From an uncultured Pseudomonadota bacterium (GTDB lineage Bacteria > Myxococcota_A > UBA796 > SXON01), in NCBI GenBank assembly GCA_903921785.1, contig CAIXRH010000085.1, positions 1-51,677 of the forward strand: a stretch of DNA of 51,677 bases. Reading direction: 5' to 3'. A program made the translations under genes and the position numbers. Below the pieces are notes generated by a model. That model made no database searches, was not told where the DNA came from, and saw only the letters and a program-made list of their open reading frames with translations. Below, piece by piece: positions 1 through 51,677 of the stretch; within the stretch, counting starts at the first letter, position 1, and each line of letters begins with the position of its first letter.

Positions 1-545
1 CCCCCCTCCTTCATGGCCCGCCCCCCAGACACCCACAAAAGCGGGAACGCCACGAGATGGAGATACTCACTCACGCCGCTGTGCACGAGTCCGAGCACGA
101 ACGGGCTCGCCCCAAAGATCACCGCGGCGAGGAGCGCCGGCGCACGCTCAGCTGAAACACGTAGTCCAAGCGCATAGCCACCCAGGAGCGCTGCCCACAC
201 CTGCATCACCAGCCCGACGGTGTAGGCCGCCGGTGCGCCGAAGAGGAGGTTCACCGGGAGGGTCAAGAGCGCGCCGAGCAGATCGGGGAACCAGAGGACC
301 CCACCGTCCGGTAGCCCAAAATCGTTCGCCACCCAGGGAAACTCTCCCTGCCGAAGGCTCCTCGCCACCCAGGCATATCCGTGCAGGTGTTCGTACGCGT
401 CCGACTGCGGATTCCCAGGGATCGCCCCGCCACCCGCAATCACCGCCGGCCACAGCACGGCGAGCGCCACGCCGAGCAGCACCAGGATCGACGGAAGGTG
501 GGGGCGGAGCCGACTCACCGATCGCACGTAGCCGGAGTGGGACAT
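1..545 (-). CDS. Polytopic membrane protein, N-terminal part (GT-C/YfhO-like?)
   Basis: The gene runs off the left edge; 181 codons are visible from an ATG at 545. The translation opens with a short basic stretch and a hydrophobic helix (LPSILVLLGVALAVLWPAVI), followed by an acidic-aromatic loop (QSDAYEHLHGYAWVARSL) and three more hydrophobic segments. A first-helix/acidic-loop arrangement like this occurs in GT-C glycosyltransferases and YfhO-like membrane proteins, but too little is present to assign a family. The overlapping frame starting near 630 gives arginine/proline-rich junk, while this frame gives clean membrane segments, which decides the choice. It is transcribed divergently from the FG-GAP lipoprotein at 629. 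No Shine-Dalgarno is visible, and the start codon sits inside a 16-base direct repeat. Confidence 0.7.
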   Translation of the reverse strand, partial: MSHSGYVRSVSRLRPHLPSILVLLGVALAVLWPAVIAGGGAIPGNPQSDAYEHLHGYAWVARSLRQGEFPWVANDFGLPDGGVLWFPDLLGALLTLPVNLLFGAPAAYTVGLVMQVWAALLGGYALGLRVSAERAPALLAAVIFGASPFVLGLVHSGVSEYLHLVAFPLLWVSGGRAMKEG

Positions 546-575
546 CCGTGCCCCAGGGGTGGGGCATCCGTGCCC
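538..575. repeat. Two 16-base direct repeats overlapping a start codon
   Basis: The copies at 538-553 and 560-575 (TGGGACATCCGTGCCC and TGGGGCATCCGTGCCC) differ at one base and are 22 bp apart, about two helical turns. They lie in the gap between the divergent genes starting at 545 and 629, and the first copy covers the start codon at 543-545. This could be a pair of operator half-sites or a small tandem duplication; the sequence alone does not decide. Confidence 0.5.
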
Positions 576-600
576 AATCGCGCGTTGGCGGAGAATGGTG

Positions 601-606
601 TAGGGT
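601..606 (+). promoter_or_regulatory. Candidate -10 element of the FG-GAP lipoprotein gene
   Basis: TAGGGT fits a TAnnnT -10 element. A start site about seven bases later would leave a leader of about 16 bases containing GGAG seven bases before the ATG at 629. No clear -35 element is visible. Confidence 0.4.
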
Positions 607-628
607 GCCCCGTTCGCGGAGTGGTCCC

Positions 629-2467
629 ATGCGCCCGTTCGTCGTCTGTCTCCTCGTCGTGGCCGGGTGCTCCGACTACAACCTCAGCAACTCCACGAAC
701 CCGGCGGGCGACACCGACTCGGGCAGCGGCCTCCACCCCGACACCGCCCTCGGCGACATGGGTCTCTGCGGCGAGCCAAACATGGAGCCCAAGGACGTGG
801 GCGTCGATGAGTCCTGCGAAGCCACCGAGGTCGGCACGTTCACCCCCGTGGTCGAGTGGCGGCAGACCGCCCCCGGGGACACGTACGTCACCCCCGTGGT
901 CGGCCAGCTCACCGACGACAACGGCAACGGGATGATCGACGCCGGGGATACGCCCGACGTGGTCGTCGCCAATGCCGTGGGGGTGGTGTGGGCGATGAGC
1001 GGGGACGACGGCCATGTGCTCTGGAACGCCGGGAACCTCGGCTCGGAGCCGATGACCCCGGCCATCGGCGACCTCGACGGCGACGGTTGGCCCGAGGTCG
1101 TCGGCGCGGGCGCCAACGGCACCACCGCGTTCCACGGCGCGGACGGCTCCCTCATGTGGAGCGCCGGGGCGTACGGCGGGGGCCACACGCCGCCGTGCGG
1201 CGCCGTGGGCATCTACGACCTGAACCAGGACGGCACCGCCGAGGTGGTCATCGGCCACGAGATCTGGGACGGCGCGACGGGGTCCGTCGTGTCCAACACC
1301 CAGTCCGTGGGCGACGGCTCCGGCCACGAGTGGGCCGCGCCGTTCGGCGTCGCGGCCGACATCGACCGCGATGGGCGCCTGGAGGTGGTGGTCGGCAACG
1401 CGCTGCTCGACCGGAAGGGCAACGTGGAGTGGAACAACAACAAGTCCGACGGCTTCGTCGCGGTCGCCAACTTCGACGCCGACGACAAGGGGGAGATCGT
1501 CGTCGCGAGCGTGGGGAGCCTCCGCCTCCAGGACGACACCGGCACGGTCATGTGGAGCCGGAACGGCCTGACCGGGAGCACGATCGGCGCCCCCACGGTC
1601 GCCGACTTCGACGGCGACGGGGAGCCCGAGATCGGCGTCGCCGGCATGGGGCAGTACGTCGTCGTCGACACCGACGGCGCCGTGCTCTGGAGCCGCACCA
1701 CGAACGACTACAGCTCCGGCTTCACGGGCTCCGCCGTCTTCGACTTCGAAGGCGACGGCAAGGCCGAGGTGGTCTATGCCGACGAAAACGACGTCTTCGT
1801 GTTCGACGGCGCCACCGGCGCGGTGAAGCTCGTCGAGTCCCAGCACAGCTCCGCGACGTGCTCCGAGTCGCCGAGCATCGCCGACGTGGACAACGACGGT
1901 CACGCCGAGATCCTCTACACCTCCAGCGCGTATAGCGGCGCCGAGCAAGGCGTCACCGTCATCGGGGACCAGGACAACAGCTGGATGCCGGGCCACCACG
2001 TCTGGAACCAGCACGCCTACGCGATCACCAACGTGGAGGACGACGCGAGCATCCCCGCCAACCCCGACGTGAACTGGGACACGTTCAACAGCTTCCGTTC
2101 GGCCGACAGCACGGCGATCAACGGCGAGCTCACCGACGCCGTCCCCGCGCTCGACGACATCTGCAATGCTGAGTGTGCCAACGGCCACCTCTACGTCACC
2201 GTGGTGGTGGGCAACATGGGGCTCGCGGAGATGCCCGCCGGGGTGCCGATCACCCTCTACTCGGCGGGCGTCGCCCTGGGCACCGAGTACACCGAGGACG
2301 TGATCCCCTCCGGCGGCTCGTCCGTCGGCCTGGTCTTCGACGTGGACCCGAGCAAGGTCTCGGGGAGCATCCAGGCGAAGGCCGACGACGACAACGGCAT
2401 CGCCATCCTCGGCGAGTGCAACGAGGACAACAACACCCTGAAGATCACCAAGGGGTTGTGTAAGTAG
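629..2467 (+). CDS. FG-GAP/VCBS repeat lipoprotein
   Basis: This 612-residue protein has a type II signal peptide; lipobox VAGC puts the lipidated cysteine at residue 14. The open frame extends upstream of 629, but the lipobox and a GGAG seven bases before the ATG fix this start. After a low-complexity Asp/Ser/Thr linker come at least seven FG-GAP-like calcium-binding repeats (DLDGDGWPEVVG, DLNQDGTAEVVIG, DIDRDGRLEVVVG, DFDGDGEPEIGVAG, DVDNDGHAEILY), predicting a beta-propeller. The last ~110 residues, from NAECANGHLYVTVVVGN on, look like a CARDB-type beta-sandwich. It is probably an outer-membrane-anchored adhesion or binding protein; the ligand cannot be read from the sequence. It converges with ruvA. 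Confidence 0.85.
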   Translation: MRPFVVCLLVVAGCSDYNLSNSTNPAGDTDSGSGLHPDTALGDMGLCGEPNMEPKDVGVDESCEATEVGTFTPVVEWRQTAPGDTYVTPVVGQLTDDNGNGMIDAGDTPDVVVANAVGVVWAMSGDDGHVLWNAGNLGSEPMTPAIGDLDGDGWPEVVGAGANGTTAFHGADGSLMWSAGAYGGGHTPPCGAVGIYDLNQDGTAEVVIGHEIWDGATGSVVSNTQSVGDGSGHEWAAPFGVAADIDRDGRLEVVVGNALLDRKGNVEWNNNKSDGFVAVANFDADDKGEIVVASVGSLRLQDDTGTVMWSRNGLTGSTIGAPTVADFDGDGEPEIGVAGMGQYVVVDTDGAVLWSRTTNDYSSGFTGSAVFDFEGDGKAEVVYADENDVFVFDGATGAVKLVESQHSSATCSESPSIADVDNDGHAEILYTSSAYSGAEQGVTVIGDQDNSWMPGHHVWNQHAYAITNVEDDASIPANPDVNWDTFNSFRSADSTAINGELTDAVPALDDICNAECANGHLYVTVVVGNMGLAEMPAGVPITLYSAGVALGTEYTEDVIPSGGSSVGLVFDVDPSKVSGSIQAKADDDNGIAILGECNEDNNTLKITKGLCK

Positions 2468-2500
2468 CGGAGACCGGGCGTTCGTCGCCCAGCGCGTGCA

Positions 2501-2517
2501 CCGGCGCCGCGCGCCGG
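2501..2517. terminator. Hairpin between convergent genes
   Basis: CCGGCGC-CGC-GCGCCGG is a perfect 7-bp stem with a 3-base loop in the 54-bp gap between the FG-GAP gene and ruvA. A weaker GGGCG/CGCCC stem lies at 2476-2490. There is no T tract, so the bidirectional terminator role is inferred from position. Confidence 0.4.
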
Positions 2518-2521
2518 CAGC

Positions 2522-3109
2522 CTACCCCCGGGAGAGCCGCTTCAGGCTGAGCTGGATCCGCTCCGCCAGCGGCGCCTCCGCCTTCCCGAGCTCGTCGAGG
2601 TGCGCCAACGCCGCCTCGATCTCGCTGCGTTTGTAGCCAAGCTGCGCCAGGGCGAGGGCCAGCCCGTCGTCCTGCTTGGCGGGGGCCGCGACCGGCGCCG
2701 CGCCGGCGACCACACTGGCGATGATCTTGCCCTTGAGCTCCAGCACGATGCGCTCGGCGGTCTTTTTGCCGATGCCGCTGATGGCCGAGAGGGTGCGCAG
2801 GTCGTTGCCGTTGATGGCTCGCGCCAGGGCATCGACCGTGAGCCCCGAGAGGCAGGCCAGCGCCAGCTTCGGGCCGATGCCTGAGACGCCGATGAGCTGT
2901 TCGAAGGTTGATTTCTCTTCCGCGGAGTCGAACCCGTAGAGCGTGATCGCGTCCTCACGGACCGCCGTGTAGATGGTGAGCGTGACCTCGTCGCGCGCCG
3001 CCTCGACCACCCGGGAGGGCGCGAGCACCTCGTACCCGACCCCGTGAACGTCCACGACGAGGCGGCCCGGGCCGCGCTCGACCACCTCCCCTTTGAGCCT
3101 GGCGATCAT
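2522..3109 (-). CDS. ruvA: Holliday junction branch migration protein RuvA
   Basis: RuvA tetramers bind four-way DNA junctions and load the RuvB motor. The 195-residue protein begins MIARLKGEVVE, the usual RuvA OB-fold start, and carries both helix-hairpin-helix motifs (LIGVSGIGPKLALACLSGL and TLSAISGIGKKTAERIVLEL), a linker rich in Ala/Pro, and the C-terminal RuvB-contacting helices. The frame is open further upstream, but only this ATG gives the family N-terminus and it overlaps the ruvC stop by four bases (ATGA), so the two genes are translationally coupled. ruvB is not in the window, so this organism separates ruvB from ruvCA. Confidence 0.96.
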   Translation of the reverse strand: MIARLKGEVVERGPGRLVVDVHGVGYEVLAPSRVVEAARDEVTLTIYTAVREDAITLYGFDSAEEKSTFEQLIGVSGIGPKLALACLSGLTVDALARAINGNDLRTLSAISGIGKKTAERIVLELKGKIIASVVAGAAPVAAPAKQDDGLALALAQLGYKRSEIEAALAHLDELGKAEAPLAERIQLSLKRLSRG

Positions 3110-3672
3110 GTTTTCACTCCCGCGCGTAGCGCGATGGCCGTCCATTGGTCCCGGGCGGACATCCGCCGCGGGCGCTTCACCGGCGCCGTGGGCACCATCG
3201 CGCCGTGCGAGAGGTGGGTGAGCGCGATGGCGAGCGCGTCCGTCTCGTCGAGGGGCACCGAGAGCTCCAGCCCGAGGAGCGTACACACCATCCGCGCCAC
3301 CTGCTCCTTCTCCGCCCGACCGCTGCCTGCGACCGTGTTCTTCACGGTGACCGCGTTGTAGGTGCCGAGCGGCAGCCCCGCGACCGCCAGGAGCGCGACC
3401 CCGCGCGCCTGTCCGAGCACCAACGCGCTCGCGGCGGACTTGTGGGCAAAGATCTCCTCCATCGCGGCCGCGGTCGGCAGGTAGGTGCGGATCGCCTCCG
3501 CCAGCCCGAGGTGAATCGCCTGGAGCCGGGTGGGCATCGGATCATCGGGCCGGGTGCGGATCACGCCGGAGGCCACGCGGACGATCCGCCCGCCCGCGCG
3601 CTCCACCACGCCCCAGCCGGTCGTCCGGCTACCCGGATCGATCCCGATCACCCTCCCGTCTCGCGCGCCCAT
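3106..3672 (-). CDS. ruvC: Crossover junction endodeoxyribonuclease RuvC
   Basis: RuvC resolves Holliday junctions by symmetrical nicking. The 188-residue protein has the RNase H-like fold markers: IGIDPGSRTTGWGV with Asp12, AMEEIF with Glu72, and the C-terminal pair of aspartates in LDETDALAIALTH, matching the four acidic residues of the E. coli active site. The ATG at 3672 is preferred over an in-frame TTG six bases upstream, because a TAGGGG hexamer lies exactly six bases before the ATG, as at many genes here. It is first in the ruvC-ruvA unit and divergent from the PEGA protein gene across 35 bp. Confidence 0.96.
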   Translation of the reverse strand: MGARDGRVIGIDPGSRTTGWGVVERAGGRIVRVASGVIRTRPDDPMPTRLQAIHLGLAEAIRTYLPTAAAMEEIFAHKSAASALVLGQARGVALLAVAGLPLGTYNAVTVKNTVAGSGRAEKEQVARMVCTLLGLELSVPLDETDALAIALTHLSHGAMVPTAPVKRPRRMSARDQWTAIALRAGVKT

Positions 3673-3678
3673 GTGCAA

Positions 3679-3684
3679 CCCCTA
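3679..3684 (-). promoter_or_regulatory. Candidate -10 element for a leaderless ruvC mRNA
   Basis: On the minus strand TAGGGG is followed by six bases and then the ruvC ATG at 3672. No Shine-Dalgarno is present. The spacing matches a -10 hexamer with transcription starting at the A of ATG. Confidence 0.5.
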
Positions 3685-3695
3685 TCCCATTCGGG

Positions 3696-3701
3696 TAGGC
3701 T
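3696..3701 (+). promoter_or_regulatory. Candidate -10 element for a leaderless PEGA-protein mRNA
   Basis: TAGGCT (TAnnnT) is followed by exactly six bases and the ATG at 3708. Together with the ruvC element it makes a compact divergent promoter within 35 bp. Confidence 0.5.
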
Positions 3702-3707
3702 CTCCGC

Positions 3708-5000
3708 ATGCTCTTGCCCGTGCTCTTCGCCAGCCTTGCCCACGCGGGCGACAAGCCCGTCGTGCTCGTCGTCGGCGCCCACCTCCCCGGGGTGCTCGGA
3801 GAGGCGGCGGACGCGGTGTCCGCGAAGCTCGAGGGCGCGCTGGAGGATCGGGGCACGGTGGATGCGCTCACCCCCCTGGAGGTGAGCAAGCGTATCCGTG
3901 GCCGGGAGAGCCTGGTCCTGGAGACGTATGCCCTCGGCCCCGGCCGAGAGCGGCTCAAAGAAGCGCAGGTGCTCTACGACCGCGCCCAGGTCGAAGAGGC
4001 TGGGCCCGTCGCCGAGGATGCGGTGGGGCTGCTCCAGAGGGGCATGGCGGTGAGCACCAACACCCGCGCCCTGCTCGACGCCGAGGTGCTCCTCGGCATG
4101 ATCCGCATCGCGCTCGGTGACGAGAAGGGCGCCTACTCGGCGTTCCGCAAGGCCGCCGTGCTCGACGTCACTCGCGAGCTCGACGCGGTGAACTACCCCC
4201 CGCACGTGATCGAGCTCTACGACGGCGCGCGGGGCGAGCTGGCAAAGAAGAGTCCGGCCACCATCTCGATCACCACGTCGGTCGGCGCCACGGTCTACGT
4301 CGACGGCAAGGAGATCGGCGCGGCCCCGGTGGACTCCCTCACGCTCGTGCCCGGCGAGCACTACGTGCTCGTCCGCGCGGCGGGCGGGGCGGCCTCTTTC
4401 GAATCGGTGGTCGTGACCGCGGGCGAGAAGCGTGCGGTGGACGTCGCGCTGGAGACCGAGGGCCTCGGCACCGCGGCAGACGACAACCCGGCTCGTTCGC
4501 GCCAGATCAAGGACCTCTACCGGGCGTTCGGCGAATACGACGAGGGCGGCGCGGTGCTCATCGCCGGGCAGCTCCCCACCGGGCAGGTGGGCGTTCAGCT
4601 CTACTCCCCGACCTCCGGGAATTTCTCCCGCGCCCTCACCGTCGATCCGGGCGACGACCCCGTCGGCGCCCTGGTCGACCTCGTCCCCACCGTGGCCGGC
4701 TACCTGGCGGACACCGGCGATATCCGCGCGGATCGGGTCGGCGCACAGGTGCTCCCCCTCGACGTCGGCACCAACCCGGTGCTGGCGGGATTGCTCCTCG
4801 ACCCGCCCCCGCTCCAGGACCCGAACGCCAACCCCACGGTGGTGGTGAAGAAGGGCGTTCCCTGGTGGGTGTGGGCGGGCACAGGCGCGGTCGTCGCCGG
4901 TGCGGGGGCCACCGTGGCGGTGGTGCTCACGCAGCAGCCAGGCACGGGCCCCGGCGAGGACCCCGACCAGGGCACGATCGTCTTCGGGCCGGTGCCGTAG
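3708..5000 (+). CDS. Exported PEGA-domain protein with a C-terminal membrane helix
   Basis: The 430-residue protein starts with a short signal peptide (MLLPVLFASLAHAG). Residues ~20-180 form a helical region with a tetratricopeptide-like flavour (VLLGMIRIALGDEKGAYSAFRKAAVLD). Residues ~184-240 read as a PEGA beta-domain (ISITTSVGATVYVDGKEIGAAPVDSL, split by its glycine turns), which is usually linked to carbohydrate or envelope binding. Near the C-terminus GVPWWVWAGTGAVVAGAGATVAVVL is one membrane helix, followed by a short tail. This PEGA-then-helix order is common in myxobacterial secreted proteins of unknown role. It lies just upstream of pal-cpoB and may be an envelope protein, but no enzymatic motif is visible. 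Confidence 0.75.
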   Translation: MLLPVLFASLAHAGDKPVVLVVGAHLPGVLGEAADAVSAKLEGALEDRGTVDALTPLEVSKRIRGRESLVLETYALGPGRERLKEAQVLYDRAQVEEAGPVAEDAVGLLQRGMAVSTNTRALLDAEVLLGMIRIALGDEKGAYSAFRKAAVLDVTRELDAVNYPPHVIELYDGARGELAKKSPATISITTSVGATVYVDGKEIGAAPVDSLTLVPGEHYVLVRAAGGAASFESVVVTAGEKRAVDVALETEGLGTAADDNPARSRQIKDLYRAFGEYDEGGAVLIAGQLPTGQVGVQLYSPTSGNFSRALTVDPGDDPVGALVDLVPTVAGYLADTGDIRADRVGAQVLPLDVGTNPVLAGLLLDPPPLQDPNANPTVVVKKGVPWWVWAGTGAVVAGAGATVAVVLTQQPGTGPGEDPDQGTIVFGPVP

Positions 5001-5099
5001 CGGGGCGTCGCCGCCGGATCGGGTCACGAGCCGTCGACGTGCGTCGAGGTCGCGCGCAACAGCGCGCCGCGGTCCCGTTGCCCGGTTAGCCCGCGGACG

Positions 5100-5828
5100 A
5101 TGGCCCGCTTCGACACCCGCCTCGCCCTCCTCCTCCCCGCGCTCCTCGCGCTCGGCTGTCCCCCGCCCCACCCGCCGGACACCGGGTCCAACCCCAACGG
5201 CAACGTCAACTCCCCCGAGGTAGCGCTGCAGGTCGCATCGATCGACCCGAATTTCGGGTCGGCCGGCAGCAGCTTCTCCGCCGAGATCTTCGGCAATGGG
5301 TTCGAGCGTGGCGCCGCCGTCACCATCGGCGGGCAGGACGCCGGCGCCCGGTTCCGGGACGACTCCACGCTCGCCGTCACCGTGCCGTCCCTCGGTGTCG
5401 GCAGCTACGACGTGGTGGTCACCAACCCTGGGGGCGAGAAGGCGACGCTCCGGAAGGGGCTCACCCTTACCAACCGCGGCGCGGACGACGGCTGCCGCGC
5501 CCTCACGGTGCACTTCGGCTTCGACAGCTCGGTGCTCGACGCCGAGTCCCGATCCTCGATCGAGACCGCCGCCGCCTGCCTCCGCAACACCACCGACTTC
5601 GTGCGCGTCGAGGGCCACTGCGACGATCGCGGCACCACCGAATACAACCTCGCCCTGGGCCAGCGCCGGGCCGACGCCGTCTCCCGTTACCTCCTCGGGC
5701 TGGGCGTCGCGCCGAGCCGGGTGCAGGCGGTGAGCTTCGGGGAAGAACGCCCGGTCGCAACCGGCACCGGAGACGCGGCGTGGTCCGAGAACCGCCGCGC
5801 GGAGATCGTCCCTGGGGGTGGCCGGTGA
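5100..5828 (+). CDS. pal: Peptidoglycan-associated lipoprotein Pal with an IPT/TIG domain
   Basis: This 242-residue lipoprotein (lipobox ALGC, Cys18) carries, after a Pro/Asn linker, an IPT/TIG Ig-like domain at residues ~45-120 (IDPNFGSAGSSFSAEIFGNGF to VVTNPGG, in separate strands). The C-terminal OmpA/Pal domain (residues ~130-238) has HFGFDSSVLD, VEGHCDDRGTTEYNLALGQRRA and ENRRAEIV, which include the Asp and Arg that bind meso-diaminopimelate. Pal tethers the outer membrane to peptidoglycan within the Tol-Pal system. The extra TIG domain is an unusual insertion between lipid anchor and OmpA domain. The stop overlaps the cpoB start (GTGA), a conserved pairing. No tolQRAB genes are in the window. 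Confidence 0.9.
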   Translation: MARFDTRLALLLPALLALGCPPPHPPDTGSNPNGNVNSPEVALQVASIDPNFGSAGSSFSAEIFGNGFERGAAVTIGGQDAGARFRDDSTLAVTVPSLGVGSYDVVVTNPGGEKATLRKGLTLTNRGADDGCRALTVHFGFDSSVLDAESRSSIETAAACLRNTTDFVRVEGHCDDRGTTEYNLALGQRRADAVSRYLLGLGVAPSRVQAVSFGEERPVATGTGDAAWSENRRAEIVPGGGR

Positions 5829-6703
5829 GCCGGTCTTCCCTCCCGCTCGTCGCCCTCGCCGTGCTGACCTCCGGCTGCGTCCTCGACCGAACCGGCCAGT
5901 CCGCGACCTCGAAGTATGAGAAGGAGCTGGCCGACCACCAGTCCCGCGTGCGCGACCTGGAGTCGCTCGGCGAGGACGTCGGCCGCCGGGTCGCGCAGCT
6001 GGAAGAGGTCACCCAGGCGCGGGGCCAGGAAGACATCCTCAAGATGGAGACCGTGGAGGAGCTCCGCGGCGAAGTGGCGAAGATGCGCGGCGAGTTCGAG
6101 ACGCTCGACCACGACTACCGCACGTACGAGACCGCCTCCCTCGGCACCCAGACCGACGTCGATGGGCGCCTGCTCTACCTGGAAACCCGGGTTGGCGCCC
6201 TGGAGAAGACCCTCGGCGTGAAGCCGCCGCCCCGCCCCACGGCGGACGGCCTGGTGGCGGCCGACCCGGTCACCCCGCCGCCTTCCGACCCCACGCCGCC
6301 GCCAATCGACCCCGACACGGGCGACGCCGCAGCGACCACCCCCGAGGAGTACTTCGGGATCATCCAGCAGAACCTCGAAGCTGGCAACGGCGCCGCCGCG
6401 CGTGCGGTCGCCAAGCGCTACGTCGACGCGTTCCCCAAGGGCGACCGCGTCGCCGAGGCGCTGTACCGCATCGGCGAGAGCTACCAGAACGAAGAGAAGT
6501 ACAAAGAAGCGGCGGGCGCTTTCCAGGACGTGCTCGACCAGGCACCCGCGAGCACCTGGGCCCCTTGGGCGCTCTTGCGCCAGGGTGAGTGTTTCGAGGG
6601 CCTCGGGCGCGCCAAGGACTCCGCGGTCTTCTACTGCGACGTGCTCAAGAAGTACCCCAAGAGCAAGGCAGCGAAAGAAGCCAAGGGCAAGTGCCCGAAG
6701 TAG
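5825..6703 (+). CDS. cpoB: Cell division coordinator CpoB/YbgF-like TPR lipoprotein
   Basis: The 292-residue product starts at a GTG overlapping the pal stop (GTGA); this start gives a clean lipoprotein signal (ALAVLTSGC, lipobox TSGC). Residues ~25-125 are a charged coiled coil (repeated Leu/Glu heptads such as VEELRGEVAKMRGEFETLDH), followed by a Pro-rich linker. The last ~115 residues are tetratricopeptide repeats (EEYFGIIQQNLEAGNGAAARAV, AEALYRIGESYQNEEKYKEA, split). Coiled coil plus TPR is the CpoB/YbgF layout, and the position directly after pal fits a role in coupling Tol-Pal to septal peptidoglycan synthesis. E. coli CpoB is periplasmic; here it is predicted to be lipidated. Confidence 0.88.
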   Translation: MSRSSLPLVALAVLTSGCVLDRTGQSATSKYEKELADHQSRVRDLESLGEDVGRRVAQLEEVTQARGQEDILKMETVEELRGEVAKMRGEFETLDHDYRTYETASLGTQTDVDGRLLYLETRVGALEKTLGVKPPPRPTADGLVAADPVTPPPSDPTPPPIDPDTGDAAATTPEEYFGIIQQNLEAGNGAAARAVAKRYVDAFPKGDRVAEALYRIGESYQNEEKYKEAAGAFQDVLDQAPASTWAPWALLRQGECFEGLGRAKDSAVFYCDVLKKYPKSKAAKEAKGKCPK

Positions 6704-6730
6704 GGCGACCTACCCCTCGGCCCGCGCCGT

Positions 6731-7147
6731 TCACCCGTGGCGCACGATCTGCACGATCATCGCCCCGATGCAGACCAGCTGCACCACGAAGAAGGTGAAC
6801 CGTACGTTCACGATCAGGCTGCGGTTGGACACGATGTGCGAGACGGTCTGCCCCACGCGCGCGAGCACGTAGGCCAGCGCCAGGTTCGCGAACGCCCCGT
6901 CGTGCAGGCCCACGACATGGCCGGTGAGCACGACGGCGGCGAACGGCCCGAGGTTCTCCACGCAGTTTGCGTGCGCGCGGGCGACGCGGCGGTACCAGTC
7001 CGGGCCGTGCGGCACGTCCGCGGGGAAGCCATTGGGGCGCGCGCGGCCGAGGAGCACGTTGCCGACGCGGAACATGCCGACGCCGAAGAAGACGACGCAG
7101 AGCGTCCAGCCGACGAAGAACAGGAGGCAGGCCAGCGGGGTCGTCAT
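6731..7147 (-). CDS. MAPEG-family membrane protein
   Basis: The 138-residue protein has four predicted membrane helices and the MAPEG hallmarks: an early helix ending GRARPNGFP, then YRRVARAHANCVENLGPFAAVV, in which the RAHxNxxENL core matches the glutathione-binding signature of this family. MAPEG proteins are trimeric glutathione transferases or peroxidases, but bacterial members often have unknown substrates. The gene converges with cpoB. Its 14-base upstream gap after the PilZ gene stop contains a TAGCGC hexamer six bases before the ATG, so it may have its own promoter. Confidence 0.8.
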   Translation of the reverse strand: MTTPLACLLFFVGWTLCVVFFGVGMFRVGNVLLGRARPNGFPADVPHGPDWYRRVARAHANCVENLGPFAAVVLTGHVVGLHDGAFANLALAYVLARVGQTVSHIVSNRSLIVNVRFTFFVVQLVCIGAMIVQIVRHG

Positions 7148-7153
7148 CTCTGC

Positions 7154-7159
7154 GCGCTA
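7154..7159 (-). promoter_or_regulatory. Candidate -10 element of the MAPEG gene
   Basis: Minus-strand TAGCGC ends exactly six bases before the ATG at 7147. The intergenic gap is only 14 bases and contains little else. Confidence 0.45.
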
Positions 7160-7161
7160 AC

Positions 7162-8133
7162 TCACCGCCTCAACAGATCATTGATCCGGTGCCGCGCCTC
7201 CAGGCGGACCTCGAGGAAGGAGAGCGTGACAAACCGCCCGGCCTGGCCCTCGTCCACCCGGTCCACCCGCGCCGGGCAGCGCACCAGCGGCGCCCCGCTG
7301 GCACGGACGTCCACATCGGGGAGCACGCTGCCGACGCGGTAGGGCTCATCCTCATCAAACGCCCGGAAGCGTACGCCCGCGGGCGTGAGCTGGCAGCCGG
7401 CCACCAGCCGGACGTGGTTCTCCGCGTCGTGGAGCAACGCCACCACGTCGGGCACGGGCACCGGAGCCGAGCGGGTGCGGAGCTCAGCGCGCTCCCGCTC
7501 CGTGATCCAAGCCACGAGACGGTAGCGGTCGCGGGCGCTGACCCCGAGGAACTCCAAACCGAGCACCTCCTCGCGCCCGTCGGGACCGTCCCGCCGGATG
7601 CGACGCCTCACCACCGCACAAGCGATGAACGGCGCGGTGTCGCCGAGCGGCACCTGCACCAGCGGGACGTCCGCGTCCGGACCGAGGTCGTCGTCGCCCT
7701 CGGCGCGGATCGCGCAGCCGCCGCCGCTCAAGTCGAGCACCGAGCGTTGGCGGACCCCGCCTCCGTCTACGTGCACGCGAGCCTGGAGCGGGTCTGCGGT
7801 CTCCAAGCGGAAGAACCGCCGCCGCTGCACCCGCTCGAACGGCGTCTGCCGCTCCAGGACGATGCCCTCGGGCGCCACCCGGAGCACCCGCGCCGTCGCC
7901 GCGTGGGGCATGCCCGCGATCTGCACCTCCAGCCGCACCGGCCCCATGAGCCGCTCGAGGATCAGGTTGCCCTGCTGCGGCAAGACCGGCGCGACCCGAA
8001 GCACCGCACCGTCGCCCTTCAGCACGGTCGTGTAGAAGGCCTGCCCCCGTTCGTCGAGGTGCAGGCGGATCGGCGTGCCCGCCTCGCTCGCGGCGCGGTC
8101 GAGCAGGGCGGGGTCGGGCGGCGCAGTCAACAC
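7162..8133 (-). CDS. PilZ-domain protein (YcgR-like)
   Basis: About 323 residues. Residues ~10-95 look like a YcgR-type N-terminal domain. The PilZ domain begins near residue 100 with QRRRFFRLE, giving the RxxxR cyclic-di-GMP motif, and continues with LDLSGGG, the (D/N)xSxxG motif. A second, more degenerate half follows (from VALLHDAENHVRL on) and may be a second PilZ-like barrel without the arginine motif. PilZ proteins turn c-di-GMP levels into changes in motility or secretion. The start is uncertain: GTG at 8133 and TTG at 8130 both follow a GGAGG, and the frame is open well upstream. It lies 41 bases behind a second PilZ-like gene, probably one transcription unit. Confidence 0.8.
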   Translation of the reverse strand: MLTAPPDPALLDRAASEAGTPIRLHLDERGQAFYTTVLKGDGAVLRVAPVLPQQGNLILERLMGPVRLEVQIAGMPHAATARVLRVAPEGIVLERQTPFERVQRRRFFRLETADPLQARVHVDGGGVRQRSVLDLSGGGCAIRAEGDDDLGPDADVPLVQVPLGDTAPFIACAVVRRRIRRDGPDGREEVLGLEFLGVSARDRYRLVAWITERERAELRTRSAPVPVPDVVALLHDAENHVRLVAGCQLTPAGVRFRAFDEDEPYRVGSVLPDVDVRASGAPLVRCPARVDRVDEGQAGRFVTLSFLEVRLEARHRINDLLRR

Positions 8134-8174
8134 GCCTCCCCCGATCGGATGTCCAGCGCCTGGCTTGAGGGGAT

Positions 8175-9191
8175 CTACCGACCGAGCCGACGAAGGAGGC
8201 GGGTGACCCGGGCCACGTCCTCCGCGCGAGCGCTGCGCCAGGTGAGGTGCGCGTGCAGCGGGCGGGCGCGATGGCTCACCACCTCCCCCACCTCCGCTTC
8301 GGCGCCGATCACGCAGGCGCCGTCGTGCCAGAGCTCCACGCGCTTCAGTCGTTCCCCGGGGGTGAGGTCCCGGTCGCCGTCCTCGAGGCCGAGCACGAGG
8401 CCGCGGGGATGAACATCCACCACGGCGCGGCTGCGGGACCGCCCGTTGGGTCCATGAAGGACCGCGCTCGAGGCGGAGAACAGGTCCTGCGCGCGGGTCG
8501 CCTCTTCGCGTTTGCGGGTACGCGTCTGCCCGCGCACCCACGCATCAAGGCGACGAGCGTCTTCCGGGCGCAAGCCGATGAGGTCGAGCCCCGCCACCTG
8601 AACCCCGTCGTCGGCGCGCGCTCGGACATGCCGCACCACCGCGGCGGCGACGATCGGCGCTCCGATCGGCAGGGAGAACCTGAGCTGACCGAGCGCCGTT
8701 CCCGCCGCGGGCTCGTCCGCCTCGCCGGAGAACTCCACCCCGAGCCCGGAGGCGGCGAGGTCGATGATCGGCCGGCGAAACACCCGCTCCCCCGCCGCAA
8801 AGAGCACCGTGCTGCCCGCCGCCGCGGGGATTCGCGCGCTGGCTCGACGCTGGGAAGCGCGCACCCGGCGAGGCTGGCCGAGCGCGGCGCCGTCCCCGAC
8901 CGGAGAGAGGTCCGCCTCCAGGTCCCAGGATCGCCCATCGACGTGGACCACCACCCGCACGGCGGCGGCGGTCGGCACCACCGTCGGCTCGCCGGTCTCG
9001 AGCACCCGGAGACGCACGACGCCCGCCACCACGCTCACCACCGCAGCGGCGATACGCATCGATTCGCCGACAAAAACCTCAACCGCAGCCTGCTTCTCCG
9101 CGGCGCGCGCCAGCACCCGATCGAGGGCGGGAGCGCGGGCGGCTGCCGGTGTTCGGCGGACAGCGCGGGAGGTCGGAGCGGACGACGGCAT
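8175..9191 (-). CDS. PilZ-like domain protein
   Basis: The 338-residue protein has the same general plan as its downstream neighbour. An N-terminal barrel (VEVFVGESMRIAAAVVSVV) is followed by a segment with SQRRASARIP and IIDLAASGLGVEF, which resembles RxxxR plus (D/N)xSxxG with an alanine and a shifted serine. A third, weaker barrel sits near the C-terminus (RAVVDVHPRGLVLGLEDGD). The c-di-GMP motif is therefore present but imperfect. The pair probably arose by duplication. An ATG at 9191 is chosen; a TTG 42 bases upstream is also in frame. No strong Shine-Dalgarno is seen. It is divergent from guaB. Confidence 0.7.
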   Translation of the reverse strand: MPSSAPTSRAVRRTPAAARAPALDRVLARAAEKQAAVEVFVGESMRIAAAVVSVVAGVVRLRVLETGEPTVVPTAAAVRVVVHVDGRSWDLEADLSPVGDGAALGQPRRVRASQRRASARIPAAAGSTVLFAAGERVFRRPIIDLAASGLGVEFSGEADEPAAGTALGQLRFSLPIGAPIVAAAVVRHVRARADDGVQVAGLDLIGLRPEDARRLDAWVRGQTRTRKREEATRAQDLFSASSAVLHGPNGRSRSRAVVDVHPRGLVLGLEDGDRDLTPGERLKRVELWHDGACVIGAEAEVGEVVSHRARPLHAHLTWRSARAEDVARVTRLLRRLGR

Positions 9192-9331
9192 GGCGGCGAA
9201 TGTGACATTGCAAGCGGCGACCCGAAAGAGCAAAAAGTCGAAAAGAGGCGAATTCGGACATGTCGACCGGCGCTGTCCGCGGCGCTGCGGGAAGCCCTCC
9301 CCAGCGGCGGCCCTCCGAGATAGACGCGGCC

Positions 9332-10807
9332 ATGCTGCTGGCCGAACCCCCGCTCGCCCTCACGTTCGATGACGTGCTCCTCGTTCCGGGGCACTCCACC
9401 ATCCTCCCCCGCGATGCCGACGTCACGACGTCGCTCACCCGGGCGCTCACGCTCAACGTGCCGATCCTCTCGGCCGCGATGGACACCGTCACCCAGGCGG
9501 AGATGGCCATCGCCCTGGCGCGGCTCGGTGGGATGGGCATCCTCCACAAGAACATGAGCGCCGCCGCTCAGGCCGGTGAGGTCAAGAAGGTGAAGAAGGC
9601 GATGACGGGCGTCATCGTCGACCCCATCACCGTCGGTCCGGACGTGCCGCTGCGCCACGCGCGAGCCCTGATGAAGGAGTTCGGCGTCAACGGGCTGCCC
9701 ATCGTCGAAGGGAGCCGGGTGGTCGGCATCCTCACCAACCGCGACCTGCGGTACGAGCGCAACCTCGATCAGCCAATCCGCAACGCGATGACCAGCGAGG
9801 GGCTCATCACCTGCCCTCCCGGCACCGACCTGGAGACCGCGCGCGACCTGATGCAGGAACATCGCGTCGAAAAGCTCCTCGTTGTCGATGGCGACCGCAA
9901 CCTCCGCGGCCTCATCACCTTCAAGGACGTCGAGGCCACCAGCCGTCACCCCCTCGCCGCCCGGGACGCGCGTGGCCGCCTCCGCTGCGGCGCCGCCGTC
10001 GGCGTCGGCGCCGATCGCGACGAACGCGTCGCGGCCCTGGTCGAAGCCGGGGTGGATGTCATCATCATCGACACCGCCCATGGTCACTCCGAGGGGGTCC
10101 TCCGCGCCGCCCGCGCGGTGAAGTCCCAGTGGCCGAACCTCCAGCTCATCGTCGGCAACGTCGCCACCTTCGAGGCCACCGAGGCGTGCATCGCCGCGGG
10201 GGCGGACGCGGTCAAGGTCGGCATCGGCCCCGGCTCCATCTGCACCACGCGCGTGGTCGCGGGCGTGGGCGTCCCGCAGCTCACCGCCATCGCCGAAAGC
10301 GCCCGCGCCGCCAAGCCGCATGGCGTGCCGATCATCGCGGATGGCGGCATCAAGCTCTCGGGGGACGTGGCCAAGGCCATCGCCGCCGGCGCCGACGTGG
10401 TGATGGCGGGCTCACTCTTCGCGGGCACCGACGAAGCGCCGGGAGAGGTGGTGCTCTACCAGGGCCGGTCCTACAAGAGCTACCGGGGCATGGGCAGCAT
10501 CGAGGCGATGAAGGCGGGCTCTTCCGATCGTTACTTCCAGGACGACGCGGGGGACCCCGAGGCCGAGACCCGTAAGCTCGTGCCTGAGGGCATCGTCGGC
10601 CGGGTGCCGTACAAGGGCCCGGTTTCGGACACCGTGCACCAGCTCATCGGCGGGCTGCGCGCCTCCATGGGCTACACCGGCTGCGCCTCGATCCCCGAGA
10701 TGAAGGAGAAGGCCCGCTTCGTCCGCATGACGACCGCGGGGCTTCGGGAGAGCCACGTCCACGACGTGATCATCACCAAGGAAGCGCCGAACTACCGACT
10801 GGAGTAG
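9332..10807 (+). CDS. guaB: Inosine-5'-monophosphate dehydrogenase
   Basis: IMP dehydrogenase oxidises IMP to XMP with NAD+, the committed step of GMP synthesis. The 491-residue protein (start [20 protein letters not shown]) has the expected (beta/alpha)8 barrel interrupted by two CBS domains (about residues 95-210, including [11 protein letters not shown] and [14 protein letters not shown]). The active-site loop [11 protein letters not shown] holds the catalytic cysteine, and [12 protein letters not shown] and the [10 protein letters not shown] flap region are present. Size and motifs are canonical. The frame is open 24 codons upstream, but this ATG gives the family N-terminus. scoA follows after 7 bases, so guaB is probably co-transcribed with scoAB. 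Confidence 0.97.
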
Positions 10808-10814
10808 AAACCCG

Positions 10815-11510
10815 ATGAACAAGGTCTACGCGTCCGCTACCGACGCGATCGCCGACATCCCCGACGGGGCGACGATCATGGCCGGCGGCTTCGGCCTCTG
10901 TGGAATCCCGGAAAACCTGATCCTGGCGCTACGGGATCGGGGCACCAAGGGGCTCACGGTGATCTCGAACAACTGTGGGGTGGACGACTGGGGCCTCGGG
11001 CCCCTGCTCCAGACCCGGCAGATCAAGAAGATGATCTCCAGCTACGTCGGCGAGAACAAGGAATTTGAGCGGCAGTACCTCTCGGGCGAGCTCGAGGTCG
11101 AGCTCTGCCCCCAGGGCACGCTCGCCGAGCGGATCCGGGCGGGCGGCGCGGGAATTCCCGCCTTCTTCACGCCCACCGGCTACGGCACGCTCGTGGCCGA
11201 GGGCAAGGAGACCCGCGAGTTCGACGGGCGGATGTACGTCATGGAGCGCGCGCTCTTCGCGGACTTCTCCTTGGTGAAAGCCTGGAAGGGCGACACCCAG
11301 GGCAACCTGCTCTACAACAAGACCGCGCGGAACTTCAACCCGATGATGGCCACCGCCGCGCGCGTCACGATCGCCGAGGTGGAAGAGCTGGTGCAACCCG
11401 GGGAGATCGACCCCGACGCGGTCCACACCCCCGGCATCTTCGTGCAGCGCATCCTGCGCGGTCCCGCCTACCAGAAGCGCATCGAGCGCCGCACCACCCG
11501 GGAGGCCTGA
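10815..11510 (+). CDS. scoA: Succinyl-CoA:3-ketoacid CoA-transferase, subunit A
   Basis: The alpha subunit of SCOT transfers CoA from succinyl-CoA to acetoacetate. The 231-residue protein has the family I CoA-transferase signature [16 protein letters not shown] near residue 25, then [12 protein letters not shown] and [22 protein letters not shown] in conserved positions. It is followed after 3 bases by the beta subunit. Adjacency to guaB is not a functional link I can explain. Related acetoacetyl- or oxoadipate-CoA transferases share the fold, but SCOT is the closest by motif. Confidence 0.93.
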
Positions 11511-11513
11511 ACC

Positions 11514-12167
<654 letters not shown>

Positions 12168-12172
12168 TCCGA

Positions 12173-12190
12173 ATCGCCCATCTGGGCGAT
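12173..12190 (+). terminator. Hairpin directly after scoB
   Basis: ATCGCCC-ATCT-GGGCGAT forms a perfect 7-bp stem starting six bases after the scoB stop. There is no T tract, so termination is inferred. The remainder of the gap to 12389 is GC-rich with no ORF I support. Confidence 0.4.
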
Positions 12191-12342
12191 GCGCGGTTCC
12201 CAGCGACTCGACGGGCGGTCGGCCGGGCTCGCCTGCGGCGCGCGCGGCCGGCTGGCTGCGCATCGCGCTGGGCGCCTTCGCGCCGGGCTTTGGCGCGTGG
12301 CCTCCGGCCCGGACAGGGCTCCGCCCCGCGCCCAAAACGCGA

Positions 12343-12374
12343 GCGGCCCCGCCAGCGCAATCCGGCGGGGCCGC
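12343..12374. terminator. Strong 11-bp hairpin between convergent transcription units
   Basis: GCGGCCCCGCC and GGCGGGGCCGC form a perfect 11-bp stem around a 10-base loop. It lies 16 bases past the stop of the minus-strand PKD gene and also downstream of guaB-scoAB, so it can serve both strands. It lacks a U tract, as is common in very GC-rich genomes. Confidence 0.6.
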
Positions 12375-12389
12375 GGTCCTTCCCCGAAC

Positions 12390-15300
12390 CTACGCCCGGC
12401 GACGGCGCAGCGCGAGCACGAACCCGATGAGCCCGGCCGCGAGGCCAGCGGCCGTCCCGCCCGAGGCGTCGCAGTTGCAGCCACTGCCGTCGGTGGGCGT
12501 GCCCGAGTCTTGGCCGTTTCCACCGTCCGCAGACAGCGTGAACGCCCAGGGTTCAGCGGCCGTGCTGGCCCCTTCGGAGTCGGTGGCGACCACGGTCCAG
12601 TACCAGTTGCCGTCGGCGAGCGCGTCGCCGGCGTCCCAGGAGCCCGCGCCATCGGTCACGTCCAGCGCGCCGCTGGTGATCGCCGAGCTCATGTCCGCCG
12701 ACTCCGACACCTGCACCGTGTAGGTGATGGCGTCCCCCTCGGGGTCCGTCGAGCCCCCGAACGTGAAGTTCGGCGCGGAGACCTCTTCCCCGTCGGCCGG
12801 CGCGGTGAGCGTCGGCGCGGTGGGCGCTTCGTTCTCGCCGCGGACGAACACCGAGATCACCGACCAGCTGCTGGAGACACCGTCCACGTCCGTCGAGCGC
12901 ACCCGGAGGTAGTTGGTGGTGTTCTCCTGGAGCGCGGCGCCCGCGGCGGCGAGGTCGAGCGTGGTGCCGTCGACGTCAGCGCCGACCGCGCTGGTGAAGC
13001 CAGCGTCCACATCGGACTCCACCCGGTAGCTCACCACGGTGCCCTCAGGGTCGGTCGACGTCGACCAACTCAGCACGGGGGAGAGCTCCACGAGGGAAGC
13101 GCCGTCCGTGGGGCTGATCCAGGACACGTCGCTGGGGGCGGCGTTCTCGCTCGACACCAGGAAGGACTCCGGCTCGGCCCAGGGGCTGGTGCTCCCTGAA
13201 CCGTCCACCGCGCGGGCGGTCCAGGTGTACACGGTGTCCTCGGCGAGCGCGACGTCGACGATCCAGTCGCCATAGGCGTCCAGCGTGTCGTCGGTGACCC
13301 CCGCCATCTCGGTCACCAGGGTAGTGCCGGCCGCGTCCCACACCTGCACGTCGTAGGTGACGGCGGTACCGTCGGGGTCGAGCGCGGTGGTCCAGATCAG
13401 GTCCGGGGTGACCGAGGTGGCCACCTCGCCGTCGATCGGCTGGAAGAGGACGGGGGTGCTCGGCGCATCCTCCGCGGTGTTGGTGTAGAAGTCCTCGGAG
13501 GTGGCCCAGGGTCCGTCCACCAGACCGTCGTTGGCGCGGGCGCGCCAGTAGTAGCGGGTGTTGTCAGAGAGACTCACGTCCACCGTCCACACCTCGTCGC
13601 CGTCGACGTCCGGGAGGTCCGCCACGCTGGTCACCGGCGAGGTGAGCGCAGCGTCGGCGTACACCTCCACCTCGTACGTGAGCGGGTAGCCGCGGCTGCT
13701 CGCCGCGTCGCCGATCTCGAGGTCAGGGGTGACCGTGGCGGTGTAATCGCCGCCGATCGGCGCCACGAGGATCGGAGCGGTCGGCCCGTCGAACCCGCTC
13801 GGGTCGGAGCCGGCGGTGAACTCGTCGCCGTTGGGGATGCCGTCGCCGTCGAGGTCGCCCCCGGCGTCGGACGCGTCGCCCTTGTCGAGGCCGTAGGCAT
13901 CCTCGTAGCCGTCGGGCATGCCGTCGCCGTCGCTGTCGATGGCCGTGACCTCCACGGTGAAGCTCTGGCTGCCGAACCCCCCGTCGCCGTCCGCGACGTC
14001 GATCGTCACCACGACCGGGGTGCGCGAGTCGGCCCAGGTCGGCGTCCAGGCGAGGGCGCCGGTGGCGGCGTCCACCGTCATGCCGGCGGGCGCGGCCGAG
14101 AGGCTCCAGGTAAGCGTGTCGGCGGCGACGTCGACCGCGGTCGGGGCGTAGCTCCAGGCCACGGACTCGTCGGCGGTCGTGTCCGGCGAGCCCGAGATGA
14201 CGGGGTCGACGTTGGCGATGTCCACGGTGGTGGTCACCGCGGCGGCGGTGCCTCCGTCGTCGTCCTTCACAGAGACGGTGATGGTGTAGGTGCCCTCGTC
14301 CGGCCACGCGTGGCTCGGAGAGGAGCCGGTTCCGGTGGTGCCGTCGCCGAAGTCCCATTCGTAGCTGAACGTGTCGAGGGAGCCGGGGTCGATCACCGCG
14401 ACGGTGACGGTCTGGCTCACGCCTTCGTCGCCCGCGATCGCCGAGATCGCGCCGGCCGTCGGCGCGACGTTGTCGACGGTGACCACGAACGTGTCGCTGT
14501 CCGCGAGCCCGTCCTCGTCGGTGACGGTCAAGGTGACGAGGTAGGTTCCGTTGTCGCCCCAGGCGTGGGAGACCGCGTCGCCCGTGCTGCTCGTGCCGTC
14601 GTCCCAATCCCAGGTGTACGTGAGGGTGTCGAGCACGCCGGCGTCGGTGGCCGCTGCGGAGAACGAAGAGCTGGTGCCCTCGTTGAGCGTTCCGACCGCG
14701 CTGTGGGAGCCGATCACCGGCGCGACGCCCGCGATGGTGGCGTAGCCGGTCCGAGTCGTGCTGCCGCCGTCCGCGTCGGCCGCCGTCACCTGCACCAGGT
14801 ACGTACCGTCGTTCTGGTAGGTGTGCGTCACCGCAGCGCCGGTGCTGGTGGTGCCGTCGCCCCAGTCCCAGGTGTAGGTGACGACGTCGGTGGTCCCGGC
14901 GTCCGTCGCCGCGGCGGAGCCGGACACCGAGCTGCCCTCCTTCCCACTGCTCGGGACCGACGAGCTGCTGAACACGGGGGCGGCGTTGGCGACGGCCACG
15001 GAGACCGTGTCAGTGTCGGTGCCCCCGTCCCCATCCATCACCAGGACGGTGACGGAGTAGGTCCCATCCTCCACGTACGTGTGGGTGGCCGAGGCCGTGG
15101 TGGTGGTGTCGGTGGCGCCGTCGCCGAAGGTCCAGAAGTAGGTGAGCGTCTCGCTGCCCGGATCGACGGCCGAGGTGGTGAAGGTCGCCACGCTGCCTTC
15201 GGTGGCCCCGGTGACCGAGACCGAGCCGAGGGTCGGTGCGACGTTGGTGATGGTGCTCGTCCCGCTGGTGGACGTGGAGTTGCCGTCGTCGTCGGTGACC

Positions 15301-17087
15301 GTGAGCGTCACGGCGTAGCTGCCGTCATCCGCGTAGGTGTGGGACGGGCTGGCCCCCGATCCGGTGCTCCCGTCGCCGAAGGTCCACGCATAGGTGAGCG
15401 TGTCCGACGCACCCGCCGAGGCGGTCGCCGAGAAGCTGGCAGAGCTGCCCTCGCTCGTGCTCCCATACGTCGCGGCCGAGATCGTGGGCAGGACGTCGGC
15501 GGCGGTGGTGGTGCCGCCGGTGGTGACCGAGCCGCCGTCGTCGTCGGTGACCGTGAGCGTCCAACTGTAGGTGCCGGCGTCGGCGTACAGGTGGGTCGTC
15601 GCGTCCCCCGAGCCGGAGCTTCCATCTCCGAAGCTCCAGACGTAGGTCAGAACGTCGGCGGTGCCGACATCCGCCGCGGAGGCCGCGAAGCTGGTCGCGA
15701 CCGACTCCGTGCCGGGCCATTCGGTGGCGAGGACGATCTCAGGGTCGACGTTGGCGATGGACCAATCGACGTAGAGGCCACCATAGGCGGTGAAGTCGGT
15801 CGTCCCTCCGTCCTCGTCGGACGCCTCGACACTCAGCGTGTAGATGCCATCGTCGGCGTACGCGTGCGTGATGTAGGTGCCGCTCGCCGCGGTGTCGATC
15901 GTGCCGTCACCCCAATCCTGGGTGATCGTCACGGTGTCCGCCGCAACGTCCGTCGCCGAACCGCCGCCGGTGAGGGTGTCGCCCTCATCCGCGTAGAAGG
16001 TGTAGTACGCGTAGCCTCCTGAGCTGGAGTAGCTGCCGGTGGAATAGCCATCCACGTACCAGGAGACGGGCGTGGGCGCGGCGTTGGCCACGGTCACCGT
16101 GGCGGTGTCGGTGGTGGTGGCCCCGTAAACACTGTTGGTGACCTTCACCGTGGCGGTGTAGGTGCCGTTGTCCGAATAGGTGCACGCGTAGCTGGACGCC
16201 GACGAACCCGTGGTTTCGTACGTGCCGTCGCTGGTGCAGTCGTAGGCGTAGGTGACGCCCGTGGAGGTAGACCCGCTGGCGCTGAGGGTGGCGGTGCCGC
16301 CCTCCGTCGCGGTGTAGGGGCCATTCGCCTCGGCCACCACGGTGACGCTCGGCGTGAACTCCACGGCGGAGCTTCCAGTGAGCTGCGCGGAGTTGTAGTT
16401 GTACTGCAGGTAGTACCCGGAGGTGCTCCCCTGGTCGATGCCGCTGGTGGCCGACAAACCCGCAGAATACGACGTCCCCCCGGTGCCCTCAAGGGTCACG
16501 TCCTTGTACTGAAGGACGATGTTGTTGGTCGTCTCCTTGAGCTGCACCGCGAAGGAGATGTTCCCGTAGGCGGCCGTGTAGTTGTAGTGCGTGGTGTCGA
16601 TCCACACCACGTTGAGCACGCGGTTCGGGGAGCTGCCCGAGGTGTAATAGTAGATATAGGAAGTGCCCGTGCCACGGTTGTCCAGGTCGTCCCAGAACGG
16701 GGCGATCATCGAGTACGTGTTCGACGCGAACGCGGTGTTGCTCAACGAGCACGTCGACGTGAAGGAGATGTAGCCGTTGGAGCAGACGTAAGCGGAGGTG
16801 TAGGCGGTGCCGTAGAAGGTGAACGTGAACGGGAGCGTGAGCGCCTGTGAGGTGTCGTCCGCCGAGTCGGCCGTCGTGAGCTCCGTCCCGCTCGAAACCG
16901 CGGTGGTGAAGATCGTGGAGTCGTAGCTCGGGCCGCCCGAGACCGTGCTGTCCGCGTAGTAGTAGCCGTAACTGTCCGGCCCGCCGTAGGCGGTCGGCGC
17001 CGCGGTCGCGACGCTCGGAAGGAGCAACGCGAGGGCGGTGAGGGCAGCGGCGGGCAAGGCGCGCGACACGAGACGGCTGTACGACAT
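12390..17087 (-). CDS. MYXO-CTERM surface protein with PKD, FN3-like and calcium-binding repeats
   Basis: This 1565-residue exported protein has a signal peptide (cleavage near SVATA/AP). Next is a Tyr/Ser-rich nidogen-like domain (residues ~30-230; PFTFTFYGTAYTSAYVCSNG, MIAPFWDDLDN). About ten PKD domains follow, each with the WDWGDG or WTFGDG core. Then come a cadherin/He_PIG-like module (LTWSLSAAPAGMTVDAATG), a DSDGDGMPDGYED/DLDGDGIPNGDE calcium-binding stretch and several FN3-like modules. The end is a MYXO-CTERM tail: CNCDASGG, a hydrophobic helix and RRRR. MYXO-CTERM tails direct processing and surface anchoring in myxobacteria, so this is probably a large cell-surface adhesin. The ATG at 17087 is chosen for its GAGG box and upstream -10; a further ATG at 17114 would overlap that -10. 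Confidence 0.9.
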   Translation of the reverse strand: MSYSRLVSRALPAAALTALALLLPSVATAAPTAYGGPDSYGYYYADSTVSGGPSYDSTIFTTAVSSGTELTTADSADDTSQALTLPFTFTFYGTAYTSAYVCSNGYISFTSTCSLSNTAFASNTYSMIAPFWDDLDNRGTGTSYIYYYTSGSSPNRVLNVVWIDTTHYNYTAAYGNISFAVQLKETTNNIVLQYKDVTLEGTGGTSYSAGLSATSGIDQGSTSGYYLQYNYNSAQLTGSSAVEFTPSVTVVAEANGPYTATEGGTATLSASGSTSTGVTYAYDCTSDGTYETTGSSASSYACTYSDNGTYTATVKVTNSVYGATTTDTATVTVANAAPTPVSWYVDGYSTGSYSSSGGYAYYTFYADEGDTLTGGGSATDVAADTVTITQDWGDGTIDTAASGTYITHAYADDGIYTLSVEASDEDGGTTDFTAYGGLYVDWSIANVDPEIVLATEWPGTESVATSFAASAADVGTADVLTYVWSFGDGSSGSGDATTHLYADAGTYSWTLTVTDDDGGSVTTGGTTTAADVLPTISAATYGSTSEGSSASFSATASAGASDTLTYAWTFGDGSTGSGASPSHTYADDGSYAVTLTVTDDDGNSTSTSGTSTITNVAPTLGSVSVTGATEGSVATFTTSAVDPGSETLTYFWTFGDGATDTTTTASATHTYVEDGTYSVTVLVMDGDGGTDTDTVSVAVANAAPVFSSSSVPSSGKEGSSVSGSAAATDAGTTDVVTYTWDWGDGTTSTGAAVTHTYQNDGTYLVQVTAADADGGSTTRTGYATIAGVAPVIGSHSAVGTLNEGTSSSFSAAATDAGVLDTLTYTWDWDDGTSSTGDAVSHAWGDNGTYLVTLTVTDEDGLADSDTFVVTVDNVAPTAGAISAIAGDEGVSQTVTVAVIDPGSLDTFSYEWDFGDGTTGTGSSPSHAWPDEGTYTITVSVKDDDGGTAAAVTTTVDIANVDPVISGSPDTTADESVAWSYAPTAVDVAADTLTWSLSAAPAGMTVDAATGALAWTPTWADSRTPVVVTIDVADGDGGFGSQSFTVEVTAIDSDGDGMPDGYEDAYGLDKGDASDAGGDLDGDGIPNGDEFTAGSDPSGFDGPTAPILVAPIGGDYTATVTPDLEIGDAASSRGYPLTYEVEVYADAALTSPVTSVADLPDVDGDEVWTVDVSLSDNTRYYWRARANDGLVDGPWATSEDFYTNTAEDAPSTPVLFQPIDGEVATSVTPDLIWTTALDPDGTAVTYDVQVWDAAGTTLVTEMAGVTDDTLDAYGDWIVDVALAEDTVYTWTARAVDGSGSTSPWAEPESFLVSSENAAPSDVSWISPTDGASLVELSPVLSWSTSTDPEGTVVSYRVESDVDAGFTSAVGADVDGTTLDLAAAGAALQENTTNYLRVRSTDVDGVSSSWSVISVFVRGENEAPTAPTLTAPADGEEVSAPNFTFGGSTDPEGDAITYTVQVSESADMSSAITSGALDVTDGAGSWDAGDALADGNWYWTVVATDSEGASTAAEPWAFTLSADGGNGQDSGTPTDGSGCNCDASGGTAAGLAAGLIGFVLALRRRRA

Positions 17088-17112
17088 GATCCTCAGGGGG
17101 GAGACCGTCGCC

Positions 17113-17118
17113 ATTGTA
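17113..17118 (-). promoter_or_regulatory. Candidate -10 element of the PKD surface-protein gene
   Basis: Minus-strand TACAAT matches the TATAAT consensus at five of six bases. It predicts a start near 17106 and a ~19-base leader containing GAGG before the ATG at 17087. No convincing -35 at 17 bp is seen. Confidence 0.5.
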
Positions 17119-17240
17119 TGGCACAACCGACACCCCAGCACCCGAAGGTCAAGCAATTGTCAGCGAGGTCACGCTCCATCCGTCGCCGTGCTGGGATTTC
17201 CACGCATGACGGAAAGGCCATCCTGGGCTCACCCCGGCCT

Positions 17241-18086
17241 TCAACCCCTGAAAAGTTCCCGAACGGCCACGCGGACCACCCCAGGCAGATCCTGATACGA
17301 ACGCGCCCGGTAGAGCCGCCCCCGGCCGGCTCGCGCCATCCCAAGGCACGTCCGCGCGCCCTGCGGGTGATGCTCGCCGACATGGACCACGTGGAGCCGC
17401 GGATAGCGGTAAGCGGCGCGTACCGGGTCCCAGCCGACGTTCGCCACCCCGTCGGTGAACAGCATGCCGATCCGCTCTCGATGCGTCCCGCTGCGGAGCT
17501 GCGCCCAGCCCGCCAGGAGCCCACCTTCGATGTTGGTGTAGCCCTGCGCGGGAACCTCCAAAACCCGGCGGACCACCTCGCGTAGCGCCACCCGCTCCCC
17601 GGACCGCACCAAAAGGTGCGGCACGGTGTCGAACGCAACCACGGCCACGTGCTCCAACTTCATCCGGAGGATCGCCGTGGCGACGGCGACAAGGGCAATC
17701 TTCTCCCCGGTCATCGACAAGGACATGTCCAAGACCGCCACCACGTCCGCCTCCCGAGGTTCGATCCGAGAGAGACGAACGTCGTCGGGGGACCAGGGAC
17801 GTGGACGCTCCAAGGTCTCCTCCAGGTCGAGGTCCCCCGCGCCCGGCCAGGCACCCTGCTCCGCGCGTGTCGGTCTGCGGGCATGCCGCACGAGCAAACG
17901 CGCCCGGGCGATCACCGCCTGGATCGCCTGCTCCCGCACCTGCTGACGCGCCCCCGGCGCGAGCTGCCCGGAGATGCGCCGCCATGCGACGGCCGCCTCC
18001 CAACCCGACGGCAACGAGGGCGTCTGCGGCCCGGAAACCGCCTGCGCCCCGGCGGACACCGTCCCGCCGTCCACCCCATCCCCCAC
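17241..18086 (-). CDS. VWA-domain protein, partner of the MoxR ATPase
   Basis: The 281-residue protein has an arginine-rich helical N-terminal half and a von Willebrand A domain from about residue 110. The metal-ion-dependent adhesion site is intact: DMSLSM supplies DxSxS, a threonine sits in QGYTNIEGG, and the aspartate lies in MLFTDG. No signal peptide is visible, so it is probably cytoplasmic, as for the VWA partners of ChlD/BchD, CobT and MoxR-type ATPases. The most upstream supported start is the GTG at 18086, 26 bases after the MoxR stop. The pair probably forms a chaperone-like complex that inserts a cofactor or remodels a client; the client is not evident from neighbours. Confidence 0.85.
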   Translation of the reverse strand: MGDGVDGGTVSAGAQAVSGPQTPSLPSGWEAAVAWRRISGQLAPGARQQVREQAIQAVIARARLLVRHARRPTRAEQGAWPGAGDLDLEETLERPRPWSPDDVRLSRIEPREADVVAVLDMSLSMTGEKIALVAVATAILRMKLEHVAVVAFDTVPHLLVRSGERVALREVVRRVLEVPAQGYTNIEGGLLAGWAQLRSGTHRERIGMLFTDGVANVGWDPVRAAYRYPRLHVVHVGEHHPQGARTCLGMARAGRGRLYRARSYQDLPGVVRVAVRELFRG

Positions 18087-18112
18087 CTGGCCAGTCGACG
18101 CGCGCCCGAGGG

Positions 18113-18925
18113 TCAGCGATGCGCTTCGACCCCCGCTTTTTTTGCGAGGTCTTCGACCAACGCCCCCATCGGCGTCGCGCTGGGGTCCACCAGCTCGATT
18201 CGGGTCGGGAGCGCGAGCTGGGCCGCGCGGAGCACGTCGCCCCCGAGGCGAGCCGCGATGTCGGCGATCGCGATCGCGGCACGGACCGACGCGCCCCGAC
18301 GAACCCGCGGGTCCACGCGCGTCTGCCGGGCGATGGCCACGGCGTGGGCAATGGTCGCCGCGTCCGGAGCGGAGCGCGCCTCCTGGGCCACGATCCCCCG
18401 CTCTTCCCCTTCGTCCTGGTAGTCGAGTCGCACCAACTCGAAACGGTCGAGCAGCGCCTCGGAGAGAGCGCCGGTCGCGACGAACTCCGCCGGGTTCTGG
18501 GTGGCGACCACGGCGAAGCCGCGCGCCGCGCGGATCTCGCCAAGGTGAGGGACCTGGATCCGCCCCTCGTCGAGCGCGGGCAGCAGCACGTTCTGCACCC
18601 CCTCGGGCATCCGGTTGAGCTCGTTGAGGAAGAGCACGCCACCCTGACGCATCGCCGACACCAGCGGCCCGTCGATGAAATTCTCAACCTTGTACCCGCT
18701 GCTTAGCACGGCCGGCGGATCGAACATCCCCACCAGCTTGCTCTCGGTGTATCGCCCGTCCCCGTCTACGCGCACCAGGGGGCGGCCGAGCTCCCCGCAG
18801 ACCGCTCGCGCGAGGGCGGTCTTGCCGACGCCCACCGGCCCTTCGAGCAGCACGTGCCGCTCGGCCGCGAGGCAGGCGTGCAAGGCCACGGTCTCCGCGC
18901 TGCGACCGACAATCCGGGTGTCCAT
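18113..18925 (-). CDS. MoxR-family AAA+ ATPase
   Basis: The 270-residue protein has Walker A GPVGVGKT (near residue 33), Walker B GVLFLNELNRMP (Asn in place of the usual Asp), sensor 1 (VVATQNP) and an arginine-finger region (ALLDRFELV). This is the MoxR pattern with a short C-terminal lid. Such ATPases work with a VWA protein, which is the next gene. The ATG at 18925 has no Shine-Dalgarno but a TACGTC hexamer six bases upstream. It is divergent from the metallophosphatase lipoprotein across 40 bp. The Asn in Walker B (LNE rather than DE) occurs in MoxR relatives, and Glu is retained. Confidence 0.88.
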   Translation of the reverse strand: MDTRIVGRSAETVALHACLAAERHVLLEGPVGVGKTALARAVCGELGRPLVRVDGDGRYTESKLVGMFDPPAVLSSGYKVENFIDGPLVSAMRQGGVLFLNELNRMPEGVQNVLLPALDEGRIQVPHLGEIRAARGFAVVATQNPAEFVATGALSEALLDRFELVRLDYQDEGEERGIVAQEARSAPDAATIAHAVAIARQTRVDPRVRRGASVRAAIAIADIAARLGGDVLRAAQLALPTRIELVDPSATPMGALVEDLAKKAGVEAHR

Positions 18926-18931
18926 GTCCAC

Positions 18932-18937
18932 GACGTA
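18932..18937 (-). promoter_or_regulatory. Candidate -10 element of the moxR-like gene
   Basis: Minus-strand TACGTC lies exactly six bases before the ATG at 18925. Facing it, TACAGT at 18952-18957 is the best -10 candidate for the plus-strand gene at 18966 (eight-base spacing). Confidence 0.4.
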
Positions 18938-18965
18938 GCGTGATCCTCGGGTACAGTGCAGGTGA

Positions 18966-20870
18966 ATGTGGTTCCTCGTCGCCTGCACCACCGCCACCCC
19001 GTCGCCCGACTCCGCGGAGACCGGCCAGGCGCCGGAAGAGGACAGCCAGATCGACAGCGCGCCCGAGGCGGACACCGGCCGATGGACCCTCGGCCTGAGC
19101 GCCGAAGCCCGAGAGCGAGTGGACCCGATCCTCTGTGCCGCAGCGCTCGCCCCGGAAGGCGTGGCGTCCACCCTGAGTTGGACCGTGGACGGTGCCCCGT
19201 TCACCGGGCTCACGCTCCTGACCCGGGAGCCCGGAGACACCGTGTTTCCAGGCTACACCCGCGCGGACCAGCTGTGGACGTGCACGCGGAGCTGGTCCGG
19301 CGGCGGATCCGAAGCAAGCAGCCGGATCCACCCTTTCGACCCTGCCAAGTTGGACCCTTATCTCGCGCCGTCGATGTGGGTCGCGGACGGGGTGCTCCAC
19401 TACACCGGGGCCCTCGCCCGTCAGCCCGCCGTCGGCGTGCTCTACGGGTTTGACGGCTGGTCCGCGCGCGAGGCCTCGCCCAACGCGGCCACATCGGTCT
19501 ACCCCGAGGGCACCTTCCGATACGGCGTGCACGCCGCCATGGTCCCCGAGCCCGGTGGCTGGGCGCTCCCCCTGGACGTCCCCGACGAGGTCCGAGCCGT
19601 CTCCGCGATCTTCGACGCCGAGGGAACGATCGAAGATCACGGCGGCACCGAGTACACCTGGGACCTGGTGTTCCCCTCGGTAGGCCCGTTCCTGACCTGG
19701 GACGACTCCACAGCTCCATCCCAGGGAATCGTGGTGAATTGGGCAACCGGCCAGCCCGGCATGGGCCTGGTCGAGTATGGACCCGACCGGGAGAACACGG
19801 CGTTCGTGCGCGACGACACATCCGATACACTGCATCATGTGTCGCTGACAGATCTTCCGGCGGCCACGCGCTTTGACTACCGGGTCCTCGACTCCCGTGG
19901 GCGGGCGTCGCCATGGTCCACGTTCACCACCGCGTCCGAGACCGACGACACCTTCACGTTCTTGGTGGCCTCCGACATGCAGGACGCGGGCAGCGACGGC
20001 CAGCGGTGGCCGGAGCTCGCCGCGACGATGATGACGGCCTGCCCCGACGCGCGCTTCGTCCTCGCCCCGGGTGACCTTTCCGCCCAAGATTCGCCCGGCT
20101 TCTGGTGGCTCTTCTTCGACGCAGGACGCCAGCTCTTCGACCACATCCCCATCGTGCCCAGCGTGGGAAACCACGACACCCCCTCTGTGTTCTCGTCACC
20201 GGACACGCGCCACTACCGGAGCTGGTTCGCACTCCCTTCCGTGGATGGAAACGAGGACCACTACCGCTTCGACTACGGAAGAATGCGCGTGTTCGCCATC
20301 AGCACCGAGTCCCTCGACGACCTGGAGCCGGACAGCGCCCAGTACGCATGGATCTCCGCCGAGCTCGGCAAGCTCCGCGACGGCACGGACGCCGACGTCG
20401 ACTGGGTGATCACCCAGGCCCACCACCCTGGATACGACATCGGCAAGCGCTTCGCCGTGGAGACACCCCGTTATCGCCCGCTCACCGAGCTGTTCGACGG
20501 CGTGGTCGACGTCGACATCCGCGCCCACGAACACATCTACCAACGCTACGTGCCGCTTCGATTCTCCAACAACCCGGTCGCGACGTACGGCCGGGGCGAC
20601 GATCAGGGGGTGGCCTACCTGGTCACGCCGAGCGCGGGGTTCGAGCACCTCGACACGGGCGTCATCGATCCCGGAATGGCGGGCGGCGACCAGCTCGAGA
20701 ACCTCGCCTGGCCCGAGCTCGCTCCGGGTCAAGGAGCCGTCGACGCCCAGCACGGCTTCCTCGTGGGCTCCGTGACGCCGAGCACCCTGTCGCTCAGCTT
20801 CGTCGAGGTCGGCTCGACCGAGGCGCCGGAGGAGCCAACGGTGGTGGACGAGCTGCGCATCGAGCGCTGA
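18966..20870 (+). CDS. Purple-acid-phosphatase-like metallophosphoesterase lipoprotein
   Basis: The 634-residue protein begins MWFLVAC, a very short lipoprotein signal with lipobox LVAC, then an acidic linker. Residues ~155-245 may be a carbohydrate-binding-like module (FRYGVHAAM, DHGGTEYTWDLVF). Residues ~250-330 resemble the FN3-like N-terminal domain of purple acid phosphatases (GIVVNWATGQPGMGLVEYG, THHVSL-type strand). The catalytic domain follows: SDMQD, APGDLSAQD, VPSVGNHDTP, ITQAHHPGYD and RAHEHIYQR. The GNHD and AHEH motifs are intact, but motif I has Gln where a metal-binding His is usual (DxH to DMQ). It is probably an outer-membrane phosphoesterase; activity with that substitution is uncertain. 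Confidence 0.85.
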   Translation: MWFLVACTTATPSPDSAETGQAPEEDSQIDSAPEADTGRWTLGLSAEARERVDPILCAAALAPEGVASTLSWTVDGAPFTGLTLLTREPGDTVFPGYTRADQLWTCTRSWSGGGSEASSRIHPFDPAKLDPYLAPSMWVADGVLHYTGALARQPAVGVLYGFDGWSAREASPNAATSVYPEGTFRYGVHAAMVPEPGGWALPLDVPDEVRAVSAIFDAEGTIEDHGGTEYTWDLVFPSVGPFLTWDDSTAPSQGIVVNWATGQPGMGLVEYGPDRENTAFVRDDTSDTLHHVSLTDLPAATRFDYRVLDSRGRASPWSTFTTASETDDTFTFLVASDMQDAGSDGQRWPELAATMMTACPDARFVLAPGDLSAQDSPGFWWLFFDAGRQLFDHIPIVPSVGNHDTPSVFSSPDTRHYRSWFALPSVDGNEDHYRFDYGRMRVFAISTESLDDLEPDSAQYAWISAELGKLRDGTDADVDWVITQAHHPGYDIGKRFAVETPRYRPLTELFDGVVDVDIRAHEHIYQRYVPLRFSNNPVATYGRGDDQGVAYLVTPSAGFEHLDTGVIDPGMAGGDQLENLAWPELAPGQGAVDAQHGFLVGSVTPSTLSLSFVEVGSTEAPEEPTVVDELRIER

Positions 20871-20876
20871 GCGCGG

Positions 20877-22055
20877 CTACATGAAGTTCCGGGTGTGGAG
20901 GCTGCTGAGCTGCTTCGCGTCAACGTCGCTGAAGCCCAACCGACGCAGCCGGACCTGCCGCCCCGCGTCCATCTCCTCGCCGAGCGCGGTGACCGCGTCC
21001 CAGCCACGCTCGAGCGCGTCGAGCTCCAGGCTCCCGGCGGCCAGGAGCACCAGGGATTCAAAGACCTCCTCGTTGAGGCCGGCGGTGTGCTGCAAGGCGG
21101 CGTGGCGCCCGAGCACTGCATTGGCCATCCGGTCTCTCAGGCTGGGGTCGCGCGCGACATGACGTTCGAGATGCGCGAGCCCGAACGCCACATGTCGTGC
21201 CTCGTCGACCGCAGCGAGTCGCGCGACGGCCGACGTCACCGGATCGGGGGCATGGTGCTCCAAGAAGCGGAGCAGCACGAGGAAGCTGCCCTCCCCAAGC
21301 ACGGAGGTGAGGAAGCTGGCGAGCGCGAAGTCCGGCTCGTCGGTCAAGGTCTTGAGCGACGCCTGCCCCCCCGCGGTGGACAACGCCGGCGCCGAGCGGA
21401 GCAGGAGCATTCGACGGGTGAAAACCTCGATGTGCCGAGCTTCATCGGCCGCCTGGATCGCCAGCAGCTGCAAGATTTCCCGGAAATGCGGATGCACCTG
21501 CGCGCAGAACCGAGCGGGCACGATGAGCGCGGCCGTCTCGTTCTCCACCAGATAGGTCATCACCTGCACCACCGCGTCCTCGACCTCCGGAGGGTGGGAG
21601 ATGGGCGCCGACCAGTCGATCGCGGTGGAGGGATCCCACTGCGCTGCCGCTGCCTGCAGGTACAGGCGCGAGGCCTCCTCGGTCCACAATTCATCGCGTG
21701 TTGCCAGCGGGAATCGAAACTCCGGGCTCCCGGCCTCAACGGCGGCACCGCGCGCGGCGAGCCCCCAGTGGGGTGAGGCGCGCTCCACCACGCCGTCGAT
21801 GCCGGCCTGGCCGGTCCGCTCCGCGCCACGCCACCGCCCGTCGAGGTGCATCGGCCGGGACACTCGCCAACCGGCACCATCCCGCTCCACGCCCGCCCCC
21901 CACCGGCGGGCGTGGGTGCCGAGATGCACCTCGAGCTCTCCATCCTCGCCCACGATCACCAACTCCTCGCCCGCTTCGAGCGCGGAGAGCGCCCGTCGGA
22001 GCGCGAGGTGCGCCCCACGGGCGAGCGAGTGGCGACCGAGGTCGAGCCGGGGCAC
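20877..22055 (-). CDS. Ferritin-like diiron protein with an N-terminal TusA-like region
   Basis: The 392-residue protein starts at a GTG one base after the preceding stop (TGA-C-GTG). Residues ~10-55 (ARGAHLALRRALSALEAGEE, then LVIVGEDGELEVHLG) resemble a TusA/SirA fold but lack its CPxP cysteine. The C-terminal ~260 residues are a four-helix ferritin-like domain with duplicated iron ligands: a helix with LVENETAALIVPARF, then ADEARH, then GEGSFLVLLRFLEHH, then VDEARH. E...ExxH...E...ExxH is the ligand set of diiron oxygenases and oxidases such as AurF. It is the last gene of a three-gene unit. I infer an oxidase or oxygenase; substrate unknown. It converges with the phosphatase gene across 6 bp. 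Confidence 0.75.
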   Translation of the reverse strand: MPRLDLGRHSLARGAHLALRRALSALEAGEELVIVGEDGELEVHLGTHARRWGAGVERDGAGWRVSRPMHLDGRWRGAERTGQAGIDGVVERASPHWGLAARGAAVEAGSPEFRFPLATRDELWTEEASRLYLQAAAAQWDPSTAIDWSAPISHPPEVEDAVVQVMTYLVENETAALIVPARFCAQVHPHFREILQLLAIQAADEARHIEVFTRRMLLLRSAPALSTAGGQASLKTLTDEPDFALASFLTSVLGEGSFLVLLRFLEHHAPDPVTSAVARLAAVDEARHVAFGLAHLERHVARDPSLRDRMANAVLGRHAALQHTAGLNEEVFESLVLLAAGSLELDALERGWDAVTALGEEMDAGRQVRLRRLGFSDVDAKQLSSLHTRNFM

Positions 22056-22056
22056 G

Positions 22057-22896
22057 TCAGCCCACCGAGGCCACGAAGGCGTCGATGGTCCCAAAGGTGG
22101 TGCACGCCGCGTCGAGCTGTGCGTACCCCTCGGTGCGGCCCGGCCGCCACGCCTTGAGCCCCTCAAGGTCCATCAACCGGCGCACCGACGGGTCGTCCCA
22201 CGACATCCCCATCAGCAACGAGACGAACCGCTCGCACGCCGCGCCGTCCACCCCGTCGAGGATGGTGAAGTTGCAGTGATCGTACGGGGCGGTGCGGTGA
22301 AGGACGCGGACGCGATGAGCAGGCGCGGTGCCATCGGCGGCGAAGCCGACGAGGTTGGCGTCGAGGATGCAGGCAGCGTCCACCTCCCCCTTCAAGAGCG
22401 CCTCCATCGCCACCCGTTCGCCGCCGATGTGGTCCCCGTGCTTGCCCACGAGGAGGTCGTGCCGCACCACCGATACATCGGCGGATGTATCGAGGCCCTG
22501 CTGCTGGAGCGACCAGAGCGGGATGAGCGTCGCCTGCGGCGAATCGCCCGCGCCCACCCCGACGCGACGCCCCCGCAGCCCCGACACGTTCTGCGCGGGA
22601 TCGTCGGCCCGAACGACCACCACGGAGGTGAGGTCCTGATCCGTGTCGCGCATCGCCACGGCCGTGGCCCGACGTCCAGTCCGGGAGGCGATCCGCTCCG
22701 CCTGGATCCACGCCAGTGGCGAGTTCCAGGCCACGTCGATCACCCCAGCGAAGTGGGCCGCCACCTGACGCTCGTAGTTATGGAACAACACGTAGTCGAA
22801 CGGGAGGCCCCGCTCCTCGAAGAACAGCTTGAAGCCGTCCCAGATGGTGACGACCTTCGGGTCGTACGCCACGGCACCGAGCACGAATGGACGCAT
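22057..22896 (-). CDS. PhnD-like periplasmic-binding-fold protein without signal peptide
   Basis: The 279-residue protein starts directly with the first strand and helix of a type II binding-protein fold (MRPFVLGAVAYDPKVVTIWD), so there is no signal peptide. VIDVAWNSPLAWIQAE, VVVVRADDPAQNVSGLRGRR, ATLIPLWSLQQQGLD and GEVDAACILDANL match PhnD/phosphonate-binding proteins, including the hinge and the GxVDAxxxxxxx turn. No ABC permease or ATPase gene is nearby. Cytoplasmic members of this fold can be enzymes (MqnA, MqnD, the Thi5/NMT1 group). It sits between an ACAD-fold flavoprotein (9-base gap) and a diiron protein (1-base gap), so a shared pathway is likely. Either a ligand sensor or an enzyme is possible. 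Confidence 0.75.
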   Translation of the reverse strand: MRPFVLGAVAYDPKVVTIWDGFKLFFEERGLPFDYVLFHNYERQVAAHFAGVIDVAWNSPLAWIQAERIASRTGRRATAVAMRDTDQDLTSVVVVRADDPAQNVSGLRGRRVGVGAGDSPQATLIPLWSLQQQGLDTSADVSVVRHDLLVGKHGDHIGGERVAMEALLKGEVDAACILDANLVGFAADGTAPAHRVRVLHRTAPYDHCNFTILDGVDGAACERFVSLLMGMSWDDPSVRRLMDLEGLKAWRPGRTEGYAQLDAACTTFGTIDAFVASVG

Positions 22897-22905
22897 GGCG
22901 CTCCC

Positions 22906-24033
22906 TCAGAAGAGCGGGAGGCCGCAGACGGCCTTCCCGATGAAGTCGTAGAGCACGTCGGTGGTCGGGCCCATGCTGCTGGCCGCCTGGGCGTCGCGGA
23001 AGAAACGTTCGACGCCAACTTCCTTGCGGTACGCCGCGCCGCCGCACACCCGCATGGCCGTGGCGGTCACCTCCAGCGCCGTCTCCGCGCCCGCGGCCTT
23101 GATCTGGAGCACCCGGAGCATCGCGTCGGCGCGCCCGGAGCCGAGGGCGGCGAGGGTATCCGCCATCAAGGCGTGAGCGAGGTCCGTCTTGATCTTCATC
23201 CGCGCGATGTAGGCGCGGATGGTCGGGAGGTCGGCGAGCGACACCCCCGCGTCCGCGTGGCGGATGGCGCCGGCGTGGGCGGCCGTAGCCGCCACCGAGG
23301 CGTCACAGAGGCCGATCGAGCACGCGGCGTTGAGCACGTTGAAGGTGGGGAGCACCACGCCCATCATCAGGTCGAAGCCCTTGCCGTCCTCGCCGAGACG
23401 GTTGGTCGCCGGAATCCGGGCTCCCGAAGCACGCACCGGCGCGCTGTCGTTCCCGCGCAGCCCCAGGCCGTCGTAGGCCGCCGTGGTGACCAGGCCCGCG
23501 GTCGGGTTCGGGACCAGCCAGAGCGTGGAGGCACCTTCGGCCGAGACCGGCTTGGAGGACCAGACGTACGCCGTGGCCTTCGCGGCCGACGTGATCCAGG
23601 ACTTCGACGCGTCGAGCACCACCGTGTCGCCGTCCACCGTCGCGGTAGAGCCCGGCGCCCAGAAGTGGCTGCGGGAGCCCGCTTCCGAGAACGCGAGCGT
23701 GCTGAGGTGCTTCCCCGCCGCGACCGCGCGACGGGTGGAGGCGTCCCCATGCGCAGCGATCACCGCGGAGCCGCAGTAGTGCATGCAGATCACCATGGCG
23801 GTGCTTCCACACGCGCGAGCCAGCCGCTCGACGACGGCCGCGGCCGCGTCGAGGCCGAGGCCGAGGCCCCCGTCGGCGACGGGGATGGTCAGCCCGAAGA
23901 GCCCGGAGGCCGCGATGGCGGCGACCGCCTCTTCGGGAAACGCGCCGTCGTGATCGACACGGGAGGCGTTGGGGGCCACGATCCCTTCGACAATGGGCTC
24001 GAGGGTGGCGAGGACGGATGCGAGGTCAGCCAT
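22906..24033 (-). CDS. ACAD-fold flavoprotein lacking the catalytic glutamate
   Basis: The 375-residue protein has the acyl-CoA dehydrogenase layout: N-terminal helices, a beta domain (LAFSEAGSRSHFWAPGSTA), and the C-terminal helical domain ending CGGAAYRKEVGVERFFRDAQA. The usual catalytic base is missing in both known places: the MCAD position (YEGT) reads SMGPT, and the isovaleryl/long-chain position (LERLVLA) reads LPTFNVLNA. This argues against alpha,beta-dehydrogenation and fits the FMN/FAD monooxygenases of this fold (DszC-type) or a non-catalytic role. It is first in a three-gene unit, with GGAG seven bases before the ATG directly after a 22-base inverted repeat. Fold assignment is firm; function is inferred. 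Confidence 0.82.
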   Translation of the reverse strand: MADLASVLATLEPIVEGIVAPNASRVDHDGAFPEEAVAAIAASGLFGLTIPVADGGLGLGLDAAAAVVERLARACGSTAMVICMHYCGSAVIAAHGDASTRRAVAAGKHLSTLAFSEAGSRSHFWAPGSTATVDGDTVVLDASKSWITSAAKATAYVWSSKPVSAEGASTLWLVPNPTAGLVTTAAYDGLGLRGNDSAPVRASGARIPATNRLGEDGKGFDLMMGVVLPTFNVLNAACSIGLCDASVAATAAHAGAIRHADAGVSLADLPTIRAYIARMKIKTDLAHALMADTLAALGSGRADAMLRVLQIKAAGAETALEVTATAMRVCGGAAYRKEVGVERFFRDAQAASSMGPTTDVLYDFIGKAVCGLPLF

Positions 24034-24043
24034 GGGGATGCTC

Positions 24044-24065
24044 CACGCGGTCGCACGACCGCGTG
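24044..24065. repeat. 22-base inverted repeat next to a ribosome binding site
   Basis: CACGCGGTCG and CGACCGCGTG are perfect 10-base arms around CA, ending 11 bases before the ATG at 24033. As DNA it is a typical dimeric-repressor operator; as RNA its 3' arm abuts the GGAG box. Confidence 0.7.
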
Positions 24066-24095
24066 ACTCCCCGTCACCCGGCGTGGCCGCAGTAC

Positions 24096-24114
24096 GGTCC
24101 GGACACTCCGGACC
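24096..24114. repeat. 19-base inverted repeat in the same leader
   Basis: GGTCCGGA-CAC-TCCGGACC is a perfect 8-bp inverted repeat 30 bases upstream of the larger one. It has a different sequence, so it is unlikely to bind the same protein. Confidence 0.6.
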
Positions 24115-24124
24115 CTGGGTTGAG

Positions 24125-24145
24125 TCAGGCGAGGGTGAACAACAT
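24125..24145 (-). CDS. Possible six-residue leader peptide MLFTLA
   Basis: An ATG at 24145 preceded by GGAG at an 8-base spacing opens a six-codon frame closed by TGA, inside the predicted leader. Short frames occur by chance, so this is only a candidate attenuation or coupling peptide. There is no run of one amino acid that would suggest a classical attenuator. Confidence 0.2.
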   Translation of the reverse strand: MLFTLA

Positions 24146-24265
24146 GGGGGGGTCTCCGCGCGCTGGGGGCGCGCATGGGCAAGATACCATGGCCCGCGCG
24201 GCTCACCACCTCATTCGAGGGGGAGCCGGCCTGACGGTGGGGCGGGGCGCCGGAATCCGCCGCAA

Positions 24266-25726
24266 TCAGAGCGGGCTGACGACCTTGAGGTTCGTGTAGC
24301 CGGCTTCGCGCAGCTTGGGCTCGATCACCTTCTGGTCGCCCACCAGCACGAAGACCGCGTGGTCGGGGTTCCAAGCGGCCAGCGGCCCGGTGACATCCCC
24401 GAGCTGCACCGCCCCGATCGCGCGCAGATCGGCGGCGATGGTGTCGGGACTGCGGTTGTAGGAGAGCTCCTCCGCGTACGTGCCCGCGACGCCTCCCTGA
24501 CTCTCCAGCTCCTCCACCACGTCCTGACGGGCGGCGCCCTGGGCCTTGCCGAGCTCCTCCGCGCTGATCCCCGTCTGGATCCCCTTGAGCTCCCCAAGGA
24601 GGTCGGTGAGCGCCGGGGCGGTGACGTCGGTACGGATACGAGTGCGAACCACCAGATTCCCCGCCGAGAACCGCTGACTGAGCCCTGCCTTCACCCCGTA
24701 GGTGTAGCCGCGCTTCTCCCGCAGGAGGGCGTTGAGGCGAGAGGTGAAGGTCCCGCCGAGGGCGATGGTGCCGACCCGGGTCGGGGCCTCCACCGGGTCC
24801 CCGATGCGGGGGCCAGGGAAGGCCACGTAGAACGCCGTCTGGGCCGAGTCTGGAACGTCTACCAGGAAGATTGGCTCGTGGTCGTGGACCGGCGCGGCAG
24901 CGATCACCGGCTCGGTCGGGGCCGTTCCCGTCCAGGCCCCAAAGCGAGCGTTGAGCGCGGTGATCACGCTGTTCGCGTCCACCGCACCAGCCACCGTGAA
25001 GCCGGCGCCGCCGGCCACGAAGGTCGACTTCACCCAGCGCTTCACATCCGCCGGTTTGGACGCCTTCAGCCCGGCCTCCGTCCCATCCGACGGGCGACCG
25101 TACGGGTGACCGGTCCCCCAGTACAGCGCCTGCGCGGTTCGAGCCGCGACGTAGGTGGGCTCGGAGAAGCTCTGCTGCAGGCCGGCAAGCAGGAGGTCGC
25201 GCGCCTTGCGGATCTCCTTCGGCGTCAGCTTGGGGCGCAGGACGAGGTCGGCGAGCAGGTCGAGCCCAGGCTCAAGCTGGCTGACGGGCCCGCTGAGGGT
25301 GAGGTAGCTTCCGTCCTCCGTGGCCGCGCCGTTGATGGTGAGCCCGCGCCGTTCCACTTCGGCGGCAAATTCCGGACCGGTACGATCTCCCGCTCCGCGC
25401 CGCATCGCTTCCATCGCCAGCGCGGCCGTGCCCTCGTGGCCCGCAGCGTCGAGCTGCGAGCCGCCGGGCACGGTGAGCACGAGCGTGAAGATCGGCAGGG
25501 TGGCGGAAGGGATCACCCAAACCGGCACATGGTTGGAGAGCTCACGCACCTCCGGCGTGGGCGGCGAGAACGACACCACCGGCCCGACCGTGGGCATGGT
25601 GGCGAGCGGATCCACCGGCACGGGTGCAGCTTCCACCACCGGCGGAGGCGGCGGTGGTGGCTTGGGCCGGGCGCTCGCGGTGAGCGGGAGGAGGGCGACG
25701 AGGCCCAGGAGCAGGCGACGGTTCAC
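24266..25726 (-). CDS. M16-family peptidase, inactive subunit
   Basis: The 486-residue protein has an N-terminal signal sequence (RRLLLGLVALLPLTASA), a Pro-rich linker and two M16 (insulinase-like) halves. The zinc motif HxxEH is lost: the position reads HEGTAALAMEAM. The C-terminal half keeps the R/Y pair region (LREKRGYTYGVKAG), which helps bind substrate in partner subunits. This is the usual division of labour in bacterial M16 heterodimers, in which one chain has the HxxEH and the other the R/Y motif. The start GTG overlaps the upstream M16 stop by four bases (GTGA). It should act in the periplasm with the gene just upstream. Confidence 0.88.
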   Translation of the reverse strand: MNRRLLLGLVALLPLTASARPKPPPPPPPVVEAAPVPVDPLATMPTVGPVVSFSPPTPEVRELSNHVPVWVIPSATLPIFTLVLTVPGGSQLDAAGHEGTAALAMEAMRRGAGDRTGPEFAAEVERRGLTINGAATEDGSYLTLSGPVSQLEPGLDLLADLVLRPKLTPKEIRKARDLLLAGLQQSFSEPTYVAARTAQALYWGTGHPYGRPSDGTEAGLKASKPADVKRWVKSTFVAGGAGFTVAGAVDANSVITALNARFGAWTGTAPTEPVIAAAPVHDHEPIFLVDVPDSAQTAFYVAFPGPRIGDPVEAPTRVGTIALGGTFTSRLNALLREKRGYTYGVKAGLSQRFSAGNLVVRTRIRTDVTAPALTDLLGELKGIQTGISAEELGKAQGAARQDVVEELESQGGVAGTYAEELSYNRSPDTIAADLRAIGAVQLGDVTGPLAAWNPDHAVFVLVGDQKVIEPKLREAGYTNLKVVSPL

Positions 25727-27021
25727 TTCTTCACCTCCTCAGGGTTCACCACGATGCGCGTAGCGAGTTCGGGCTTGAGCCACTGAGCCACCACCGCCGA
25801 GATCGCCGTCGGTTGTGCGCTTGAGAATCGCGATACGTCCTTCGCCAGATAGTCTGGAGAGCCGGTGTAGGCCCAATACCGGTTGAGCGACTCCGCACGG
25901 TTCTGCAGCGGCTCGAGCTCCTCGAAGGTGGAGATCGCGTGCTGGTTGAGCAGCCGCTCCATCTCCTCCGGCGTGGGCGGGGCATTCCCCAGCTTCGCCA
26001 ACTCCTCCTTCACGACCTTCTCCACCGTCTCCACTTTCACCCCGGACATGGGGATCACGCTCACCATGAACATCCCGTCGTACTGGAGACCGTACTGGAA
26101 GACGTCCACCTCTTGGGCGAGACCGCCGTCCACCAGCCGCTGGTACAGGCGCGAGCTCTCCCCGCCGCCCAGCAGATCCGCCACCAGCACCATCTCGGCG
26201 TCCCCCGCGCCGAACTTCGCCGGGCTGTGCCAGACGAGGTTGAGCTGGGGGGCGTCCACCTGGTCGGTGATGGTGACGTCGGTCTTCTGCGGCGTGGTGA
26301 CCGGCCCGGGCACCACCCGGACGGGGAGCTCCTTGCGGGCGAGGCCCCCGAAGTACTTCTCCACCCAACCTCGCGCCTGCGCCGAGTCGAAGTCCCCGGA
26401 AACCACCAACGACGCGTTGTTCGGAACGTACCAGCTTGCGAAGAAGCCCTTCACGTCCTCGACCGAGGCCGCCTGGAGGTCCTCGTGGCTGCCGATGACC
26501 GAGTGATCGTAGGGGTGACCCGTCGGGTAAAGCGCCGTCGGGATCTCGATCTCCACCATGCCGTACGGGCGGTCTTCGTTGCTCTGCCGCCGCTCGTTCC
26601 GGACGACATCCCGCTGAAGATCGAGCTTCTCCTGGGTCATCGCCTCCCCGAGCTGCTGCATCCGGTCGGCCTCCATCCAGATGAAGGTCTCGAGCAGGTT
26701 TGGCGGACCGACGTCGTAATAGTTGGTCGCGTCCTCCATCGTCCAGGCGTTGTTCCAGCCGCCGGAGGCCTCCATCACCTTGTCGAAGCCGTTGCCCGGG
26801 AGCCGAAACGTCCCCATGAACATCAGGTGCTCGAAGAGGTGGGCGAAGCCGCTGCGGCCCTTCGCCTCGTCCTTGCTACCTACCCGATACCACGTATCCA
26901 CGCACACCTGGGGCAGGTGGTGATCCTCCATGAGGATCACCTGCAGGCCGTTGGGCAGCTCGTAGCGGGTGAAAGGGATGGAGGGATCGGCCGCGTACGC
27001 CACGGCGAGGAGGACGAGCAT
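25723..27021 (-). CDS. M16-family zinc metallopeptidase, catalytic subunit
   Basis: The 432-residue protein has a short signal-like N-terminus (MLVLLAVAYAAD) followed by an active M16 site: HLFEH (HxxEH) near residue 61, and the downstream glutamate in the LQRDVVRNERRQSNED region (ligand E about 76 residues later). The C-terminal half (QLNLVWHSPAKFGAGDAEM) lacks the R/Y motif that its partner supplies. It cleaves peptides, probably in the periplasm. The start lies one base after the trxB stop (TGA-G-ATG), so trxB and both M16 genes form one unit. The frame is open upstream into trxB, but this ATG gives the signal-like start. Confidence 0.9.
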   Translation of the reverse strand: MLVLLAVAYAADPSIPFTRYELPNGLQVILMEDHHLPQVCVDTWYRVGSKDEAKGRSGFAHLFEHLMFMGTFRLPGNGFDKVMEASGGWNNAWTMEDATNYYDVGPPNLLETFIWMEADRMQQLGEAMTQEKLDLQRDVVRNERRQSNEDRPYGMVEIEIPTALYPTGHPYDHSVIGSHEDLQAASVEDVKGFFASWYVPNNASLVVSGDFDSAQARGWVEKYFGGLARKELPVRVVPGPVTTPQKTDVTITDQVDAPQLNLVWHSPAKFGAGDAEMVLVADLLGGGESSRLYQRLVDGGLAQEVDVFQYGLQYDGMFMVSVIPMSGVKVETVEKVVKEELAKLGNAPPTPEEMERLLNQHAISTFEELEPLQNRAESLNRYWAYTGSPDYLAKDVSRFSSAQPTAISAVVAQWLKPELATRIVVNPEEVKK

Positions 27022-27022
27022 C

Positions 27023-27970
27023 TCAGTGCCCCCCGCCGGCCGCCTGCTCCTCCAGCCAGCGCTCGGTCTCGATCGCGGCGCCGCAGCCCGTGCCCGCAGC
27101 GGTGACCGCCTGCCGGTAGACATGATCCGCGGCGTCCCCGCAGGCGAACACGCCCTCGATGTTGGTGGCCGTACGCCCCGGCTTGGTGACCAGGTAACCA
27201 AGCTCATCGTGGTCGATCCACTGCACGAACGCCTTGGTGTTCGGCTGGTGGCCGATGCCGAGGAACATGCCGCCGATGGGCTTCTCCCACTCCTCACCGG
27301 TGACGGTGTTCTTCAGCCGGAGACCGCTGATCTTGTTCTGCCCGAGCACGTCGATCACCTGCGTGTTCCAGAGCATCTCGATTTTCGGGTTGGAGGCCGC
27401 CTTGGCCTGCATCGCCTTGCTGGCGCGGAGCGAATCCCGACGGTGGACGATGTACACCTTCGTGGCGAAGCGGGTGAGGAACGTCGCCTCTTCCACTGCC
27501 GTGTCCCCGCCGCCGATGACAGCGAGCTCGACCCCCTTGTAGAAGAAGCCGTCGCAGGTGGCGCAGGCGCTCACGCCGCCGCCGATCTTCTGCAGCCGCT
27601 CCTCGTTCTCGAGACCGAGGTACTTCGCGTCCGCGCCGGTGGCGATGATGAGCGCATCGCAGGTGTAGGTGTCGCCGTTGGCGGTGTGGAGCGTGAACGG
27701 GCGCTGGCTCAAATCACAGCTCTCCACCTCGTCCATCACGAAGCGGGTGCCGAAACGCTCCACCTGGGCGCGCATCCGGTCCATCAGCTCGGGGCCCTGC
27801 ACCCCCTCCGGGAAGCCGGGGTAGTTCTCCACCTCGGTGGTGATCGTCAGCTGTCCCCCGGGACGGAGACCGTCGAACACCAGGGGCTTGAGGTTGGCGC
27901 GGGCGGTGTAGAGGGCCGCGGTGAGGCCGGCGGGGCCGGAACCGACGATGATGACGGTCTCGTGGGGCAT
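27023..27970 (-). CDS. trxB: Thioredoxin reductase
   Basis: The enzyme uses NADPH and FAD to reduce thioredoxin. The 315-residue protein has the FAD-binding VIIVGSGPAGLTAALYTARA, the redox-active CATC (in SACATCDGFFYKG), the NADPH-binding VIGGGDTAVEEATFLT and the C-terminal FAD motif GVFACGDAADH. The ATG at 27970 is supported by GGAG five bases upstream and by a -10 candidate (TAATGG) giving a ~19-base leader. It heads a unit with two M16 peptidases, a link I cannot explain by function. It is divergent from queG across 86 bp. Confidence 0.96.
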   Translation of the reverse strand: MPHETVIIVGSGPAGLTAALYTARANLKPLVFDGLRPGGQLTITTEVENYPGFPEGVQGPELMDRMRAQVERFGTRFVMDEVESCDLSQRPFTLHTANGDTYTCDALIIATGADAKYLGLENEERLQKIGGGVSACATCDGFFYKGVELAVIGGGDTAVEEATFLTRFATKVYIVHRRDSLRASKAMQAKAASNPKIEMLWNTQVIDVLGQNKISGLRLKNTVTGEEWEKPIGGMFLGIGHQPNTKAFVQWIDHDELGYLVTKPGRTATNIEGVFACGDAADHVYRQAVTAAGTGCGAAIETERWLEEQAAGGGH

Positions 27971-27995
27971 GGGTACTCCGGTGCAGTCGCCGGGC

Positions 27996-28001
27996 CCATT
28001 A
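27996..28001 (-). promoter_or_regulatory. Candidate -10 element of trxB
   Basis: Minus-strand TAATGG predicts a start near 27989 and a 19-base leader that includes GGAG, so trxB appears to be a leadered gene in contrast to its divergent neighbour queG. Confidence 0.4.
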
Positions 28002-28044
28002 GCGCGGACCACTGCCGCTCGCGTGCCAAAAAATGCCACGGCGT

Positions 28045-28050
28045 TAGCGC
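28045..28050 (+). promoter_or_regulatory. Candidate -10 element for a leaderless queG mRNA
   Basis: TAGCGC is followed by six cytosines and the ATG at 28057, with no Shine-Dalgarno. Confidence 0.5.
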
Positions 28051-28056
28051 CCCCCC

Positions 28057-29064
28057 ATGGAGCTGAAGGCCGCCCTCATCGCAGAAGCCGCGCGGCTCGG
28101 GTTCATCCGCGCCCGGTTCGCGTCGGTGGGGCCGCCCGTGTCCATGCTCCACTACGACGCTTTTCTTGCGGCCGGCTGGCACGGGCAGATGGAGTGGCTC
28201 GCCACGGGACGGGACGAGCGAGCGAACGTCGAGAAGCTCCTTCCCGGCGCGCGCTCGATCCTGGTCCTTGGCTTCGACTACACGCAGGCGCTTCCGCCAG
28301 ATCCGGGGGGACTCACCGGCCGGGTCGCCTCCTACGCATGGGGAAGGGACTACCATAACTTTGTACTGAAGCGGGTACGGAAGCTACAGGCCCTGATACA
28401 TCGGATGTTTCCGGATGTGAACTCGTACAGCTCCGTCGACACGCGCCCGGTGTATGAACGCGCGTGGGCCGCGCGCGCCGGTGTGGGCTTCGTAGGGAAG
28501 AACGCGTGCCAGATCCTCCCCGGCGACACGAGCTACATCCTGCTCGCCACGCTCATGCTCACCGCCGACGTGGAGCCCGACGCACCGCTCGGCGAGCACT
28601 GCGGTCGGTGCACCCGATGCATCGACGCATGCCCCACACAGGCGATTGGCTCCACCGGTGGCCTCACCGCCACCCGCTGCATCTCGTACCTCACGATCGA
28701 GCACGACGGCCCCATCGCCCCCGAGCTCCGCCCGCAGCTCGGCCGGTGGCTCTTCGGCTGCGACGACTGCCAGGAGGTCTGCCCGCACGTGCACGTGCGG
28801 CGTCCGCCCCCTCCAGAGGTCGCACCAGACAACGCCTGGCTCGATCTCCGTAGCATCCTCGCCGAGGACGACGCCTCACTCCAGGCGCGGTTCACTGGCT
28901 CTCCGCTCCGCCGCGCCGCTGGGCCACGGCTGCGCCGGAACGCCGCCTACGTGCTCGGAAACCTCCGCGATCCCATCGCGATCCCCGCGCTCGAGGCGGT
29001 GCGGGAGGGCGGGGCAGTCGGCGACGCCGCGGAGTGGGCCCTCACCCGCATCCGGGCACGCTGA
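28057..29064 (+). CDS. queG: Epoxyqueuosine reductase QueG
   Basis: QueG reduces epoxyqueuosine to queuosine in tRNA using a cobalamin cofactor and two [4Fe-4S] clusters. The 335-residue protein has the N-terminal cobalamin-binding domain (GWHGQMEWLA, SYAWGRDYH), the segment AGVGFVGKN, and both cluster motifs: CGRCTRCIDACPT and CDDCQEVCPH. The C-terminus has HEAT-like repeats (RNAAYVLGNLRD), as in the family. The stop directly abuts the stop of the convergent HD-GYP-like gene. Queuosine biosynthesis genes are not nearby. Confidence 0.95.
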   Translation: MELKAALIAEAARLGFIRARFASVGPPVSMLHYDAFLAAGWHGQMEWLATGRDERANVEKLLPGARSILVLGFDYTQALPPDPGGLTGRVASYAWGRDYHNFVLKRVRKLQALIHRMFPDVNSYSSVDTRPVYERAWAARAGVGFVGKNACQILPGDTSYILLATLMLTADVEPDAPLGEHCGRCTRCIDACPTQAIGSTGGLTATRCISYLTIEHDGPIAPELRPQLGRWLFGCDDCQEVCPHVHVRRPPPPEVAPDNAWLDLRSILAEDDASLQARFTGSPLRRAAGPRLRRNAAYVLGNLRDPIAIPALEAVREGGAVGDAAEWALTRIRAR

Positions 29065-30447
29065 TCAGCGCTTCTGAAGGAGAACCTCGGCGATCTGGAC
29101 TCCGCCGGTGGCGACGTCCACCTGCTCGTCGGCTGGTTCCGTGCCGTCGGCGTTGCGGAGGACCTTGCAGAGCGGGCGGGAAAAGCGCGCGGCGTCCCGC
29201 GCGCCCGACAACGAAAGGACCACGCGACCGTCCTTGAGGCGGAGGAGGGTCCCCGGGGGGAACGCACCGACCCGGTTCACGAAGAGCTGGAAGAGGTGCG
29301 CGTCGTAGGCGGTGCCGACGGCGCTGGCCATGCGCACGATCGCCTCAGCTGGGGACATGAACGCGCCCGAAGGGCGGAGCCGCGTGTAGTTCTCGAAATC
29401 GTCGGCGATGCGGATGATTCGGGCGTACAGGCACGGATTCCGGTCGAGGTCACGATGATGCTCGATGGCGACCAGCATCCGCTTGATCTTGGCCTGGTGA
29501 AAGCCACGTTGGCGCGCGAGCAGCCGGGCCCCAGCGAGGCCGTGATCGGAAAACGGAGGGGAGAAGCCCGACTCATCCCGCTGAGCGTAGCCGGAGTCGT
29601 GGTACATCGCGGCCACTCCGAGGTCGGCGAGCGCCGCCTGGTGGAGCCCGAGCTCCCGGCCGATGAGGAGCGCGAAGGTGGTCACGCGCACCGAGTGCAG
29701 CGAGAACTCGTCGTTGCCATGCGTGGCAGCGGCCTCCTCCTCCTCCCGCTGAAGCATGTCATCGTTGCTCGACGCGTCCACGAACTCGTTGACGAGCCGT
29801 CGGATGGGCAGCGGGTTGGGCATGCGGTTGGCGCTGAGGCTGCCCCACGCCTCGGCGACGACGTTGTTCGCTCGCTGCAACGTCCGCTGTAGCTCGACCT
29901 GCGAAGCGGTCCGCGCCTGCTCACCCGTGAGCCGGAGCCGGAACCGGCCGAGCGGGTTGACCTCCGGCACACCGCATTCCCGGAGGGCCTGGACCATGGC
30001 GGCCAGCGGACGTTCGGAGGCCGCCGGCGCAGCGATGCACGACACCAACGCGCGGACCTGATCCTCGTCGAGCGGACGGGTGAAGGACAGTCCACCGCAC
30101 GAGTGCCGGCCAAGCTCCGCCTCCAACGCCTGCGGTCCGGAGAGCCGATCGTCCATCCGCACGCGAATGTCGTTGACGTAGACCTGCCCTTCCACACACA
30201 CGATCATCACCTGGCCGATGAGCTTGTCCAGGCGCAGCAGCGTGCTGACGAGCTGATGGGTCGGCTCATTGAACGCGGCGTTCTCTGGCGCGTGAATCCC
30301 GCAGAGTCGGACGAGACCGTTGGTCAGGCGAACGAACTGCTCGCCGAGCTCGCGTACCCGCTGCCCGAGTTGACGGTCTTCGCCCGCTCGTGCCTGGTTC
30401 AGGGCGGCGGCGAGCTGCTCCTGTCCTTGGAGGATCTCGTCGCTCAT
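29065..30447 (-). CDS. HD-GYP-like signalling protein, degenerate GYP
   Basis: The 460-residue protein has no signal peptide. The N-terminal ~190 residues form a helical domain (VEGQVYVNDIRVRMDD; GGLSFTRPLDEDQ) that is also recognisable in the upstream gene. Residues ~250-410 are HD-GYP-like: HSVRVTTFAL, YHDSG in place of HDIGK, DHGLAGARLL, EHHRD, and ARIIRIADDFENYTRLRP. HD-GYP enzymes hydrolyse cyclic-di-GMP; here the GYP tripeptide region reads LDRNPCLYA, so c-di-GMP activity is doubtful although several metal ligands remain. It overlaps the upstream gene by four bases (ATGA). With the PilZ genes at 7162-9191 it suggests that second-messenger signalling exists in this organism. Confidence 0.8.
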   Translation of the reverse strand: MSDEILQGQEQLAAALNQARAGEDRQLGQRVRELGEQFVRLTNGLVRLCGIHAPENAAFNEPTHQLVSTLLRLDKLIGQVMIVCVEGQVYVNDIRVRMDDRLSGPQALEAELGRHSCGGLSFTRPLDEDQVRALVSCIAAPAASERPLAAMVQALRECGVPEVNPLGRFRLRLTGEQARTASQVELQRTLQRANNVVAEAWGSLSANRMPNPLPIRRLVNEFVDASSNDDMLQREEEEAAATHGNDEFSLHSVRVTTFALLIGRELGLHQAALADLGVAAMYHDSGYAQRDESGFSPPFSDHGLAGARLLARQRGFHQAKIKRMLVAIEHHRDLDRNPCLYARIIRIADDFENYTRLRPSGAFMSPAEAIVRMASAVGTAYDAHLFQLFVNRVGAFPPGTLLRLKDGRVVLSLSGARDAARFSRPLCKVLRNADGTEPADEQVDVATGGVQIAEVLLQKR

Positions 30448-32198
30448 GGGGTACCTCCGCGGGCCATTCGCCGTCGCTTCACCATCGCCTGGGTGCAGTA
30501 GGCCTGCAGCTCCGAGCCGGCACGCTCGGCGACGGCGCGGATGAGCGACTCCGCTTCTTCACCACGCAGCACGACCAGCCCCGCCACTGCGGCGCGCTGG
30601 AGTCGACCGATCCCGGGGAGCACGCCTCCGAAGAACCCCTTGGGCTTGCACCACTCCCGGAACTGGACGAGGGCTTCCTCAGGGGACACCCCCGCGAGCG
30701 TCTCCCCGAGCACCTCCGCCTCGTGGTCCTGGAGGCGCATCGGCGCCTCCTTCTTCAGTCGGGCGACGAGCGGGGCGAACGCCCCCGTCCACTTCCGCAC
30801 CCCGAGCTGGCCGAGCGCGCGGTGGCGGACCTCCTCGTTCTCGGCCGCCGCGAGGCGCAGCAGCATCTGACCGGTCTCGGGGGACATGGGCATCGGCTCG
30901 AGGCTGTGGAGCAGCTCCAGCTGAATCTCGAGATCGTTTCGTTCAATGAGCTCCATCGCCGCCCGACGGGCGCGATCCATGTCGGTGTAGCGCAACACCC
31001 GAAGGAGCTCACAGGCCAGCGCCGTGGGGGCCCCGCCGAGCATGGCGAGCACGTCATCTCCGCGCTTGGCGACGTATCGTTCGAGCAGCCGGCGGGTGAT
31101 CCTTCGTGAAGCCTCCCCCTGCTCCGTGCCGAGCACCTCCACGAGCGAGCGGAGGTGGTCGCCCGGGAGGGCATCGAGCAATGCGTAGAGCTCCGGTGGC
31201 GCGTCCAGGGCGTCCCGGGAGACGGTGTGAAGGAACCGATGGAGCGCCTGGGCCGTGACGAATCCCTCGAGGAACTCGGCGCATGCCCGGTCGCTCGCGG
31301 GGTCCCGCAACGTGGCGGAGGCCGCGGCATAGGCGAGCCGTACGGAGCCGGCCAGCAGGCCCTCGGAGAACAAGAATTCCCGCGTTTCCACGAGATGCGG
31401 CAAGATGTCCGCGAACTGGATGGTCTCCGGCGCCGTGGAGACCGCCGCCAGCAGCTCCTCGCACAGCCGCACCGCGAGCTCGGGGAGGGCCTGCGTCTCG
31501 TCTTCCCGAAGGAGCTCCTCCAACGCCGGGGCGGGGACCTCCCGCCACGTCACCCGCACCATCTGGGGCCGGACCGGGACCGGAAGGTCGAAGTCGGGGG
31601 GCGCGTCGACGTGCATCGCGGTAGCGCCCGCTTGTCCGCCGCGCCCTTCACTGTCGGCGTCGTCGGCGACGAAACCCTCCACCGCCTCGAAGGTGATGTG
31701 GGCGAACCCAGCCTTCCACAGCAGGACCACGAGGTCGTCCTCGGTCTGGCGGATGCCGACGTAGCGGATGCTCATCACCTCCAGAAGCTTGAGCAGCTCA
31801 TGCCAGTCGAGTCCGGGGCGAAGGGTGAGCCGACGCACACCGTCCCGGTACAGCCGGAAGGCCACGGAGCGTTCACGATCCCGGTCGAGGTAGACGACCT
31901 CGCCGCCATGCACCAGCTCGAACGGGCGTACCTCGAGGTCGAGCTCGCCGTGCTGTTCCAGGAAGTCGTGCGCCGTCCGGCGAAGGTTCTCCAGGAAAAC
32001 CCGGATCGCCTCGTTGCTCGGCTCGTAGATGAGGAAGGAGCGTGCCGCGCGGGACAGCGCGAGGATCACGCCGTTGGCAGCCAGGGCCCGTGGAGACCCC
32101 CCGACCCGCGCTTCGCCGGCGAGCACTTCTTCGGGGGTAGGGGCCGCGCTGACCGCTTCGGGGACGGGCGCGTCGACAGGAGGGGTGGGCGTGCTCAC
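30444..32198 (-). CDS. Cytoplasmic protein with HEAT-like repeats, partner of the HD protein
   Basis: The 584-residue protein starts at a GTG (MSTPTPPVDAPVPEAV). Its first ~40 residues are Pro/Ala-rich. Residues ~45-170 (ALSRAARSFLIYEPSNEAI, LVHGGEVVYLDRDRER, RRLTLRPGLDWHELLKLLEV) follow the plan of the N-terminal domain of the downstream HD protein. The rest is helical, with HEAT-like repeats near the C-terminus (LLRLAAAENEEVRHRALGQL). No catalytic motif is recognised. The four-base ATGA overlap implies the two are made together, probably as complex partners. A TATGCT hexamer lies six bases upstream of the GTG, within the 22-bp gap to glk. Confidence 0.7.
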   Translation of the reverse strand: MSTPTPPVDAPVPEAVSAAPTPEEVLAGEARVGGSPRALAANGVILALSRAARSFLIYEPSNEAIRVFLENLRRTAHDFLEQHGELDLEVRPFELVHGGEVVYLDRDRERSVAFRLYRDGVRRLTLRPGLDWHELLKLLEVMSIRYVGIRQTEDDLVVLLWKAGFAHITFEAVEGFVADDADSEGRGGQAGATAMHVDAPPDFDLPVPVRPQMVRVTWREVPAPALEELLREDETQALPELAVRLCEELLAAVSTAPETIQFADILPHLVETREFLFSEGLLAGSVRLAYAAASATLRDPASDRACAEFLEGFVTAQALHRFLHTVSRDALDAPPELYALLDALPGDHLRSLVEVLGTEQGEASRRITRRLLERYVAKRGDDVLAMLGGAPTALACELLRVLRYTDMDRARRAAMELIERNDLEIQLELLHSLEPMPMSPETGQMLLRLAAAENEEVRHRALGQLGVRKWTGAFAPLVARLKKEAPMRLQDHEAEVLGETLAGVSPEEALVQFREWCKPKGFFGGVLPGIGRLQRAAVAGLVVLRGEEAESLIRAVAERAGSELQAYCTQAMVKRRRMARGGTP

Positions 32199-32204
32199 GC
32201 GCGG

Positions 32205-32214
32205 AGCATAGCAT
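32205..32214. promoter_or_regulatory. Overlapping divergent -10 elements
   Basis: AGCATAGCAT holds TAGCAT (32209-32214, plus) and TATGCT (32210-32205, minus). Each ends exactly six bases before a start codon, glk ATG at 32221 and the GTG at 32198. The whole divergent promoter fits in 22 bp, so the two genes should be expressed alternately or share one regulatory input. Confidence 0.55.
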
Positions 32215-32220
32215 TCGCCG

Positions 32221-33153
32221 ATGAACTGGTTGTGCGCGGACGTGGGGGGCACCAACGCTCGCTTCAGGGGGGTGGGAACGGCTGTGCCCCACGAACGGAC
32301 ATGGCGAAGCGCCGCGACAGCGGACCTCGGCGAGCTGATCCAGCGCTGGATCGACGAGAGCATGTGTCGGCCAGATGCAGCCTGCATCGCCATCGCTGGC
32401 CCAGTGACACAGAACAGATGTATCACCACCAACCTGCCGTGGGTGGTCGATGGCGCGGCGCTCACGGCCCGATTCGGCTTCCCGGTGACCCTGGTAAACG
32501 ACTTCTACGCCGCGGCCCTGGGCGTGAGCCGTCTCACCCCGAGCGACCTGGTTCAGATCGGCGGCGGCGTCGCGGAGGCGGACGCACCCGTCGCCGTGAT
32601 TGGCGCGGGGACGGGCCTGGGGGAGGCGCTCCTGCTCCCGCCGGATCGCGTCGTGCCCGGCGAGGGGGGACACGCCGACTTCGGCCCTACCACGCCTCGG
32701 GAGCTCCGATTCGCAGCCTGGCTCACCGCGCGGGAGGGGCGTGCGAGCTGGGAGTTGGTGCTGTCCGGCCCGGGACTGGTGAACCTCGCCCGTTTCAGCT
32801 TTGAGGACCACGGGGAGCCGGCTCCCGCCTGGCTGGACGAAGCCGCGGCTCCCGCCCGGGTGAGTCGTGAGCTCCCTGCGGTGGTGGAGTGGTTCGCCGA
32901 GCTCTATGGGAGTGAGGCGGGGAATGCGGCGCTCCGAAGTCTGGCGCGCGGAGGGGTGTACCTCTGCGGCGGCATCGCGCCGACGATCCTGCCCACCCTC
33001 CGAAACGGCTCATTCCGAGCCCGCTTTGAGGCGAAAGGCAAGCTCGGGTCGGCGATCGCTGGAGTGCCGGTCTTCGTGGTCACCCACCCGGCGCTCGGCC
33101 TCCTGGGGGCAGAAGCGGAGCTGCGGCGGCGCGTGGTGCTTCGGGCCGGATAG
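32221..33153 (+). CDS. glk: Glucokinase
   Basis: Glucokinase phosphorylates glucose with ATP. The 310-residue protein matches the Glk (not ROK) family: CADVGGTNARF at the N-terminus, IAIAGPV, the phosphate motif VNDFYAAALG with the catalytic Asp, GAGTGLGEALL, EGGHADFGP (glucose-binding Glu and His) and, near the end, YLCGGIAPTILP. Together with malQ at 42079 it indicates use of alpha-glucans and free glucose. The gap to the UvrA-like gene is 8 bases, so the two may be co-transcribed. Confidence 0.95.
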   Translation: MNWLCADVGGTNARFRGVGTAVPHERTWRSAATADLGELIQRWIDESMCRPDAACIAIAGPVTQNRCITTNLPWVVDGAALTARFGFPVTLVNDFYAAALGVSRLTPSDLVQIGGGVAEADAPVAVIGAGTGLGEALLLPPDRVVPGEGGHADFGPTTPRELRFAAWLTAREGRASWELVLSGPGLVNLARFSFEDHGEPAPAWLDEAAAPARVSRELPAVVEWFAELYGSEAGNAALRSLARGGVYLCGGIAPTILPTLRNGSFRARFEAKGKLGSAIAGVPVFVVTHPALGLLGAEAELRRRVVLRAG

Positions 33154-33161
33154 GCCCCCAG

Positions 33162-35798
33162 ATGCAGGGAATCCTCCGGGTGGTCGGGGCGTCGGAGCAC
33201 AACCTCCGGGCCATCGACGTCGATGTGCCCCACGGGCAGCTCGTGGTCGTGTGCGGCGTGAGCGGATCCGGAAAGACCTCCTTGGCGTTCGACACCTTGC
33301 ACACTGAGTCCCAGCGGCGGTTCGTGGAGTCGCTGTCGGCGTGGGTACGGGCCCAGGTCGGACAGGCCCCACGCCCGGCCTACGAGCAGATGACCGGGCT
33401 TTTGCCATCGATCGGGGTGGCGCAACGCGGGCTCGGCGGCGCCAGCGTGCGCGCCACCGTCGCCACCGCCGCAGAGCTGTACGACCTGTTCCGCGTGCTC
33501 TATGCCCGTGCCGGCGTGATGTACTGCCCCACCTCGGGCGACGAAGTGCGGGCCACGACTGTGGACGGCGTGGTCCGCGCCCTCGACGCCCTGCCCGAAG
33601 GAACGGCGCTCACACTCCTCGCTCGGGTCGCTCGCGGACGGACCGGCCCCTTACGTCCGTTCCTCGCCGATCTTGCTCGCCAAGGGTTCCTGCGGGCGCG
33701 GGTGGACGGTGCGCAACTGCTGCTCGATGAGCCGCCCGCCGAGAGCCCGGGCCCCCACGACGTAGACCTCGTCGTGGACCGCATCCGCGTCGGGCCGGAC
33801 CGCCGCGAACGGCTCCAGGAGGCCGTCGCCACCGCGCTCAAGGCGGGCCGCGGTGCGCTCACCGCAGAGGCCGACGGACACGTGCTCACCTTCGCGACCC
33901 GGCCGTACTGCGCGACCTGCGACCGAGAGCTCCCCGCCTTGAGCCCCCGGCTGTTCTCGTTCAACACGCCCGTCGGGGCCTGTCCGTCCTGCCAGGGGGT
34001 CGGCGTGCGCATCGACGTCGACGAAGCCGCGTTGGTGGACGGCGACCGCTCGCTCGCCGAGGGCGCCGCCCTCCCGTGGACGGAGGCGAACCGCGCGTTG
34101 ATGCTTCGTTGGGCAGAGCGCAACAGCATCCCCACCGATGTCGCCTGGTCTCGACTCCCCTGGGAGCACCGCGATCGGCTTCTTCACGGCGACGAACAGA
34201 CCGAAGGCCTCGTGGTGACCGCCCGAAAGCGGCCGGACGAACGGTGGACGCGCGAGCTGCCGTGCCCCGCGTGCGCCGGCGCCCGGCTGTCCGCGGAGGC
34301 CCGGGCGGTCCGCGTGGCCGGACGGTCCCTTCCGGAGCGGCTCGCCCTCACGGTGAGCGAGTCGCTCGCGTCTCTGGCCGACCTGCCGCGCACCGCCGTG
34401 ACCATCCCCGTGATCGAAGAGCTCGAACGCCGACTTGGCTTCCTCCTCCGGGTAGGCCTGGACTACGTCACCCTCGATCGCGCGGCGCCGTCGCTCTCCG
34501 GCGGCGAGTGGCAGCGCCTACGCCTCGGCGCCCAGATCGGGAACCAGCTCACAGGCGTCCTCTACGTGCTCGACGAGCCGACCGCCGGGCTCCACGCGGA
34601 CGACACCACCCGCCTCGTCACGCTGCTGCGGGAGCTCCGAGACTCGGGAAACACGGTGCTCGTCGTCGAGCACGACCCGGCCGTGATCGCCGCTGCAGAC
34701 CAGGTGATCGAGGTCGGTCCGGGCGCCGGAGCGCACGGGGGCACCGTCGTCTTCTCGGGCACGCCCGCGGCGCTCCTCTCCGCGGAGACGCTGACCGGAC
34801 GGTGGCTCCGAGGGGAAGCGGGCGTCGCGCCCCACGCACGGCTGGCGCCCCGTGGATGGGTGCGTATCGAGGGGCTCTCCGGCCGATGGCTTCGGGGAGA
34901 CGCCGAGATTCCACTCGGGGTCCTGGCAGCGGTCACCGGACCCAGCGGCGCGGGCAAGTCCTCCCTGGTCTTCGACACCCTGGCACCGGCGCTGTCCGAA
35001 CGGCCGGGGCTGCCGTACGCGGCCTTGTCCGGAAAGGAGCGCGTGCAACGGGTGGTGAAGGTGGATGGCACCCCGCTCCCCAAAGCCGGGCGCTCCACCG
35101 TGGCCACGGCCACGCGCATCTTCGACACGATCCGGCAGCTCCTCGCACGAACGCCTGAGGCGAAGGCCCGTGGGTTCGGGCCGGAGCGGTTCTCGACGGC
35201 CGTAGCCGGCGGACGCTGCGAAGCGTGCCAGGGCGAAGGCGCACGCCGGGTATCGATGCACGTATTGCCTGATGTATTGGTCCCCTGCGAGGTCTGTGAG
35301 GGCCGCCGTTATGACGAAGCGACGCTCGCGGTGACCTGGAAGGGCTACTCCGCAGCGGACATCCTCGCCGCCAGCGTGCGAGAAGCCCGAACACTCTTCG
35401 GTGCGGTGCCCGCGATCGCCGGCGTACTGGAGACGCTCGACGCGCTCGGGCTCGGGTACCTCCCGCTCGGGCAGGGCGTCGACACGCTCTCCGGAGGCGA
35501 GGCGCAGCGGCTGAAGCTGGCGCGCGAGCTTGGCCGCCCGGGCGACGTCGAGGCGACGCTCTACCTGCTCGATGAGCCTACCGTCGGCTTACATCCAGCA
35601 GATGTCGCCGTGCTCGTGGAGGCGCTCCGCCGCCTCGTGGCGCTGGGGGGGAGCGTCCTGGTGGTGGAGCACGACCCGGTGCTCGTGGACGCCTGTGACT
35701 GGGAGCTGTGTATGGGCCCGGGCGCGGGGAGCGCAGGGGGACGGGTCGTGGCCAGCCGGCCGCTCCCGCAGCCGTCGACGGAGGCGAAGGAGCGCTGA
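33162..35798 (+). CDS. UvrA-like ATPase, probable paralogue
   Basis: This 878-residue protein has the UvrA architecture: Walker A GVSGSGKT, the first-half zinc module (CATCDRELPALSPRLFSFNT, CPSCQGVG), LSGGEWQRLRLG, LYVLDEPTAGLHADD, a second Walker A GPSGAGKS, the second zinc module (GGRCEACQGEGARRVSMH, CEVCEGRRY) and LSGGEAQRLKLAREL with LYLLDEPTVGLHPAD. It is ~60 residues shorter than typical UvrA. The conserved PRSTVGT and RTPRSNPATY segments read GGASVRATVAT and KAGRSTVATATRI. These changes point to a paralogue rather than the main excision-repair UvrA; some paralogues confer drug or damage tolerance. No uvrB or uvrC is here. Confidence 0.85.
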   Translation: MQGILRVVGASEHNLRAIDVDVPHGQLVVVCGVSGSGKTSLAFDTLHTESQRRFVESLSAWVRAQVGQAPRPAYEQMTGLLPSIGVAQRGLGGASVRATVATAAELYDLFRVLYARAGVMYCPTSGDEVRATTVDGVVRALDALPEGTALTLLARVARGRTGPLRPFLADLARQGFLRARVDGAQLLLDEPPAESPGPHDVDLVVDRIRVGPDRRERLQEAVATALKAGRGALTAEADGHVLTFATRPYCATCDRELPALSPRLFSFNTPVGACPSCQGVGVRIDVDEAALVDGDRSLAEGAALPWTEANRALMLRWAERNSIPTDVAWSRLPWEHRDRLLHGDEQTEGLVVTARKRPDERWTRELPCPACAGARLSAEARAVRVAGRSLPERLALTVSESLASLADLPRTAVTIPVIEELERRLGFLLRVGLDYVTLDRAAPSLSGGEWQRLRLGAQIGNQLTGVLYVLDEPTAGLHADDTTRLVTLLRELRDSGNTVLVVEHDPAVIAAADQVIEVGPGAGAHGGTVVFSGTPAALLSAETLTGRWLRGEAGVAPHARLAPRGWVRIEGLSGRWLRGDAEIPLGVLAAVTGPSGAGKSSLVFDTLAPALSERPGLPYAALSGKERVQRVVKVDGTPLPKAGRSTVATATRIFDTIRQLLARTPEAKARGFGPERFSTAVAGGRCEACQGEGARRVSMHVLPDVLVPCEVCEGRRYDEATLAVTWKGYSAADILAASVREARTLFGAVPAIAGVLETLDALGLGYLPLGQGVDTLSGGEAQRLKLARELGRPGDVEATLYLLDEPTVGLHPADVAVLVEALRRLVALGGSVLVVEHDPVLVDACDWELCMGPGAGSAGGRVVASRPLPQPSTEAKER

Positions 35799-35803
35799 CG
35801 GTT

Positions 35804-35818
35804 GGTCGAAGCGCGACC
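35804..35818. terminator. Weak hairpin after the UvrA-like gene
   Basis: GGTCG-AAGCG-CGACC is a 5-bp stem in the 67-bp gap between convergent genes, six bases past the UvrA-like stop. It is a plausible but weak terminator. Confidence 0.25.
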
Positions 35819-35865
35819 GTGCGCTCGTTGTCGGTGTATCGGAGCGCCGAGGGTGGGGATGCGCC

Positions 35866-36177
35866 CTAATCGCCGGTGCAGACGGTCGCGCAAACGGCAG
35901 GCGGGTCATCCTCGGCGCCGCAGTCGTTGCCGTCCACCGCGGCCTGCCATGCGTCGACACACGCCTGCATGTGTTGCTCAGAGTAGTCTTGGCAGGCGAT
36001 CCATTCCTGATTCGTCGCATCGGTGACACATTCATCGACCGTGTCGTAGCCGAGGGTTGCGAGGCTCCCGCAGGCGTCGTGGAGCTGGCACGCGAGCGTG
36101 CCCTGCTCGGCCATGCCCTCCTCGTACTTCAGGCACCCGCCCAGCCCGGTCAGGAGGACCAGCGCCGCCCGATTCAC
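35866..36177 (-). CDS. Small cysteine-rich lipoprotein
   Basis: The 103-residue product starts at a GTG that overlaps the stop of the acyl-CoA dehydrogenase gene (GTGA). The signal peptide (MNRAALVLLTGLGGC) has lipobox GLGGC, placing the lipidated cysteine at residue 15. The mature part contains eight further cysteines in ~85 residues (ACQLHDACG, DECVTD, IACQD, QACVD, NDCG, AVCATVC), suggesting a disulfide-stabilised helical fold. Such small Cys-rich lipoproteins are frequent in myxobacteria and mostly unassigned. I do not recognise the family. Translational coupling to a dehydrogenase is odd and may be incidental. Confidence 0.75.
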   Translation of the reverse strand: MNRAALVLLTGLGGCLKYEEGMAEQGTLACQLHDACGSLATLGYDTVDECVTDATNQEWIACQDYSEQHMQACVDAWQAAVDGNDCGAEDDPPAVCATVCTGD

Positions 36178-37319
36178 CGACCCGCCGCCTTCACCAGGTC
36201 GCGGGTGAGGTTCTTCTGGTGGGACTCCAACGTACCGCCGCCGATCTCCAAGAGCTTGGCGTCACGGAACAGCCGCTCCACCGGGAACTCCGTACAGTAG
36301 CCGCCGCCACCGAGCACCTGCATCGTACGATCCGCCACGACCTTGCCGACCGGCGCCGCGAACAGCTTCGCCGCATCGGACCCGACGCGGTTGCGGTGGT
36401 TGGGGCCAACCGACCGGGCCACCTGGTAGATGAGGCAGCGAGCTGCCTCGGTCTCCGCGTAGGACTCCCCGATGAAGCGCTGGATCTGCCCGAACTCGGC
36501 GAGCGGCTTGCCGAACGCGATGCGTTGGCCGGCGTAGTCCAGCATGATCTCGAGGCAGCGATCGGCGATTCCCAGGCTCATCGCGGCGAGGGTGAGCCGT
36601 TCGATCTCTAGGTTGCGCATCATGTGGGTGATGCCCTGGCCTTCCCGCCCGAGCAGGTTCTCCACCGGAACTTCGCAGTTCTCGAGGATCAGCTCCGACA
36701 TCGTGGAGGCCCGCATGCCCATCTTGTGGATCGGCTTGGAGGTGCGGAAGCCGGGGCAGGAACGATCCACCAGGAAGCTGGTGATGCGCCCTTCCACCTT
36801 GGCGTACACCAGGAAGCAGTACCCCTCGGGACCGTTGGTGATGTAGGTCTTGGTGCCGTTGAGGATGTACTTCGCGCCCTGCCGGACGGCGGTCGTGGTC
36901 ATCCCGAGCACGTCGGTGCCGTAGTTCGGCTCGGTCATGCCCATGCCCGCGACCCACTCGCCGCTAACCACCTTCTCCAAAACCCGACCGCGCTGCTCTT
37001 CGTTGGAGCAGTAGTAGAAGTTGTTCACGAACAACATCGAGTGCGCGAGGTAGGCGAGGCAGAAGCCCGGGTCGATCTTCGCGAGTTCATGGTGGGCGAT
37101 GACCGCCGCCACCGTGTCCATCCCGGCGCCGCCATCGGCCGCGGGGACCGTGATGCCGAGGAGGCCCAGCTCCCCGAGCCGGCGGAAGAGGGGGACGTTG
37201 AGCTCCTGCTTGAGGTCCTGCGCCTCCGCCTGGCCGGCCACTTCGGCCAGGGCGAAGTCGCGCACCATGGCGCGGAGCATCTCGTGTTCGGGCGTGGGGT
37301 TGAAGAGCACGTCAGACAT
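36174..37319 (-). CDS. Acyl-CoA dehydrogenase, isovaleryl-CoA-dehydrogenase type
   Basis: The 381-residue enzyme has the full ACAD signature: GMGMTEPNYGTDVLGM (flavin-binding), GTKTYITNGPEG, FRTSKPIHKMGMRAS and the C-terminal QVLGGGGYCTEFPVERLFRDAKL. The catalytic glutamate appears to be in helix G (EIERLTLAA), as in isovaleryl-CoA dehydrogenase, because the usual YEGT site reads IGGGT. It oxidises acyl-CoA and passes electrons to ETF. Branched substrates are suggested but not proven by this placement. A TAGGCG hexamer lies six bases before the ATG. With scoAB it fits leucine or fatty-acid catabolism. Confidence 0.88.
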   Translation of the reverse strand: MSDVLFNPTPEHEMLRAMVRDFALAEVAGQAEAQDLKQELNVPLFRRLGELGLLGITVPAADGGAGMDTVAAVIAHHELAKIDPGFCLAYLAHSMLFVNNFYYCSNEEQRGRVLEKVVSGEWVAGMGMTEPNYGTDVLGMTTTAVRQGAKYILNGTKTYITNGPEGYCFLVYAKVEGRITSFLVDRSCPGFRTSKPIHKMGMRASTMSELILENCEVPVENLLGREGQGITHMMRNLEIERLTLAAMSLGIADRCLEIMLDYAGQRIAFGKPLAEFGQIQRFIGESYAETEAARCLIYQVARSVGPNHRNRVGSDAAKLFAAPVGKVVADRTMQVLGGGGYCTEFPVERLFRDAKLLEIGGGTLESHQKNLTRDLVKAAGR

Positions 37320-37325
37320 GCCCGG

Positions 37326-37331
37326 CGCCTA
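37326..37331 (-). promoter_or_regulatory. Candidate -10 element for a leaderless acyl-CoA dehydrogenase mRNA
   Basis: Minus-strand TAGGCG ends exactly six bases before the ATG at 37319. The 209-bp gap to polA also holds TTGACG at 37380-37385, without a matching -10 at the right distance; nothing else is supported there. Confidence 0.45.
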
Positions 37332-37516
37332 ACTCCGGGGCATCGGCCCGGCACGGCGCGCGACAGGCCCCACACGGCCTTGACGAAGCTGGGACCGATC
37401 CGTGGTGATCAGGCCTCCGCGGCGGGCTTCGGCGCAGCTCACCGACGAACGTCAGCGAAGTGGAGCGGAACCCGGCGACGGCGGGCCGGGGTGACGCGCG
37501 GGCTCCCGACCCCGGT

Positions 37517-37522
37517 TACGCG
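37517..37522 (+). promoter_or_regulatory. Candidate -10 element for a leaderless polA mRNA
   Basis: TACGCG is followed by GCGCGC and the polA ATG at 37529. No Shine-Dalgarno is present. Confidence 0.4.
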
Positions 37523-37528
37523 GCGCGC

Positions 37529-40084
37529 ATGGCCCAGAAGCTCCTCCTGGTCGACACGCCGAACCAGATCTTTCGCGCGTACTACGGCATCCAGACCGAC
37601 ATGCGCTCCCCCGACGGCTTCCCCACCCGGGCGCTCTTCGGCTTCACCCGGATCATGAAGTCGCTGATGCGGGAGCTCAAGCCCGACTACGTCGCGTGTT
37701 GCTTCGACCACGGCGCCGACGCGCGTCTGGCCCTGTGGCCCGAGTACAAGGGCACTCGTCCAGACATGCCCGATGATCTCCGCCAACAATGGGGGGAGTT
37801 CGAGCCCCTGTGCGCGGCGTTCGGCTTCAAGGTGCTCGCGATGCAGGGCGTCGAAGCCGACGACATCATCGGCACCCTGGCCACGCGGTTCGCCTCGGCG
37901 GACCTGGAGGTGCAGATCGTCTCAGGGGACAAAGACTTCGGGCAGCTCGTCAATGACTGGGTGCACGTGCTCGACATCGGGAAGAACACGGTCATGGACC
38001 GCGCGGGCGTCGTCGAGCGCTGGGGCGTCACCCCGGAGCGCATCGTCGATCTGCTCGCGCTCATGGGCGACACCTCGGACAATGTGCCGGGGATTCCGGG
38101 CGTGGGTCCGAAGAAGGCGGCCCAGTTCATCGAGAAGTACGGAGACGTGGAGGGCGTCCTCGCCGCATGGGACAAGATCGGCGGCAAGACCGGAGAAGCC
38201 GTGCGCGACAGCGCCCACGTCGCCCGTCTCGCGCGGAAGCTGGTGGAGATCGACACCGACCTCCCCTTCACCGTGACGCTCGACGAGCTTCGCCCCGGGG
38301 AGCCCGATGCAGCCGAGCTCCAACGACGTCTCCTCCGGTACAACTTCAAAACGCTGTGGAACGAGCTTGGCCTCGGTGACCGCGCGGAGGCCCTGCGGGC
38401 GGAGGCGCCCGCGGCCGAGACGCTCGCCGAGCTTCCCCTCACCTGCGCCGACACCTGGGGCCGCGGACCTGTGCAGCGGTTGGCCTCCACCTTGCGCGCG
38501 GCTGGCCGCTTCGCCCTGTCGATGGAGCGTGGGGAAGCCAGCGCCGTTCGCCGCCTCGGCTTCGCCTGGGCCGGCGGGTGGGCGTGGACCCCCGCGGACG
38601 CGCTCCGAACGCCGGCACTCGCGGAGCTGCTCGCGGATCCTTCCGTGAAGAAGACCGGCTACGAGATGAAGGTCATGTGGCATGCGCTCGCTGAGGCTGG
38701 CGTGGCGCTGTCCGGGATCGACGGCGACCTGACGATCGCCGACTACCTGCTCGTGCCCGAACAACGCCGCACCTTCGATCACCTCACGAAGCGGTGGCTG
38801 GAGCTCCCGGCGGAGCCCGGCGCGTCCGCCGAAGCCCGCGACGCCTGGCGTCTGGACGGCGTCTTGGAGCAGAAGTTGGCCAATGACAAGGTGTACCGCG
38901 GGATCGAGCTGCCGCTGTTGCCCATCCTGGGGCGGATGGAGTCGATCGGCATCGCCTGCGACGTCGCCCGGCTGACCGAGATCTCCGCTGCACTCGGGGA
39001 GCGGATCGACGCGATGCAGGCGGAGATCCACGAGCTCGCCGGCGAGAGCTTCAACATCAACAGCACCACCCAGCTCGCGACCATCCTCTACGACAAACTC
39101 CAGCTGAGTCCCGGCAAGAAGACCAAGGTGGGGCGGAGCACCGACGCGGAGACCCTGGAGAAGCTGGAGCATCCGCTCGCCGCGAAGATCCTGGCGTATC
39201 GGGAGCTCTACAAGCTCAAGCACACCTACGTCGACGCCCTCCCCCGATACGTGACCGAGGGACGGATCCACACCACCTTCGCCCAGGCCGTGGCGGCGAC
39301 GGGTCGGCTCTCGTCGAACGACCCGAACCTCCAGAACATCCCCATCCGTACGGAAGAAGGTCGGAAGATCCGCGGCTGCTTCGTGGCCCGACCCGGCCAC
39401 GTCCTCCTGAGCTGCGACTACAGCCAGATCGAGCTCCGGGTGCTGGCGCACTACTGCGAAGAGGGGCCACTGGTCGAGAGCTACCAGCAGGGCGAGGACA
39501 TCCACCGCCGGACGGCCAGCGAGGTGTTCGGGGTCGCCCCCGCGCTGGTGAACGGCGAGATGCGCCGGGCCGCGAAGGCGATCAACTTCGGCATCGTGTA
39601 CGGCATGGGCGCGTTCCGGCTCGCCAACGAGCTCGGCATCCCTCGGGCCAAGGCCGCGGCCTATATTGAGGGGTACTTCGCCCGGTACCCGCAGGTGCGC
39701 GCCTACATGGAGGCCGCGACGGCCCGCGCGCGGGAGCTCGGGTACGCCGAGACCCTCTTCGGACGCAAACGACCGATTGCCGGACTCGCTGCCTCCAACC
39801 AGGGGGACCGGGCCGCTGCCGAACGGGTGGCGGTGAACACTCCGATCCAGGGGACCGCCGCCGATCTCATCAAGCTGGCGATGATCGCCGTAGAGCCCAT
39901 CCTCGCCGGCACCGGCACCCGGATGCTCCTGCAGGTGCACGACGAGCTCGTCTTCGAGTGCCCCGCGGACGAGGTGGGCGCGCTCGCGCCTCGTATCGCC
40001 GCGGCAATGGAAGGCGTGGCGACGCTTCGGGTGCCGCTGAAGGTCGAGTGGGGCTCCGGCGCGACCTGGGCCGACGCCCACTGA
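37529..40084 (+). CDS. polA: DNA polymerase I, proofreading domain degenerate
   Basis: The 851-residue protein has the N-terminal 5'-3' exonuclease domain (LLLVDTPNQIFRAYYG, EADDIIGTLA, SGDKDFGQLV, GDTSDNVPGIPGVGPKKA) and the C-terminal polymerase (motif A LSCDYSQIELRVLAHY, O-helix RRAAKAINFGIVYGMG, motif C LLQVHDELVFE). The middle 3'-5' exonuclease domain is eroded: the Exo I DxE reads SMERGE and the Exo II segment reads KTGYEMKV, so proofreading is probably absent, as in Taq polymerase. It acts in Okazaki-fragment processing and repair. The start MAQKLLLVD is chosen over 23 upstream in-frame codons. Confidence 0.95.
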   Translation: MAQKLLLVDTPNQIFRAYYGIQTDMRSPDGFPTRALFGFTRIMKSLMRELKPDYVACCFDHGADARLALWPEYKGTRPDMPDDLRQQWGEFEPLCAAFGFKVLAMQGVEADDIIGTLATRFASADLEVQIVSGDKDFGQLVNDWVHVLDIGKNTVMDRAGVVERWGVTPERIVDLLALMGDTSDNVPGIPGVGPKKAAQFIEKYGDVEGVLAAWDKIGGKTGEAVRDSAHVARLARKLVEIDTDLPFTVTLDELRPGEPDAAELQRRLLRYNFKTLWNELGLGDRAEALRAEAPAAETLAELPLTCADTWGRGPVQRLASTLRAAGRFALSMERGEASAVRRLGFAWAGGWAWTPADALRTPALAELLADPSVKKTGYEMKVMWHALAEAGVALSGIDGDLTIADYLLVPEQRRTFDHLTKRWLELPAEPGASAEARDAWRLDGVLEQKLANDKVYRGIELPLLPILGRMESIGIACDVARLTEISAALGERIDAMQAEIHELAGESFNINSTTQLATILYDKLQLSPGKKTKVGRSTDAETLEKLEHPLAAKILAYRELYKLKHTYVDALPRYVTEGRIHTTFAQAVAATGRLSSNDPNLQNIPIRTEEGRKIRGCFVARPGHVLLSCDYSQIELRVLAHYCEEGPLVESYQQGEDIHRRTASEVFGVAPALVNGEMRRAAKAINFGIVYGMGAFRLANELGIPRAKAAAYIEGYFARYPQVRAYMEAATARARELGYAETLFGRKRPIAGLAASNQGDRAAAERVAVNTPIQGTAADLIKLAMIAVEPILAGTGTRMLLQVHDELVFECPADEVGALAPRIAAAMEGVATLRVPLKVEWGSGATWADAH

Positions 40085-40120
40085 GGGAAGCCGCAGCCCC
40101 GCTGGGGCGATAGAGGGACC

Positions 40121-40705
40121 ATGCCGATGAACGACCTCTCCGACGCCGAACTCATCATCCGAGTGCAGAAGGGCGACAGCGACGCCTACCGCCCCCTCGT
40201 GCTCCGCTACCAGAACCGGCTCCACGGGATGGTGGTCGGCATGATCCGCAATGGGGAGGACGCGAAGGACATCGTGCAGATGTCCTTCGTGAAGGCCTAC
40301 CAGAACATCCACACCTTCCGGGTGGACTCGGCGTTCTACACGTGGCTCTACCGCATCGCGATGAACCAGGTGATCGACCACTGCCGCAAGAACAAGCGCC
40401 GGCGGACCTCGAGCTTCGAGGAGGCGGTGGCGCAGCGGGACGAAGACGGCACGGTGGCGGAGCAGCACCACGCCGAGAGCCCGATCCGTGCGCTCACACG
40501 CAAGGAGCTGCACGAGCGGATCTATGCCGCCCTCGACGAACTGAGCGAGGACGCCCGCGAGGCCATCCTCCTGCGGGAGGTGGAGGGGCTCTCCTACAAG
40601 GAGATCGCCGACCGGATGGACATCCCTGAAGGCACGGTGATGAGCCGGCTCTACTACGCGCGGAAGCGGCTGCAGGGGATCCTGAAATCTGGTCATGAGG
40701 ATTGA
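40121..40705 (+). CDS. ECF RNA polymerase sigma factor (RpoE-like)
   Basis: The 194-residue sigma-70-family protein has region 2 (YRPLVLRYQNRLHGMVVGMI, DAKDIVQMSFVKAYQNIHTF, AFYTWLYRIAMNQVIDHCRK) and region 4 (ALDELSEDAREAILLREVEG, LSYKEIADRMDIPEGTVMSR). Spacing and the lack of region 3 mark it as extracytoplasmic-function. A GAGGG box precedes two possible ATG starts (40121 and 40127); the former is given. The next gene encodes a membrane protein with the expected anti-sigma topology, and a third gene encodes a secreted protein. The three overlap or nearly so and form one unit, probably sensing envelope state. Confidence 0.93.
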   Translation: MPMNDLSDAELIIRVQKGDSDAYRPLVLRYQNRLHGMVVGMIRNGEDAKDIVQMSFVKAYQNIHTFRVDSAFYTWLYRIAMNQVIDHCRKNKRRRTSSFEEAVAQRDEDGTVAEQHHAESPIRALTRKELHERIYAALDELSEDAREAILLREVEGLSYKEIADRMDIPEGTVMSRLYYARKRLQGILKSGHED

Positions 40706-40729
40706 ATGAACGCCACCCGAGCGCGTTGA
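40706..40729 (+). CDS. Seven-codon ORF (MNATRAR) between sigma and anti-sigma genes
   Basis: The ATG at 40706 follows GAGG (40697-40700) at a five-base spacing, the best ribosome binding site in this junction, but its frame stops after seven codons. The anti-sigma ATG at 40738 starts eight bases later without its own Shine-Dalgarno. This geometry suits termination-reinitiation, setting the anti-sigma level relative to sigma. It could equally be fortuitous. Confidence 0.35.
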   Translation: MNATRAR

Positions 40730-40737
40730 TCGCACGC

Positions 40738-41583
40738 ATGGCCGAGTCCCTCCTCACCCCCGCCCAGCTGGCGCTCCTCGAAGAGACCGACGGGCTGCGC
40801 CCGGCGTCCGCCGAGGCGCTCGCGCTCCGGGCGCTGGGTGGGGAGCTTCGGGATGCGCTCTCCGGCGAGATCGACGTGGCCGACGACGTGATGCTCGCCA
40901 TCGCGCTCAACGACGCGGTCGGCGGTGGGGTCGACGTGGCCGACGACGTGATGCTCGCCATCGCACTCAACGACGCGGTCGGTGGTGGGGTCGACGTGGC
41001 CGACGACGTGATGCTCGCCATCGCGCTCAACGACGCGGTCGGTGGTGGGGTCGACGTGGCCGACGACGTGATGCTCGCCATCGCGCTCAACGACGCGGTC
41101 GGCGGCGGGATCGACGTGGCGGACGACGTGATGCTCGCCATCGCGCTCAACGACGCGGTCGGCGGCGGGATCGACGTGGCGGACGACGTGATGCTCGCCA
41201 TCGCGCTCAACGACGCGGTCGGCGGCGGCGTCGACGTGGCGGACGACGTCATGGCGGAGATCAACCCGGTCGCCGAGATCGTGCAGTTGCGACCGGCCGC
41301 CCGAACGGCCACGCCCGTGCTCGCCAGCCGCTGGAGCGCGGCCGGCGGGATCAGCGTTGTCTTCGCCATGGCCGCCGCGGTGCTGTTCTCCATCGCGAAC
41401 ACGCCTCGGGCGTACCAGCCCGTGGAGATCGCGGCCGAGGTCAAGCCCGAGAGCATCCAGGTGGCTTCGTTCAACGAGGCCGAGATCGAAGACCTCAACA
41501 CGCCCGACAACGCCACCGTGACCGTCATGCAGTTCGACGAGGGCGGCCCCACCATCATCCTCGTTTCCGACTCGGAGGGCTGA
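40738..41583 (+). CDS. Membrane-anchored anti-sigma factor with 20-residue tandem repeats
   Basis: The 281-residue protein follows the ECF sigma gene. A ~44-residue N-terminal helical segment is followed by six nearly perfect copies of a 20-residue unit ((I/V)DVADDVMLAIALNDAVGGG, residues 45-164) and a seventh partial copy. A single membrane helix follows at ~203-220 (GGISVVFAMAAAVLFSIA), then ~60 extracytoplasmic residues. A cytoplasmic N-terminus, one helix and a periplasmic C-terminus is standard anti-sigma topology; no zinc motif is present. ATG 40738 is chosen; an in-frame TTG at 40702 lies one base after GAGG, too close. The stop overlaps the next start (TGATG). The role is inferred from context and topology. 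Confidence 0.8.
   Translation: MAESLLTPAQLALLEETDGLRPASAEALALRALGGELRDALSGEIDVADDVMLAIALNDAVGGGVDVADDVMLAIALNDAVGGGVDVADDVMLAIALNDAVGGGVDVADDVMLAIALNDAVGGGIDVADDVMLAIALNDAVGGGIDVADDVMLAIALNDAVGGGVDVADDVMAEINPVAEIVQLRPAARTATPVLASRWSAAGGISVVFAMAAAVLFSIANTPRAYQPVEIAAEVKPESIQVASFNEAEIEDLNTPDNATVTVMQFDEGGPTIILVSDSEG
40871..41253 (+). repeat. 60-bp in-frame tandem repeat, six full copies plus a partial
   Basis: Full copies start at 40871, 40931, 40991, 41051, 41111 and 41171, and a partial copy at 41231-41253. Differences are few: GTGGCCGAC in copies 1-4 versus GTGGCGGAC in copies 5-7, one CGCACTC for CGCGCTC in copy 2, and variation in the GGC/GGT glycine linker. Because the unit is 60 bp, gain or loss of copies keeps the frame. 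The blocks of shared variants indicate recent local duplication. Confidence 0.95.
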
Positions 41584-42068
41584 TGCGCCGCTTCACCAGT
41601 TTCTTCGTCTTCCTCTTCGCGATGCTCGTCGCGGCGGCCCCGGCTCCGGCGCTCGCCGGCAACGGCAGCCATGACAGCGAACGTCGCCCCGCGTCGTCCA
41701 AGGCGCACATCACCGTGAGCGTCGTGCACGCCACCGACAGCGAGTCGGGCATGGACCCCGCGATCTCGCCGTCGATGGCGAGCCAGCTCCGCTACTTCAA
41801 CCGCAAGGGTTACCGGCTCTTGTCTACCCAGTCCACGGACCTTGCGGCCGGCGGCAGTGAGCAGTTCTCGATCGAGGGTGGCCGCACGCTGACCATCACG
41901 CTGGAGTCGAAGGACAGCGAACACGCCCGCGTGCGGGTTCAGCTTGAGGGCAAGAAGGGCGTCCTGCTCGACACTACCGTGAAGATCAACCGCGACGGTA
42001 CCTTCATGGTGGGCGGGCCGAAGTACAAGGACGGCGAGCTCTACCTGCCGCTGAAGGTCAGCTACTGA
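41583..42068 (+). CDS. Secreted protein of the sigma/anti-sigma unit
   Basis: The 161-residue product has a signal peptide ending near APALA/GN. The mature part is predicted to be beta-rich (HITVSVVHATDS; FSIEGGRTLTITLESKD; RVRVQLEGKKGVLLDTTVKI; LYLPLKVSY). I do not recognise its family. The ATG overlaps the anti-sigma stop by one base (TGATG), so it is coupled to the regulators and probably acts in the same envelope response, for example as a ligand or effector of the anti-sigma periplasmic domain. It converges with malQ across 10 bp. Confidence 0.75.
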   Translation: MRRFTSFFVFLFAMLVAAAPAPALAGNGSHDSERRPASSKAHITVSVVHATDSESGMDPAISPSMASQLRYFNRKGYRLLSTQSTDLAAGGSEQFSIEGGRTLTITLESKDSEHARVRVQLEGKKGVLLDTTVKINRDGTFMVGGPKYKDGELYLPLKVSY

Positions 42069-42078
42069 GTCGGCGCGT

Positions 42079-43515
42079 TCAGGGCGACGTGCGCCCGAAC
42101 GCATCCCCGAGCTGACGGATCCAGGTGCAGGACTGCCAAGGAAGGTCGCGCAGGCGCCAACCCCAGTTCCCCTCGGCCACGCCCGGCGTGTTCATCCGAG
42201 CGTCAGCGCCGAGCTTCATGAAGTCCTGCATCGGCGCCACGGCGGTCTCCGCCGTGCTGGCCCAGGCCTCCCGGACGAGGGCCCATGCGGGGTCGGAGCC
42301 GTCGCGGCCGGTGTAGACCCGGAAGCGGTCCTGGACGACGCTGTCACAGGACGCGTACCAGCCAGCCGCCGTGTCGTTGTCGTGGGTGCCGGTGTAGGCG
42401 ATCCACCGGGTACCCACGAAGTTGTGAGGCAAGAAGGGATGGTCCGCGCCCTTGCCAAAGGCGAACTGGAGGATCTTCATCCCTGGCAGGTCGAGCCCGG
42501 TGCGGAGCTCCTCCACGTCGGGGGTGATCTCCCCGAGGTCTTCGGCCCACAGGGGAAGGCTTCCGAGCTCGGCGCGGAGCGCGTCGAACAGCGGGCGGCC
42601 GGGGCCGGCGGTCCACGTGCCGTTCCGAGCGTCGGGCTCGGCGGCGGGGATGGCCCAGGCGGCGGCGAAGCCGCGGAAGTGGTCGAGCCGCACGGCGTCG
42701 ACCAACGCGAGCTCGCGGGCGAGGCGACGGCGCCACCAGGCAAAGCCGGTCTCCGCATGGCGCTCCCACGCGTACATCGGGGAGCCCCAGCGCTGACCGG
42801 TAGGCGAAAAGTAGTCTGGGGGGACCCCGCTGACCGGGTCGGGCTGGTGGGCCGAATCGAGCAGCCACAGCTCCGGAGCGGACCAGACATCGGCCGCGTC
42901 GTGGGAGACGAAGATCGGGAGGTCCCCCACGATGCGGATGCCGCGAACGCGGGCCGCCTCTCGGAGCGCGCCCCACTGTCGGGCAAAGAGGAGCTGTAGC
43001 GCGGCGTGGATCGCGGCGGCGGGCTCCAGTTCGGCCTCGCTGACCGGCGCCCAGCGCCACCACTCCCCATGCCCCTCACGGTCGACCCGCGCGGCGTACC
43101 GGCTCCAGTCGTCGAGCCAGCTGGACTCGGCCTGACGGAACGCGGCGAGCTCGGGGCTCCCGACCAGCCGAGAGGCGGCTTGGCGGAGAAGCGGGAGCTT
43201 CCAGGCATCCACCACCTCGACATCCACGCGCTCGAGCCCCCAGGGCATGGCCACGGGCTCAAGGAGCCCCTCAGCGACGAGGGACTCGATGGACAGAAGG
43301 CGCGGATCCCCCGCGAAGGCCGAGGGGCTCCCGTACGGCGACGCGCCCGGGCCGACGGGGTGCAGGGGGAGCACCTGCCACGTGTCCAACCCGGCGAAGC
43401 TCATCCATTCGAGGAACGCATGCGCGTACGGCCCCAGCTCCCCGATGGGGCCAGGGCCAGGAAGGCTCGACGGGTGCAGCAGCACCCCAGCGTGACGGCG
43501 GGGAGCCGCGGGCAT
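42079..43515 (-). CDS. malQ: 4-alpha-glucanotransferase (amylomaltase)
   Basis: MalQ (GH77) moves alpha-1,4-glucan chains between acceptors in maltodextrin or glycogen turnover. The 478-residue protein has GVLLHPSSLPGP, ASPYGSPSAFAGDPRL, GDLPIFVSHDAADVW, VDAVRLDHFRGFAAAW with the catalytic nucleophile Asp, the general acid in WAEDLGEIT, and YTGTHDNDT. Length fits the shorter, bacterial-type GH77. An ATG at 43515 is chosen; a GTG one codon upstream is possible. It is the last gene of a unit with a small basic protein and an uncharacterised protein, with only 6 bases between it and the small gene. Confidence 0.95.
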   Translation of the reverse strand: MPAAPRRHAGVLLHPSSLPGPGPIGELGPYAHAFLEWMSFAGLDTWQVLPLHPVGPGASPYGSPSAFAGDPRLLSIESLVAEGLLEPVAMPWGLERVDVEVVDAWKLPLLRQAASRLVGSPELAAFRQAESSWLDDWSRYAARVDREGHGEWWRWAPVSEAELEPAAAIHAALQLLFARQWGALREAARVRGIRIVGDLPIFVSHDAADVWSAPELWLLDSAHQPDPVSGVPPDYFSPTGQRWGSPMYAWERHAETGFAWWRRRLARELALVDAVRLDHFRGFAAAWAIPAAEPDARNGTWTAGPGRPLFDALRAELGSLPLWAEDLGEITPDVEELRTGLDLPGMKILQFAFGKGADHPFLPHNFVGTRWIAYTGTHDNDTAAGWYASCDSVVQDRFRVYTGRDGSDPAWALVREAWASTAETAVAPMQDFMKLGADARMNTPGVAEGNWGWRLRDLPWQSCTWIRQLGDAFGRTSP

Positions 43516-43521
43516 CACTGC

Positions 43522-43662
43522 CTAACGACGAAGGCGCCGGCCGCCGCCGCGCTTCTGCAGCTGGCCCTTGGCGCGCATGCGCTGCTTGGTGTGCTTGGCC
43601 TTGAGCTTCGCGCGGTGATGGGCCGACTTGTTGCGCTTGCGGGGGGCCGGGGTGCGGGCCAT
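43522..43662 (-). CDS. 46-residue, highly basic small protein
   Basis: ATG at 43662 to TAG gives 46 residues, nearly half of them Arg, Lys or His (MARTPAPRKRNK at the start, RGGGRRLRR at the end). A GGAG lies five bases before the ATG, so it is probably translated. The composition resembles small ribosome-associated or nucleic-acid-binding proteins, but I do not recognise a family. It lies between the RelA/SpoT-motif protein and malQ. Its size makes it easy to miss in annotation. Confidence 0.65.
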   Translation of the reverse strand: MARTPAPRKRNKSAHHRAKLKAKHTKQRMRAKGQLQKRGGGRRLRR

Positions 43663-43691
43663 GGGAACTCCGAAGTAAAGGGCCGCCCGCG

Positions 43692-44813
43692 CTAACCGTC
43701 GTCGCCGCCTTCGTCCAGCCCGGCGCGGGCGAAGACCGCGCCGGGCATGCTCCGTCCCAGACGCTCGTACACCTTCTGGGACTGGCGGAGCTTGTAGAGT
43801 TCGTGGCGATTTTCGCCGCTCTCGTTGGTTTGATCCGTCGCGTGATCGACCACCTGGAACTCGGCGAGCACCGACACGACCTCGCCGAGGAACGCTCGAT
43901 GACGCGGGGGCTCGGCGCCCGGCGCGTCGAAGACGCGGACGGGAAGCCCGACCACGAAGTTGATCACCCGGTAGCCTCCGCCCGACGCGGGATTCCGGTT
44001 CGTCGCTTCGGAGAGGAGCCGGGCGACATCGCGTTCGACGTCGTCCTTGCCATCGACCTCGAGCTCCGCCTCGGTGAGCAGCGAGTTCACGCTCTCCCCG
44101 GGGATGACCGCCGGGAAAGGCACGAGGTTTCGGAAGAGCCAGGCGAGGCAGGGGACGATGTCCTCCCGCTGCGCGGTGATGATCCGGAAGCGGAGCTTGT
44201 CGAAGACGGTGGCCGCGGTGGACTCACGCTTCGCCAGCAGCTTGGTGATGACGCTGGGACGGGTCTTCCGGTTGCCGTAGAAGGCCTCGACCGGCATGCC
44301 CTCCTCGCGCATCAGCCGGGCCGCCTCGAGCACCTTGTTGGTGGCCACGTCGAGCAGATCGAGCTCGCGGACCGCGACCTGGCTGCGAAGCTCCTGCATC
44401 TCCAGGTGGTTGATGACGTGCACCAGCTTGAGGATGGCGCAGTACTGGATGCGGTGCCGGCTGAAGCGGTCCCGCATCGAGGCACGCAGAAAAGCGTCGC
44501 GCACGTCCCGCGGGCGGCGGACCTCGGTGGCGAAGTGCAGGCCCAGGTGCTCCTCGAGGTACTCCACGGCCTGGTTGTACACGTAGCGTAGGCGCTCACG
44601 GGCCCAGGCATCATTCGCGAGGTCACACCCCCAGAGTCGTAGGAAGCGGCTCACCTCCTCGACGTTGCGGAACGACAGCCGGCTCCACTCGACGACCGAG
44701 CCGCCCGCCAGGGCGAGGCGCACGGCGTCCTCGTCGAGCGCGGTGAGGGCGGGCCTGACGATGGGCAGGGGGACTTCTTCGTCGGCCTCGATCGGGTCTC
44801 TACGCACAGTCAC
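43692..44813 (-). CDS. Uncharacterised cytoplasmic protein with RelA/SpoT-like motifs
   Basis: The 373-residue protein starts at a GTG with GGAGAG seven bases upstream. The N-terminal ~190 residues are helical. From about residue 195 there is a series of motifs in RelA/SpoT synthetase order: RKTRPSVITKLLAKRE, VFDKLRFRIITAQREDIVPC, GGGYRVINFVV, and EFQVVDHATDQTNESGENRH followed by LYKLRQ. In ppGpp synthetases the corresponding segments are K...S...K, D..G.R......D, GY.S.H and E.Q.RT...E..H..YK. The match is partial and by eye, and the conserved Tyr/His of GYxSxH are changed. It may belong to a myxobacterial family of unknown function (I recall TIGR04552 as a possible match but cannot verify it). 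Its position gives no further clue. Confidence 0.6.
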   Translation of the reverse strand: MTVRRDPIEADEEVPLPIVRPALTALDEDAVRLALAGGSVVEWSRLSFRNVEEVSRFLRLWGCDLANDAWARERLRYVYNQAVEYLEEHLGLHFATEVRRPRDVRDAFLRASMRDRFSRHRIQYCAILKLVHVINHLEMQELRSQVAVRELDLLDVATNKVLEAARLMREEGMPVEAFYGNRKTRPSVITKLLAKRESTAATVFDKLRFRIITAQREDIVPCLAWLFRNLVPFPAVIPGESVNSLLTEAELEVDGKDDVERDVARLLSEATNRNPASGGGYRVINFVVGLPVRVFDAPGAEPPRHRAFLGEVVSVLAEFQVVDHATDQTNESGENRHELYKLRQSQKVYERLGRSMPGAVFARAGLDEGGDDG

Positions 44814-44866
44814 ATTCTAACTCTCCGGCCCCGACCTGGGGGCCGCTGGGTTAGCGGCGCCGGGCA

Positions 44867-45661
44867 ATGGCCAGCGAATCCGTCGTGCTCCCGAACCTGA
44901 AGAACGCGCTGAACGTGTTCTTCTCGAACTTCCACATCGCGCTCTTCATCGCCCTGGTCTGTGGTGGTGCCGGCTTCGCCGTGACCCACTGGATGGGCGA
45001 CGAGGTGGCGCGTGCAACCGGCTTCAGCGGCCAGTCGCTCCTGGTGGTGAGCACGCTGACGCAGGCCGTGCTGAGCTGCTTCTGGGCGCTGGGCGTGGGC
45101 GCCTGGGCAGCCGCCGCGCAGATCTACCTCTGGGTGCAGCGGGAGAAGAACCAGCCGGCCACCCTCGCGGGGTCGATCAACTTCGGCCTCAACCGCCTCG
45201 GGCGGGTGGCGAAGGCCCACTTCTACGCCTACTCCCTGGTTGTCCTCGGCAACGTCGTGATCGTGCCGGGCATCATCTTCGGCTTGCAGTACGCGTTCGT
45301 GGACGCCATCGCGACCCTTGATCCCCTCGAGCAGCACCCGCTCAGCCGCAGCGCGCGCCTCACCTCGCTCAAGCGGGGCGCGATCTTCAAGACCATGCTG
45401 GTCTTCGCGCTCTTGTGGTGGGTGCCCGACCAGCTCGCGCTGGTCTTCCTGGTGCCATCGATGGCGAGCTGGGCCGACGTCGCGTTCGGCACGTTGGACC
45501 ACATGGTGCTCATCCTCGTGGACCTCTGCATGGTCCAATACTACCTCGACATGTTCCGTCGCCCCGTTGAGCTGCCCGTTGAAGCGGCGGCGCTCCCCGG
45601 CAGCCAGACGGACAACCCGTGGTCCGCTACCTCTCCGGACTCCAACGCGCCGACGAGCTGA
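44867..45661 (+). CDS. Polytopic membrane protein upstream of mfd
   Basis: The 264-residue protein has about five predicted membrane helices (FHIALFIALVCGGAGFAV, SLLVVSTLTQAVLSCFWALG, YSLVVLGNVVIVPGIIFGL, LVFALLWWVPDQLALVFLV, DHMVLILVDLCMVQYYLDMF). No catalytic motif is seen. The pattern of alternating small and hydrophobic residues resembles the membrane domain of glycerophosphodiester phosphodiesterases and DUF975-like proteins, but I cannot assign it. Its 3' end overlaps mfd by 43 bases in another frame. A TAGCGG hexamer is present upstream, nine bases before the ATG. Confidence 0.7.
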   Translation: MASESVVLPNLKNALNVFFSNFHIALFIALVCGGAGFAVTHWMGDEVARATGFSGQSLLVVSTLTQAVLSCFWALGVGAWAAAAQIYLWVQREKNQPATLAGSINFGLNRLGRVAKAHFYAYSLVVLGNVVIVPGIIFGLQYAFVDAIATLDPLEQHPLSRSARLTSLKRGAIFKTMLVFALLWWVPDQLALVFLVPSMASWADVAFGTLDHMVLILVDLCMVQYYLDMFRRPVELPVEAAALPGSQTDNPWSATSPDSNAPTS

Positions 45662-48600
45662 GCGGCCTCGCGGGCACCGCGCCCGCGTACGTCCTCAGCC
45701 GCCTGGTGCCGTCGGGGCCCGCCACCGTCGTGGTGGCGGACGCCCGAACGATGGATCGCGCCCTACGCGCCCTGAGATTCTTCGATCCAAAGCGAGAACT
45801 CTTAGCGTACCCCGCCGACTCTGGGCGCCCCTGGGACGGGGACGTACGGGAGCCGACGTTGGTGCAGTCGCGGCTCCTCGCGCGAGCGAGCAAGGGGGCG
45901 TTGATCGTGGCCGAAGCGGCCGCGCTGCTGGCGAAGGTGCCGCCCCTGGTGCGGCGGACGGTGCGGGTGGGCGATGTGGTGGAGCCGCAGGCGCTGCTCC
46001 GCTGGCTCGTCGCGGCCGGCTACCTCGTTGCGCCGCACGTCGCGGAGCCGGGTACGGCGGCGCTGCGCGGGGGGACCCTGGAGGCCTGGGGGCTCGGGAA
46101 CGAACGCCCCACGCGCATCGCGTGGTTTGACGACGAGATCGAGGCCGTCCGCGGGCCCGCGACCCTGCTCGGGGTCCGTGAGGCGTTGCTGGACGGGGCA
46201 GCGGCGGAGCGCGCAGCGGCCTACATCCACGCCATCGGCGCCGAGCGGGACGTGGTGGGGCAGGATCGGCGCGCCGTCCTCAACGATCTGCGGGCCGGCG
46301 TCTGGTTCGCCTCCGCCGAGGACTACCTGCCCGCGCTCGCCGACCTCACGTTGGTGGACCTCCCCGGGCCAGTGTTCGTGTGGGAGCCGGCGCTGGTCGA
46401 GGCCGCGCTCCGCTCGGGGACCCAGCAGGTGCAGAGCCGTTTCGACGCCGCGCCCCCCGAAGAACGTCCGCTCGTGCGCCCAAGGGACCGGTACGCTGGC
46501 GCGGGAGAAGTGCTGGCGCGGCTCAAGGGCGCCCGTCCGATCACGCTGACGGGCAACGGCTTCGCCACCCGCCCGAATTCCGGATTGCGGGTCGGCCACA
46601 CAGGGGAGTTGGCGCCGACCGTGAAGGCGCTACGACAGCTGGCAGGCGCTGGCGCCGCGGTGGTGCTCGTCGCGGACGACGAGACCCGGGCCGAACGAAT
46701 CCGGGCCTTGTTCGCCGCCCACGACGTGACGTTCGGTCGGGAACCCGCGCTCCGCACGCTCGCGCTGGTGGTGGGCGACCTGCCCGAGGGCTTCGCCGCG
46801 GACGACCTCGCCTACGTCACCGCCGACGAGGTCTTCGGCGAGAAGCTCCGCGACCGTCCGAGCAGCACGATCGGGAAGTTCCGGAAGGCCGCTGCGGGCT
46901 CCTTGGGGACGCTGGACCGCGGCGACCTCGTGGTCCACAGCCGACACGGTATCGGCGTGTACCGCGGCCTTTCGCGGATGCCGCTCGGGGAGAGCGCCGG
47001 CGACTTCGTGGTGGTGGAGTACCGCGACGGCGACCGCCTGTACGTCCCCGTCTGGAAGCTCGACCTCATCGCGCCCTACCGCGCCGAGGGAGAGGGAAAG
47101 CCGAAGCTGGACAAGCTCGGCGGGAGCACCTGGGACGTACGCCGCGCGAAGGTGCGCGACGCGGTGCTCAAGCTCGCAGCAGAGATTCTCCGCATGCACG
47201 CGAAGCGCAAGGTGGTCCAGGCGCCGGTGTTTGACGAGCCCAGCGAGTTGTATACCCGCTTTGAGGAGGCCTTCGCCTTCGTGGAGACGCCGGACCAGCA
47301 GGAGGCGATCCGCGCAGTGCTGGACGACCTCGCGGTGGGCGAGCCGATGGACCGCCTCATCGTCGGCGATGTCGGCTTCGGGAAGACCGAGGTGGCGATG
47401 CGCGGAGCGTTCCGCGTGCTCCTCGACGGTCATCAAGCGCTGGTGCTGGTGCCTACGACCGTCCTCGCCTACCAGCACTACGGAAGTTTCAAACGGCGTA
47501 TGGAGGAGTTTGGCGCGCGGGTGGCGATGCTGAGCCGCTTCGTCGACAGCGCCGCCACGCGCGAGGTGCTCGCCGACCTGGCCAACGGCAAGGTGGACGT
47601 TCTGATCGCCACCACCGCCGCGCTCGGACGCGCGGTCCGGTTCCGCAAGCTCGGCCTGGTGGTGGTGGACGAAGAGCACCGCTTCGGCACGAAGCAGAAG
47701 GAGGAGGCCCGAAAGATCGCGCAGGGCATCCACTACCTCGCGCTCTCCGCGACCCCCATCCCCCGCTCGTTGCACATGGCCCTCGCCGGCCTGCGCGCGA
47801 TGAGCCTCATCACCACCCCGCCGGAAGGGCGTCGCCCGATCCACACCGAAGTGGTGCGCTTCGACGCCACGCGGATCACCGACGAGGTTCGAGGGGAGCT
47901 GGCCCGAAACGGGCAGGTCTTCTTCGTCCACAACCGCGTACAGTCCATCCAGGGCGTGGCCGGGTGGCTGCGAAAGCGGCTGCCGGACGTGCGCATCGAC
48001 GTGGCGCACGGGCAGATGTCCCCGGAGCAGCTCGAAGCGGCGCTCGGACGCTTCGCGTCGGGCGAGACGGAGGTGCTCGTCTGCACCACAATCATCGAGT
48101 CGGGCGTGGACCTGCCCAACGCCAACCTGATGATCGTGAACCGTGCCGAGACGTTCGGCGTGGCGCAGCTCTACCAGCTGCGCGGTCGCGTCGGGCGGAG
48201 CACGGCCGAGGCCCGATGCGTACTGCTGGTCGGCGGGAGCGGGCTGGTGCGGAAAGAGGCGCTGACCCGGCTCCATGCGTTGCAGCAGGCGACGGCGCTC
48301 GGAAGCGGCTTCTCCGTGGCCAGCCGCGACCTGGAGCTCCGGGGCGGCGGCGAGATCCTCGGCGAGAAACAGCATGGTCACATCGCGGCCATCGGCTTCG
48401 ACGCCTACATCGAGCTGCTCGAAGAGGCCTGCGCCCACGTGCGCGGCGAGGTCGTCGCCGAGGTGATCGACCCCGAGGTGGAGGTGCCGCTCCCCACGGT
48501 GATCCCGGAGGAGTGGATCGCGGACACCGCGGAGCGCCTCGACGCCTACGGTCGCCTCGCCCGCGCGGCCGACACCAAGCGGGTCCGCGGGGTGATGCAT

Positions 48601-48903
48601 GACCTCGAAGGTCGCTACGGCGCGCCGCCGGACGAGGCGGTGAACCTCCAGAAGCTCACCGAGCTGCGGCTCAGCTGTCGGGAGCTCGGCCTGGTGAAGC
48701 TCGCGGTGCTCAAGGTACGGGTGGCGGTGGAGCTCCACCCCCGCCACAAGCTCGATCCGATGCGGCTGATGGAGCTTTGCACCCGGGAGCCGGCGCGCTT
48801 CCGACGCCACGGCGAGATGGGGATCGACATCCGGGGGACACCGGAGGAGACCGCCGAGCCGTTCCGCTTCGCGGAGTGGGCCATCGCGAGGCTACGCGGT
48901 TAG
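45619..48903 (+). CDS. mfd: Transcription-repair coupling factor Mfd
   Basis: Mfd displaces RNA polymerase stalled at DNA lesions and recruits UvrA. The 1094-residue protein has a UvrB-homology N-terminal module (residues ~1-370), the RNA-polymerase-interacting domain (LVVHSRHGIGVYRGLSRM at ~435-450), then a superfamily 2 translocase: Walker A GDVGFGKTEV, DEEH, SATPIP, CTTIIESGVDLPNANLMIV and QLYQLRGRVGRS, and the C-terminal D7 domain. The start GTG at 45619 overlaps the previous gene by 43 bases; no later ATG gives the family N-terminus, so this start is tentative. With UvrA paralogue, RuvAC and PolA, it is part of a repair-rich window. Confidence 0.95.
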   Translation: MVRYLSGLQRADELSGLAGTAPAYVLSRLVPSGPATVVVADARTMDRALRALRFFDPKRELLAYPADSGRPWDGDVREPTLVQSRLLARASKGALIVAEAAALLAKVPPLVRRTVRVGDVVEPQALLRWLVAAGYLVAPHVAEPGTAALRGGTLEAWGLGNERPTRIAWFDDEIEAVRGPATLLGVREALLDGAAAERAAAYIHAIGAERDVVGQDRRAVLNDLRAGVWFASAEDYLPALADLTLVDLPGPVFVWEPALVEAALRSGTQQVQSRFDAAPPEERPLVRPRDRYAGAGEVLARLKGARPITLTGNGFATRPNSGLRVGHTGELAPTVKALRQLAGAGAAVVLVADDETRAERIRALFAAHDVTFGREPALRTLALVVGDLPEGFAADDLAYVTADEVFGEKLRDRPSSTIGKFRKAAAGSLGTLDRGDLVVHSRHGIGVYRGLSRMPLGESAGDFVVVEYRDGDRLYVPVWKLDLIAPYRAEGEGKPKLDKLGGSTWDVRRAKVRDAVLKLAAEILRMHAKRKVVQAPVFDEPSELYTRFEEAFAFVETPDQQEAIRAVLDDLAVGEPMDRLIVGDVGFGKTEVAMRGAFRVLLDGHQALVLVPTTVLAYQHYGSFKRRMEEFGARVAMLSRFVDSAATREVLADLANGKVDVLIATTAALGRAVRFRKLGLVVVDEEHRFGTKQKEEARKIAQGIHYLALSATPIPRSLHMALAGLRAMSLITTPPEGRRPIHTEVVRFDATRITDEVRGELARNGQVFFVHNRVQSIQGVAGWLRKRLPDVRIDVAHGQMSPEQLEAALGRFASGETEVLVCTTIIESGVDLPNANLMIVNRAETFGVAQLYQLRGRVGRSTAEARCVLLVGGSGLVRKEALTRLHALQQATALGSGFSVASRDLELRGGGEILGEKQHGHIAAIGFDAYIELLEEACAHVRGEVVAEVIDPEVEVPLPTVIPEEWIADTAERLDAYGRLARAADTKRVRGVMHDLEGRYGAPPDEAVNLQKLTELRLSCRELGLVKLAVLKVRVAVELHPRHKLDPMRLMELCTREPARFRRHGEMGIDIRGTPEETAEPFRFAEWAIARLRG

Positions 48904-48913
48904 GTCGAAGGGC

Positions 48914-50347
48914 ATGCTCCTGTCGCTGGTGACCGAGGAGCAGCTCAACGAATGGGCGAGGGAAGACGCTCCGCGCATCGCAGCCCGCTTCGACGAGCCG
49001 TTCCTGGTCGTCCCGCCGGTTGAGGTCCGGCCCGAGGAGCTCGCCGCGAAGGAGGAGTTCCGCGCGGCGGAGGCGACTGGGCTCCACCCGCCCTGGACGA
49101 TCCTCGATGGTCTTACCCGGGACGGCGCGTGCTACACCACGCCCCGCCAACGTATCGTCGTGCTCGGGGAGCGCGTGACCCACCAGTTCGGCGCGATGCA
49201 GGACGAGGGACACCTGCTGGCGCGGTTTTTGCGACGGGTGGTCGACCACGAGCTCATCCACGCGCTGTTCGATCAGCGCGCAGGCGCGCCGAGCGACAAC
49301 CTGCTCCAGGAGAGCGCGGCGGACCGGGTCGCCAGCGCCCTCAACCCCGACCCCAGGCTCCAGCGGCTCTCCGCCGCGCTCCTGGGAACCGACTCCCTCT
49401 CCAGCCGCGATCCTCACGACTGGCACTCGCTCGCATACGGCCTCGGAACAAGGTTCCTCGACCGTGTCCAGCGGCAGGCGGGATGGGCCGCGGTCTGGGC
49501 GGCCGTCCTGGATCCGCCCGCGCCGAGCGTCGTCGGCGCCGTCGTCGACCCCACGCTCGCCGTGAGTTGGCGCGATCCGACGGCCATCGAGTCGGGCATC
49601 GAACGACTTTTGCCCGGCGCGGACCCCGTGGTGACGCACACTTCCGCCTCCGAGTTCTTGGGGCGCTTGGACCCGAACGCCGTCGAGCCCCAGTGGTTGT
49701 TCGGAGGCGACGGAGGTCTCGTCGTCACCGGCTCCCGCGACGACGCCACGCTGCAGGTCGTGGTGCTGCACATCGAGGACCCGGCGAGGGTCCGCCGATG
49801 GTTCGCCAAGCGCGCGGAGCGGGTCCACAACGGGCGCGCGATGACGCCGTTTCCGACGACGGGCCACTTCTACGGCTGGAGCTCCGGCCCCTACCCGCCC
49901 CTGGTCGGGTTCGGCCCCCCGTTCGCGCTGTTCGCCCAGCTCGGCTGCCTCCACCCCGGACGGGATCTCGGGCTCCCGACCCACTGCGCCCGTGCCGAAC
50001 CGCTCGACTACCGCGAGGTGTGGAGCGTCCACGCCGGCCGGGTCTTGGGGCTCACCTGGGCCCGAACGAAGGTCTCCCCCAGGCGAGCGCGGGAGGAGGT
50101 GGAGGCGATCTCGTCCGCCGACCCTCCCGATCGGCTCCCGGAATCGTCCTGGCCTGCGTTTGATTGGCCCACCGCCGCGCCGCCCACCGTGAAGGTCAGC
50201 GCGCGATGGCTCACAAGTTGGATCGACCGCTGGCTGGCCGACGGGCAGAGCTGCGCCCCCGGGCCGAAGCGCTGGTTGGACGAAGTGGCCGACGCGGACC
50301 GGCGAGCGTTGGCCCCTCGCCTGGAACGGTGCGCTGCGGCGCCGTAG
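48914..50347 (+). CDS. Putative zinc metallopeptidase (HExxH)
   Basis: The 477-residue protein has no signal peptide. Near residue 115 it contains VDHELIHALFDQ, an HExxH zinc-site motif followed by ALxxQ and, ~17 residues later, LLQESAADRVA, whose Glu could be the third ligand. This is the gluzincin-like pattern HExxH...E. The rest has no recognised motif. It begins 10 bases after mfd with GAAGGG upstream, so it may be co-transcribed. The substrate is unknown; a non-peptidase role for the motif remains possible. Confidence 0.65.
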   Translation: MLLSLVTEEQLNEWAREDAPRIAARFDEPFLVVPPVEVRPEELAAKEEFRAAEATGLHPPWTILDGLTRDGACYTTPRQRIVVLGERVTHQFGAMQDEGHLLARFLRRVVDHELIHALFDQRAGAPSDNLLQESAADRVASALNPDPRLQRLSAALLGTDSLSSRDPHDWHSLAYGLGTRFLDRVQRQAGWAAVWAAVLDPPAPSVVGAVVDPTLAVSWRDPTAIESGIERLLPGADPVVTHTSASEFLGRLDPNAVEPQWLFGGDGGLVVTGSRDDATLQVVVLHIEDPARVRRWFAKRAERVHNGRAMTPFPTTGHFYGWSSGPYPPLVGFGPPFALFAQLGCLHPGRDLGLPTHCARAEPLDYREVWSVHAGRVLGLTWARTKVSPRRAREEVEAISSADPPDRLPESSWPAFDWPTAAPPTVKVSARWLTSWIDRWLADGQSCAPGPKRWLDEVADADRRALAPRLERCAAAP

Positions 50348-50381
50348 CGTCCGGGACCGGCCGCTGTGGGTCCCACCGCGC

Positions 50382-50387
50382 TAAGGC
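50382..50387 (+). promoter_or_regulatory. Candidate -10 element for a leaderless outer-membrane-protein mRNA
   Basis: TAAGGC is followed by exactly six bases and the ATG at 50394. No Shine-Dalgarno is visible. Confidence 0.45.
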
Positions 50388-50393
50388 GTCGCC

Positions 50394-51518
50394 ATGCTCC
50401 TCGCCGTGATCTCCCTCGCGGCCGCTGCGCCGCTACAAGCGCGCGCGCTCGGCGGCGCGCTCATCGAAGTCCAGTCCCATGGGGAGGCCGACCTCGGCCT
50501 GCGCTCGGGACCGTGGTCCGCCGAGATCTTCACCGACACCCTGAGCCTGAAGTGGGCCCCGGAGGGGGAGCACGGGCGCTCGTGGCTGGAAGTTCGCGGC
50601 GCCGCCTTCGCCGCCGGCCTGATGATCTCGCCGTGGTGGGACGACGCGCCCGCCCCGGAGATGGCGATGACCGCCTCCTACCTCGGCTTGGAGGGGGGCA
50701 CGGTGCGCTACCTTCCCTTCGGCCTGTGGGCCGGTGGCGGGGCGGGCTTCAAATATCTGACGTTCGGCGGGCGCGACGAGACCGTGGTTCCGGTGCCGGG
50801 GCCTCACGTCATGGGCGGTCCGCTCGCGGCGGTGGGGTGGTGGACGCGCCCGGTGCAGGTCGCGGTGCGCGGCGGGGTCGACCTCGTGCAGCCGCTGGAA
50901 ACGGTGCCGGGCGAGGGGCAGTGGGGGCTCTACGGCCCCGTCGGGGCGCCGGTGGAGCCGTGGATCGAGGGCGAGGCGCTGTGGCGGCCGCGTTGGCTGG
51001 TCGCGCCCCGGGTGGAGCTCCGCGGCGGGATGGCGAGCGGGAAGGGCGCCGCCACCGCGTTCCGGCTGGGCGGCAGCATGCCCTACCAGGTCCCGGTGAC
51101 CGGCTTCGGTTGGGCGCGCTTCTGGGCCGAGAGCTACGGGGCCGCCCGGGTCGGGGTGCGCGTCGGCAGTCCGGACGCCGGCCCCGGGAGCGGTGTGGGC
51201 GCCGAGGCGGTGGAGATGCCCAAGGACGCCAAGGTGCGCCTGCGGGGCGGGGTGGTGGCCGATCTCGCGCTGTTCGACGCGCCGCCGCAGATGCCCGGCT
51301 GCCCCCCAGAATCCTGGGACGCGTGCGACCTTCGGGTGACCCAGGGCCAGGGGGCGTTCGGCGTCGGAGCGCAGCTCGAAGGCCGGTACAAACACGGCTG
51401 GGCGCAGGTGGAGGGCGGCTACGGGGCGACGTCGGGGCTCGCGGGGCTCGACGCGTTCACCCTGATGGTCCGGGTGGGCGTGGACTGGGTGCCCCTGCGT
51501 AAGCCGAGCCCGGGTTAG
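50394..51518 (+). CDS. Predicted outer-membrane beta-barrel-like protein
   Basis: The 374-residue protein has a short signal peptide (MLLAVISLAAAAPLQARA). The mature part alternates hydrophobic and small residues with many Gly, Trp and Tyr (FGLWAGGGAGFKYLTFGG, GRYKHGWAQVEGGYG), typical of transmembrane beta strands. One possible disulfide (CPPESWDAC) lies near residue 305. It resembles the many unassigned outer-membrane proteins of myxobacteria; no specific family is recognised. The stop codon TAG is at the same time the first bases of the candidate -10 of the next gene. Confidence 0.6.
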   Translation: MLLAVISLAAAAPLQARALGGALIEVQSHGEADLGLRSGPWSAEIFTDTLSLKWAPEGEHGRSWLEVRGAAFAAGLMISPWWDDAPAPEMAMTASYLGLEGGTVRYLPFGLWAGGGAGFKYLTFGGRDETVVPVPGPHVMGGPLAAVGWWTRPVQVAVRGGVDLVQPLETVPGEGQWGLYGPVGAPVEPWIEGEALWRPRWLVAPRVELRGGMASGKGAATAFRLGGSMPYQVPVTGFGWARFWAESYGAARVGVRVGSPDAGPGSGVGAEAVEMPKDAKVRLRGGVVADLALFDAPPQMPGCPPESWDACDLRVTQGQGAFGVGAQLEGRYKHGWAQVEGGYGATSGLAGLDAFTLMVRVGVDWVPLRKPSPG

Positions 51519-51521
51519 CGG
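51516..51521 (+). promoter_or_regulatory. Candidate -10 element overlapping a stop codon
   Basis: TAGCGG begins with the stop codon of the outer-membrane-protein gene and ends exactly six bases before the ATG at 51528. If used, the kinase gene would have its own leaderless transcript despite a 9-bp gap. Confidence 0.35.
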
Positions 51522-51527
51522 CGCCGG

Positions 51528-51677
51528 ATGTTGCTCCGCTCGGTGGTGGCGCCCGGGAAGCTCGTGCTGGTCGGCGAGTACGCGGTGGTCGACGGGGCCC
51601 CCGCGATCGTGGCTGCGGTGGATCGAGGCGTACGCTGCGATGTCTTCGAAGGAGACGGGCTGGAGACGCCCGGGGAC
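51528..51677 (+). CDS. GHMP kinase, N-terminal part (phosphomevalonate/mevalonate kinase type)
   Basis: Fifty codons are visible before the window ends. The start MLLRSVVAPGKLVLVGEYAV is the N-terminal GHMP kinase motif; APGKLxLxGEY is closer to phosphomevalonate kinase than to mevalonate kinase (GEHAV). This implies a mevalonate pathway for isoprenoids, as known in myxobacteria. The catalytic glycine-rich motif is outside the window, so the substrate is not certain. Confidence 0.8.
   Translation, partial: MLLRSVVAPGKLVLVGEYAVVDGAPAIVAAVDRGVRCDVFEGDGLETPGD

Follow-up and report, generated by a model that had tools for sequence, protein, structure and literature searches.

A conserved three-gene operon encoding a cytosolic PhnD-fold protein tracks selenium use across many bacterial phyla

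Three adjacent minus-strand genes in the window (the whole 51,677-nucleotide stretch of DNA analyzed) are found together almost only in bacteria that make selenophosphate, and they therefore probably represent an unrecognized selenium pathway. The genes encode an acyl-CoA dehydrogenase (ACAD)-fold flavoprotein (P1), a PhnD-fold protein (P2), and a diiron protein (P3). The link of this trio to selenium is well supported, and we consider it likely. Our best explanation, which is more tentative, is that the three proteins act together in the cytosol as an O2-dependent pathway connected with selenium metabolism, with the roles for P2, P1, and P3 proposed below.

P1 (375 amino acids [aa]; an Rv1679/FadE16 relative) is encoded at 22906..24033 (-), P2 (279 aa; an Rv1680 relative and putative selenophosphate-binding selenium-transfer protein) at 22057..22896 (-), and P3 (392 aa, GTG start) at 20877..22055 (-). 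The three open reading frames, which had been described in a sequence-only reading of this DNA, were confirmed, with intergenic gaps of 9 nt (P1-P2) and 1 nt (P2-P3). Do the three genes travel together elsewhere? Comparison of 80 loci from many phyla revealed P1-P2-P3 in the same order at 62 of them, so that co-occurrence in other genomes, rather than its absence, is what the search returned. Full-trio loci were found in Myxococcota, Planctomycetota, Acidobacteriota, Nitrosomonas/Zoogloea, Actinomycetota, Spirochaetes, and others. This synteny is far above chance, and the three genes form one conserved operon. Beyond the trio, no neighbor recurred across phyla among the 80 loci, and transporter, C-P lyase, phosphonatase, and sulfonate genes were likewise not recurrent beside it; the window gave no matches when scanned against Rfam and for tRNAs. 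The sequence-only reading had proposed a single functional unit, cytosolic and oxidative, rather than fatty-acid oxidation plus transport, and our data support that proposal. Fatty-acid oxidation plus transport was rejected because the catalytic Glu and a transporter are absent and the trio is conserved.

P1 carries the three-domain ACAD fold (Pfam Acyl-CoA_dh_N/M/1; PF02771, PF02770, and PF00441). It scored 392.8 bits against NF049984 (Rv1679_FadE16), for which the curated cut-off is 600, and is thus a relative rather than a filed member of that family. Alignment placed G355 of P1 at the position of the SCAD/MCAD-type catalytic Glu, a position occupied by A, G, or S across 97 homologues, and F231 at the IVD/LCAD-type Glu position, where Phe is invariant in the aligned homologues. 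Both ACAD Glu positions are therefore replaced, as the earlier description of a flavoprotein without catalytic glutamate had held. Profile searches also related P1 to models of SfnB, DszC, and 3-sulfinopropanoyl-CoA desulfinase, the DszC match being weak.

P2 matched the Phosphonate-bd domain (PF12974; E 2.6e-28) and scored 230 bits against NF049985 (SBP_like_Rv1680; curated cut-off 400), again as a relative and not a filed member. The next-best family, which is also the closest transporter-type family, was TIGR04553, a putative selenate SBP. The predicted structure of P2 (pLDDT 97.1) gave the reduced-phosphorus binding proteins PhnD, PtxB, and HtxB as its best fold matches (Foldseek E 2e-21). 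Unlike those proteins, P2 has no signal peptide, judging from its N terminus (MRPFVLGAVAYDP), in which the first strand of the fold begins at residue 4, and no ABC permease or ATPase genes adjoin it in the window; the earlier claim of a PhnD-like protein without signal peptide or transporter thus stands. In the alignment, S119 (22540..22542, minus strand) corresponds to the oxyanion contact S130 of Te_PtxB, H153 (22438..22440, minus strand) to H160 of Te_PtxB and H158 of Pm_PhnD, and Y41 to Y55 of Te_PtxB; S119 and H153 are invariant. The ligand residues of Te_PtxB and Pm_PhnD have been described, and S130, H160, and Y55 are phosphite contacts of Te_PtxB (PMC5700983). The PtxB/PhnD oxyanion pocket is partly retained in P2. 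The STS motif, however, reads SPQ in P2 (Te_PtxB T131 to P120 and S132 to Q121), so that the ligand may be other than a PO3 compound. A second difference concerns the capping Tyr (Te_PtxB Y208 and Pm_PhnD Y206), which lies over the ligand's non-oxygen substituent (PMC5700983). P2 has C208 in its place (H207-C208, 22273..22278, minus strand), and Cys at this cap position is conserved among P2 homologues. Separately, SBP-only paralogues with a 'DCRC' motif (L116-L120) occur in one Myxococcota genus, without selenium neighbors.

P3 matched AurF (PF11583; E 2.1e-8) and 6d9f (phmmer E 4.2e-7), and Foldseek matched its predicted structure (pLDDT 95.6) to 6d9f, to VlmB (8wvr), and to aldehyde-deformylating oxygenase. 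Like this group, P3 has a four-helix diiron core with two ExxH motifs (residues ~120 to 320; 21096..21698, minus strand), although identity is low (about 22%). The ligands E171/E173, E205xxH208, E255, and E285xxH288 showed little or no variation across 74 sequences, and, together with the high-confidence model, they bear out the complete diiron ligand set claimed earlier. AurF has a third His; the counterpart in P3 is A281, which is mostly A, T, V, or S in homologues and is not conserved. An AurF-like N-oxygenase activity of P3 is putative. P3 further differs from the AurF group in an added N-terminal TusA-like domain (approximately residues 1 to 70; 21846..22055, minus strand), which the earlier reading overlooked. 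The top PDB profile match of this region was TusA/YhhP, a weak one (E 0.06), and hhalign matched it to the TusA-OsmC protein of locus L022 (probability 96%) and to the N terminus of the Rv1681-type radical SAM protein of L158 (88%). The domain is Cys-less: the Cys of the TusA CPxP motif is absent, with GLD there in the consensus and SLA in the window.

SelD, the selenophosphate synthetase, is an accepted genome marker for selenium use (PMC5322559, PMC2276186) and is present in 38.3% of sequenced bacteria (PMC5322559). We found SelD in about 81 of 84 P2 genomes, a count that, like the other co-occurrence counts given here, is MAG-based and comes from genomes that are not independent. Within Myxococcota, all 30 genomes with a strong P2 encoded SelD compared to 174 of 284 overall (family-stratified exact p = 0.0036), whereas genomes with only generic PhnD-type matches encoded it in 47 of 82 cases (Fisher p = 1.6e-6 versus P2 genomes). 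Outside Myxococcota, another 36 distinct genomes carry P2 (from 37 handles, G288 being the same genome as G262 and counted once), and 33 of them have SelD, compared to the 38.3% of sequenced bacteria given above. The P2 genomes without SelD (G284, G304, and G307) are all MAGs. In the Nitrosomonadaceae-type family of G290, SelD accompanied P2 in 15/15 genomes but occurred in only 21/95 of the remaining ones; nine genomes of this family have a fused SelD, and P2 is present in all nine. Many fused SelD proteins resemble TIGR04369 ('fusion_not_SelD'); both of those scored fell below its cut-off, and the CxxK motif is kept. Draws of 320 genomes around G314 (SelD in 2/2 P2 genomes) and of 160 around G285 (7/7, but 139/160 overall) were nearly uninformative.

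Can the association be explained by one established use of selenophosphate? SelA or SelU was found in nearly all trio genomes, but SelU alone was present in Nitrosomonas, Leptospiraceae, and others, and SelA alone in most others; genome G142 (95% complete) has the trio and SelD without a SelA or SelU match. Because SelA and SelU vary, we rejected a tie to Sec alone or to selenouridine alone. P2 is almost confined to SelD genomes, whichever of SelA and SelU is present, and this tracking of selenium by the trio is new. M. tuberculosis carries Rv1679-Rv1681 and is not known to have a Sec system; the Rv1680 branch may therefore do without SelD.

Gene neighborhoods gave direct links. At L021, the trio adjoins a Sec-type selD, and at L139 a selenoneine operon (OsmC-P2-coreMetE-SenA-SenB-EgtD) includes a P2 homologue. 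Selenium genes are absent beside the trio in the window and at most loci. The selenoneine pathway was rejected for the trio because SenB is rare in trio genomes, being over cut-off in 2 of 38 and absent from the window's own genome. The organosulfur or organophosphorus substrate that the sequence-only reading had suggested found no support; the SelD nesting, the selD-adjacent trio, and the selenoneine operon point to selenium.

P3 is replaceable, either by a TusA-like/radical-SAM protein of the Rv1681 family, which stands in the place of P3 at L158, L114, and L051 and at L158 bears an N-terminal TusA-like domain, or by core-MetE plus OsmC. By analogy, the swap between diiron and radical SAM proteins resembles O2-dependent and O2-independent forms of one step. 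MesD of the folate-independent methionine synthase MesD/MesX is also a core-MetE protein (PMC7857596), and core-MetE in variant P1-P2 loci prompted us to consider MesD-type methionine synthesis; we rejected it, since the trio itself has no core-MetE. MesX (DUF1852) was not among the genes identified by inspection, rather than by a MesX-specific search, of the variant loci.

In the mechanism that we propose, P2 would be a cytosolic selenophosphate receptor instead of a transport protein. S119, H153, and Y41 would grip the PO3 group, and C208 would face the selenium, giving Cys-bound selenium (perselenide). P1 could serve as a flavin oxidoreductase that readies the acceptor, the TusA-like domain of P3 as a docking site for a selenium carrier or substrate, and the diiron center as the site of an O2-dependent step fixing selenium to carbon; the end product would be a seleno-metabolite or cofactor. 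In short, P2 would take over selenium from selenophosphate, and P1 and P3 would use O2 to place it on a small molecule; this inferred mechanism is possible but rather doubtful in its details. Equally speculative is a broader formulation, in which many phyla would share an unrecognized SelD-dependent trait whose product is a new organoselenium metabolite or cofactor. Its components would be a cytosolic PhnD-fold protein acting as a selenophosphate-to-cysteine selenium transferase, the ACAD-fold flavoprotein, and a TusA-domain partner that can be exchanged (diiron/O2, radical SAM, or OsmC/core-MetE).

One potential alternative, unlikely but to be taken seriously, places the trio upstream of SelD. 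There it would degrade an organoselenium compound in the cytosol and supply SelD with the selenium that goes into Sec or SeU; P1 and P3 would cleave the C-Se bond oxidatively, and P2 would handle a selenium oxyanion or seleninate. The SelD co-occurrence also fits this alternative, SelA or SelU is at hand in nearly all trio genomes, and diiron, radical SAM, and core-MetE proteins could be three routes for stripping an alkyl group from selenium. In the Dsz pathway, an ACAD-fold flavoenzyme (DszC) and a cytosolic enzyme of the SBP fold (DszB) carry out oxidative desulfurization, a precedent that the P1-P2 pairing may parallel, although P2 belongs to the PhnD branch, the trio has no DszA, and its wide distribution includes autotrophs. 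What speaks against selenium supply is the selenoneine biosynthetic operon with its P2 homologue, an operon that falls on the selenium-using side of SelD, together with the lack of SelA and SelU in G142 and the absence of an uptake system linked to the trio.

We consider it improbable that the trio serves thiophosphate, sulfur-carrier, or organosulfur chemistry and correlates with SelD through lifestyle only. The nesting within SelD genomes repeats in unrelated families and is not seen for generic PhnD-type proteins, and the direct links to selD and SenA-SenB also argue against it, even though TusA-like and OsmC domains have links to sulfur, P1 is related to the sulfur-compound models named above, and M. 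tuberculosis has, by family names, the related Rv1679-Rv1681 cluster. The earlier reading, in which an organophosphorus (phosphonate) or organosulfur nutrient would be broken down oxidatively in the cytosol, is very improbable: P2 has the PhnD fold and keeps part of the phosphite/phosphonate contacts, but the SPQ motif and cap Cys depart from them, the gene classes expected beside such a pathway do not recur, and the trio occurs in lithoautotrophic Nitrosomonas. Default annotation, gene by gene, would give an ordinary beta-oxidation enzyme next to an orphan binding protein of the periplasmic type and a ferritin-like protein unrelated to them; we give this almost no credence, as it is refuted by the synteny and runs counter to the missing Glu residues of P1 and signal peptide of P2.

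How does the trio relate to described systems? Its composition had been thought undescribed, which holds only in part, since NCBIfam already lists the P1 and P2 families, without function (Rv1679 FadE16 and Rv1680 SBP-like). Among the Rv1679-Rv1680-Rv1681 families (NF049984, NF049985, and NF049973; M. tuberculosis fadE16, Rv1680, and moeX), the first two are homologous to P1 and P2, but the window proteins score below the curated cut-offs (393 < 600; 230 < 400) and the third gene encodes a diiron rather than a radical SAM protein. Titles and abstracts of the literature searched gave no function for Rv1679 (fadE16), Rv1680, or Rv1681. The SelD-dependent traits (Sec, selenouridine, Se-cofactor/SDMH, and selenoneine SenABC) share SelD co-occurrence with the trio, which differs in its independence of SelA and SelU, the rarity of SenB, and its unrelated composition.

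Surveys of selenium use have left 'orphan' SelD genes unexplained and predicted an unknown SelD-dependent trait (PMC5029168, PMC5322559). An operon that is nearly restricted to SelD genomes in many phyla, independently of Sec and selenouridine, provides named candidate genes for that trait. Should P2 prove to bind selenophosphate, we know of no earlier cytosolic PhnD-fold protein in that role, and P2 would exemplify a transport fold turned to selenium chemistry. Default fatty-acid and phosphonate annotations of trio-type genes mislead metabolic models, and selenium is the likely element behind the uncharacterized Rv1679-Rv1681 families.

Three minus-strand genes, separated by gaps of 9 and 1 nt, were found where the sequence-only reading had placed them: P1, an ACAD-fold flavoprotein (22906-24033; Pfam ACAD domains); P2, a PhnD-fold protein (22057-22896; Pfam Phosphonate-bd); and P3 (20877-22055, GTG start; Pfam AurF), which joins a TusA-like domain to an AurF/VlmB-like diiron domain. 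The nearest NCBIfam models, Rv1679_FadE16 for P1 and SBP_like_Rv1680 for P2, were matched far under their curated cut-offs, and P3 had no specific match among NCBIfam models. By reading, the same strand carries, upstream (24266-28039), two genes for M16-type peptidases and one for a thioredoxin reductase, and a calcineurin/purple-acid-phosphatase-like gene (18966-20870, plus strand) converges with P3, ending a few bases from its end. A P2-based genome scan yielded 80 loci from Myxococcota, Planctomycetota, Acidobacteriota, Nitrosomonas, Zoogloea, Xanthomonadaceae, Actinomycetota, Chloroflexota, Spirochaetes, Armatimonadota and others. Of these, 62 have the complete trio in identical gene order, and contig borders truncate several of the other 18. 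No recurrent neighbours beyond the trio were found across phyla at these 80 loci.

The residues that catalyse ACAD reactions are established. Across 97 homologues, the residue aligned to the SCAD glutamate (P1 position 355) is always A, G or S, and an invariant Phe stands at the glutamate position of the isovaleryl-CoA type. P1 retains the ACAD fold and, judged from these alignments, not the ACAD chemistry. The diiron ligands of P3 (E171/E173, E205xxH208, E255 and E285xxH288) are invariant or nearly so. The earlier proposals of a flavoprotein without catalytic glutamate and of a complete diiron ligand set thus hold. The predicted structure of P3 (pLDDT 95.6) is closest to a VlmB homologue, VlmB and aldehyde-deformylating oxygenase. 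We call its first 70 residues, which lack the TusA cysteine, TusA-like because the top PDB match, although weak (E 0.06), is joined by two from hhalign, one with a TusA-OsmC fusion and one with a radical SAM protein N-terminus.

P2 has no signal peptide, as the sequence-only reading had said. Its predicted structure (pLDDT 97) resembles PhnD, PtxB and HtxB, as well as the oxyanion binders AioX/ArrX, and the transporter-type model that it fits best, TIGR04553, describes a putative selenate-binding protein. PtxB/PhnD grip phosphite by its three oxygens, through an STS-H motif and a tyrosine, and its non-oxygen substituent lies under a capping tyrosine (PMC5700983). In profile alignment, S119, H153 and Y41 of P2 correspond to Te_PtxB S130, H160 and Y55, but motif residues T131 and S132 are replaced, and the cap (Te_PtxB Y208, Pm_PhnD Y206) becomes C208. 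Among the aligned P2 sequences, a single paralogue group lacks a cysteine at this position: a lone P2 of one Myxococcota genus (L116-L120) with DCRC where others have DHCN, whose neighbours include genes for a YfcE-like phosphodiesterase, PrxQ and TcdA.

At loci without P3, the P1-P2 pair is joined by different partners. These are a core-MetE protein and OsmC (L074, L076-L079) or an Rv1681-family radical SAM protein (L114, L051 and L158), which in L158 scores 479.5 bits against a cut-off of 380, carries its own TusA-like N-terminus and lies with the pair in 3186-6362. In L069 the radical SAM protein is reduced to a truncated remnant, and in L022 a TusA-OsmC fusion and core-MetE lie 4 kb from a full trio. 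Since P3-less loci hold these proteins instead, P1-P2 is the core, and its interchangeable partners repeatedly bear a TusA-like domain. The diiron and radical SAM partners may be O2-dependent and O2-independent versions of a single step.

The selenium hypothesis was first prompted by an operon at L075 and L139 (L139:6036-11902, minus strand) with the order OsmC, P2 homologue, core-MetE, SenA (523 bits, cut-off 420), SenB and EgtD; in L139, one TGA breaks the SenB frame of this selenoneine-type operon. Selenophosphate synthetase (SelD), an accepted genome marker for selenium use (PMC5322559, PMC2276186) carried by about 38% of sequenced bacteria (PMC5322559), was tested afterwards. Within Myxococcota, SelD occurred in 30/30 strong-P2 genomes versus 174/284 overall (family-stratified p = 0.0036); it occurred in 47/82 genomes whose only matches to the P2 model are generic PhnD-type (tallied by hand; Fisher p 1.6e-6), p-values that are guides only because the genomes are not mutually independent. 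Elsewhere, 34/37 P2 genomes had SelD, or 33/36 once G288, the same genome as Myxococcota G262 (identical SelA coordinates), was removed. Two additional genome draws gave 2/2 and 7/7, for about 81/84 P2 genomes in all samples; no SelD was found in G284, G304 and G307, all MAGs.

The family of Nitrosomonas genome G290 (n = 110) has P2 in 15 genomes and SelD in 36; all 15 P2 genomes are SelD positive, and P2 is present in 9/9 genomes with a fused SelD of ~730 residues. P2 in this family follows two SelD types, this oxidoreductase-SelD fusion and a >430-bit type, and 21 genomes have other SelD proteins without P2. The Nitrosomonas fusion resembles TIGR04369 "fusion_not_SelD" but scores 490 bits against a cut-off of 700. 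It nevertheless occurs alongside SelU in Nitrosomonas genomes, and in G262, G298 and G315 the fused form is the only SelD over cut-off, alongside SelA. The related Rv1679-Rv1681 branch of mycobacteria may differ in its selenium link, because M. tuberculosis, which has these genes, is not known to have a Sec system.

Which selenium use accompanies P2? SelU (selenouridine) without SelA (Sec) was found in three Nitrosomonas-type genomes, one Leptospiraceae MAG and two others, and the remaining P2 genomes mostly have SelA without SelU. G142 (95% complete) has the trio and fused SelD with neither marker. In an Eremiobacterota MAG, where SelA and SelU had no match, a Sec-type selD (L021:10075-11090, minus strand), whose Sec position is an in-frame TGA, adjoins the trio, convergent and about 40 bp apart. 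Selenoneine was discarded as the common factor, with SenB over cut-off in just 2/38 genomes.

Selenophosphate combines a PO3 group with selenium, which sits at the position matching the capped substituent. Because the cap position is C208 and the PO3 contacts are partly kept, P2 might bind selenophosphate and receive its selenium on C208; the replacement of T131/S132 counts against such binding. P1 flavin and P3 diiron chemistry would then attach selenium to some acceptor, and the TusA-like domain would serve for docking. A rival explanation, no less simple, places the trio upstream of SelD, freeing selenium from an organic source.

Standard annotation very probably misdescribes all three genes, and the sequence-only reading was right to see one cytosolic oxidative unit. 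What is new, and better supported, is the placement of the trio in selenium metabolism and the lack of a match to any described system that we found.
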